Below, in pieces: positions 1 to 36,248 of a stretch of 36,248 bases of DNA (positions are counted from its first letter, which is position 1; every line of letters starts with the position of its first letter). Source of the stretch: Nocardiopsis lucentensis DSM 44048 (GTDB lineage: Bacteria; Actinomycetota; Actinomycetes; Streptosporangiales; Streptosporangiaceae). The notes under the pieces were generated by a model, which was not told where the DNA came from, did no database searches, and saw only the letters and a list, made by a program, of their open reading frames with translations. A program made the translations under genes and the position numbers. Location: assembly GCF_000341125.1 (NCBI RefSeq), contig NZ_ANBC01000138.1:1-36248 (forward strand), written 5' to 3'.

Positions 1-85
1 TCTGCGGCAGTTCGATCCGGAACTCGGAGGTCATCAACCGGTCGACCTCCCGCATCTGACGCGCGGTGAGAGCCGGAACGGCCAT
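1..85 (-). CDS. NAD(P)H-hydrate epimerase, N-terminal 28 residues (partial)
   Basis: The minus strand starts at ATG (85-83) and reads out of the window after 28 codons. The residues TARQMREVDRLMTSEF match the first helix of YjeF_N-type NAD(P)H-hydrate epimerases, which typically begin with a REVDRLM-like motif. Known family role: epimerisation of damaged (R)-NAD(P)HX so that the partner dehydratase can repair it, in the cytoplasm. Many actinobacterial versions are fused to the ADP/ATP-dependent dehydratase domain, which cannot be judged here. The gene runs away from the hydrolase-OsmC gene on the same strand, with 35 bp between them. Only the N-terminus is visible, so the assignment rests on one motif. 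Confidence 0.6.
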   Translation of the reverse strand, partial: MAVPALTARQMREVDRLMTSEFRIELPQ

Positions 86-120
86 GGTTCGCACACCGGT
101 CAGAGGGCCTCTCTCCGCCC

Positions 121-1356
121 TCATCCGGCCGCCCGTGTCGTGGTGATCCTGACCTCCGAGTGCAACGTGCGGTGCACCGGGCACTTCTCGGCGACGGCCA
201 TCAGCCGATCGCGCTGCCCGTCGTCGAGATCACCGTCGATGCCGATCACGCGCTGGATGTGGTCCACCTTGCCGACCCGGGTCTCGCAGTCCTCACAGTC
301 CTCGGCGTGGATGCGGGAATGGCGCAGCGTGACGTGGACCTGTTCGAGCGGCCAGCCCTTGCGCTCGGCGTACATGCGCATCGTCATCGAGGTACACGCT
401 CCGAGCCCGGCGAGCAGGAGGTCGTAGGGAGAGGGGCCGGTGTCGTCTCCGGTCGGCCGGGGCTCGTCCGCGGCCAGACGGTGGTTGCCCGCGGTGATCC
501 GCTGCGTGAACCCGCCTTCGCCGGTCTCGGTGACGGTCACCACGCCCTCGGCCCGCCGCTCCGGGCCGGACCCCCTCTCCTGGGGATCGCCGTCGAAGGC
601 GTAGCGACCGGCCCACGCGGTCAGCACGGTGGCGACGTAGGCGGCGTCGCGCCTGTCGGTGAGCAGGTGGTCGGCGCCGTCCAGCGCGACGAACGACTTC
701 GGGTGCCGGGCCGCTTCATAGATCTGACGGGCGTTGTCGATCCCCACGATCTCGTCCACCGGGGAGTGCATGACGAGCAGGCCGGCCCTCAGCGAACGGA
801 TCCGTTCCCGTTGGGGTTGCGCCGCGATGTCGTCGAGGAACTCCTTGCGGACACGGAACTCCCTGCCCCCGATCGTCACCCGTGCTTCGCCGGTCTCCTC
901 GATCCGTTGCCGGGACGAGCCGAGCAGCCCGGTGACGTGTGCCGGGTCGGCGGGGGCGCCCAGCGTGGCCACCCCCCCCGCCTCGGGTATCCGGTGCGCC
1001 GCCGCCAGCACCGCCGCCCCGCCCAGGGAGTGCCCGATGAGGATGGCGGGTGCTCGGTGGTGCTGGCGCAGGTAGTCGGCCGCGGCGACCAGGTCGTCGG
1101 TGTCGGAGGTGAACGTGGTCTGGCTGAACTCGCCCGCTGAGCCGCCGAGTCCGGCGAAGTCGAAGCGCAGCACGGCGACGCCCGACGAGGTGAGTTCCCG
1201 TGCGACCCGGGCCGTGGCGATCGTGTCCTTGGAGCAGGTGAAGCAGTGCGCGAACAGCGCCCACGCCCGTGGCGGCCCCTCGGGCAGGTCCAGGCGCGCG
1301 GCGAGCGCGTCACCGTGGTGGCCGACGAAGCTGATGGCCTGGCTGGATGCGGTCAT
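121..1356 (-). CDS. Alpha/beta hydrolase - OsmC family fusion protein
   Basis: A 411-residue protein with two domains. Residues 1 to about 250 are an alpha/beta hydrolase: nucleophile elbow GHSLGG, acid in MHSPVDEIVG and catalytic His in DGADHLL. Residues about 265 to 411 are an OsmC-like domain with the two reactive cysteines in LGACTSMTMRMYAERKGW and AEKCPVHRTL. OsmC proteins are thiol peroxidases that reduce organic hydroperoxides; fusion to a hydrolase is a known architecture whose hydrolase substrate is not established. ATG at 1356 was chosen because GGGAGGG lies 4-5 bases upstream; the frame stays open further upstream but without family similarity. A perfect TGTCA-N6-TGACA palindrome lies about 56 bp upstream and may be an operator. 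The flavodoxin-fold gene lies upstream on the same strand with a 107-bp gap, so co-transcription is possible. Both fit a redox or detoxification role. Confidence 0.9.
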   Translation of the reverse strand: MTASSQAISFVGHHGDALAARLDLPEGPPRAWALFAHCFTCSKDTIATARVARELTSSGVAVLRFDFAGLGGSAGEFSQTTFTSDTDDLVAAADYLRQHHRAPAILIGHSLGGAAVLAAAHRIPEAGGVATLGAPADPAHVTGLLGSSRQRIEETGEARVTIGGREFRVRKEFLDDIAAQPQRERIRSLRAGLLVMHSPVDEIVGIDNARQIYEAARHPKSFVALDGADHLLTDRRDAAYVATVLTAWAGRYAFDGDPQERGSGPERRAEGVVTVTETGEGGFTQRITAGNHRLAADEPRPTGDDTGPSPYDLLLAGLGACTSMTMRMYAERKGWPLEQVHVTLRHSRIHAEDCEDCETRVGKVDHIQRVIGIDGDLDDGQRDRLMAVAEKCPVHRTLHSEVRITTTRAAG

Positions 1357-1411
1357 GTCAACCCTCCCGTCCCCGGCATCAAACCGACCAGGGCGCTCCT
1401 CGTCGCCCGCG

Positions 1412-1429
1412 GTGTCAGCGGGGTGACAC
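1412..1429. promoter_or_regulatory. Candidate operator palindrome upstream of the hydrolase-OsmC gene
   Basis: Perfect inverted repeat GTGTCA (1412-1417), six-base spacer GCGGGG, TGACAC (1424-1429), centred about 64 bp before the hydrolase-OsmC ATG and downstream of the flavodoxin-like stop. The spacing suits a dimeric repressor such as a MarR-, TetR- or GntR-type protein; the cognate regulator is not evident in the window. It could alternatively be a short hairpin in the leader RNA. Confidence 0.35.
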
Positions 1430-1463
1430 TCTCGCCGTTCCGGCGAACCCTCTTGGGACGGCA

Positions 1464-2195
1464 CTAGCGGTGCTCGGGATTGGCCGAGTCCGGGCGGCAA
1501 CCGGCGTCCCAGGCCGAGCGGCGGTTGCCGTAGGCGGGGAAGCCGCCCGCACGCCTGAGCAGGGCCGCCATGTGCAGCAGGTTGTAGGTCATGAAGGCGG
1601 TGTTGCGGTTGGTGAAGTCGTTCTCCGGGCCGCCGGAGCCGGGGTCGAGGTAGGAGGGGCCGGGACCGGCCTCGCCGATCCACCCGGCGTCGGCCTGCGG
1701 CGGGATCGCGTATCCCAGGTGCTGGAGGGAGTAGAGCACGTTCATCGCGCAGTGCTTGATCCCGTCCTCGTTACCGGTGATCAGACATCCGCCGGCGCGC
1801 CCGTAGTAGGCGTACTGGCCGACGTCGTTGAGCAGATGCGAGCAGCCGTAGAGACGCTCGATCACCCGCTTCATCACCGAGCTGTTGTCGCCCAGCCAGA
1901 TGGGCCCGGCGAGCACCAGGATGTCGCTGTCCAGCACCTTCCGGTAGATCCCGGGCCAGGCGTCGGACGCGGCTCCGTGCTCGGTCATGTCCGGCTGCAC
2001 GCCTGGCGCGATGTCGTGGTCCACCGCCCGGATGACCTCGGTCCGGGCTCCGGCCGAACGCATCAGCTCCACGCTGTGGTCGATCAGGCCCTGGGTGTGG
2101 CTCATCTCCGGGGACGGTTTCAGGGTGCAGTTGACGTACAGCGCCGAGATGCCGTCGAAGCGAGGGGGCTCGGCGCCAGTGACCGGCTCAGACAT
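1464..2195 (-). CDS. Flavodoxin-fold NAD(P)H-dependent oxidoreductase (FMN reductase-like)
   Basis: A 243-residue cytoplasmic protein. The N-terminal strand ISALYVNCTLKPSPEMSHT is the FMN phosphate-binding loop of the NADPH-dependent FMN reductase superfamily; SDILVLAGPIWLGDNSSVMKR is the second conserved flavin-contact loop; GGCLITGNEDGIKHC is the third. Members reduce flavins, quinones or metals using FMN. ATG 2195 was chosen because similarity begins directly after it; no clear Shine-Dalgarno sequence is seen upstream, where the DNA passes into a decayed permease gene, so the original promoter may have been lost or replaced. The neighbouring hydrolase-OsmC gene on the same strand suggests an oxidative-stress or xenobiotic context (inference). 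Confidence 0.85.
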   Translation of the reverse strand: MSEPVTGAEPPRFDGISALYVNCTLKPSPEMSHTQGLIDHSVELMRSAGARTEVIRAVDHDIAPGVQPDMTEHGAASDAWPGIYRKVLDSDILVLAGPIWLGDNSSVMKRVIERLYGCSHLLNDVGQYAYYGRAGGCLITGNEDGIKHCAMNVLYSLQHLGYAIPPQADAGWIGEAGPGPSYLDPGSGGPENDFTNRNTAFMTYNLLHMAALLRRAGGFPAYGNRRSAWDAGCRPDSANPEHR

Positions 2196-2286
2196 GGGGT
2201 GATCGTCGCATCGGCGTTGTCGCGCCCGTGGCAGCGGCGGCTTCGGGAGGTTCCGGAACGGACCCGGGGGAACCGGGGCGACCACC

Positions 2287-2756
2287 TGCGGGCGCGACCA
2301 GCGGCAGCGTCACCCGGGTCAACCGCTGCCACGGCCGGGCGCCCAGCACCCTGGCGGCGGACTCCAGCTCATCGGCGCCGCGGCCCAGGGCGGCCAACGC
2401 CAGCAGGGCCAGGAAGGGGGTCTCCTTCCACACGTACTCGGCCATGATGCCGAACCCGAACCCGTCGGCGGTCAGGGCCGGGAAGTCCGACGGCGCGTCG
2501 GTGAGCCCCACGGCGTGGGCCAGGCTGGAGAACAGCCCGGCCTCCGAGATCAACAGCTGGACGCACAGCGCGCCCACCAGGTGCGGAACCGCGAGGTTGG
2601 CCTGGGCCAGGCGCGCCGCCCACACCCGCCTGGCGCCCATCCGCCGGATCAGGAGGGCCAGCGCCACCCCGAGCACGGCGGACAGCAGCGTGCTGAGCAC
2701 GCCCACCCGGAGGGTCAGCAGCACCGAGCCGCGGACGGCCTCGGAGTGCGACCCCA
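2287..2756 (-). pseudogene. ABC transporter inner-membrane permease remnant
   Basis: The minus strand encodes about 155 residues typical of a binding-protein-dependent permease. Hydrophobic segments occur around LSAVLGVALALLIRRM and AVPHLVGALCVQLLI, and the EAA loop is recognisable as ELESAARVLGARPWQRLTRV followed by TLPLVAPA. That loop contacts the ATPase subunit. The family resemblance is to iron/spermidine/putrescine-type permeases. Both ends are missing: after LPLVAPA the last membrane spans are lost and the frame runs on into unrelated sequence, and the N-terminus stops around SEAVRGS. No ATPase or binding protein lies nearby, so this is a relic. Confidence 0.75.
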
Positions 2757-3016
2757 CCCTCGTCCCGGACCTGCCGGTCCGGACGGCCAGCGCCAAGCTC
2801 ACCGGCACCGGAGAGTTCCCCAACGAGGGCCGGATCGAGGGCGCCTCGGTCATCGAGACCTTCGACTACGAGGTCTCCGGCGTGGGCACCGCCGCGATCT
2901 GCCTGGACCCCGACCCCCCGGTGGACGATCCGCGGGAGGTCGGTCTGCCAGCCGGACCCACGGACTACGTACTCACCCTGCTGGTCGGCCTCCCCCAAGC
3001 GGAGCTGAGTCTGTGA
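2757..3016 (+). pseudogene. Orphan C-terminal coding fragment, function unknown
   Basis: A plus-strand frame ending at TGA 3014-3016 shows strong coding bias (nearly every third base G or C) over about 85 codons, including IETFDYEVSGVGTAAICLD and PTDYVLTLLVGLPQAEL. There is no start codon of its own with a ribosome site, and the frame fades into the oppositely oriented permease remnant near 2750. The likely reading is a gene C-terminus joined to a permease fragment by a deletion or rearrangement. The family is not recognised. The junction position is an estimate from where each frame stops looking natural. Confidence 0.4.
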
Positions 3017-3074
3017 CCGGTGACCCGGCCCTGCTCCCGGCTGTCTTGTGCCGGTTCCAAGGGAGGATGGCCCA

Positions 3075-3197
3075 GTGTCCTGCGTCTGAAGTTCGTTGTA
3101 CGAAATCTGCCGAGGAAGGACAGGATCCCCACCGGCCGTCCTTGTTTGCCCTTGGAGAGACACCACTCATATCCAACGACACTCAGACGCAGGACAC
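3075..3197. mobile_element. Small inverted-repeat element (MITE-like)
   Basis: The 15-bp sequence GTGTCCTGCGTCTGA at 3075-3089 is repeated perfectly in inverted orientation at 3183-3197. The repeat continues after three mismatches with TCGTTG, giving 24-bp imperfect ends on a 123-bp unit. The outer flanks share the dinucleotide CA, compatible with a 2-bp target duplication but too short to prove it. The interior has no credible gene and contains a smaller AAGGAC/GTCCTT hairpin (3115-3144). It lies beside other insertion scars and could be a non-autonomous transposon or a decayed insertion-sequence end. Confidence 0.5.
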
Positions 3198-3262
3198 CAG
3201 ATGGTCTTACGAGTTGGTGTGTGATGGCGGGTGAGGCGTGATGGCCCCGTCTGCCGTGCTTT

Positions 3263-3423
3263 TCACATGTTCGCGGTGCGGTCGGAGACCAGTCCGGCGA
3301 TGGCCTGATAGGTGGCCGGGAGGTTCTCGCGCCGGTGGATCCAACGCGTCAGTTGCTTCCACCGCCTATGGACGTCAGGCAGAGCGCTCTTGTTCGGCTT
3401 ACGCAGTGGTGTGATGGCCTGAC
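3263..3423 (-). pseudogene. Possible transposase C-terminal remnant
   Basis: A minus-strand frame of about 53 residues ends at 3263 with a basic segment including TPLRKPNKSALPDVHRRWKQ, then a helix-like tail ending in SDRTANM. The Lys/Arg/Trp-rich character resembles DDE transposase tails, but no catalytic motif is present and the family cannot be named. It is fused directly to the cut end of the cysteine desulfurase gene near 3423, consistent with insertion of a mobile element followed by deletion of most of it. Confidence 0.35.
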
Positions 3424-3750
3424 CTGGGTGATCAGGCGCGGACGAGGACGGTCGGAGGCCGCGATCGCACCACGCAGGGCGAGCAGGTCGGCCTCCGATC
3501 CGGAGGAGGTGAGGACGAGCTCGTGCGGGTGGGCGCCGATGAGGTCGGCGATCCGGCCCCTGGCTTGGTTCAGCGCCTCTTGGGGCGCCGAACCGTAGCG
3601 GTGGCTGCTGGAGGGGTTGCCGAACTGTTCGCTCAGGTGGGGTGTCATCGCCTCGACCACCCGCGGGTCGACGGGGGTGGTGGCGTTGTGGTCCAGGTAG
3701 ACCGGGCCTGCTGCCAACCCGGGGTGCGTGGGTAGCTCGCCGTCGCTCAC
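3424..3750 (-). pseudogene. Cysteine desulfurase (aminotransferase class V), truncated
   Basis: About 109 residues of a NifS/IscS-like PLP enzyme, starting at GTG 3750. The N-terminal hallmark YLDHNATTPVDPRVVEAM is followed by FGNPSSSHRYG and LTSSGSEADLLALRG, all characteristic of cysteine desulfurases. The sequence breaks off after RLITQ, before the PLP lysine and the catalytic cysteine loop, and runs into unrelated sequence, so the product cannot be active. The GTG overlaps the stop of the upstream ArsR-rhodanese gene (GTGA), which shows that the two were translationally coupled. The intact gene would have supplied persulfide sulfur alongside the rhodanese-bearing neighbours. Confidence 0.85.
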
Positions 3751-4421
3751 GCGGGCTCTCCCACGTGCACGGGCAGCTCGGCCAGCCGCCACTCCAGCAT
3801 ACCGTCGTGCAGACGGACGGCCCTGCGTCCACGGTCGGTCAGAAACCGTGCGGCCTCGTGGGCGAGTACGCAGTACTCGCCCCGGCAGTACACCACCACC
3901 TCGGTGTCCTGGGGCAGTTCCTCGATCCGTTCGGACAGTTCACCGACGGGGATGGACAGGGCGCCGGGGATGTGTCCGGCCCAGTACTCCTCGATCGGTC
4001 GGACGTCCAGTACCAGTACGTCCCCGGCCTGTGCACGGGCCAGTAGCTCGTCACGGGGCATCTCGGCGGTGTCGTCGCCACCGAGGTAGGCATCACGGGC
4101 GGTGGACACCGTGGCCTGGTGATTTTCGGCGACCTTGCGCAGCAGGGCGAACAGTCGGGCGACGTCGTCACCGGCGAGACGGTAGTGGATGCGCACCCCC
4201 TCCCGGCGTGTGGTGACGATCCCGGCACGTTTGAGCGTCTGCAGGTGGGCCGAGGCGGTGGTTAGGTTCAGTCCGGCGGCCTTGGCCAGGGACTCGACGG
4301 TGCGCTCTCCCTGGGCTAGCAGGTCGAGCAGCTCCAGTCTCTTTCCGCTGGCCAGCGCCTTGCCGGTCAGGGCGAACGCCTCGTACAGACCCGACTTGGC
4401 CTGAGCGTCAACCTCACTCAT
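3747..4421 (-). CDS. ArsR-family regulator fused to a rhodanese domain
   Basis: A 224-residue protein. Residues about 15-100 form an ArsR winged helix: ESLAKAAGLNLTTASAHLQ is the recognition region and GVRIHYRLAGDDV the wing. Residues about 120-220 form a rhodanese domain with the active-site loop YCRGEYC, giving candidate persulfide-accepting Cys179 and a second Cys184. Fusion of a sensor to a sulfurtransferase suggests direct sensing of sulfane sulfur or persulfide (inference; sulfide-sensing ArsR proteins such as BigR and SqrR are known). ATG 4421 has a GGAGGA ribosome site. The gene is divergent from the MBL-rhodanese/MFS pair, with a palindrome in the other gene's promoter that it may bind. 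Its stop overlaps the start of the truncated cysteine desulfurase. Confidence 0.9.
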   Translation of the reverse strand: MSEVDAQAKSGLYEAFALTGKALASGKRLELLDLLAQGERTVESLAKAAGLNLTTASAHLQTLKRAGIVTTRREGVRIHYRLAGDDVARLFALLRKVAENHQATVSTARDAYLGGDDTAEMPRDELLARAQAGDVLVLDVRPIEEYWAGHIPGALSIPVGELSERIEELPQDTEVVVYCRGEYCVLAHEAARFLTDRGRRAVRLHDGMLEWRLAELPVHVGEPA

Positions 4422-4452
4422 ACAATCCTCCATTGATGACTGGATTATTGTA
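4422..4452 (-). promoter_or_regulatory. Leader and -10 element of the ArsR-rhodanese gene
   Basis: On the minus strand TACAAT (4452-4447) is a good -10 hexamer about 25 bp before the ATG; no clear -35 is visible in the GC-rich DNA upstream. The leader carries GGAGGA as ribosome site. ACAATAATCC and GGATTGT form an imperfect inverted repeat spanning the -10 and the ribosome site, a possible autoregulatory site. Confidence 0.45.
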
Positions 4453-4518
4453 GGTGATCCAGAGGGTGGCGGCCAGATGGAGGTCGCGTGCTGTCGGATG
4501 GCACCCATCGTCGCCTCC

Positions 4519-4550
4519 TTGACATTCCAAATATCTTTGGAACATTGGAT
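4519..4550 (+). promoter_or_regulatory. Promoter with operator palindrome in its spacer, for the MBL-rhodanese/MFS operon
   Basis: Consensus -35 TTGACA at 4519-4524 is followed immediately by the perfect palindrome TTCCAAA-TATC-TTTGGAA (4525-4542). The -10 must lie just after it (around ACATTGGAT, 4542-4550; a poor match to TATAAT). The palindrome therefore fills the spacer where a bound repressor would block RNA polymerase. The divergent ArsR-rhodanese protein is the obvious candidate ligand. This region is strikingly AT-rich compared with its surroundings. Confidence 0.65.
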
Positions 4551-4580
4551 GATGGCCCATCGCGACACGGAGGACCCCAC

Positions 4581-5948
4581 ATGACGACCGAACCCACGCT
4601 CATCCACGTCATCGACGAGGGACTGGGCAACACCACCTACCTGCTGGAGATCGGCGAGGGAAGGGCGCTGGTGCTCGACCCAGAGCGCGACCTGCGCCGA
4701 GTACGAGCCGAAGCACGCAAGCGGAACCTGACCATCACCCACGCGGTGGAGACACACATGCACGCCGACTTCATCTCCGGCGTGCGCGAGCTGGCCGAAG
4801 CCGAGGGCGCCACGGTCCTGGCCCCCGAGGTCGGCCCACGCGACTTCGCCGTCACCGGGTTGAACGACGGGGACACCGTCCAGGTGGGAGCCCTCACCCT
4901 CCAGGCCCTGGCCACCCCCGGCCACTCACCCGAACACCAGTCCTTCCTGCTCCGGGAGAACGGACGGCTCCTGGGGGTGTTCACCGGAGGATCGCTGATG
5001 GTCGGCACCGCCGGGCGCACCGACCTGGTCGGACCTGACCAGACCGTCCCGCTCGCACGCGCCCAGTACCACTCCCTCCAGCGGCTCATGGAACTTCCCG
5101 ACGACACCCCGGTGTGGCCCACCCACGGGGCCGGTTCGTTCTGCTCTTCGGCCGGAGGCGGGGAGCGCACCACCACCATCGGCAGGGAGCGGGCCACCAA
5201 CCCCCTGCTACAGGTCGGGAGCGAGGACGCCTTCGTCGAGGCCCTGCTGGCGTCCATGGGAACGTTCCCCGACTACTTCCTACGACTGGCCGAGGTCAAC
5301 CACCACGGTCCCGCCGTACTGGGAGACACTCCGGCGCTGAAGCCGCTGACCGTGCCCGAGGTCCACGAGCTGCTCGCCGACCACGCCCAGGTGGTGGACG
5401 TACGTGCGATCTCCGACTTCGCCGCCGGCCACGTCCCCGGTGCGACGTCGATCCCGCTGCGCGGAGTCTTCGCCACCTGGTTCGGCTGGCTGGTCGACCC
5501 CGACCGCCCGGTCGTCATCGTCCGCTCTCCCGACCAGGCCCCCGAGGACATCGCCTGGGAGGCGGCCAAGGTCGGTTTCGACTCCCTGGCCGGAGAGGTG
5601 GAAGGAGGCATGGCGCAGTGGGCCCGCCATGACACCACGGCCACGGTCGTGCTGGGCAACGCCGAGGACCTGGTGGGCCAGGGGCAAGCCACCGTGCTCG
5701 ACATCCGCCAGGACACCGAATTCGACACCGGTCACGTGCCGGGAGCCCTCAACATCGAGCTCGCCGCACTGGAGGAGGCCCTACCGCGGGTGCCCCACGG
5801 GCCGCTGGTGGTGATGTGCGGGCACGGCGAGCGGGCGATGGGGGCCGCCAGCATCCTCCTGCGGGCCGGACACACCGACGTCCGCGTCCTGGCCGGAGGA
5901 CCCGACGAGTGGTCCCAGGCCGCACAGCGCGGACAGGACCGACGATGA
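4581..5948 (+). CDS. MBL-fold hydrolase with two rhodanese domains (persulfide dioxygenase-like)
   Basis: A 455-residue protein. Residues 1 to about 240 are a metallo-beta-lactamase fold of the ETHE1/persulfide dioxygenase-like group: ETHMHADF (His59, His61, Asp63), TPGHSPEH (His115), GTAGRTDL (Asp148) and WPTHGAGSFC (His182). Two rhodanese domains follow. The first (about 275-355) has no cysteine in its active-site loop (VVIVRSPDQ) and is probably structural; the second (about 365-450) carries a cysteine in VVMCGHGERAM. Known relatives oxidise glutathione or other low-molecular-weight persulfides, or move sulfane sulfur. ATG 4581 follows GGAGGACCCCAC. The gene overlaps the MFS gene by ATGA, so the two are co-translated, and it is divergent from its likely regulator. 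Confidence 0.9.
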   Translation: MTTEPTLIHVIDEGLGNTTYLLEIGEGRALVLDPERDLRRVRAEARKRNLTITHAVETHMHADFISGVRELAEAEGATVLAPEVGPRDFAVTGLNDGDTVQVGALTLQALATPGHSPEHQSFLLRENGRLLGVFTGGSLMVGTAGRTDLVGPDQTVPLARAQYHSLQRLMELPDDTPVWPTHGAGSFCSSAGGGERTTTIGRERATNPLLQVGSEDAFVEALLASMGTFPDYFLRLAEVNHHGPAVLGDTPALKPLTVPEVHELLADHAQVVDVRAISDFAAGHVPGATSIPLRGVFATWFGWLVDPDRPVVIVRSPDQAPEDIAWEAAKVGFDSLAGEVEGGMAQWARHDTTATVVLGNAEDLVGQGQATVLDIRQDTEFDTGHVPGALNIELAALEEALPRVPHGPLVVMCGHGERAMGAASILLRAGHTDVRVLAGGPDEWSQAAQRGQDRR

Positions 5949-7216
5949 GACCCCGCACCACCGGATCGACACCGACCCTGGGCCTGCGCCGCAACGCCGC
6001 GCAGTTCACCCTGCTCGTCGCCGTCAACGCCCTGGTCGGCGGCATGGTCGGCCAGCAGCAGACCGTACTGCCGTTGATGGCCGAATCGGAGTTCGGGCTC
6101 ACCGGCTACACCTACATCTTCACCTACGTGGCCGCCTTCGGGATCACCAAGGCGATCGCCAATTACTTCGCTGGCACCTTCTCGGACCGCTACGGCCGCA
6201 AACCGGTGCTCCTGGCGGGTTGGCTGTTCGCCGTGCCTGTGCCTTTGATGCTCATACTCGCCCCCAGCTGGGAGTGGGTGGTGGCGGCCAACGTGCTGCT
6301 CGGCGTCAACCAGGGCCTGACCTGGTCCACCACCGTGGTGATGAAGATCGACCTGGCGGGACCCACCCAACGGGGCCTGGCCATGGGCCTGAACGAGGCG
6401 GCCGGGTACGGGGCGGTCGCGGTAACCTCGCTCCTGGCCGGATACATAGCCGAACAGTACGGACTGCGCCCGGCCCCGTTCCTGCTCGGTCTGGCCTACA
6501 CCGCCCTGGCGTTGCTGTTGTCCGGTGCCTTCGTGCGCGAGACCCGCGACCACGCCAGGCTCGAAGCAGAGGGGCACCGGCCTCGAACCGACGGCGCGAA
6601 CACGCACCTGCACGGCACCCTGACCGATCGACAGATCCTGGCGCAGACCAGCCTGAGGGAACCCGCGCTGTCCTCGGCGAGCCAGGCCGGGCTGGTGAAC
6701 AACCTCAACTTCGGCCTCTCCTGGGGGCTGTTCCCCCTGCTGTTCGCCACCGCTGACCTCACCGTCGGCCAGATCGGCGTGCTCTTCGCCCTGTACCCGG
6801 GCGTCTGGGGAGCGGGACAACTGTTCACCGGCGCCCTGTCCGACCGTTTCGGACGCAAGCACCTCATCACCGCGGGCATGGGAACACAGGCCGTCGCCCT
6901 GACGATCATCGCCGCCTCGAACGGGTTCACCGGATGGGCCGCGGGCACCGTGCTGCTCGGGCTCGGTACCGCGATGGTCTACCCCACCCTGCTGGCCGTG
7001 ATCGGGGACGTCGCCCATCCGGCCTGGCGCGGTCGGGCCGTGGGCGTCTACCGGGTCTGGCGCGATCTGGGCTATGCGGTCGGCGCGATCCTCGGCGGCG
7101 TCGTCGCCGACCTGATGGGGCTGCACGCCGCCGTATGGGTTGCCGCGGCGGTCAGCGCCCTGTCGGCCCTGGCCGTTGCGGTACGAATGTATGAGACCCG
7201 ACCCGGCCCAACCTGA
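5945..7216 (+). CDS. MFS transporter linked to the sulfur module
   Basis: A 423-residue major facilitator with about 12 predicted membrane segments. The signature loop between TM2 and TM3, GTFSDRYGRKPVLLAG, and its copy in the second half, GALSDRFGRKHLITAG, are intact. A hydrophilic central loop (about residues 200-235) separates the halves. The start ATG overlaps the stop of the MBL-rhodanese gene (ATGA), indicating translational coupling. The substrate is not shown by sequence; the context suggests a sulfur oxyanion or a toxic sulfur compound (inference). It is full length, with no sign of damage although the neighbourhood downstream is decayed. Confidence 0.85.
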   Translation: MRPRTTGSTPTLGLRRNAAQFTLLVAVNALVGGMVGQQQTVLPLMAESEFGLTGYTYIFTYVAAFGITKAIANYFAGTFSDRYGRKPVLLAGWLFAVPVPLMLILAPSWEWVVAANVLLGVNQGLTWSTTVVMKIDLAGPTQRGLAMGLNEAAGYGAVAVTSLLAGYIAEQYGLRPAPFLLGLAYTALALLLSGAFVRETRDHARLEAEGHRPRTDGANTHLHGTLTDRQILAQTSLREPALSSASQAGLVNNLNFGLSWGLFPLLFATADLTVGQIGVLFALYPGVWGAGQLFTGALSDRFGRKHLITAGMGTQAVALTIIAASNGFTGWAAGTVLLGLGTAMVYPTLLAVIGDVAHPAWRGRAVGVYRVWRDLGYAVGAILGGVVADLMGLHAAVWVAAAVSALSALAVAVRMYETRPGPT

Positions 7217-7404
7217 TACCTCAGCACAAGTGAGCCAGAGCACGGATCTGATCGAGGTCGCCCCGGCCTTCGGCTGCGGCGCTGATCCTGGTGGTGATCG
7301 GCCTGAGTAGTGCACAGGTCCACCTCGCAGCTCACGCACCGCAACGCGTAGATCATCTCATCGGCGAAGCGCCGGACTCCTTGTCTTTTGACCTGGCCGC
7401 CGGC
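7217..7404. other. Intergenic stretch between MFS gene and Tn3 remnant
   Basis: No complete gene. The minus strand can be read as a short basic tail ending at 7221 (GRGDLDQIRALAHLC), which might be a scrap of another mobile-element protein, but nothing supports a name. No terminator hairpin with a U-run was seen after the MFS gene. Confidence 0.3.
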
Positions 7405-8150
7405 TCAGACGGCCAGGTCCAAGACGGTGAAGTCGATCTCGTCCAGGGCGGGGTCGAACGCCTCCGGTTCGACCCCCAGCACGTCGGTGGCGTAGGCACC
7501 GAACCGGGAGATGTGGACGCGGATGTAGGGGGACAGGGCGGCGATCTCCTCGGCGGTGACGGTCCACCCCTGCCTGACCAGGTCGCGCACCACCTCGGCG
7601 ATGTCCAGGGCGTTGTGGAAGATGACCAGGTTGACCAGCAACGTGTTGAGCTTGATGAGCTTCTCCTGCTCGTCGGGGTCGTTGTCGGCCAGCACCCCGT
7701 TGTTGCCGAACCGCAGCCACGCCGAGAAGCCGTTGTAGGACTCGGCCTTGTTGGTGGCCGCGGTGATCCGCGCCCGCAACTGGGGGGTCGTTCAAAAAGC
7801 GCAGCAGCGCCACAGTGCGCACCGACCGGCCGACCTCGCGGAACACCTTGTAGATGCGGTTCTTGCGCGAGTTGGAGCGCAGACGGCGCATCAGCGTGGC
7901 CGAGGACAGCCGCCCCTGGCTGATGGAGATGGCGACCTGCATCAGGTCGCGCCAGTGCCGCTCGATCAGCTTCCAGTCGATGACGTTGCGGCCCCGCTCC
8001 CCGTACAGCTCGTCGGTGCTGGGGTAGAGCATCTTGTCCGAGGCTCGGAAGAAGGTGAGGTCGGCGAAGTTGCGGATCCGGGGCATCAGGTCGAACCCGA
8101 ACAGGGTGGCCAGGGTGAACACCGGCGCCGACTGGCCTTCAGGGGGTATC
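7405..8150 (-). pseudogene. Tn3-family transposase, C-terminal remnant with frameshift
   Basis: About 245 residues from the C-terminal third of a TnpA transposase. Recognisable blocks are GQSAPVFTLATLFGFDLMPR, DLTFFRASDKMLYP, ERHWRDLMQVAISISQGRLS, then LTATNKAE-like RITAATNKAESYNGFSAWLRF and ending VLDLAV. The first roughly 700 residues are absent; upstream of GQSAPVF the frame turns into unrelated basic sequence near 8150. A frameshift splits the piece in a run of six G (7782-7787, six C on the coding strand): with five, the frame would read continuously as FLNDPQLRARI. The product cannot transpose. No terminal repeat could be assigned with confidence. Confidence 0.85.
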
Positions 8151-8340
8151 GAACGCCGCGCATGGTAGCGCTGACGCTTCAGAGCTCGCCTGGCACTTCG
8201 CCGAATCGCAACCAGTAGCAAGCGCAGACCTCTACGCCTTGGTAAGAGCGTGGCCGTTGACCAGCCCATTGTCGTTTTCCGGCGTACTTGGTTCACTCCC
8301 CAAGTCAGGTCGTGAACAGCGGCGAACGGAGTTGAATCAA
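8151..8340. other. Unassigned stretch upstream of the Tn3 remnant
   Basis: About 190 bp of lower-GC DNA between the Tn3 remnant and the first long direct repeat. A plus-strand frame reads VAVDQPIVVFRRTWFTPQVR and stops around 8314; it looks like the tail of a protein but has no start or recognised family. Confidence 0.25.
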
Positions 8341-8614
8341 CCACGCCACCCAGCGCGGCATCTCTCCTCGGGAGCCCGCCGGGAAGTCACCATGCCGCGA
8401 CGCCGTCGGGCGTTTCGTGCGGAGCGCCCGACGGCACCTGAGAGGCCACGCTCCAGCTCGCGATCTGGAGCAAATCTGGAGCGATGGAACCGCTCCAGGC
8501 CCTCTCAACCCACGTCAGACCACGCGAGAATCCCGAGGTTCAGCGCTCTGAACTGCGCATACGCGATTGACGTGCTGGTCGACGGAGACCCTCAGTAGGC
8601 CTGAGGAAGACCGG
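8341..8614. repeat. Long direct repeat, copy 1 (structured, ~274 bp)
   Basis: This segment recurs at 10418-10689 in the same orientation with roughly 90% identity. Conserved substructures are: a perfect 11-bp hairpin GCCGTCGGGCG (8402-8412) with CGCCCGACGGC (8425-8435) around a 12-base loop; tandem ATCTGGAGC units spaced 11 bp; and CTGGAGCG-N7-CGCTCCAG. Outer GAGAGG and CCTCTC segments could close a branched fold. Copy 1 also has GTTCAG-CGCT-CTGAAC, which is degraded in copy 2. A related double ATCTGGAGC motif occurs again at 8733-8752. Confidence 0.8.
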
Positions 8615-8780
8615 ATTATTAAGATGCATCGGTATACGGTGCCCGACGAGGCTGGCCAACTCCTGTAAGACCAGGTCAAAAGAGCACTACACAGCTTGGG
8701 GAGTCGCTTCATTTCCAGGATCTCGGCTTGGATCTGGAGCACATCTGGAGCGGATCCCGGGGTCCCCCGAAGGAACCGGA

Positions 8781-9043
8781 ATGAGTAAGCAGACCGAAGC
8801 GGGTACGGGGCTCTCACCCGAGGTGATGGGCAACGAGAAGTGGCACGACACCACTCACGCGGTTTCGTCCCGGGCTCCCGCGACGGTGAGTTCGACATCC
8901 CCGAGGAGTACCTCACCGAGGGGGAACGGCGGATCCAGAACCGCGAGGTCGACATTGAGGTGGTGTGGGTTCCCTCCCCGCTGAATACCCCGGAGGCGAT
9001 GGCCGCGTACCACCGCCGCGAAGCGGCGTCGCAGGACGGCTGA
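8781..9043 (+). pseudogene. Small phage/plasmid-like gene, frameshifted relic
   Basis: ATG 8781 follows an AAGGAA ribosome site and opens a frame reading MSKQTEAGTGLSPEVMGNEK. The natural-looking continuation lies in another frame from about 8850: RGFVPGSRDGEFDIPEEYLT, then RRIQNREVDIEVVWVPSP and ending EAASQDG at 9043. The two pieces together would make an acidic protein of about 85 residues, so a frameshift near 8840-8855 is likely; alternatively the second part starts at GTG 8840 on its own. No family is recognised. The setting, between long direct repeats, suggests remains of an integrated element. Confidence 0.4.
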
Positions 9044-9341
9044 GTTGCTGATGGGTGGCCCGCTTTCTCGGCGGGGCACCCACTCGTGCTACCGGCAGTG
9101 GGTCAGTCGGCGTACCGCGTGGTCGTAGACCCCCGAGACCGTCTCGACCGCGTGCCCGTTCTGCTAGGTCATGCTCGGCGACGCGATCAACGAGAAGAAG
9201 TCGCAGGGCGAGGCCGAGGAGTCGCTGGAGGGGGTGGGGCCAGGCCCGCTTCCCGGCCCGACGCGGGCACGTTCCTGCTCCAGGTGTTCACCGCCCGGCT
9301 GGCCTCGGCGGGCATCCCGGTCCTGGTGCTCCGGGGTTTCG
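9044..9341. other. Decayed sequence with short coding scraps
   Basis: No intact gene. Plus-strand scraps such as MLGDAINEKKSQGEAEESLE (from 9171) and TFLLQVFTARLASAGIPVLV (ending about 9349) sit in different frames and look like pieces of one or two genes broken by indels. No function can be given. Confidence 0.3.
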
Positions 9342-9842
9342 TCAGCTAGTCCCATCCGGACCTTGTACGAGCCCTGGGTCAACTGACAGGCGGTCGGCCT
9401 GGTTAACGCGCTTGATGCGGAAGGCGTCCAAGATTGCGTCGGCGATCAGCGCAGGCATCTCACCGTCCGGGCGGCGCACCCCGAGTTGCGCCTCGATCTC
9501 ATCCGCGATCACATCGGCGAGTTCACGGGCGACTGCACGCTTGTCCATCGCACCGTCTTCCTCTGTGCCGGGTGGATGGGGAGCCTGAAAGGGGCCGGGG
9601 TCGATGGCGGCGTAAGCGCGGTTCATTACGGTTTGGTAGTCGTCAGTGCCGAGCCCTGGGATGAGCGGCGCGAGCGCCTGCTGTACGTCGGACAGCACCT
9701 TCTGCTCGACGGGTCTCTCCGATTCGATCGAGGTCAGGTCGTGCGCGAACTCTGCAAAGGCGATCAGTTCGTGTAGAACCGCCGCCTCGGCCTGCGACAT
9801 GCCCAGGGTCACGGACCCATCAGGGGCGTCGGTTGCACGCAT
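9342..9842 (-). CDS. Hypothetical protein, possible fusion of two small mobile-element proteins
   Basis: A 166-residue acidic protein starting at ATG 9842 with TAGGAG as ribosome site. The first ~100 residues include LGMSQAEAAVLHELIAFAEF and end around PPGTEEDGA. The second part begins at an internal methionine (MDKRAVARELADVIADEIEA) preceded by GAGGAAGACGG, and resembles a stand-alone small protein of the type found in actinobacterial phages and plasmids (general resemblance only). The gene may thus be two genes joined in frame, or one gene with an internal start. The C-terminal tail after about residue 148 looks unnatural, suggesting read-through into foreign sequence. Confidence 0.5.
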   Translation of the reverse strand: MRATDAPDGSVTLGMSQAEAAVLHELIAFAEFAHDLTSIESERPVEQKVLSDVQQALAPLIPGLGTDDYQTVMNRAYAAIDPGPFQAPHPPGTEEDGAMDKRAVARELADVIADEIEAQLGVRRPDGEMPALIADAILDAFRIKRVNQADRLSVDPGLVQGPDGTS

Positions 9843-9991
9843 CGCATCGCTCCTACATCCGCAGGTCGGTGTGTTCCGTCCTGTCCATCATCGAGCGATT
9901 CTCTCAGAGGCTACCGACGAGCCGTCTCCCTGTCTCGCGTGCAGGTAGGAGCAACAGGTCACGGCCATCGGTTGCGGCCGGTGAGAGGTAG
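9843..9991. other. Upstream region of the hypothetical gene
   Basis: About 150 bp with no recognisable gene. It must contain the promoter of the minus-strand hypothetical gene, but no convincing -35/-10 pair was seen. Confidence 0.25.
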
Positions 9992-10135
9992 GAGGGACTA
10001 CCGCCAAAACCCGTAGCAATCCTCGGCCCCGTACCAGCCGTCACTGCGGTCGACCATTTCACCGCTGAGGCCGGCCGGGCCGTCATCGCGGAGAACTGCG
10101 CGGCCTACGTCGCCGAATACGGTGAGCCCGCGTAG
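9992..10135 (+). pseudogene. C-terminal coding scrap of an unknown small protein
   Basis: A 47-codon plus-strand frame bounded upstream by an in-frame TAG and lacking any start codon. It reads VAILGPVPAVTAVDHFTAEA followed by an alanine-rich helix and ends YVAEYGEPA at TAG 10133-10135. The residue pattern is protein-like but unidentified. It fits the decayed mobile region around it. Confidence 0.3.
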
Positions 10136-10182
10136 TCACTCGTCGTCGGGCTGACAGAGAACCCGATGGGTCGGCGCCATCA

Positions 10183-10239
10183 GAACGGCCAGTGACGTTA
10201 GCGGGCTGTCCCGGCGCGGCTTACCGCCACTGGCCGTTC
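10183..10239. repeat. 12-bp perfect inverted repeat
   Basis: GAACGGCCAGTG (10183-10194) and CACTGGCCGTTC (10228-10239) are perfectly complementary around a 33-base loop. It is not followed by a T-run in either direction. It may be a recombination or protein-binding site of the decayed element, or a hairpin terminator for the scrap upstream. Confidence 0.4.
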
Positions 10240-10417
10240 GGTTGCTGTTCAAGCCCCGAGACCGTCAGCATCTCCATCCCGGACCCCGACGACGTCGCTA
10301 TCACATGGGGTCAGCCGACAGCGGGTGAGGACCGCGACACCGCCGAGTTCGTCGTCCGGCCCTGTCTCAGACCTCGTGTCAGGTACGGATGGGCACTGGT
10401 CACACGAACGACACCGA

Positions 10418-10689
10418 CCACGCCAGTCAGCGCGGCACCTCTCCTCGGGACCCCGCCGGGAAGTCACCATGCCGACGCCGTCGGGCGCTCCACACAGAAC
10501 GCCCGACGGCACCTGAGAGGCCACGCTCCAGGTCGCGATCTGGAGCGAATCTGGAGCGATGGAACCGCTCCAGGCCCTCTCAACCCACGTCAGACCACGC
10601 GAGAATCCCGAGGTTCATCGCTCTGATCTGCGCATACGCGATTGACGTGCTGTTCGGAGGAGACCCCCAGTAGGCCTGAGGAAGACCGG
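10418..10689. repeat. Long direct repeat, copy 2 (structured, ~272 bp)
   Basis: Second copy of the segment at 8341-8614. The stem GCCGTCGGGCG (10477-10487) with CGCCCGACGGC (10500-10510) is identical to copy 1, while the 12-base loop between is completely different. This suggests selection on the fold rather than the sequence. The stretch from the second stem to the TAG at 10671-10673 has no indels relative to copy 1, so a basic reading frame (SGANLERWNRSRPSQPTS) is kept in both; whether it is translated is unknown. Copy 2 ends about 18 bp before the Gfo/Idh start codon, so it now forms that gene's upstream region. Confidence 0.8.
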
Positions 10690-10707
10690 GTTTTTAGGAT
10701 TGGCGTC

Positions 10708-11728
10708 ATGACGGATGGCGAAGGTGTGCTGCGTTGGGGCGTCATCGGCACGGGTGGGATCGCCCACTCCTTCCTGGAGGCGATGCAGGAGACGCCCACG
10801 GGGCGGGTGACGGCGGTGGGGTCGCGTTCGGCCGGGCGGGCCCGGGAGTTCGCCGACGCGTGGGGAATCCCGGTGAGCCACGGCGGTTACGCGGAGCTGG
10901 CCCGCGATGAGGGCGTGGACGCGGTGTACGTGGCCACCCCGCATCCGGGGCACCACCCGCACACGCTGACGTGTCTGGACGCGGGCAAGCACGTGCTCGT
11001 GGAGAAGCCGATGGCGATGAACGCCCTGCAGGTGGCGGAGATGGTGGCGGGGGGCCGTGGCGGTGGCCCGTTCCCGGGACCGTTTCCTCATGGAGGCGAT
11101 GTGGACCCGCTACCTTCCCGCCTATCGGCTGGCCCGTGACCTGGTGGCCGACGGGATGATCGGCCGGTTGTGCTCGCTGTCGGCGGAGTTCGGGATCAGT
11201 GTGCCCTTCGACCCCGACCACCGGCTGTTCAACACCGAGCTCGGCGGCGGAGCCCTGCTCGACCTGGGCGTGTACCCGCTGGCGCTGGCCACCGACTTCC
11301 TGGGGGAACTGACGGTGGTGGGGGCGACCCGCCAGTTGTCCCCCGACCGGATGGTGGACACCCACACCACCGTCCTGGCCCGTGGTGAGGGCGGGGTTTC
11401 GGCCACGCTGAGCTGCGCGTCGCGTTCGACGATGCCGGGCCGCGCGGTGCTGGTGGGCACCGAGGGGTGGTTGGAGCTGGACCGAACGTGGGCGCCGACC
11501 GAGGTGGCGGTGCACCGTGACGGCCGTGAACCGGAGGTGTTCCACCGCCCCTACCGCGGCAACGGTTATGTGCACGAGGTCGAAGAGGTCGCGCGGCGCG
11601 TGGCCGAGGGGCGGACCCAGAGCCCGGACATGCCGTGGTCGGAGAGTCTGCGGTTGGCGCGGTTGATGGATCTGGTCCGTGACGTCGGCGGGTTCGTCGA
11701 CGAGGGCGCTGAGGCGGTCGCGGGCTGA
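10708..11728 (+). pseudogene. Gfo/Idh/MocA-family oxidoreductase, single frameshift
   Basis: Two frames together encode a roughly 339-residue NAD(P)-dependent dehydrogenase. The first starts at ATG 10708 with the Rossmann motif WGVIGTGGIAHSFLEAM and contains the family motif HVLVEKPMAMN. The second continues from about 11055 with RDRFLMEAMWTRYLP, GGGALLDLGVYPLAL and a complete C-terminus. The break is in a run of six G (11049-11054); five would join the halves as MVAGAVAVARSRD. Either the gene is recently inactivated or the extra base is a sequencing error. Relatives oxidise or reduce sugars and related polyols; the substrate is not readable here. The ATG has only a weak AGGA upstream and lies directly after the long direct repeat. 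Confidence 0.85.
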
Positions 11729-11761
11729 TCGGTTCTCGGCGGCGGCGCGGACCCCGCCCTC

Positions 11762-12688
11762 TCAGGTCCGGGGGGTCGACAGCAGACCGGAGGCGCCCGC
11801 GCCCGTGGGCGTCGCGGTCCTGACGTCCTCGGTGTGGTCGGGGGCGGGACGGGTGCCGTTCGCGGTGCGGTGGCGCAGGCGTGCCCGGAGGCGTCGGGCG
11901 GCGGCCACGCGGGCGAGCGCGTGGACGTTGGTGCGTGCCACGACCAGGACGGCGTCCTTGGGGCCGACGGTGTCGTCGAAGTAGTCGTCGATGCCGGTGT
12001 CCCCGCTGCGCGGTCGGATTCCGTAGATGTCTCCGTCGAACATGCGGTAGGCGTCGCGGACGACCAGGGTGTCGGGGTGCAGGCGCGGGCCGTCGCCCAG
12101 CCATTCGGCGGCCTCTCCCGCCAGGCGGCGGATCAGACTGGGCAGGGCGCGGTGCCGGTCGGGGAAGACGCGGCGGGTGCCCAGGCCCCTGCGCCACCCC
12201 GCGTAGACGGCCGGGTGGCGGGTGCGCAGGACCACATAGGTGTTGGACAGGGGGTGGGCGAGGACCTCCCGGGTGAGGAAGTGGGTCATCAGCGCCGTGG
12301 ACAGGCCGAAGCGGCGGTGGGCGGGGACCACGCCGGCGGCGTCCAGGTAGAGGGAACGCCGGGAGGCCAGGCGGAGGCGGTGGTAGCCGCCCCATCCGAC
12401 GGGGGTGTCGTCCGGGCCGAGGATGAGGGCCAGGGTGGTGATCCGGTCGAAGAAGCCGGACTGGACGCGGGTGTGCCAGTAGCCGGAGTGGTCGGCTCCG
12501 AAGGCGCGTTCGGCCAGGTCGCGCAGGGTGATGTGGAGGCGGTCGCGGCTGCGGGCGGAGAGGGCGCGGGGGTGGTCCCAGCGGGCGACGCGGTAGCCGG
12601 GGGCCAGGTCGTGGAGGGTCGGCGGGCAGTTGAGGTGCCGCAGTTCGGGGCACCTGGGTCGGGTGGGCACGCACACCCCTACTTTCAT
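11762..12688 (-). CDS. GNAT-like acetyltransferase
   Basis: A 308-residue cytoplasmic protein. The core contains LYLDAAGVVPAHRRFGLSTALM, which resembles the acetyl-CoA pyrophosphate-binding loop (R-x-x-G-x) of GNAT enzymes, followed by NTYVVLRTRHPAVYAGWRR, like the late conserved strand/helix. The C-terminal 80 residues are Arg-rich and probably unstructured. ATG 12688 was taken because the frame opens there; the upstream sequence GTAGAGTA is at best a weak ribosome site and the transcript may be leaderless, so a start further inside is possible. Substrate unknown. It converges on the Gfo/Idh gene with a 33-bp gap. Confidence 0.6.
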   Translation of the reverse strand: MKVGVCVPTRPRCPELRHLNCPPTLHDLAPGYRVARWDHPRALSARSRDRLHITLRDLAERAFGADHSGYWHTRVQSGFFDRITTLALILGPDDTPVGWGGYHRLRLASRRSLYLDAAGVVPAHRRFGLSTALMTHFLTREVLAHPLSNTYVVLRTRHPAVYAGWRRGLGTRRVFPDRHRALPSLIRRLAGEAAEWLGDGPRLHPDTLVVRDAYRMFDGDIYGIRPRSGDTGIDDYFDDTVGPKDAVLVVARTNVHALARVAAARRLRARLRHRTANGTRPAPDHTEDVRTATPTGAGASGLLSTPRT

Positions 12689-12796
12689 TACTCTACGAAG
12701 GCAAGTAACTCCTTAGCGTAGTTCTTTGGTGGGGGTGCGTGGGCTACTTCCCGAAGTCGGTGTCGGACGCGGCCCTCGGGGGCGCCGTATCGGGGG
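12689..12796. other. Intergenic gap between WYL regulator and acetyltransferase
   Basis: 108 bp, AT-richer near 12690-12730 on the acetyltransferase side, probably its promoter. No clear hexamers or terminator hairpin could be assigned. Confidence 0.3.
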
Positions 12797-13756
12797 TCAG
12801 AACCCGGTGGAGGCGCGGTGGAGGCGGGCCGCCAGGAGTGCCATCTGCTCACGGAGCTCGTCAGGTTCCTCCACCTCCATGTCCATGTCGAGCATGCCCA
12901 GGTAGCAGGCCATGTGGAGCATGGAGTTCCCGGCGCACACCAGGACACAGGCGTTCTCGTCGACCGGTTCGATGTGGCCGAACCACTCGCCGACGCGGCG
13001 GTGGGCCTCCTCCGCGGACACGAACAGGCGGATCCGCGCCCTGTTCGGCCACATGTGCACGTCCATGCGCTCGGCCAGGTAGGCGGCCACGCCCTGTTCC
13101 GGAGGGTCGCGGGGCGGAACGCGTGGACCCGTGGGCGTCAGGGGCCGCATCCGGTCCACGCGGAAGGCACGCCAGTCGTCACGGTCGTTGTCCCAGGCCA
13201 CCAGGTACCAGCGCCGTCCTCGGGCGACCAGGCGCAGGGGTTCGACGGTGCGGCGGGTGGGGCTTCCGTCGTGGCGCTGGTAGTCGAACCTGAGCCGTTC
13301 GCTGTCGCGGCAGGCGGCGGCCACCAGCGCCAGGGTGTCGGCGTCGACGACCGGTCCCGCGGCGGGCATGGGGACGGTGAAGGCACCCAGGGCGTCGACC
13401 CGGCGGCGCAGGCGCGAGGGCAGGACCTGGAGGAGTTTGGCCAGGGCGCGCACCGAGGTCTCCTCGATCCCCGTGACCCCGCCCTGAGCGGCGGTGCGCA
13501 GCCCCACGGCGACGGCGACGGCCTCGTCGTCGTCCAGGAGCAGGGGCGGCAGGGCGGCTCCGGCACCCAGTTGGTAGCCGCCGCCGGTGCCCATGGCGGC
13601 CTCGATGGGGTAACCGAGTTCACGCAGGCGGTCGATGTCGCGGCGCACGGTGCGCGGGCTGACCTCCAGGCGGTCGGCGAGGTCGGCGCCCGGCCACTCC
13701 CGGCGTGTCTGGAGCAGGGACAGCAGACGCAGCAGGCGGGCCGAGGTCGCTTTCAT
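12797..13756 (-). CDS. WYL-domain transcriptional regulator (DeoR/YafY type)
   Basis: A 319-residue DNA-binding protein. Residues 1-60 form a winged helix (ADLADRLEVSPRTVRRDIDR). Residues about 135-220 hold a WYL domain, with RRTVEPLRLVARGRRWYLVA and WRAFRVDRM. The C-terminal WCX-like segment ends at TGF. WYL domains sense small ligands or nucleic acid; in this subfamily the target is usually an adjacent gene. ATG 13756 has GGAGGAG about 6 bases upstream, which decides it over the longer frame. A 13-bp-arm perfect palindrome lies 88 bp upstream and is the likely autoregulatory site. It follows the RidA gene on the same strand with a 157-bp gap, so it could also be a regulator of the lanthipeptide region (inference). 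Confidence 0.9.
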   Translation of the reverse strand: MKATSARLLRLLSLLQTRREWPGADLADRLEVSPRTVRRDIDRLRELGYPIEAAMGTGGGYQLGAGAALPPLLLDDDEAVAVAVGLRTAAQGGVTGIEETSVRALAKLLQVLPSRLRRRVDALGAFTVPMPAAGPVVDADTLALVAAACRDSERLRFDYQRHDGSPTRRTVEPLRLVARGRRWYLVAWDNDRDDWRAFRVDRMRPLTPTGPRVPPRDPPEQGVAAYLAERMDVHMWPNRARIRLFVSAEEAHRRVGEWFGHIEPVDENACVLVCAGNSMLHMACYLGMLDMDMEVEEPDELREQMALLAARLHRASTGF

Positions 13757-13843
13757 CGGGCTCCTCCGGGGCGGACGGCGGAGAGGTCGCGCGTGCGACC
13801 CGCGGGCCCCGCCGTGAAATGGTGTGTGCCCGCAGTCTGCCAG

Positions 13844-13872
13844 GGGTGGAGGACAGCAACTGTCCTCCACCC
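13844..13872. promoter_or_regulatory. Large palindrome upstream of the WYL regulator
   Basis: Perfect 13-base arms GGGTGGAGGACAG (13844-13856) and CTGTCCTCCACCC (13860-13872) around the three bases CAA. The GGACAG/CTGTCC core looks like a dimer operator. It lies between the RidA stop and the WYL start, so it could instead act as a RidA terminator on the minus strand, but no T-run follows. I favour an operator. Confidence 0.55.
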
Positions 13873-13913
13873 GTTGGGGTCGTGGGAACCACCCGGCTCC
13901 CGGACGCGCCGGT

Positions 13914-14312
13914 TCAGACGACGGCGACCGCCTCGACCTCGACCAGCTGGTCGTCGTAGCCGAGGACGGCCACGCCGAGCAGTGTGCTGGGGGCGTCGTG
14001 GTCGCCCATGTGGGCGCGGACGACGTCCCATGCCGCCACGAGGTCCTCCTGGCGGTTGGAGGCCACGTACACCGTCGTCTTGACGATGTCGGTCAGGTCC
14101 GCGTCGGCGCCTCGGAGCGCCGTGCGCAGGTTGCGCATCACCTGCTCGGCCTGGCCCGCGTAGTCGCCCACGGCGACGGTGGCGCCGTCCTCGTCCAGGG
14201 GGCAGGCCCCGGCGGTCCACACCACGGTCCCGGCCTCGGGCGCCGTGGCCGCGTAGGCGTAGTCCACGTGCTGGGTCAGGTTCTCGTTGCGGATCAGGGT
14301 GACCGCGCTCAA
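13914..14312 (-). CDS. RidA/YjgF-family protein
   Basis: A 132-residue small protein of the Rid superfamily, recognised from VVWTAGACPLDEDG, the EQVMRNLRTALRGADADLTD helix, VKTTVYVASNRQEDLVAAWD and the C-terminal LVEVEAVAVV. RidA proteins hydrolyse reactive enamine/imine intermediates. The position where active RidA has its catalytic arginine reads APSTLLGVA here, so the arginine appears to be missing and the protein may belong to a non-deaminase Rid group. Start: TTG at 14312, six bases after GGAGGTGG; no ATG or GTG is in range. It follows the lanthipeptide synthetase on the same strand after 95 bp and may be co-transcribed. Confidence 0.85.
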   Translation of the reverse strand: MSAVTLIRNENLTQHVDYAYAATAPEAGTVVWTAGACPLDEDGATVAVGDYAGQAEQVMRNLRTALRGADADLTDIVKTTVYVASNRQEDLVAAWDVVRAHMGDHDAPSTLLGVAVLGYDDQLVEVEAVAVV

Positions 14313-14407
14313 ACTCCACCTCCGTGTCGTCGTTGACTGCACTGGCAACGGGCCCGGTGGCGGCCCGGTTCCCGGTGGAGCGGAGCGTGGCGGCGGTGTC
14401 GTGGTGA
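14313..14407. other. Gap between lanthipeptide synthetase and RidA gene
   Basis: 95 bp containing CGGGCC-N7-GGCCCG, a modest hairpin, and the RidA ribosome site GGAGGTGG. No open frame of interest. Confidence 0.3.
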
Positions 14408-16996
14408 TCACATGTCGGGGGCGTGGGGGATGTCGCCCCACCAGTCGCGCGGTCCACCCCGGGCCAGCCTGCGCAGGAAGGCCAGGACACCCGCGACGCC
14501 GCTGGCCCAGCCGCCACCCGGTTCGCGGGTGTGGTCGAGGAAGACCGGGGCGTCGGGGGTGCCGTCCGAGCGCACCAGGATCAGCCCCGCCACGCCCAGG
14601 GCGGCGTCGCGGTGGGCGGTGTCCCCGGTGTGTGTCGCGGTGTCCAGGAGGAACTCGCCGACACCTGCCAGGCCGCAGCACTGACCGGTGACGGCGACCC
14701 GGGGCGCGTGCGCGCGGCAGCGGCGCGCGGCGCTCACCGCGAGTTCGGTGAGATGGGGCTGGCCGGTGTGGGAGCCGCCGTGGAGCAGGACTGTGCCGAT
14801 GCCGGCCAGGCCCTGGCACGACGCCAGGGTCATGGGGCGGGCCGTGGCGTGGTCGGCCTGTTCCAGCAGCGGCGGCAGGAGGTGGGCGAGGACCTCCAGG
14901 CCGGCGGTGGCCTCGGCCCGGGCGGCGGGGTCGCCGACGGCCGCGTCCAGGCACAGCAGGGCGTGGGTCACGCCCGCCAGGCCGTGGGCCAGGCCCAGGT
15001 GCGAGGTGGTGGCGTCGTGGTCGCCCGGGTCGGGCGGGCAGGCGCGGACGGTGGCGGCGGATCCGATGTCGACCAGGAGCCGCGCGCCGCGCCGGGCCAG
15101 GTCGAGGCGGGTCTGGTCTCCGGTCAGGCGCCAGAGGTGGAGCTGGGCCAGGGTGATCCCCGCGAGGCCGGAGGTGTGGTCGGTGGAGGAGACGGTCTCG
15201 GGGACGGTTCGGGCCAGGGGGCGGACCGCGTCGGTGAGGGTGGGGTCGTCGAGTTCGCGGGCGGCCATGGCCAGGAACACGGCCGTGCCGCAGGAGCCGA
15301 GTTGCAGCCCGGGTGGTGCGGGGCGCAGGGCCAGGAAGCCCGAGGTCCAGTGAGCGAGGGCGTGGGCCAGGGAGCGTGAGCGGGGGTCGTGGTGGCGTAG
15401 GAGTTCCATGCCGATCCCGGCCGCCCCCTGGTACTGGTTGGTGGGGCTTGGTGCGCCCGCGGGGGAGCGGTCGCGGCCGGTGAGCAGGGCGCGGGCGGCC
15501 TCGTGGGTCTGGTCCAGTGCCGTGGTGACGAGCGCGTCCACTCCGGCGGGTGTGACGGTGTAGCGGGGGTCGGCGTTCGGAGGTTGGGGGGCGTGACCCG
15601 AGCGGAGCAGCTCCATGGCGTGGACGCGCCGTGCGGGGTCGGGTGACATCAGGTCGGGGATCACTCCGGCCACGGCGGGGGTTCGGTCGCCCAGGGCGGC
15701 GAGGATGGTGCGGGCCCGGCCGTCGTCGGGTACGGCCCGGGTCGCGCGGGAGGGCGGGTCGACGCCGGTGACGGCGTAGAGCAGGGTGGCGCCCAGGGAG
15801 TAGAGGTCGTCCTCGAGCCGGGCGGGTGCGCCGTGTTCCTGTTCCGGAGGCGAGTAGCCGGGGGTCCAGCCGCGGGGCGGGTGGGGGTCGGGGGCGTCGA
15901 GGGTGTGGCTGATCTCGAAGTCGACCAGGCAGGGGTGGCCCTGGTCGGTGATGACGACGTTCTTGGGGGCCAGGTCGCGGATGAGGACGCCGCGGGCGTG
16001 CACGGCGTCGACCAGGCGGGTGAGGCGGGCGGCGAGGCGGCCCGGGTCCCGGTCGGTGGTGGTGTGGGTGCCGTGGGTGGCCACGTCGGTGCGCAGGTCC
16101 CGGGGGCCGAGGTCGGTGGTGGCGAGGAACTCGTCGGCGCCGTGGCGGAAGTGGTCCACGACGCTGGGGATGCCGTCGATGCCCTCCAGGCGGCGCAGGA
16201 CGGCGGCTTCGGCGCGGAGTCGGTGGCGGGCGTCGCGGGTTCCTGTGGGGTCCTCGTCGGTGTGGGCGCGGCGTTCCTTGACCACGACCGCCTGCCCGGT
16301 GGTGGTGTCGGTGGCGCGGTAGACGCCGCCCGCGGCGGTGTGGGCGATGGCGCCGGGGACCAGGAAGCGGCCGCCGAGCAGGACGGGGGAGGGCGCCGCC
16401 GTCTCGGGGGCGGGCAGGCGTCCGGTGAAGGGGTCGGGGATCCAGGTCGGCGCGTGGTAACGGCCGTCGGCTCCGCCGGGCCGTGCGCGCCCCTGGTCGT
16501 CGTGGACGACCAGGTGGAGATCGCCGTTGTCGTCGGTGGCGTGGGTGGCCTCGAAGGGGGCGTAGCGGTAGTAGACGGGCGCGTCGGGGCGGATCCTGCG
16601 GTCGCTGTGGACGCGTGGTCCCTCCAGGCCGGCGAGTTCGGCGGCCAGTTTCTCGGCAAGGTCGGTGAAGTGTTCGCGTGGGGGGTAGACGGTGACGGCC
16701 TTGCCCACGGCGCCGGGGCGGGAGCGGTGGGAGTTGAGTTCGCGCAGGATTTCGGTGGTGCGGGCGAACTTGAACCGGCATGGGGTCCGCAGCAGGAGGG
16801 GTAGAGCGCGGCCGAGGGTTTCGACCAGGGTCGTGGGTCGGGCGGAGATGTGGATCTTCCAGCCCTGGGGCGGCAGTTCGAGGTTGGGGAGGGTGACGTC
16901 GGTCCAGGTCGTGTGGTCGGTGATGACGCGTCCAGCCCGGCGCAGGCGTTCCTCCAGCGCTGGTGTGCGGGTGCGGGTGCTGTCGTGCTCGCGCAC
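14408..16996 (-). CDS. Lanthipeptide synthetase, lyase-kinase-cyclase type (class IV LanL-like)
   Basis: An 862-residue three-domain enzyme that should dehydrate Ser/Thr of the adjacent precursor and close thioether rings. Residues about 20-195 are the phospho-Ser/Thr lyase domain: GWKIHISA, RFKFA, GKAVTVYP and VYYRYAPF. Residues about 205-470 are a Ser/Thr kinase: VVVKERR (Lys240), IRDLAPKN (Asp341, Asn346), LVDFE (Asp359) and TPGYSPPEQ. Residues about 480-862 are a LanC-like cyclase with repeated GLAG-type motifs. At the zinc positions it has GLAHG (His671), SCQG (Cys727) and QCCG (Cys773, Cys774). Class III LanKC cyclases lack these ligands, whereas class IV LanL keeps Cys/Cys/His, so this enzyme groups with LanL but with Cys replacing the His. 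GTG 16996 follows GGGAGA. It lies 157 bp downstream of the precursor gene, across a hairpin. Residue numbers are counted by hand. Confidence 0.9.
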   Translation of the reverse strand: MREHDSTRTRTPALEERLRRAGRVITDHTTWTDVTLPNLELPPQGWKIHISARPTTLVETLGRALPLLLRTPCRFKFARTTEILRELNSHRSRPGAVGKAVTVYPPREHFTDLAEKLAAELAGLEGPRVHSDRRIRPDAPVYYRYAPFEATHATDDNGDLHLVVHDDQGRARPGGADGRYHAPTWIPDPFTGRLPAPETAAPSPVLLGGRFLVPGAIAHTAAGGVYRATDTTTGQAVVVKERRAHTDEDPTGTRDARHRLRAEAAVLRRLEGIDGIPSVVDHFRHGADEFLATTDLGPRDLRTDVATHGTHTTTDRDPGRLAARLTRLVDAVHARGVLIRDLAPKNVVITDQGHPCLVDFEISHTLDAPDPHPPRGWTPGYSPPEQEHGAPARLEDDLYSLGATLLYAVTGVDPPSRATRAVPDDGRARTILAALGDRTPAVAGVIPDLMSPDPARRVHAMELLRSGHAPQPPNADPRYTVTPAGVDALVTTALDQTHEAARALLTGRDRSPAGAPSPTNQYQGAAGIGMELLRHHDPRSRSLAHALAHWTSGFLALRPAPPGLQLGSCGTAVFLAMAARELDDPTLTDAVRPLARTVPETVSSTDHTSGLAGITLAQLHLWRLTGDQTRLDLARRGARLLVDIGSAATVRACPPDPGDHDATTSHLGLAHGLAGVTHALLCLDAAVGDPAARAEATAGLEVLAHLLPPLLEQADHATARPMTLASCQGLAGIGTVLLHGGSHTGQPHLTELAVSAARRCRAHAPRVAVTGQCCGLAGVGEFLLDTATHTGDTAHRDAALGVAGLILVRSDGTPDAPVFLDHTREPGGGWASGVAGVLAFLRRLARGGPRDWWGDIPHAPDM

Positions 16997-17069
16997 CGTT
17001 GGTCTCCCTCGTCGGTGGTGTCGGGGGGTGGGGTGGCCGTCGTGTTCGGGGCGGCCACCCCGTGTGGGG

Positions 17070-17093
17070 CCGCCCCGGCGGGGGCCGGGGCGG
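17070..17093. terminator. Strong hairpin between precursor and synthetase genes
   Basis: CCGCCCCGGC (17070-17079), loop GGGG, GCCGGGGCGG (17084-17093): a perfect 10-bp all-GC stem, next to a second nested GGGGCGG/CCGCCCC pairing at 17048-17076. It lies in the leader between the precursor stop (17154) and the synthetase start (16996). No U-run follows, so it is more likely an attenuator or mRNA-stabilising structure that favours precursor over synthetase expression (inference). Confidence 0.5.
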
Positions 17094-17153
17094 CGTGGTC
17101 GTGGCCGGGTGCGGGGTCGGCTCACGTCCGTGCTGTCGAGACGCATGCGTGCG

Positions 17154-17315
17154 TCAGAAGGTGGCTCCGTCGCAGCGGATGGTCCAGCCGCTGATGCAGG
17201 GGCGGATGCAGTCGAGGTTGAGCTGGTCGGACAGGAGTTCGGTTTCGGCTCCGAGGGAGACGAGCGGGGTGGTGTCGAGCGTTCCGGCGTCGCGGGGCAG
17301 GTCCTGCATGGCCAT
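17154..17315 (-). CDS. Lanthipeptide precursor peptide
   Basis: A 53-residue peptide just upstream of the synthetase on the same strand. Residues 1-35 form an acidic, Leu-rich leader (MAMQDLPRDAG at the start, ETELLSDQLNLD at the end). Residues 36-53, CIRPCISGWTIRCDGATF, form the probable core, with Cys36, Cys40 and Cys48 and dehydratable Ser42, Thr45 and Thr52. Thr45-Cys48 is a normal Thr-x-x-Cys ring pair; Ser29 in the leader-proximal part could pair with Cys36. There is no GG cleavage site, and no canonical class III ILELQ box is seen. ATG 17315 follows GGGAGGA; the internal ATG at 17309 is possible. Its size, position and Cys/Ser/Thr-rich end make the call; the leader boundary is inferred. 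Confidence 0.85.
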   Translation of the reverse strand: MAMQDLPRDAGTLDTTPLVSLGAETELLSDQLNLDCIRPCISGWTIRCDGATF

Positions 17316-17351
17316 GGGTTCCTCCCGTTCGGCTACTGATTGTGAGAGGCG

Positions 17352-17368
17352 AGCTACCTCGTGTAGCT
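17352..17368. promoter_or_regulatory. Palindrome in the precursor promoter region
   Basis: AGCTAC-CTCGT-GTAGCT (17352-17368), a perfect inverted repeat 37 bp upstream of the precursor ATG on the minus strand, in an AT-richer segment. It may be an operator near the transcription start or a leader hairpin. Confidence 0.4.
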
Positions 17369-17430
17369 TTGCCGAAGACTTCAATCCCCCCTGTGATGCG
17401 TGGAAAACGGTTCGGTCACCGGATCAACCC

Positions 17431-17445
17431 ACCTGGCCACCAGGT
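17431..17445. promoter_or_regulatory. Palindrome in the divergent precursor/transporter region
   Basis: ACCTGG-CCA-CCAGGT (17431-17445) lies 19 bp before the first possible start of the transporter ATPase and about 115 bp before the precursor gene. A regulator binding here could control both divergent units. Confidence 0.4.
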
Positions 17446-17463
17446 CGCGTCCGGTTTGGCCCC

Positions 17464-18522
17464 ATGAGGAGTGAATTGAAACCCGAAACTCCCCCCATGC
17501 CCTCAATGGGAGTGACGGCCGCAATGCGTCAGGCCGCCACGCCCGAATCCCCACCGCGGGTGCCCGCCATCCGGGCCGAGGGACTCGTCAAGACCTTCCC
17601 TGGTGTGGAGGCCGTGTGCGGACTCGACCTCCTCGTGCACCCAGGGGAGATCTTCGGTCTCCTGGGCCCCAACGGCGCCGGGAAGTCGACCACGATCGCG
17701 ATGCTGTGCGCGCTGACACGGCCCACCGCCGGTGGACTGTGGGTGGCCGGGCACGACGTGCGCACCCGGCCGGCCGCCGTCCGCCGCTCCATCGGGGTGG
17801 TCTTCCAGAAGACCACCCTGGACGACAAGCTCACCGTTGAGGAGAACCTGCGGATCCACGCCGTCCTGTACGGGGTGCCGCGACGCCGCGCGCGGGAGCG
17901 GGTCACCGCCATGCTCGCGCTCACCGACCTGGCCGACCGGCGCCGCAGCCTGGTGGGCACCCTCTCGGGCGGGATGAAGCGCCGTCTGGAGATCGCGCGC
18001 GGGTTGCTGCACGAGCCCCGGGTGCTGTTCCTGGACGAGCCGACCGTGGGCCTGGATCCGCACAGCCGCGCGGAGGTGTGGCACCACGTGCACCGCATGC
18101 GCCGCGAGTCGGACGCCACGGTGCTGCTGACCACCCACCACCTGGCCGAGGCCGACCACTGCGACCGGCTGGCCATCCTCGACCACGGCCGCGTCGTGGC
18201 CTTGGGCTCCCCCGAGGAGCTGCGGGCCAGGATCGGCCGCGACAGCGTGCGGGTGCGCACCGAGGCCCCCGAACGCGACGCCCTCACCCTGGCCGACGGT
18301 CTCGGTGTGCGCCCGACGGTGGTCGACGGGCAGGTCGTGGTGCAGGCCGAGGACGGGGCGGCCATGCTGCCCAGGATCGTGACCGCCCTGGAGGGGGCGG
18401 TCACCTCCGTGACGGTGTCCCGGCCAAGCCTGGACGACGTGTTCCTCCACTACACGGGGCGCAGCGTCGCCGACCAGGGCACCGCTGCCACGGAGCCGCT
18501 CGTCACCGGGGATGACTCATGA
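17464..18522 (+). CDS. ABC transporter ATP-binding protein (lanthipeptide export candidate)
   Basis: About 352 residues from ATG 17464; Met codons at 17497, 17506 and 17524 and a TTG at 17476 (preceded by GAGGAG) are alternatives, as no start has a perfect ribosome site. Motifs: Walker A GPNGAGKSTT, Q-loop VFQKTTLDDKLT, signature LSGGMKRR, Walker B VLFLDEPTVGLD and H-loop LLTTHHLAEADHC. The C-terminal ~90 residues form the regulatory extension seen in DrrA-type drug-export ATPases. Together with the ABC-2 permease downstream it should form a peripheral-plus-membrane exporter. Divergent placement next to the precursor points to product export or self-protection. Its stop overlaps a following ATG (ATGA). 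Confidence 0.9.
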   Translation: MRSELKPETPPMPSMGVTAAMRQAATPESPPRVPAIRAEGLVKTFPGVEAVCGLDLLVHPGEIFGLLGPNGAGKSTTIAMLCALTRPTAGGLWVAGHDVRTRPAAVRRSIGVVFQKTTLDDKLTVEENLRIHAVLYGVPRRRARERVTAMLALTDLADRRRSLVGTLSGGMKRRLEIARGLLHEPRVLFLDEPTVGLDPHSRAEVWHHVHRMRRESDATVLLTTHHLAEADHCDRLAILDHGRVVALGSPEELRARIGRDSVRVRTEAPERDALTLADGLGVRPTVVDGQVVVQAEDGAAMLPRIVTALEGAVTSVTVSRPSLDDVFLHYTGRSVADQGTAATEPLVTGDDS

Positions 18523-18584
18523 AATCGATGACCGTGACCGAACCGCCAGCCGGTGCGGCGACGGCTGGGGGGAGGACGCGATGA
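18519..18584 (+). other. 21-codon frame bridging the two transporter genes
   Basis: ATG 18519 overlaps the ATPase stop (ATGA) and its own TGA (18582-18584) overlaps the permease ATG (ATGATC). It reads MKSMTVTEPPAGAATAGGRT plus one residue. It could be a translational-coupling relay, or the original permease N-terminus detached by a frameshift. There is no evidence that the peptide itself has a function. Confidence 0.3.
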
Positions 18585-19426
18585 TCAACGCGTCGCCGCG
18601 GGAGGTCGGCACACGTCTGGCCGGGGAGGCGCGCGCCGTGGGCGCGGTGTGGCAGCGGGAGATGATCACTTTCGGCCGTGAGCGCCTGCGGTTGGTGATC
18701 AGTCTGCTCCAGCCGCTGTTGATCCTGGTCTCGCTCGGCATCGGCCTGGGAGCGGTGGTCCCGGACGGGGAGACGGGAATCGGGTATGTCACCTTCCTCT
18801 TCCCGGGGGTGCTGGTGATGGCGATCCAGGCCCCCGCGTTCGCGGCGGGCGCCTCGATCCTGTGGGACCGCGAGTTCGGGTTCTTGCGGGAGATGCTGGT
18901 GGCCCCGGTGCGCCGCGAGTCGCTGCTGCTGGGCAAGGTGCTGGCGGGCACGGCCACCGCGACGTGCCACGGGGCGGTGCTGCTGGTGTTCGCGGGCGCC
19001 GCCGAGGTGCCCTACGATCCCGTCTTGTTGGCGTCCTTCGTGGCCGTGCTGGCGCTGGCCGCGTTCGCGATGACGTCGCTCGGGGCCCTGCTCGCGGTGT
19101 CCCTTCCCAACCCGCAGACCTTCCAGGCGGTCACCGGGTTGCTGTTGGGGCCGCTGGTGTTCCTGTCGGGCGCGTTCTTCCCGCTCAGTGGTCTGCCGTC
19201 GTGGCTGGACGCGCTCACGGCGCTGAACCCGCTGACCTACGCGGTGGACGCGGCGCGTCACGTCCTGGCCGCGCGTCTGCTCGGTGAGGCTCCGGCGGGG
19301 CTGTTCGAGGGGTTGGAGGTATGGGGGTCGCGGGTGCCGGTTTCGGTGGAGCTGGCGGTCCTGACGGGTTTCGCGGTGCTGTGCCTGGTCGTGGCGGCGC
19401 GCCGGTTCTCGCGGCCAGATCAGTGA
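18581..19426 (+). CDS. ABC-2 type transporter permease (lanthipeptide export candidate)
   Basis: A 281-residue membrane protein with about six hydrophobic spans (LLQPLLILVSLGIGLGAVV, FLFPGVLVMAIQAPAFAAGA and others). It has the ABC-2/DrrB signature around REFGFLREMLVAPVRR and the late motif LNPLTYAVDAARH. ATG 18581 is chosen for its strong GGGGGGAGG ribosome site; an ATG at 18512 in the same frame would add 23 residues and overlap the ATPase end. It forms a half-transporter pair with the preceding ATPase. A GC-rich terminator hairpin follows 12 bp after the stop, closing the operon. Confidence 0.9.
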   Translation: MINASPREVGTRLAGEARAVGAVWQREMITFGRERLRLVISLLQPLLILVSLGIGLGAVVPDGETGIGYVTFLFPGVLVMAIQAPAFAAGASILWDREFGFLREMLVAPVRRESLLLGKVLAGTATATCHGAVLLVFAGAAEVPYDPVLLASFVAVLALAAFAMTSLGALLAVSLPNPQTFQAVTGLLLGPLVFLSGAFFPLSGLPSWLDALTALNPLTYAVDAARHVLAARLLGEAPAGLFEGLEVWGSRVPVSVELAVLTGFAVLCLVVAARRFSRPDQ

Positions 19427-19437
19427 GGTCCGCTTCG

Positions 19438-19468
19438 GCCCCCGCCCCGTGTGTCCGGGGGCGGGGGC
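19438..19468 (+). terminator. Terminator hairpin after the transporter operon
   Basis: GCCCCCGCCCC (19438-19448) pairs perfectly with GGGGCGGGGGC (19458-19468) around a 9-base loop, 12 bp after the permease stop. There is no U-run, as is common for actinobacterial terminators. Confidence 0.7.
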
Positions 19469-19714
19469 AAGGTCGGTCCCGCGGGCGGGGTCTCCGGGGC
19501 GGCGCCTTCGCCCCCCCAGGCCAAGAAGGTCCTGGAACTGAGCCTGTGTGAGGCGATCGCCCTACGCCACAAGGCCGTCGGTTCAGGGCACATCCTGTTG
19601 GCGCCGTCGCGCCAGGGGTTGCCGGAACCGGTGGCGGCCGTGGTCGTCGGCCACGGCCTGACCTACGAGCGGGCCCGCCGCGATGTGGGTGCCGCGCTCG
19701 ACGACGCGGCCTGA
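19451..19714 (+). pseudogene. Clp N-domain fragment
   Basis: An 87-codon frame whose last ~68 residues match one Clp-N repeat: QAKKVLELSLCEAIALRHKA, then VGSGHILLAPSRQG and LTYERARRDVGAALDDAA. In ClpA/ClpC and related small proteins these repeats bind adaptors or substrates. Only one repeat is present, the usual helix glycine/leucine pattern is partly lost (HILLAPSRQG in place of the common HILLGLLREG), and the only upstream start (GTG 19451) lies inside a terminator loop. It is probably a relic rather than an expressed gene. It converges on the dimethylargininase-like gene with a 4-bp gap. Confidence 0.55.
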
Positions 19715-19718
19715 GCGC

Positions 19719-20531
19719 TCAGGTCCCGGAACCGTTGCCCCGGCCCTCGCGGTCCCGGTCGGGGACCAGGACGCTCAGACAGGTGACGCAGCCCTCCATC
19801 TTCTCGAACTCCGAGACGTCCACCGGCAGCACCCGCCAGTGCTCAGCGGTCAGTTCGTGGATGGTGGCGTGCGCGGCGGCGCTGACCAGGATGTCGCGCC
19901 CGCCCAGAGGCAGCACGTGCGCCCCCGGTTCCTCGGGGGCGCGCCGGATCGGGGGCAGTGCGGTGGCGTCCACCAGATCGGGCAGCCCGATCAGCGATCC
20001 GTCGGGGAGGGCGGTCACCGCCGACTTCAGGTGCAGGACCGCCTTGAATTCGACCCGTTTGACCTCGCGGCCGAACGGTTTGAGTAGACGTGCCAGCTGA
20101 TCCGCTCCCTCGGCGTTGGTGCGCCCGCCCACACCGACGTAGACGGTCTCACCCACCTGGAGCACGTCTCCCCCGTCCAGGGTTCCGGGGGCCTCCACCC
20201 GGGCCACCCGCAGGCCCAGGGAGCGGACCGACGCCTCCACGCCCTCCACTTCGCCCCGACGTTCCTCGGCCCCGGGGCGCGTCAGCACCGCCAGGTCCCC
20301 GCAGACCACCACGGTGTCCTCGACGAACACCGAATCCGGGTGCCCCGGGGCCGGGTCGACCTCGACCACCCGCCACCCGGCCGAGGCCAGCGCCTCCTGG
20401 TAGATGACGTGCTGGCGCATGGCCAGCACGGGGTCCACGGAGGAACGGGGGACGTGGGTGAGGATGCCCCGCTCCATCTCCGGGCTGGGCCTGCGTGTGA
20501 GGGCCAGCCCCGGGCTGGTGAATCCGTCCAC
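19719..20531 (-). CDS. Dimethylarginine dimethylaminohydrolase-family protein
   Basis: A 270-residue member of the guanidino-group-modifying (pentein) superfamily. Recognised features: substrate-acid motif VFVEDTVVV, GTLDGGDVL, catalytic His in FKAVLHLKSAVTAL, and the C-terminal nucleophile segment EGCVTCLSVLV. Known relatives hydrolyse methylated arginine (to citrulline and dimethylamine) or arginine. GTG 20531 is chosen because GGGAGG lies 8 bases upstream; the longer open frame is not supported by similarity. It is divergent from the FAD oxidoreductase at 20666, with a 134-bp shared promoter region. Whether it degrades free dimethylarginine or makes a precursor for a secondary metabolite cannot be told. 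Confidence 0.85.
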   Translation of the reverse strand: MDGFTSPGLALTRRPSPEMERGILTHVPRSSVDPVLAMRQHVIYQEALASAGWRVVEVDPAPGHPDSVFVEDTVVVCGDLAVLTRPGAEERRGEVEGVEASVRSLGLRVARVEAPGTLDGGDVLQVGETVYVGVGGRTNAEGADQLARLLKPFGREVKRVEFKAVLHLKSAVTALPDGSLIGLPDLVDATALPPIRRAPEEPGAHVLPLGGRDILVSAAAHATIHELTAEHWRVLPVDVSEFEKMEGCVTCLSVLVPDRDREGRGNGSGT

Positions 20532-20665
20532 GTGCGTGACCTCCCGGAGACTCGGGGTCGGGGTTCGGGAGAGCTCAACGTACCGCGTCGGCCGCCCCGG
20601 ATCCCGGACGCGGCACGCGGGTCGTCCGTCTTGTCCGCGGGTCCTGTGCGCGGCAGGGTGAGCAC

Positions 20666-21781
20666 ATGGACGTGATCGTTGTCGGTGGCGGGATCGTGGG
20701 CATGAGCGCGGCCTTCCACCTGGCCAGGAAGGGTGTGTCCACCGCGCTGGTGGACGCCGCGCACACGGGGCAGGCGACCTCCGCCGGGACGGGGGTGGTC
20801 TTCCCCTGGCCGTTCCCCTGGGACTCCGCGCCACTGTGGGAGTTCAAGGCGCGTGCCGCCGCGCACTACCCGGAACTGATGGCCGAGTTGGCCGAGGACA
20901 GGCACGTGACCGGGTACGAGGTGGTCGGCGGTGTCTCTGTGGACCGGGAGGGGGACGATGCCGGATACGACCTGATGCGCACCCTGGCCGAGCGGCCGGA
21001 GTTCGCCACCATGGGGCGGGTGGAACGGTTGGCGCCAGGCGAGGCGACCGGCCTGTTCCCCCTGGTGCCCGAGGAGTACGGGGGTGTGCGTATCGGGGGC
21101 ATGGCCCGCCTCGACGGACGCCGGGCGCGCGATGCCCTGTTCGACGCCGCCGAGGAACGGGGGCTGCGGTACTTCAAGGGCGACGCGCACCTGTCGTGGA
21201 ACGGTCACCGTGTGACCGGCGTGAGCGTGAACGGCGACGATCTGGCGGCCGACGTGGTCATCGTCGCCGCAGGGGCGTGGTCGGCGCGCCTGCTCGCGGT
21301 GGCGGGGGTGGACCTGCCGGTGTTCCCGGTGCGCGGCCAGATGACGCACTTCGCGCTGCCGGGTCGTGACACACGCGCCTGGCCGGTGGTGCGGTTCGGT
21401 GAGCGTGCGTTCTTCGTGTGCGCGTTCGGTCCGGACCGGGTGGTCACGGGTGGCACGGTCGAGCCCGAGGCGGGGTTCGACCGTCGGGTGACGGCCAGTG
21501 GGCTGCTGCGCAACCTGTCCACTGCGGTGGAGGTGTTGCCGGGGCTGGCCGAGGCCACGGTCGTGGAGACCAGGGTGGGGTTCCGGCCAGGCACGCACGA
21601 CGGCCGTCAGCTGCTGGGGCGGATCGAACGGTTGCCGGGGGTCGTGGTGGCGACGGGCCTGGGGACGGAGGGGCTGACGTTCGGCCCGTACCAGGGGCTG
21701 GTCGCGGCCCGGTTGGCGATGGGGGAGGACCCGGGACTGGATCTGGCGGAGTTTCGCCCTGACCGCCCCCACGTTGAGTGA
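20666..21781 (+). CDS. FAD-dependent amine/amino-acid oxidoreductase (DAO family)
   Basis: A 371-residue flavoprotein. The N-terminus VIVVGGGIVGMSAAFHLARK is the FAD dinucleotide fold; VVIVAAGAWSARLL is the second FAD contact typical of D-amino-acid oxidase/dehydrogenase and glycine/sarcosine oxidase relatives; FRPGTHDGRQLLG and TGLGTEGLTFGPYQG are the C-terminal flavin-binding segment. It should oxidise an amine or amino acid to an imine; the substrate is unknown. ATG 20666 is preceded by AGGGTGA. It is divergent from the dimethylargininase-like gene, so a joint role in arginine-derived amine catabolism is conceivable (inference). Confidence 0.85.
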   Translation: MDVIVVGGGIVGMSAAFHLARKGVSTALVDAAHTGQATSAGTGVVFPWPFPWDSAPLWEFKARAAAHYPELMAELAEDRHVTGYEVVGGVSVDREGDDAGYDLMRTLAERPEFATMGRVERLAPGEATGLFPLVPEEYGGVRIGGMARLDGRRARDALFDAAEERGLRYFKGDAHLSWNGHRVTGVSVNGDDLAADVVIVAAGAWSARLLAVAGVDLPVFPVRGQMTHFALPGRDTRAWPVVRFGERAFFVCAFGPDRVVTGGTVEPEAGFDRRVTASGLLRNLSTAVEVLPGLAEATVVETRVGFRPGTHDGRQLLGRIERLPGVVVATGLGTEGLTFGPYQGLVAARLAMGEDPGLDLAEFRPDRPHVE

Positions 21782-21813
21782 CTCATATCACAGAAATCGG
21801 TCGCGGTTTTCAT

Positions 21814-21842
21814 TTGACATTTTCGCGAAATCGCTTGCTAGA
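21814..21842 (+). promoter_or_regulatory. Promoter region of the siderophore-interacting protein
   Basis: An AT-rich island between genes with a consensus -35 TTGACA (21814-21819). The -10 is weak (TAGAAC at 21839-21844 with a long 19-bp spacer, or GCTAGA at 17 bp). The palindrome TTTCGCGAAA (21821-21830) lies in the spacer and may be an operator. A TTAGG-type actinobacterial iron box is not obvious. Confidence 0.5.
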
Positions 21843-21897
21843 ACTTGAGTTTCGGTCTTGAGAACATCTGGGCAAACCGATATTCTGAGGAGTTTTG

Positions 21898-22755
21898 GTG
21901 AGCGAGAAAATGCCGGTCCGCTACCTCCGTGTCGCCGCGTCGCGCCCCCTCACCCCGCACATGGTGCGTGTGACCTTCACCGGTGACGACCTGTCCGTCC
22001 CGTCCCTGGGCGGGCCCGACCAGCAGGTGAAGCTCTACTTCCCCCGCGAGGGGCAGGACGTGCCCCGCCTGCCGCGTCCCGAGGGGGACCTGACGTCCTG
22101 GTACCAGGCCTACACGGCCCTACCGGACGACGAACGCCCCTGGATGCGCAGTTTCACCCTGCGTGGGCACGATCCCGAACGGGGCACCGTCGACATCGAC
22201 TTCGTCGTGCACGGCGACTCCGGTCCCGCCACCCGGTGGGCGCGGCGGGTCCGCCCCGGCGCCGTCCTGGGCATGTTCGGCCCCTCGACGGAGTTCGCCA
22301 CCCCCTTCGACGCCGCCACCCCCGACTGGCTGCTCCTGGCGGGCGACGAGACCGCCCTGCCCGCCACGGGCACCCTGCTGGAGAGCCTGCCCGAGGGGCG
22401 GCGCGCCGTGGTCCTGGTCGAGGTCGGCGACACCTCCGAGGAACTGCCCCTGCCCACGCGCGCCGACGTGGACCTTCGGTGGATTCACCGTGAGGACGCC
22501 GCGCACGGGGAACGACTGGTGGCGGCCGTGCGCGCCGCCGACCTGCCGTCGGGGCGGATGGGGGCCTGGCTCGCGGGCGAGGCGGGCATGGTCCGCTCCC
22601 TGCGCCGCCACCTGGTCAACGACCGCGGCGTACCCAAACAGGACATCGACTTCACCGGATACTGGCGGCGGTCCCTGACCCAGGACGACGCTCCCACCAC
22701 CGAGGACATGGCCGAGGCCCAGGAGAAGCTGGAGCTGCACCGGGAAGAGCGGTAG
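21898..22755 (+). CDS. Siderophore-interacting protein (FAD-binding ferric reductase)
   Basis: A 285-residue flavoprotein of the ViuB/SIP family, which reduces ferric siderophores in the cytoplasm using NAD(P)H or ferredoxin. Diagnostic parts are the FAD-binding RSFTLRGHDPERGTVDIDFV, VVHGDSGPATRWARRVRPG, the LLAGDETALPATG segment and the C-terminal GYWRRSLTQDD. GTG 21898 lies 5 bases after GAGGAG; a TTG one codon earlier is possible. It is downstream of the FAD oxidoreductase on the same strand but has its own promoter-like AT-rich region (116 bp gap). A strong terminator follows. Confidence 0.93.
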   Translation: MSEKMPVRYLRVAASRPLTPHMVRVTFTGDDLSVPSLGGPDQQVKLYFPREGQDVPRLPRPEGDLTSWYQAYTALPDDERPWMRSFTLRGHDPERGTVDIDFVVHGDSGPATRWARRVRPGAVLGMFGPSTEFATPFDAATPDWLLLAGDETALPATGTLLESLPEGRRAVVLVEVGDTSEELPLPTRADVDLRWIHREDAAHGERLVAAVRAADLPSGRMGAWLAGEAGMVRSLRRHLVNDRGVPKQDIDFTGYWRRSLTQDDAPTTEDMAEAQEKLELHREER

Positions 22756-22769
22756 GACCGAGGACGGTG

Positions 22770-22805
22770 TCCGGCCGCGGAGCCGCGCGCGGCTCCGCGG
22801 CCGGA
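22770..22805. terminator. Bidirectional terminator hairpin
   Basis: TCCGGCCGCGGAGCC (22770-22784) and GGCTCCGCGGCCGGA (22791-22805) form a perfect 15-bp stem with a GCGCGC loop, between the convergent siderophore-interacting and DJ-1/PfpI genes. Confidence 0.85.
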
Positions 22806-22822
22806 CCGTCGGAGCCCATCGG

Positions 22823-23518
22823 TCAGCCCAGCTTCTTCAGCAGTTCGGCGGCGAGCGGGGCCGAAGACGCCGGGTTCTGGCCCGTGACCAGGTTGCGGTC
22901 CACGACCACCTTGGGAGCCCAGGGCTCACCCTCCTCCACCCGCACGCCGGCCTCGGTGAGGCGGTCCTGGAGCAGCCACCTGGCCCTGTCGGCAAGCCCG
23001 GCCTGGCGCTCCTCGGCGTTGGTGAACGCCGCCACCCCGTAGCCGGCGAAGGAGTTGGCGCCGTCGGCCTTGGTCGCCGCCAGGAGCGCGGCAGGGCCGT
23101 GGCAGACCACGCCCAGCGGCATCCCGCTCTCCAAGGCCCGGGTGAGCAGCGCCCCGGAGTCGGCGTTGACCGCCAGATCCTCCATCGGCCCGTGGCCGCC
23201 GGGGTAGTAGACCGCGCCGTAGTCCACCGGGTCCACGTCCTCCAGGGCGAGGGGGCTGCGCAGTTCGGTCATGGCGTCCAAGGCGGCGGTCATCCTGTCG
23301 GCGCCCTCCTGCCCGCCGTTGGCCGCAGCGGACAGGCTGGCCGCGTCCACGGTGGGGACGACCCCACCGGGGGTGGCGACGGCGATCTCGTGGCCCGCGG
23401 CCGTGAACGCCTCGTAGGGGGCGACGGCCTCCTCGGCCCAGAAACCGGTGGGGTGCTTGGTCCCGTCGGCCAGCGTCCAGTAGTCGACGCCGGTCATCAC
23501 GAAAAGGATCTTCGACAT
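22823..23518 (-). CDS. DJ-1/PfpI-family protein (Hsp31-like)
   Basis: A 231-residue class I glutamine-amidotransferase-like protein. The nucleophile elbow GVVCHGPAALL carries the reactive cysteine, GFWAEEAVAPYEAF carries the conserved glutamate, and ALEDVDPVDYGAVYYPGGHG precedes the Asp/His region, a pattern typical of Hsp31-like glyoxalase III/chaperone members. Likely role: detoxification of methylglyoxal or protein repair in the cytoplasm. ATG 23518 has GAGGGAG 7 bases upstream. The upstream 120 bp become AT-rich near 23640-23690 and should hold its promoter. Confidence 0.88.
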   Translation of the reverse strand: MSKILFVMTGVDYWTLADGTKHPTGFWAEEAVAPYEAFTAAGHEIAVATPGGVVPTVDAASLSAAANGGQEGADRMTAALDAMTELRSPLALEDVDPVDYGAVYYPGGHGPMEDLAVNADSGALLTRALESGMPLGVVCHGPAALLAATKADGANSFAGYGVAAFTNAEERQAGLADRARWLLQDRLTEAGVRVEEGEPWAPKVVVDRNLVTGQNPASSAPLAAELLKKLG

Positions 23519-23841
23519 GCTGTGCTCCCTCTGGGCGGCGGGCCGCTGCGGGCCCGCGGTGGGGTGGCGACGCACACCCCGACACCGCGGGTGCGGACCG
23601 CCTGTGTGGCGACGACGTTGAACACTAGGCACCGGATCCACCGGAGTCCAATGGGAAGATGAATACCTGACATCAATATTCCTATGCCTTTGCGGAAACG
23701 CGCCAGCTCTGGGATCACGCGGGCCGCCCGGGCCCACGCCTTCGTGGAGCGGGACCGGACCACGGGCAGGACCGTTCCGGTGGTGTGCGGCACCGGGCGC
23801 GGCTCCACCGGTTCGGCCGGTGCGTTCGCCAGGATGACCTG
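23519..23841. other. Region between DJ-1/PfpI and antiporter genes
   Basis: About 320 bp. The part around 23635-23690 is AT-rich and likely carries divergent promoters. From about 23690 to 23853 the minus strand shows coding-like base bias in the frame MLLHQVILANAPAEPVEP, but it runs out into the AT-rich part without a recognised family, so a gene fragment is possible and not proven. Confidence 0.3.
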
Positions 23842-25095
23842 GTGGAGGAGCACACTGGGAAAGGGCGTAAGCCGGTGGAAGCCGAGACTGTGACGGGCCT
23901 GACCCCACTGCTGGTCATCGTGACCGCCGCGGTGGTGGCGCCCCTGGTGGTCGACGTGCTCGGTCGCTGGGTGGTACTTCCCGGGGTCGTGTTGGAGATC
24001 GCGTTGGGCGTCCTCATCGGCCCGTCGGGGGTCGGTCTGGTCGAGGAGAACGACGTCATCACGGCGGCGTCCGGCATGGGGCTGGCCCTGTTGATGTTCA
24101 TGGCCGGCTACGAGATCGACGTGTCCCGGGTGGGAGGGGGGACACTACGCCGTGCGGGGGCGGCGTGGACGTGTGCGCTCGGTCTGGGGCTGGGTGCGGC
24201 CTGGCTGCTGCTCGGCTGGTCGCAGACGGCGCTGATCATCGGGCTGGCTCTGACCACCACGGCGCTTGGGACGGTCCTGCCCATCCTGCGCGACTCCGGG
24301 GTGCTCGACTCGGTGTTCGGCGCGCGGGTGCTGGCCTCGGGAACGGTGGGGGAGTTCGCGCCCATCGTGGTGATCGCTCTGCTGCTGAGCGGTTACCGGC
24401 CGCTGACCGGGTCGCTCCTGCTGCTGGCCTTCTTCGCCGTGGCCGTGCTGGCCGCCTGGCGGATGTCTCGGGGAACCTCCGCGCGGATACAACGGCTGGT
24501 CCGGGTGACCTTGGGTACCAGTACCCAGCTCGCGGTTCGGTTGTGCCTGCTGGTGGTGGTGTTCATGCTGTGGGTGTCCACGATCCTGGGGTTGGACAGC
24601 GTCCTGGGGTCCTTCGCAGCGGGGATCATCGTCCGGGTGATGCTGTTCAACAACCACCCAGGGGAGGTTGAGGAGGTCGAGACGCGGATGACGGCCGTGT
24701 CCTACGGCGTGTTCATCCCGGTGTTCTTCGTGGTGACCGGGGTCCGGTTCGACCTGCCGGCGCTCGTGTCGGACTGGGGCGCGGTCGCGACCGTACCGAT
24801 GTTCCTGCTCCTGTTCCTCCTCATACGTGGGCTTCCTGTGTGGCTCCTGTGTCGCAAGGGGTTGAGCGGTCATGAGGGGGTGGCACTGGCGCTGTTCTCC
24901 GCCACGGCGCTGCCCCTGCTCGTGGTGCTGACCACCATCGGAACGCGCGCCGGTGACATGAACTCGGCGCACGCCGCCGCGCTGGTCGGCGCGGGGATGC
25001 TCTCAGTGTTGATCTTTCCGCAGGTCGGCCTGGTGCTGGTTGGGCGCGCACGGGTGCGGACGCACGCGGGTGAGCCCGCCGCGACGGACGGGTGA
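23842..25095 (+). CDS. Cation:proton antiporter (CPA2-type)
   Basis: A 417-residue membrane protein with about 12 hydrophobic segments, including VVEIALGVLIGPSGVGL-like GVVLEIALGVLIGPSGVGLV, MGLALLMFMAGYEIDVS, LALTTTALGTVLPIL and VFIPVFFVVTGVRFDL. These match the Na+/H+ exchanger family KefB/GerN-like pattern. It would exchange Na+ or K+ for protons at the plasma membrane. There is no C-terminal TrkA nucleotide domain. GTG 23842 has AGGATGACCT before it; GTG 23875 and 23890 are alternatives, the true N-terminus being uncertain by about 16 residues. It is isolated, with decayed mobile DNA downstream. Confidence 0.85.
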   Translation: MEEHTGKGRKPVEAETVTGLTPLLVIVTAAVVAPLVVDVLGRWVVLPGVVLEIALGVLIGPSGVGLVEENDVITAASGMGLALLMFMAGYEIDVSRVGGGTLRRAGAAWTCALGLGLGAAWLLLGWSQTALIIGLALTTTALGTVLPILRDSGVLDSVFGARVLASGTVGEFAPIVVIALLLSGYRPLTGSLLLLAFFAVAVLAAWRMSRGTSARIQRLVRVTLGTSTQLAVRLCLLVVVFMLWVSTILGLDSVLGSFAAGIIVRVMLFNNHPGEVEEVETRMTAVSYGVFIPVFFVVTGVRFDLPALVSDWGAVATVPMFLLLFLLIRGLPVWLLCRKGLSGHEGVALALFSATALPLLVVLTTIGTRAGDMNSAHAAALVGAGMLSVLIFPQVGLVLVGRARVRTHAGEPAATDG

Positions 25096-25203
25096 CCGTG
25101 CTCGCGCCCGACCCGTGCGGTGTCCGGATGCGAGAGCTCTTCTTCGGATCCCGCCACACCTGGATGTGGGTCCCCGGAGACAGGACGGGAAGGAGGTGAG
25201 GGT

Positions 25204-25331
25204 GGCAGGAGTCGTTGATCGAGTGATCTGGGTTCTCCGCAGCTTCTGCCGCTGCGGTCACTGCGCGTGGTCGTTGGGGGCGTGACGGTTCCAGGCTCCT
25301 CCGTTTTCGGTAGGGACCTGTGTGGTGGTCT
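25204..25331. repeat. 128-bp inverted repeat, left arm
   Basis: The reverse complement of 25964-26091 with 7 mismatches in 128 positions and no gaps (hand-aligned), starting GGCAGGAGTCGTTGATCGAG and ending TGTGTGGTGGTCT. Similarity stops abruptly at both borders. On the minus strand it encodes a tail ending NRHAPNDHAQ, mirrored in the other arm. Confidence 0.9.
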
Positions 25332-25380
25332 TGTCGTGGAACCCCAAAGCCTGCGCGATCAGCGGCGTTTCGTGCCGGGT

Positions 25381-25896
25381 TTATTGGAGGCTGTGGCACG
25401 TACCGGCTTCGGTGGAGCCGTGTTTCCGGATTCTCAGGCCACGGTGCTCGGTTGTCTGTTCTCGAACTCCAATAGCTGCACAACGGCCCCGAGGCGATGA
25501 CGGCGTTGTCATAGCAGCCCCCGATCGACCCCGTGTGAGGGCACCAGCCCGGACTCCTTGGACCGACGCGTGAAGGCACGATCCGAACAGCACGCCGTAA
25601 TCGGAATGGATCACCGTCCCTGAGGCTGGTCGGCGGTCGTCGATGGCCATTCCCAGCGCGTTCGTGGCCAGAGCCGCCGTAGGTGAGGAGTCGATCGCCC
25701 AGCCCACGACCCTGCGTGAGCACACGTCCAGCACCGCCGCGCAGTACACCTCGCCCTCCCGGATGGGGTGCTCGGTGATATCAGTGACCCAGAGTTGGTT
25801 CAGGCCTTCACGGCTGAACTGGCGGTCCACCAAGTCGTCCGAGACCGGATCCAACACTTTGCGGCGGAACTCGGCGGGGTATCCACGACGTCCCAC
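25381..25896 (-). pseudogene. IS3-family transposase remnant (OrfA start fused to OrfB)
   Basis: The frame starts at ATG 25896 with MGRRGYPAEFRRKVLD, the typical OrfA N-terminus, then jumps in frame to the OrfB integrase core: FSREGLNQLWVTDITEH (first catalytic Asp), VLDVCSRRVVGWAIDSS and TVIHSDYGVLFGSC (second Asp). The helix-turn-helix of OrfA, the first part of OrfB and the catalytic Glu region are missing or frameshifted; GCYDNAVI in a neighbouring frame near 25520 is a trace of the OrfB segment before the Glu. The remnant cannot be active. Confidence 0.85.
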
Positions 25897-25963
25897 GATG
25901 CCTCCTTGAGGTCATGTGGTCCCAGAGTCCAGGAATCCGACCCCGAAAAACGCGAGACACACC

Positions 25964-26091
25964 AGACCACCACACAGGTCCTTACCGAAATCGGAGGAAT
26001 CTGGAACCGCTACGCCCCCAACGACCACGCACAGTGACCGCAGCGGCAGAAGCTGCGGAGAACCCAGATCACTCGATCAACGACTCCTGCC
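25964..26091. repeat. 128-bp inverted repeat, right arm
   Basis: Partner of 25204-25331. On the plus strand it carries the tail reading TEIGGIWNRYAPNDHAQ with a stop at about 26037. Both arms therefore preserve the same short peptide end, hinting that the repeat derives from the 3' end of a gene. Confidence 0.9.
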
Positions 26092-26130
26092 AGTCTCGCC
26101 CCCGGGAAGGCCGCATGGAGGTGGTCCTGA

Positions 26131-26160
26131 CGGGGGAGCACCGTCTCCGGTGCTTCCCCG
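26131..26160 (-). terminator. Terminator hairpin after the VOC gene
   Basis: CGGGGGAGCACC (26131-26142) pairs with GGTGCTTCCCCG (26149-26160) with one G-U pair and a 6-base loop, 24 bp beyond the VOC stop on the minus strand. Confidence 0.7.
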
Positions 26161-26183
26161 CCTCTGGTCGGCACGACTCCGCG

Positions 26184-26921
26184 TCAGGCCGGGGTGAGCA
26201 CGCAGAACTCGTTGCCCTCGGGGTCGGCCAGGACCGTCCACGGCACATCGCCCTGGCCGATGTCGATCTTGGTGGCGCCGAGCTCCTGCAGCCGGGCCAC
26301 CTCCTCCGCCTGGTCGTCACCGGGGTACGGCCGCAGGTCGAGATGGACGCGGTTCTTCACGGTCTTCGCGTCGGGCGTGCGGAGGAATGTCAGGTACGGG
26401 CCGACGCCCTGAGCGGAGCGCAGCACCGCCTGATCGTCGGTCACCTCGTGCAGGGTCCAGTCCATCGCCTCGTCCCAGAACCGGGCCATCGCCCGAGGGT
26501 CAACGCAGTCGACCTCCACCGCGGCTATCGGTCCGGTATCCCGGTAGATCTCCCGAGGTTCCAGCACGCAGAACTCGTTGCCCTCGGGGTCGGCCAGGAC
26601 CGTCCACGGCACATCCCCCTGGCCCACGTCAGCGGGCGTCGCTCCGAGATCCTCGAGGCGCGCGACCAACTCCGCCTGATGAGCCACGGAAGTGGTGGCG
26701 AGATCGACGCGCACACGGTTCCGCACCGTCTTGGGCTCCGGCACGGCGACGATGTCAAGGCAGACGGCGACGGGGTCCGGATAGACAAAGCCCTCAGGTT
26801 CCAGGTTGGTCACGCCGGGCCCCTCGCTGGAAAGGTCCCAGTCGAGCGCCTTCGCCCAGAACCCGCCGAGCGCGGAGTCATCCAGAGCACTCATGTGAAT
26901 TTGAACAAGCCGAGTTGCCAT
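26184..26921 (-). CDS. Tandem VOC (glyoxalase-like) domain protein
   Basis: A 245-residue protein of two repeated vicinal-oxygen-chelate domains. Each domain starts with a strand (LVQIHMSALDD; IAAVEVDCVDP) and ends with the same signature GQGDVPWTVLADPEGNEFCV, which occurs near residues 101-120 and again near 223-242. Such proteins range from glyoxalases and dioxygenases to antibiotic-binding proteins; the present subgroup has no assigned substrate. ATG 26921 has AGGAT upstream. The near-identical domain ends also show as a DNA repeat, suggesting recent duplication or gene conversion. A terminator follows the gene. Confidence 0.85.
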   Translation of the reverse strand: MATRLVQIHMSALDDSALGGFWAKALDWDLSSEGPGVTNLEPEGFVYPDPVAVCLDIVAVPEPKTVRNRVRVDLATTSVAHQAELVARLEDLGATPADVGQGDVPWTVLADPEGNEFCVLEPREIYRDTGPIAAVEVDCVDPRAMARFWDEAMDWTLHEVTDDQAVLRSAQGVGPYLTFLRTPDAKTVKNRVHLDLRPYPGDDQAEEVARLQELGATKIDIGQGDVPWTVLADPEGNEFCVLTPA

Positions 26922-27041
26922 GCCGCCGATCCTATGGCCGCGCGAACCAGGGAACCTGCCCGCGTCCACCTGCCGCGGGCGGGGTTCGTCCCTCGACGGT
27001 GGGGACCCGTTCCCCGGAGGAGGCCCACCGGGTCCGGGGCG

Positions 27042-27836
27042 TCACCGTCGCGCGGCCACCTCGGAACCGTGCGTCACCCGGATCTTGGACTGGCCGTGCG
27101 GGAGCTCCTCCCAGTCGTCCATGAACCGGGCGCGCAACCCGTGCTTCTCCGCGAGCGCGACCAGGGTCGCGGTGCGGTAGTAGAAATCCTCCCTCAGCAC
27201 ATGGTGCGCCTCCTTCTCCGTGCGGCCGAAGGTGAAGTCGAACCAACCGTTCGGATGCAGGATGCGGCCGACGTGGGCGAAGCACTCCTCGATCACCTCG
27301 ATCGGGGAGTGCGAGAAGACGCTGTGGGCGTGCACCACCGTGAAGTGGGCGTCGGGCAGGAAGGCGAAGGTCAGGTCCCGGACCGGTGTCAGCGTCGGCC
27401 TCTTGTCGCACAGGTCGAACTCGGCCACGGTGTCCTGCGCGGCGAAGAGGATGTCGGGCGAGATGTCGATGCCGTAGTAGTGGCCGGTGTCGAGGTAGCG
27501 GATGAACCGCCACCCCGCCCGCAGGTTGCCGCAGCCGATCTCCAGCATCCGGTCCCGCGTGGTCAGGCCGTGGGAGACCAGATAGTCGAACTGCATGGCG
27601 CCCAGCGCGAGCCATCTCTCCCGGCACGCGCTGCCGACGGCGGACTCGGGGCTCCTGGCGGTGTCCGACCTCATCACCGCCCGGTAGTAGGAGACGTGGT
27701 CGGGTGACCGGTACCGCAGCCAGGCGTCGCGTCCGGCCCTGCGGAGGTGGGCCGGGACCCGGCCCGGATGGCGGAGCGCGTAGGCGATTCTGTGGCTCAG
27801 CCGTGAGCGGTTCACGGTGAGGTTCTTCCGGGGCAT
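27042..27836 (-). CDS. SAM-dependent methyltransferase, class I
   Basis: A 264-residue protein. SAM-binding motif I is RMLEIGCGNLRAGWRF, followed by YYGIDISPDILFAA (acidic loop, Asp) and FTVVHAHSVFSHSP (post-II); later NGWFDFTFGRTEKEAHH. The first ~95 residues are basic with a helix and resemble the N-terminal extension of methyltransferases acting on sugars or small molecules, but the target is unknown. ATG 27836 has AAGGGA about 10 bases upstream; an ATG at 27962 would add 42 poor-quality residues and is less likely. It is preceded by an AT-richer divergent region shared with the YiaA-like gene. Confidence 0.8.
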   Translation of the reverse strand: MPRKNLTVNRSRLSHRIAYALRHPGRVPAHLRRAGRDAWLRYRSPDHVSYYRAVMRSDTARSPESAVGSACRERWLALGAMQFDYLVSHGLTTRDRMLEIGCGNLRAGWRFIRYLDTGHYYGIDISPDILFAAQDTVAEFDLCDKRPTLTPVRDLTFAFLPDAHFTVVHAHSVFSHSPIEVIEECFAHVGRILHPNGWFDFTFGRTEKEAHHVLREDFYYRTATLVALAEKHGLRARFMDDWEELPHGQSKIRVTHGSEVAARR

Positions 27837-28082
27837 CGTCGTCGGTCCCTTCTGCGGAGTCGTCTCCGGGGCGGCGGGCGTTCCGGAGCGCACGCGTGGA
27901 CCGCCGACCTCCGCAGTGGTGATCGGCCCGAAATCACCCATACGAACACACAGGGTATCCATTCATGTGCGATTGGTAGGGGAAGGGGTGAACTTCGCGC
28001 GTGCCCCAGCCGCGGTACCCGGCGCGGGCACGTGAGTAGTCCTACTCAGGCGCCCCGGGGGCGGAAGGACCACGATGGACGC

Positions 28083-28373
28083 ATGAGCACCCCCAACACA
28101 CGCCCCCGGTCCACGTCGCAGTTCTACCTCCAGTCGGTCATCGCCTTCGCCGTCTCCTCCCTGGGGGCGGGCGCGGGCATCGTCTACCTACCCGTCGACC
28201 TGTGGATGCGCGCCTTCCTCGGGATGAGCCTCCTGTTCGTCATCACCTCGACCTTCACCCTGGCCAAGTGCGTGCGTGACCGCCAGGAGGACGCGATCGC
28301 CGAGGAGATGGCTCAGCAGTACCAGCAGATGCCGGTCTGGAACGGCCAGGAGCCGATCCACCAGCACCAGTAG
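28083..28373 (+). CDS. YiaA/YiaB-family inner membrane protein
   Basis: A 96-residue protein with two membrane helices (VIAFAVSSLGAGAGIVYLPV and MRAFLGMSLLFVITSTFTLA) joined by a short loop, as in the YiaAB two-helix domain (length and pattern fit). After the second helix KCVRDRQEDAIAEEMAQQYQ is a cytoplasmic, Gln/Glu-rich tail. Function unknown in general. ATG 28083 was chosen by homology; the ribosome site GGAAGGA is distant. A terminator hairpin follows at once. Confidence 0.8.
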   Translation: MSTPNTRPRSTSQFYLQSVIAFAVSSLGAGAGIVYLPVDLWMRAFLGMSLLFVITSTFTLAKCVRDRQEDAIAEEMAQQYQQMPVWNGQEPIHQHQ

Positions 28374-28375
28374 CC

Positions 28376-28413
28376 GGTTCGGCGCCGCCGGGGCCTGGCG
28401 GCGGCGCCGAACC
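28376..28413 (+). terminator. Terminator hairpin after the YiaA-like gene
   Basis: GGTTCGGCGCCGCC (28376-28389) pairs perfectly with GGCGGCGCCGAACC (28400-28413) around a 10-base loop, 3 bp after the stop. Confidence 0.8.
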
Positions 28414-28525
28414 CGAGCGCGTCAGCGGGCCAGACGCCGGGCGGAAGAGCGGCTCCGGCGCGCCCCTGGCGCGCCCCCTCGCGTCCCGCCCCGGTTCCAC
28501 CGCGCGACCGGCGCACCGGGGTTCG

Positions 28526-29008
28526 TCACCGGCCGCTCCGGGTCGGTTGGATGCGCAGGTCCTCCTCCGTCCGCTCGGTGCCGTCCGCTGCCAGGTAGCC
28601 CACGCGCACGGGTTCGCGGGAGGCGTCGTCGACCACCGACAGGGGTGCGCCGTCCGGCTTGAGGTACTTGGCCCCCCACTCCATCAGCGCGATGACGACG
28701 GGCGTCAGGTCACGCCCCTTCTGGGTGGGCACGTACTCGTACCGGGTGCGGCTGCCGGGTTCCTTGTAGGGCTCGCGGGTCAGCAGTCCGGCCTCGGTCA
28801 GGTGCTTGAGCCGGGCGGCGGCCACCGCCTCGGTGACGCCGACCCGGGTGACGAACAGATCGAAGCGGCGCACGCCGAACAGCAGTGCCTCGCGCATGAT
28901 CAGCAGGGAGGAGCGGGGGCCGAGGACCTCCAGGGCACCAGCGATGGCGCACTCGGTGGGGCGCCAGGCGCGCGGGTCGGCCAGGGCGTGGTCCAGCTTG
29001 ATCGTCAT
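28526..29008 (-). CDS. HxlR-family transcriptional regulator
   Basis: A 160-residue winged-helix protein. The HxlR pattern is visible in CAIAGALEVLGPRSSLLIMRE, FGVRRFDLFVTRVGVTEAVAA, LKHLTEAGLLTREPYKEPGS and YVPTQKGRDLTPVVIALMEW. HxlR regulators usually repress divergent oxidoreductase genes in response to electrophiles or quinones. ATG 29008 has no good ribosome site (CTCTGGGGT), so the message may be leaderless. Directly upstream on the same strand is the stub of an NmrA-like gene, a common HxlR partner, now truncated. Confidence 0.9.
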   Translation of the reverse strand: MTIKLDHALADPRAWRPTECAIAGALEVLGPRSSLLIMREALLFGVRRFDLFVTRVGVTEAVAAARLKHLTEAGLLTREPYKEPGSRTRYEYVPTQKGRDLTPVVIALMEWGAKYLKPDGAPLSVVDDASREPVRVGYLAADGTERTEEDLRIQPTRSGR

Positions 29009-29018
29009 ACCCCAGAGC

Positions 29019-29156
29019 CTAGTGAGCGAAGCAAGACCGGGACCCGCCCGACCGCGACGCGGCCCTGACCTCGATGCCCCGCTCCCGAGGACGGGCGGTG
29101 ACCTCGCGGTCGGTCTTGCCGGTCGTTCCGATGACGAGTACTGGTGCGTTATCCAT
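29019..29156 (-). pseudogene. NmrA-like NAD(P)-binding protein, N-terminal stub
   Basis: 45 codons from ATG 29156: APVLVIGTTGKTDREVTARP followed by RERGIEVRAASRSG, the first Rossmann strand-helix-strand of NmrA/SDR-type proteins with the G-x-x-G-x-x motif. It then breaks into SRSCFAH and a stop at 29019. A full gene would be about 280 codons. The rest was deleted and the HxlR gene lies 10 bp beyond. Confidence 0.7.
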
Positions 29157-29410
29157 GCCGGCATCCTGGCGCCCGTGCACGCTCCGAGGCCATGCGTCGG
29201 GATACGCCGCGCACAGGCGTGCGTACAGGAGCCGCCCAGCACCTGCCCGACCGGACCGCGGGGCGGGGAGTCCGCCTCGCGGAATCGGTTCCGGGCGCCG
29301 TGCCCGGCCACGGTGACGAGGGTGTCCGTGGTGGCCTTCCGAACGGTGCGGCGGTGGCACGCCGGTTCGGCGCCCGCGCGGGACCCGGATGTCCGTACTG
29401 GAGGGTGCCG
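29157..29410. other. Gap between NmrA stub and monooxygenase gene
   Basis: 254 bp without a credible gene in any frame. No promoter hexamers or terminator could be named; it may contain further decayed coding sequence. Confidence 0.3.
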
Positions 29411-30460
29411 TCAGGAGGCGGAGCGTGCCAGGACACCGCGCACGACGCGGCGGGCGTCGCGGCCGACCCCGCGCAGGCTGGCCGAGGAATAGCTGCGCTG
29501 GAACTCCAGTCCCACGTACCCCAGCGCCGGGACCGTGGTGGAGATCCCGCCGGAGTGCAGCGGGCCGCCGTCGGCGTCCAGGGCGCCGGTACCGTCCAGG
29601 TAGTCCAGAGCGGGCCGGTAGCCCGTGGCCAGCAGCACGGTGTCGACGGGCTCCGTGGCTCCGTCCGCCCACTCCACACGGTGTCCTCGCAGACGGGCGA
29701 AGAGCGGTCTGCGGTCGGGGTTGCCGGTGGCGAACGCCGCGCGGAAGCGGCCGTCGTCGATCACCGGCGTGCGAACGCGTTCCCACAACCGGCCCACCGG
29801 GGCCGAGTCGACGCCCGTGACGGCACCCCACCAGTGGACGTCACGGCCCAGCGGGCGCTGGTCCACCCAGGCGATCGGTGACCGGCTGGAGAGGCTCACC
29901 CTGGCCACCCGCGCCAGCTCGACGGCGATCTCCACACCGGAGTTCCCGGCTCCCACGACCACGATCCGCTGCCCCTCGAAGGGTTCGGGGGAACGGTAGT
30001 CAGCCGAGTGGAGCACCGCGCCGGCGAACCCGCCCAGGCCCGGCAGCGCGGGGCGGTGCGGGCGGGTGAAGGTCCCCGACGCCGCGATGAGCGCGCGTGC
30101 GCGTCGCGAAGTGCCGTCCGCGGTGGAGACGGTGAAACCGTCACCGTCGTGTTCGACGCGGGTCACCTTCTGGCCGAAGTGAAAGTCGGCGTCCAGTCGG
30201 GCTGCGTAGTCGCGCAGGTAGGCCGCGACCTCGTCCCGGGAGGGGTAGGTGCGCGCACCGCCGGGCATCGCCCTGCCGGGGAGGGAGGCGTGGGGGGAGG
30301 GCGAGAACAGGGTCAGGCTGTCGTAGTAGTGCGGCCACGAACCCCCGGCCGTGTCCGCGGCCTCCAGCACCAGCGGGCGGATCCGACGTCGGTTGGCCGC
30401 TTGGACGGCGGCCAGCCCGGCCTCTCCGGCACCGATGACGACCATCGGGGACTCGGACAT
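29411..30460 (-). CDS. Flavin-containing monooxygenase-like oxidoreductase
   Basis: A 349-residue flavoprotein with two dinucleotide-binding motifs: FAD site VVIGAGEAGLAAVQAANR at the N-terminus and NADPH site IVVVGAGNSGVEIAVELAR near residue 165. Between them lies GTFTRPHRPALPG, and near the end LLATGYRPALDYL, the ATG-x-x-P signature. This layout matches single-component FAD/NADPH monooxygenases and related reductases (FMO/CzcO-like). ATG 30460 has AGAGGAT upstream. It is divergent from the thioesterase-thiolase operon, with about 240 bp between. Substrate unknown. Confidence 0.88.
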   Translation of the reverse strand: MSESPMVVIGAGEAGLAAVQAANRRRIRPLVLEAADTAGGSWPHYYDSLTLFSPSPHASLPGRAMPGGARTYPSRDEVAAYLRDYAARLDADFHFGQKVTRVEHDGDGFTVSTADGTSRRARALIAASGTFTRPHRPALPGLGGFAGAVLHSADYRSPEPFEGQRIVVVGAGNSGVEIAVELARVARVSLSSRSPIAWVDQRPLGRDVHWWGAVTGVDSAPVGRLWERVRTPVIDDGRFRAAFATGNPDRRPLFARLRGHRVEWADGATEPVDTVLLATGYRPALDYLDGTGALDADGGPLHSGGISTTVPALGYVGLEFQRSYSSASLRGVGRDARRVVRGVLARSAS

Positions 30461-30661
30461 GAGGGATCCTCTCCGGCCTCGGGTGCGAGGGGAGGCTACC
30501 GGTCCCGCTCAGGCGCGCACAACCGCGGGTTCCGTTCCGGCGGGCGGGTCCTGGAGGCCGCGGCGCCGGCCTCGGGGGAGGCCGCACCCGCGGGCGGCCC
30601 CTCAATCGGCGGAACCCCACCGGCACGGGTCAGCGGAGTACCGCTGGACGGACGATCTGAC

Positions 30662-30718
30662 TTGACATTTCCATAGTCAACGCCCTAGCTTCCTGGCTAT
30701 GCAAATCCATAGCCAGGA
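30662..30718 (+). promoter_or_regulatory. Promoter and large operator of the thioesterase-thiolase operon
   Basis: -35 TTGACA (30662-30667) and -10 TAGCTT (30686-30691, 18-bp spacer) place the transcript start at or next to the ATG (30699), so the message is probably leaderless; no ribosome site is present. Arms TCCTGGCTATG (30691-30701) and CATAGCCAGGA (30708-30718) form a perfect 11-bp inverted repeat with a 6-bp spacer across the start codon. A further half-like CCATAGTCA lies at 30671-30679 in the spacer. This looks like a TetR- or MarR-type repressor site. Confidence 0.7.
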
Positions 30719-31472
30719 TGTCGGTGGGACCACCCGACACGCCGTGTTCGCCCCGGACTGGGCCGGATTCGGCGGAACCCACGGGGGCCTGGTCGCCGCC
30801 CACCTGCTCCAGGCCGCCGTCGACGTCCACGGAGCGACCCCCCGCTCCGTCACCGTCCACCTCCTGGACCCCGTCCCGCCCGGAACCTTCGACATCCGCG
30901 TCCACACGCTGCGCGGCGGCCGCTCGGCCGCCTCGACCGCCACCATCGACGGCCTGGCCACCGCGCTCATCCGCCAGACCCACGGGCCGGACTCCCCACC
31001 GGCCGTCTGGCCACACCGCGCCCCGCCCCCGACGAACCGGGCCGACCCCGACTCCCTCGACCGCTTCACCCCGCCCGAGGACATCGTGCGCTTCGGCCGC
31101 CACCTCGACATCCGCCCCCTCGGCGGCGCCCTCCCGCTCACCGCGGGAACCGAACCCGCCTACGAGGCCTGGGTGCGGCTGGCACCCGAGGCCACCGACA
31201 TCGGCCACCTGGACGAGAACGCCACCCGCCTGATCCTCGTCGACGCCATGCCCCCGGGCCTGTTCGCCCTCTGGGACCGACCCGCCCCCGTGCCCACCCT
31301 CGAACTGTCCGTGCACCTGGCACCCTGTCGGCCCGACGGGCCCTGGTACCTCATCCGTCACCGCACCGTCTGGGCGTCCGAGGACCTGTGCGTCGACGAG
31401 ACCACCCTGCGCACCCGAGACGGCCACCTCGCCGCCCAGGGGCGCCAACTGCGCCGCCTCATCCAGACCTGA
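30699..31472 (+). CDS. Acyl-CoA thioesterase (double hot-dog, TesB-like)
   Basis: A 257-residue protein. The N-terminal half contains DWAGFGGTHGGLVAAHLLQA, which matches the substrate-binding helix region of TesB/4HBT_3-like thioesterases, followed by RSVTVHLLDPVPPGTFDIRV. The C-terminal half contains LILVDAMPPGLFALWD, WYLIRHRTVWASEDLCVDE and the final strand RTRDGHLAAQGRQLRRL. It should hydrolyse acyl-CoA esters. It shares a message with the thiolase 32 bp downstream, so the pair probably works in beta-oxidation or acyl-CoA recycling. The start codon lies within a palindrome. Confidence 0.85.
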   Translation: MQIHSQDVGGTTRHAVFAPDWAGFGGTHGGLVAAHLLQAAVDVHGATPRSVTVHLLDPVPPGTFDIRVHTLRGGRSAASTATIDGLATALIRQTHGPDSPPAVWPHRAPPPTNRADPDSLDRFTPPEDIVRFGRHLDIRPLGGALPLTAGTEPAYEAWVRLAPEATDIGHLDENATRLILVDAMPPGLFALWDRPAPVPTLELSVHLAPCRPDGPWYLIRHRTVWASEDLCVDETTLRTRDGHLAAQGRQLRRLIQT

Positions 31473-31504
31473 CCCACACCCACCCGACCGCGAGGGACAC
31501 CGCC

Positions 31505-32674
31505 ATGCGAGAAGCCGTCATCGTCGACGCAGTCAGAACCCCCGTCGGCAAGGGCAAACCCACTGGGGCCCTGCACGAGGTCAACGCCGTGGACCTGCTC
31601 GCCCACAGCCTCCACGCCCTCATCGAACGCACCGGCCTGAACCCCGCCCTGGTGGACGACGTCATCGGCGGCGTGGTCACCCAGCACGGTGAGCAGGCCG
31701 CCAACATGACCCGACGCGCGCTCCTGGCCGCCGGGTTCCCCGAATCCGTGCCCGCCACCACCGTCGACCGCCAGTGCGGCAGCAGCCAACAAGCCGTCCA
31801 CTTCGCAGCCCAAGGCGTCATCGCCGGCGCCTACGACATCGCCGTCGCCGCCGGGGTCGAGTCGATGGGCCGCGTCCCCATGGGCGCCAACCTGGCCGGA
31901 TCCGCCGACCCACTGGGGGAGGGCTTCGCCAAGCGCTACCCCGAGGGCCTGGTCGGACAGGGCATCGCCGCCGAACTCATCGCCGCGCGCTGGGGCATCT
32001 CCCGACAGCGGATGGACGAGTTCGCGCTCACCAGCCACGCCCGTGCCGCCGACGCCACCCGGCGCGGCGCGTTCGACGCCCAACTCGCCCCCGTCAACGG
32101 CCTCACCGCCGACGAGGGCATCCGCGAGGGCGGCACTCCGGAGACGCTCGCAGCCCTGCCTCCCGCCTACCGCGACGACGCCACGGCCGCCCGGTTCCCA
32201 CAGATCACCTGGGACGTCACCGCGGGCAACGCCAGCCCGCTCAGCGACGGCAGCGCCGCCGTACTCATCATGAGCGCCGACACCGCCACCGCCCTGGGCC
32301 TGACGCCCCTGGCCCGGCTGCACAGCTTCGCCCTGGCCGCGGACGACCCCCTCCACATGCTCACCGCGGTCATCCCCGCCACCCGCAAGGTCCTCGACCG
32401 CGCCGGGCTGTCCATGGACGACGTCGACCTGTTCGAGATCAACGAGGCGTTCGCGTCCGTCGTCCTGGCCTGGGCCGAGGAGACCGGCGCCGACCTGAAC
32501 CGGGTCAACGTCAACGGCGGTGCCATCGCGATCGGGCACCCGCTCGGCGCCAGTGGCGCGAGGCTGATGACCACGCTCGTGCACGCTCTGCACGAGCACG
32601 GCGGCCGGTACGGACTCCAGGCCATGTGCGAGGCGGGAGGGCTGTCCAACGCCACCGTCGTCGAACGGCTTTGA
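31505..32674 (+). CDS. Thiolase (acetyl-CoA acyltransferase)
   Basis: A 389-residue thiolase. The acyl-accepting cysteine is Cys91 in VDRQCGSSQQA; the conserved NEAF and GGAIAIGHPLGASGAR blocks (catalytic His) are present. The last block, where most thiolases have C-x-G-G-G, reads MCEAGGLSNA: the second catalytic cysteine is kept but the following glycines differ, as in some degradative thiolase subfamilies. It cleaves 3-ketoacyl-CoA or runs the reverse condensation. ATG 31505 has GAGGGA 8 bases upstream. Co-transcribed with the thioesterase; a terminator follows. Confidence 0.93.
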   Translation: MREAVIVDAVRTPVGKGKPTGALHEVNAVDLLAHSLHALIERTGLNPALVDDVIGGVVTQHGEQAANMTRRALLAAGFPESVPATTVDRQCGSSQQAVHFAAQGVIAGAYDIAVAAGVESMGRVPMGANLAGSADPLGEGFAKRYPEGLVGQGIAAELIAARWGISRQRMDEFALTSHARAADATRRGAFDAQLAPVNGLTADEGIREGGTPETLAALPPAYRDDATAARFPQITWDVTAGNASPLSDGSAAVLIMSADTATALGLTPLARLHSFALAADDPLHMLTAVIPATRKVLDRAGLSMDDVDLFEINEAFASVVLAWAEETGADLNRVNVNGGAIAIGHPLGASGARLMTTLVHALHEHGGRYGLQAMCEAGGLSNATVVERL

Positions 32675-32688
32675 CCAGGGCACTCCCC

Positions 32689-32712
32689 GGGGCCGACCGG
32701 GTGGTCGGCCCC
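32689..32712. terminator. Terminator between thiolase and bioB
   Basis: GGGGCCGACC (32689-32698), loop GGGT, GGTCGGCCCC (32703-32712): a perfect 10-bp stem between two convergent genes, suitable for both. Confidence 0.85.
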
Positions 32713-32726
32713 GCTCCGTCACCTCG

Positions 32727-33788
32727 TCAGGCGTTGGGGGGAAGAGCGGTCCCCGCGCCCCGCTGGCGCGCTTTGAGCAGGTCGTGCCGCTCCTTGGGCA
32801 GGGTCGGCTCCCCGGCCCCCTGCACCTCGAACCCCGCGTCCTCGATCATCTCCCGGTCGGCCTTGCCCGCCTGGCCCTCGCTCGTCAGGTAGTCGCCGAG
32901 GAAGATCGAGTTGGCGATGTGCAGGGCCATCGGCTGGAGGGAGCGCAGGTGGATCTCGCGCCCGCCGGCCAGGCGCACCTCCACGTCCGGGAAGACGAAG
33001 CGGGCGGCGGCCACGATACGCAGGCAGCGCTGGGGGGTCAGCTCCCAGGTGCCCTCCAGGGGCGTTCCCTCGAAGGGCATGAGGAAGTTGATCGGCACCG
33101 AGTCCGGCTCCAGGTCGCGCAGGGCCAGGAGGGCGTCGATGAGGTCGTCGTCGCTCTCCTTCATCCCCGCGATCAGGCCCGAGCAGGGCGACAGGCCCGC
33201 GTGCTTGGCCTGCTCCACGGTCTCCACCCGGTCGGAGAACTCGTGGGTGGTGCAGATGTCGGCGTAGCGCTCCTCGGAGGTGTTGAGGTTGTGGTTGTAG
33301 GCGTCCACGCCCGCGTCGCGCAGGCGGTCGGCCTGCCCCTGGGAGAGCAGCCCCAGGCAGGCGCACACCTCGACCCCGGGGAACTCGGACTTGATGTCGG
33401 AGATGGTGGGGGCCAGGCGGTCGACATCGCGGTCGGTGGGGCCGCGCCCGCTGGCGACCAGGCACACCCGGCTGGCCCCGGCGTCGACGCCGGCGGAGAC
33501 CGCCTCACGCGTCTGGTCGGGTTTGAGCCAGGTGTACTTGAGGGTGTCGGCCTCGGAACCGAGCCGCTGTGAACAGTAGAAGCAGTCCTCCGGGCACAGT
33601 CCACTCTTCATGTTCACGAGGTAGTTGAGCTTGACCCGGCGGCCGAAGTAGCGCAGCCGGACCCGGAACGCGGCGGCGACGAGGTCCATCAGGTCGTCGT
33701 CGGAGCTGCTCAGGACCTGGCGGAGTTCGTCGCGGGTGGGCGTCTCACGTCGGAGGGCCTTGTCGGCCAGAGAGTGGAAAGTCGTCAC
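32727..33788 (-). CDS. bioB: Biotin synthase
   Basis: A 353-residue radical-SAM enzyme that inserts sulfur into dethiobiotin. The [4Fe-4S] motif C-x3-C-x2-C is [12 protein letters not shown]; further BioB blocks are [51 protein letters not shown] and the Arg-containing [20 protein letters not shown] near the [2Fe-2S] site. GTG 33788 (8 bases after AGGA) starts the reading [13 protein letters not shown]. No other biotin genes are in the window, so it stands alone here. No obvious BirA-type operator was found upstream. Confidence 0.95.
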
Positions 33789-33917
33789 GGTGACGATCCT
33801 GGAGTGTTCCTCGCGCGGAGCGCATCCGTCGAACCCGCCAAAATCACGGCGCAAGTCTTGTGCACGCTGACTGTTTCCCCCGGGTCCGCTCCTTCCCGAA
33901 GCCGCTCTCGTACCGGA

Positions 33918-33935
33918 GGGAAGGGCGCCCTTCCC
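33918..33935. promoter_or_regulatory. Perfect 18-bp palindrome in the bioB/methyltransferase region
   Basis: GGGAAGGGCGCCCTTCCC (33918-33935) is self-complementary without spacer, flanked by CCGG on both sides. It lies 130 bp upstream of bioB and 138 bp upstream of the methyltransferase start. It could be an operator for either gene. Confidence 0.45.
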
Positions 33936-33995
33936 CCGGGGAGGCGGCCAGGGTACCCGCGAGGCGGGATCGGTGCCAGAGCGACGTGCGCGGAC

Positions 33996-34021
33996 GGCGG
34001 CGGAGCGCCGGCTCCGCCGCC
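33996..34021. repeat. Hairpin upstream of the methyltransferase gene
   Basis: GGCGGCGGAGC (33996-34006), loop GCCG, GCTCCGCCGCC (34011-34021): a perfect 11-bp stem about 50 bp before the methyltransferase ATG, either a leader structure or a terminator for antisense transcription. Confidence 0.5.
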
Positions 34022-34072
34022 CGACGGAAAACCGGTTGTCGCCTCCGTCGCCGGGCGGAAGACTGGCGGCCC

Positions 34073-34804
34073 ATGATGGACGGCTTCCACCCCGAGAGCA
34101 GTTTCGGACCGGACACGGCGCGACACTACGACGACCACCTCCGTGGTGACGAGGAGGCCACGGCCTCCTTCCTGGCGAGATACGCGCGACACGGAAGGGC
34201 CCTGGAGTTCGCGATCGGGACCGGTCGTGTCGCGCTCCCCCTCGCGGAACGCGGTGTGCGGGTCGACGGCGTCGAACTCTCACCGCACATGGTGTCCAGG
34301 CTGCGCGAGAAGCCGGGAGGTGAGGGCCTCGACGTGATCGTCGGTGACATGGCCTCCCAGACCACCGGCAGGACCTACCCGCTCGTGTACCTCGTCTTCA
34401 ACACCGTCTACAACATCCTGACCCAGGAGGGTCAGATCGCGTGCTTCCGGAACGCCGCCCGCCACCTGGACGAGGACGGGGTGTTCGTGGTCGAGGCCGC
34501 CCCGCCCTGGGCGTGGATCCGGGGTGAGCAGTTCGTCAACGTCGAGCGCGTCACCGCGGGCGCGGTGACCCTCGACGTGAACCGGTACGACCACGCCACG
34601 CAGATCCTCGACGAGAACCACGTGCGCCTCGGCTCCGACGGTATCGACATGGCTCCCATCTCCTGCCGCCTGATCTGGCCGTCGGAGATGGACCTCATGG
34701 CCCGACTGGCCGGCCTGCGCCTCGTCGACAGGTCGGGGGGATGGAACGGGGAGCGGTTCGACGCCTCCAGCCCCTTCCACGTCAGCGTCTACGGCGCGGC
34801 CTGA
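34073..34804 (+). CDS. SAM-dependent methyltransferase, class I
   Basis: A 243-residue protein with motif [20 protein letters not shown], acidic loop [12 protein letters not shown], motif II-like [10 protein letters not shown] and [16 protein letters not shown], followed by [16 protein letters not shown]. This fits small-molecule methyltransferases of the UbiE/Methyltransf_25 type. Two adjacent ATGs (34073 and 34076) could start it; only a weak GGAAGA lies upstream. The substrate is not recognisable. It is followed after 35 bp by the HAD-like gene on the same strand, so an operon is likely. Confidence 0.85.
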
Positions 34805-34839
34805 CCGGGGCGTCCCGAGCGAACCGAACGGAGACACAC

Positions 34840-35343
34840 ATGGACCAGCGCCCCCTGCTGTTCGTCGACGTCGACGGCCCCCTCAACCCCTACGCCCGAA
34901 GCCGCCGGAGCGCCTACCGCGACGGCTACCGGAAGTGGAGGGCGAACGGGTTCGAGGTACTGCTCAAACACGGGCACGGGGCCGCTCTGACCGCGCTGCC
35001 CTACGAACTCGTGTGGGCCACCACGTGGGGGCACGAAGCCAACGTCCACATCGCGCCCCGCATCGGCCTTCCGAAGCTTCCCGTGTGCGAGTTCCCGGTG
35101 ACCGGGAACCACGCGCCCGGTCTGCACGCCAAGACCCCCGGCATCGTGGAGTACGCCGGCGGGCGGCCGTTCGCGTGGGTGGACGACGAGATCACCCGCG
35201 CCGACCGGGACTGGGTCGACATGTGGCACCCGGGACCGGTGCTCCTGCACAGAGCGGACCCGGCCAGGGGGCTCACGGCGAAGGACTTCGAGGTGTTGGC
35301 GGAGTGGGTGGTGCCCGGATGGAGGTGGGAAGGGGCCACGTGA
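34840..35343 (+). CDS. HAD-like hydrolase domain protein
   Basis: A 167-residue protein beginning MDQRPLLFVDVDGPLNPYAR, where FVDVDGPLN is a HAD motif I (nucleophile Asp and general acid Asp). The acidic motif late in the fold appears as RPFAWVDDEITRADRDW. Between them ALPYELVWATTWGHEANVHI carries the Thr of motif II (WATTW). This pattern is shared by actinobacterial HAD proteins annotated as secreted or hypothetical; the substrate is unknown. ATG 34840 has GGAGA 6 bases upstream. Likely co-transcribed with the methyltransferase. Confidence 0.75.
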   Translation: MDQRPLLFVDVDGPLNPYARSRRSAYRDGYRKWRANGFEVLLKHGHGAALTALPYELVWATTWGHEANVHIAPRIGLPKLPVCEFPVTGNHAPGLHAKTPGIVEYAGGRPFAWVDDEITRADRDWVDMWHPGPVLLHRADPARGLTAKDFEVLAEWVVPGWRWEGAT

Positions 35344-35654
35344 CCGTCCCCGCCCGCGCCCACCGCGTACTCACCCGCCTCCTCCCGTCCCGGGGCGGAC
35401 GACGGCACGGCCGCGCACGTCACCAAGAGGGACGATGCCCGCACAGGGGGCATACCGGATACGCTGGGCACCAGCTCGGCACCCACACCAGGTCGGGGCG
35501 GCCTCACAGCCGACGCCGGTGACACCGTTCGGGGCGTGTTCACCCGGGTCCGGCCCACACCGTCAGGAGTGGAACCGGAGCGAAGGTCCCGGGCGCCCCT
35601 CGGTCGCACCGGGTGGGCCACGAGCTTCCGGCCCCTCTACCTCGGATTTCCCTG
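35344..35654. other. 311-bp gap before the glutamine amidotransferase gene
   Basis: No confident gene. A GTG at 35340 overlaps the HAD stop (GTGA) and opens a 60-codon frame to 35522, but the product is a run of Arg/His/Gly without protein-like pattern, so I do not call it. An ATG at 35435 with GAGGGAC before it opens a frame running into the next gene in the wrong phase, also unconvincing. No terminator was seen. Confidence 0.3.
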
Positions 35655-36248
35655 ATGCGCCTGCTGTTGATCGACAACCACGACTCCTACACCTACAACC
35701 TCCACCAGCTGTTGGCGCGCGTGCTGGGCGAGTCCCCCGAGGTGCTCACGAACGACGACGCCCGCTGGGACGGCCTGGACCCCGCCGCCCTCGACGCCGT
35801 GGTGGTCTCCCCGGGCCCCGGACGCCCGCACAACCCCCGTGACCTGGGCCGGGTGCCCGAACTGCTGGCCCACACCCACCTCCCGGTCCTGGGCGTGTGC
35901 CTGGGCCACCAGGCCATCGCCCACCTGGCCGGAGCCGACGTCACCGCCGCCCCCGTCCCGCGCCACGGCCACCTCACCCGGGTCCGGCACACCGGACGCG
36001 GCCTCTTCGAGAAGCTGCCCCAGGACCTGACCGCCGTGCGCTACCACTCCCTGGCCGTCCCCGAACCGCTCCCCGCACCGCTGACCGCCACCGCCTGGGC
36101 CGAGGACGGCGTGGTCATGGGCCTGGAGCACCGGGAACTCCCGCGCTGGGGCGTACAGTTCCACCCCGAGTCGATCGCCAGCGACGCCGGAGCCGACCTG
36201 GTCGCCAACTTCCTGCGGCTGGCCCGCCCCCTCGTGCGGACGGGGACC
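35655..36248 (+). CDS. Anthranilate/aminodeoxychorismate synthase glutamine amidotransferase (partial)
   Basis: 198 codons to the window edge without a stop. It begins MRLLLIDNHDSYTYNLHQLL, typical of PabA/TrpG. The oxyanion and nucleophile loop is SPGPGRPHNP and VLGVCLGHQA (Cys), and the His-Glu of the triad is in WGVQFHPESI. It releases ammonia from glutamine for chorismate amination. The domain is essentially complete at the edge and still open, so this may be a fused PabA-PabB aminodeoxychorismate synthase, as is common in actinobacteria with secondary metabolism (inference). The ATG has only a weak upstream CGGA. Confidence 0.9.
   Translation, partial: MRLLLIDNHDSYTYNLHQLLARVLGESPEVLTNDDARWDGLDPAALDAVVVSPGPGRPHNPRDLGRVPELLAHTHLPVLGVCLGHQAIAHLAGADVTAAPVPRHGHLTRVRHTGRGLFEKLPQDLTAVRYHSLAVPEPLPAPLTATAWAEDGVVMGLEHRELPRWGVQFHPESIASDAGADLVANFLRLARPLVRTGT

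What the first reader, a model, noticed from the sequence alone, without database searches (positions are those of the whole stretch)
14408..17315. Lanthipeptide synthetase with class III/IV architecture and an apparent Cys/Cys/Cys zinc site
Seen: lyase, kinase and LanC-like domains in order; at the cyclase metal positions the protein has SCQG and QCCG where zinc LanC enzymes have C-x-G and CHG, with GLAHG also kept. Known: class III LanKC lacks the zinc ligands, class IV LanL has Cys/Cys/His, and a three-Cys (CCG) site is known from promiscuous class II enzymes such as ProcM. Inference: this is a class IV-like enzyme with a CCG site, which could give faster or less selective cyclisation, or unusual ring topology.
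Basis: partly seen in the sequence, partly recalled or inferred. Interest (0 to 1): 0.85.

Follow-up and report, generated by a model that had tools for sequence, protein, structure and literature searches.

The report
Curvocidin-type class IV lanthipeptide synthetase
This is an intact gene cluster for a small ring-bearing peptide, made by an enzyme of an already known subgroup with three cysteines at its metal site; the less expected part is that its peptide resembles cinnamycin, an antibiotic made by a different class of enzyme.

Summary
The protein (window 14408-16996, minus strand, 862 aa from a GTG) is a complete class IV lanthipeptide synthetase, LanL, with cyclase metal residues Cys/Cys/Cys plus the catalytic His. 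The three-Cys site is not new: the nearest solved structure, CuvL (curvocidin synthetase), has the same CQG...QCCG, and the lyase/kinase + CCC combination is tabulated in print (PMC11251773). In my non-random set 49 of 102 enzymes with metal ligands are CCC; 46 form one clade with the window and CuvL, 3 arose separately. ProcM-like promiscuity is not supported: one precursor match in the genome, beside the enzyme. That precursor, lanA (17154-17315), has core CIRPCISGWTIRCDGATF. It and seven relatives follow the cinnamycin pattern one residue shorter and without the lysinoalanine partners. The six weak matches to the core end of the cinnamycin model in 298 genomes all lie directly upstream of LanL genes; lysinoalanine and hydroxylase genes are absent. 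The window alone has Pro where cinnamycins have ring residue S/T4. Best view: a new member of the curvocidin clade making a cinnamycin-like tricyclic peptide.

The parts
14408..16996 (-). lanL: class IV lanthipeptide synthetase, 862 aa from GTG (longer ATG reading to 17146, 912 aa)
   Evidence: NF038150 817 bits over cut-off 650; domains; GAGGGAGA before the GTG; model pLDDT 88.6, CuvL Z 56.3
   Evidence: metal column
   Evidence: metal columns
14984..14986 (-). codon of catalytic His721, GLAHG
   Evidence: conserved column
17154..17315 (-). lanA: precursor peptide, 53 aa, leader with LPRDAG
   Evidence: translation, GGGAGGA before the ATG; homologues upstream of related lanL genes; only match in own genome
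17157..17210 (-). core CIRPCISGWTIRCDGATF: 3 Cys, 3 Ser/Thr, Pro at position 4
   Evidence: cinnamycin model match E 1.7e-5, 25.4 bits, below cut-off 35
17530..18522 (+). DrrA-type ABC transporter ATPase, divergent from lanA-lanL
   Evidence: drrA model 315 bits; 56% identical to the ATPase of a class II cinnamycin locus, but generic DrrA ATPases score nearly as high
18512..19426 (+). DrrB-type ABC transporter permease
   Evidence: ranking in 298 genomes and tree

Best explanation
The locus is an intact class IV lanthipeptide cluster of the curvocidin (CuvL) clade: precursor lanA, synthetase lanL and a divergent DrrAB-type transporter. Shown by sequence: the LanL kinase, lyase and cyclase keep their catalytic residues, and the cyclase has Cys/Cys/Cys at its metal positions. 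Inferred: LanL holds the leader, phosphorylates core Ser42, Thr45 and Thr52 of lanA, eliminates phosphate to Dha/Dhb, and a zinc ion held by three Cys activates Cys36, Cys40 and Cys48 to close three thioether rings; the transporter exports the product and/or protects the producer; a protease not identified here removes the leader. Inferred with less certainty: the product has a cinnamycin-like crossed, head-to-tail fold (Cys36-Thr52, Cys40-Thr45) without lysinoalanine or hydroxy-Asp. Because position 4 is Pro here, the third ring would be Ser42-Cys48 instead of the residue 4 to Cys48 ring expected in its relatives.
For: Class IV equivalog and domains. Model matches CuvL 8car at Z 56.3, rmsd 2.9 A over 812 residues, 44% identity; class III ThurKC comes at 32.5. 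Catalytic residues. CCC columns and clade. Precursor leader motif PRDAG shared with the precursors beside CuvL; a PRDAG-like leader with Cys lies upstream in 40 of 49 CCC loci, two of them (L077, L118) doubtful. Three Cys and three Ser/Thr in the core. In 298 genomes six matches cover only the C-terminal, core end of the cinnamycin model, and all six are directly upstream of a LanL. Core HMM from 18 distinct class II cores: L088 23.5 and L016 15.9 bits with 0 of 5000 Cys-fixed shuffles as high, L106 19.5 with 1; L009 11.9 with 10; window 10.0 with 21. DurN and the CinX-position protein match in 5 of 5 genomes with a class II cinnamycin locus and in 0 of 6 genomes with only the class IV type.
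Against: No product, expression or metal data. I could not read the curvocidin paper, so its ring topology and metal ligands are not checked. The window's own core is the weakest cinnamycin match of its subgroup (L009, L010, L088) and lacks the position-4 hydroxyl residue. Scores of the curvocidin-type cores (5.5-8.1) lie near that of an unrelated-looking core of the same clade (L012, 5.0), and 41 of 5000 shuffles of one of them score as high. The transporter tree does not make the LanL and cinnamycin transporters exclusive sisters, and by ATPase score generic DrrA rows overlap cinnamycin ones.
Confidence: 0.75

Rival explanations
1. A ProcM-like promiscuous synthetase whose CCC site gives fast, unselective cyclisation of many substrates.
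For: CCC site; the review PMC12328550 links CCG to low selectivity in ProcM-like class II enzymes (passage).
Against: One precursor match in the whole genome, next to the enzyme; class IV dehydratase domains rather than LanM; a dedicated precursor with a PRDAG-like leader lies upstream in 40 of 49 CCC loci.
Confidence: 0.06
2. The same class IV LanL, but the core's likeness to cinnamycin is chance or convergence on Cys and Thr spacing only, and the rings are simple, non-overlapping ones (for example Cys40-Thr45 with another short ring and one free Cys).
For: Window core alone is only moderately above Cys-fixed shuffles (21 of 5000 as high); Pro replaces the ring residue at position 4; CinX-position and DurN genes are missing.
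Against: Relatives' cores (L016, L088) beat all 5000 shuffles, and all six core-end matches in 298 genomes sit beside LanL.
Confidence: 0.3
3. A decaying or inactive cluster.
For: Same-genus loci show decay: L189 keeps lanA and transporter but its LanL is in pieces, with residues about 665-824 unmatched; L188, L190 and L191 show a transporter with no LanL or LanM match (E 1e-15) within about 5 kb.
Against: Window LanL is open with its catalytic residues kept; 86-88% identical orthologue in L009.
Confidence: 0.05

Closest known systems
CuvL / curvocidin (PDB 8car, 8cav; Sigurdsson et al. 2023; source Thermomonospora curvata recalled)
   Same: Same class IV domain order, same CQG...QCCG site, an 11-row subclade in the tree (SH-aLRT 97), PRDAG leader, three-Cys core with G.T..CD, DrrAB-type transporter beside it. 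L082 carries the 8car sequence in the three stretches tested.
   Different: 46% identity over the protein; core CIRPCISGWTIRCDGATF against CTVCHWGRTVLCDDFSTQA; one precursor here, two beside CuvL.
Cinnamycin/duramycin (class II; gene order N-A-M-X-T-H from PMC6974636, passage)
   Same: Core Cys1, Cys5, Gly8, Thr11, Cys14-Asp-Gly and Thr18 retained; DrrAB-type transporter.
   Different: Leader unrelated by eye; kinase/lyase LanL instead of LanM; CCC instead of CHG; no DurN, no CinX-position protein; core one residue shorter, Ser6 and Lys19 missing, and S/T4 missing in the window alone of eight class IV loci.
VenL, SgbL and other CHG class IV synthetases
   Same: Lyase-kinase-LanC architecture and lyase residues at VenL's spacing.
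   Different: Zn residues of LanL described as Cys/Cys/His (passages); CHG class IV rows lie in other parts of my tree (VenL and SgbL themselves were not rows).
ProcM-type class II synthetases
   Same: CCC metal residues (passages).
   Different: Different dehydratase; no dispersed precursors found here.

Membership tests
Class IV LanL | lyase, kinase and LanC domains in one chain | tested here: met
   Pfam; CuvL-like model
Class IV LanL | NCBIfam class IV equivalog cut-off | tested here: met
   817.4 bits vs 650; class III 367.3 vs 575
Class IV LanL | metal-ligand residues present in the cyclase | tested here: met
   Cys/Cys/Cys at the metal columns; metal content itself not tested
Class III LanKC | cyclase without metal ligands | tested here: not met
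   three Cys present; not among the zinc-free rows in the tree
Curvocidin (CuvL) clade | synthetase groups with CuvL | tested here: met
   11-row group, SH-aLRT 97, with L082, which carries the 8car sequence
Curvocidin (CuvL) clade | adjacent precursor with related leader and three-Cys core | tested here: met
Curvocidin (CuvL) clade | tricyclic product (recalled from the abstract) | not testable with these tools
   no product data
Cinnamycin family | core CxxxCSxGPFTxxCDGxTK (PMC12837462, passage) | tested here: not met
   one residue shorter, Ser6 and Lys19 missing; NF033431 25.4 bits against cut-off 35
Cinnamycin family | class II LanM synthetase | tested here: not met
   LanM model 69.8 bits against cut-off 304, LanC part only
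Cinnamycin family | DurN/CinN and CinX | tested here: not met
   no match in G000; 5 of 5 class II control genomes match, at their class II loci; CinX identified by position only
ProcM-type promiscuous synthetase | many precursors scattered in the genome | tested here: not met
   one match at E up to 10; only relatives of this leader or core can be found so

The most novel reading that the evidence does not exclude
The three-Cys class IV clade is a second, independent enzymatic route to the cinnamycin scaffold: a cinnamycin-like core (and possibly its exporter) is paired with a class IV leader and LanL and goes without lysinoalanine and Asp hydroxylation. Within it the window's peptide has lost the position-4 ring residue and would close a different third ring (Ser42-Cys48), while some relatives (L181, L182, L106) carry tandem cinnamycin-like cores in one precursor.
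Probability: 0.45. Interest if true: 0.6.

Novelty: new member of a known kind. Interest (0 to 1): 0.4.

Why it matters
The metal-site claim becomes ordinary: class IV CCC enzymes are common, and one has a crystal structure. What remains testable is whether two unrelated dehydratase classes, with different metal residues (CCC and CHG), build the same crossed-ring cinnamycin scaffold. The window peptide, with Pro where cinnamycins have the ring residue S/T4, is a natural probe of which enzyme or substrate feature sets ring topology. A class IV cinnamycin-like peptide lacking lysinoalanine and hydroxy-Asp would also test what phosphatidylethanolamine binding needs.

Tried and rejected
ProcM-like promiscuity: looked for further precursors in the own genome, found one. 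Class III membership: rejected on score, ligands and tree. Filing the peptide as a cinnamycin: rejected, several defining features fail. An exporter shared by cinnamycin and LanL loci only: not borne out. In the permease tree (57 rows: 11 LanL, 16 LanM, 30 'other') the window group, the curvocidin group, the cinnamycin group and 8 of the 30 'other' rows are cut off from the remaining 22 'other' rows by a starred branch (100/100), but the cinnamycin and LanL groups are not shown to be sisters, and the rows came from the top of one ranking. Bit scores also overlap: to the window permease, cinnamycin rows give 215-252 and 'other' rows 214-239 outside the same-genus orphans and L206; to the window ATPase, cinnamycin rows 328-378 and 'other' rows up to 353. 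So 56% ATPase identity is no strong sign by itself. RidA and the WYL regulator downstream of lanL were considered as cluster parts; of the nine other LanL loci compared only L009 shares them, so they are left out.

papers not held (SgbL mutants, curvocidin, class III/IV review), so they are cited by title or recall only. One search timed out and was redone; ended in script errors (69 after printing the motifs, codons and cores that I use) and the scoring was redone. One search gave wrong columns by an offset error; one search is the corrected count. Before the 112-row counts, loci covering under 700 query residues, without a hit, or duplicating another row were dropped. I over-sampled low-scoring LanLs when fetching, so 49 of 102 is not a population rate, and some rows lie below the class IV cut-off. 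A further weak cinnamycin-model match (G440) covers leader positions only and its neighbourhood was not read. Cores of L181 and L182 were not scored. NisC, ProcM, VenL and LabKC themselves were not aligned; their residue numbers come from paper passages. Zinc geometry in the model was not measured. A PE-methyltransferase (CinL-type immunity) was not looked for.
Full report
What is there. The reported protein is real and complete: ORF 14408-17146 (-), 912 aa from its first ATG; a better start is the GTG at 16996 behind GAGGGAGA, 862 aa. Pfam finds lyase (RamC_N), kinase and LANC_like domains in that order. NCBIfam calls it class IV LanL at 817 bits (cut-off 650), against 367 for class III (cut-off 575). 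An AlphaFold2 model from 39 sequences (mean pLDDT 88.6, pTM 0.87) matches CuvL, the curvocidin synthetase, at Z 56.3 (8car) and 55.5 (8cav); the class III ThurKC comes at 32.5. The lyase residues K97, H99, R129, Y154 repeat VenL's K51, H53, R83, Y108 at the same spacing (VenL numbers from a passage of PMC2843593). Kinase residues K290, E313, D391, N396, D409 are invariant in 39 sequences.

The metal site. Of the 112 rows 53 are Cys/Cys/His, 49 Cys/Cys/Cys and 10 lack the ligands. My fetching favoured low-scoring enzymes, so this is not a rate. In the evenly drawn class sample (394 genomes) 24 matches pass the class IV cut-off; of the 21 given a locus 5 are CCC, the window's included, 15 CCH and 1 has no ligands. 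A LanC-domain tree with the ligand columns taken out needs two origins of CCC: a 46-row clade (SH-aLRT 100) holding the window and CuvL, and three rows (L074, L077, L081) nested among CCH enzymes. CuvL itself reads CQG...QCCG. In print, PMC11251773 (section 10 read whole, passages of other sections seen) lists the lyase-dehydratase + CCC combination with 8 predicted peptides and speaks of three independent CCC subclades. So the site is real but not novel.

What follows from the site. The review PMC12328550 (passages) links the CCG motif of ProcM-like class II enzymes with low selectivity. Nothing here supports that for this enzyme: only one precursor match exists in the genome at E up to 10, the one beside lanL, and only one LANC_like match is found at E up to 0.001. 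A second, class III-like synthetase lies elsewhere in the genome (C176, 389 bits to the class IV model, below cut-off; no metal motif found).

The precursor. Its leader carries LPRDAG; a PRDAG-like leader followed by Cys lies within 900 bases upstream in 40 of 49 CCC loci, L077 and L118 being doubtful, and both precursors beside CuvL have it. The core is CIRPCISGWTIRCDGATF. The published cinnamycin motif is CxxxCSxGPFTxxCDGxTK (PMC12837462, passage). The window core keeps Cys1, Cys5, Gly8, the ring Thr, Cys-Asp-Gly and the last ring Thr; it has one residue fewer, and lacks Ser6 and Lys19 (the lysinoalanine partners).

How sure is the likeness. Searching 298 genomes of the family with the cinnamycin precursor model gave 28 genomes over the cut-off. 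Six matches cover only the C-terminal, core end of the model, some with the end of the leader (G000, G197, G643, G644, G646, G588; G588 is one of the 28, but only with its neighbours in the frame). All six are directly upstream of a class IV LanL. One more weak match (G440) covers leader positions only and was not followed. A core HMM from 18 distinct class II cores gives 23.5 bits to L088 and 15.9 to L016, which none of 5000 Cys-fixed shuffles reach, and 19.5 to L106 (1 shuffle as high), 11.9 to L009 (10), 10.0 to the window (21); curvocidin-type cores get 5.5-8.1 (41 shuffles reach the one tested) and one unrelated-looking core of the clade, L012, 5.0 (49). So the likeness is firm for the group, moderate for the window alone and weak for curvocidin itself. 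Of eight loci with this core type (window, L009, L010, L184, L016, L181, L182, L106) seven have Thr at position 4; the window has Pro by one base, CCC for ACC in its closest relative L009. In class II cinnamycins that position is the ring partner of Cys14 (general knowledge; PMC12837462 lists T4 among the dehydrated residues).

Missing tailoring. In class II loci the gene order N-A-M-X-T-H (PMC6974636, passage) identifies DurN/CinN (also Pfam DurN) and, by position only, CinX. Both match in 5 of 5 genomes with a class II cinnamycin locus, at those loci (three of the five, G549, G512 and G498, hold LanL-model matches elsewhere too), and in 0 of 6 genomes chosen for a class IV locus of this type, the window's included. 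This agrees with the loss of Ser6 and Lys19. Class II enzymes at loci matched by the cinnamycin model carry CHG in 16 of 16 loci read, 12 of them with the core motif, so the CCC site is not what makes this core pattern.

Transporter. Divergent from lanA is a DrrAB-type ABC transporter whose ATPase is 56% identical to one from a class II cinnamycin locus, while the ATPase in the LanL locus L016 is 38% identical. In a ranking over 298 genomes the permease's best matches are first same-genus loci (LanL neighbours and orphan transporters), then permeases beside curvocidin-type LanLs, then mostly permeases of cinnamycin loci with generic ones interleaved. Against a special link, generic rows score nearly as high, for the ATPase especially. 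A tree of 57 top-ranked permeases cuts these groups, with 8 'other' rows, from the 22 generic DrrB rows by a starred branch, but does not make the LanL and cinnamycin groups sisters.

Working model. Shown: intact domains, catalytic residues, adjacent precursor, clade. Inferred: leader-guided phosphorylation of Ser42, Thr45 and Thr52, elimination, and zinc-activated Cys closing rings onto Dha/Dhb. Less sure: a Cys36-Thr52 head-to-tail ring and Cys40-Thr45, with Ser42-Cys48 as the third ring because Pro39 cannot be dehydrated. Against phosphatidylethanolamine binding as in cinnamycin: no lysinoalanine and no hydroxylase; the Asp-Gly is kept.

Novelty. The enzyme is a new member of the curvocidin clade. 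I could not read the curvocidin paper (not held; title confirmed; its abstract, which I recall as describing a new clade of tricyclic class IV lanthipeptides from Thermomonospora curvata, comes from no call). Searches for cinnamycin or duramycin with class IV or LanL (25 of 76 papers listed, 12 of 29, 4 of 4) listed reviews and mining papers; in the titles, abstract starts and passages seen none states the cinnamycin likeness, but I read none of them in full, so priority is open.

Noticed in passing
L181:7959-8198 (-), L182:7956-8195 (-), L106:2385-2846 (+): Class IV precursors with tandem cinnamycin-like cores in one peptide (for example ACVSTCVSGFTIKCDGNTF followed by QTCVTGATLRCDG), next to CCC LanLs.
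   Followed up: partly
L189:7122-9153: Same-genus locus with a broken LanL (residues about 665-824 unmatched) but an open precursor and transporter; L188, L190, L191 show the transporter without a LanL or LanM match within about 5 kb, which hints at a self-protection role.
   Followed up: partly
L074, L077, L081: A second, separate origin of the CCC site inside the CHG class IV enzymes.
   Followed up: partly
L115, L116: Two CCC enzymes have Arg in place of the catalytic His (GLARG/GPARG).
   Followed up: no
L043: An enzyme just over the class IV cut-off (652 bits) lacks all three metal ligands (DFR), so the class IV model alone does not prove a metal site.
   Followed up: no
L119, L120: LanL-model matches (G411 486 and G421 474 bits, below cut-off) without metal ligands on a very long branch among the CHG rows of the tree.
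   Followed up: no
window 7358-8344: Tn3-family transposase DDE domain about 6 kb from the cluster.
   Followed up: no
L016:6193-7425: SARP regulator upstream of the A. hibisca precursor, 35% identical to a SARP beside a class II cinnamycin locus.
   Followed up: no
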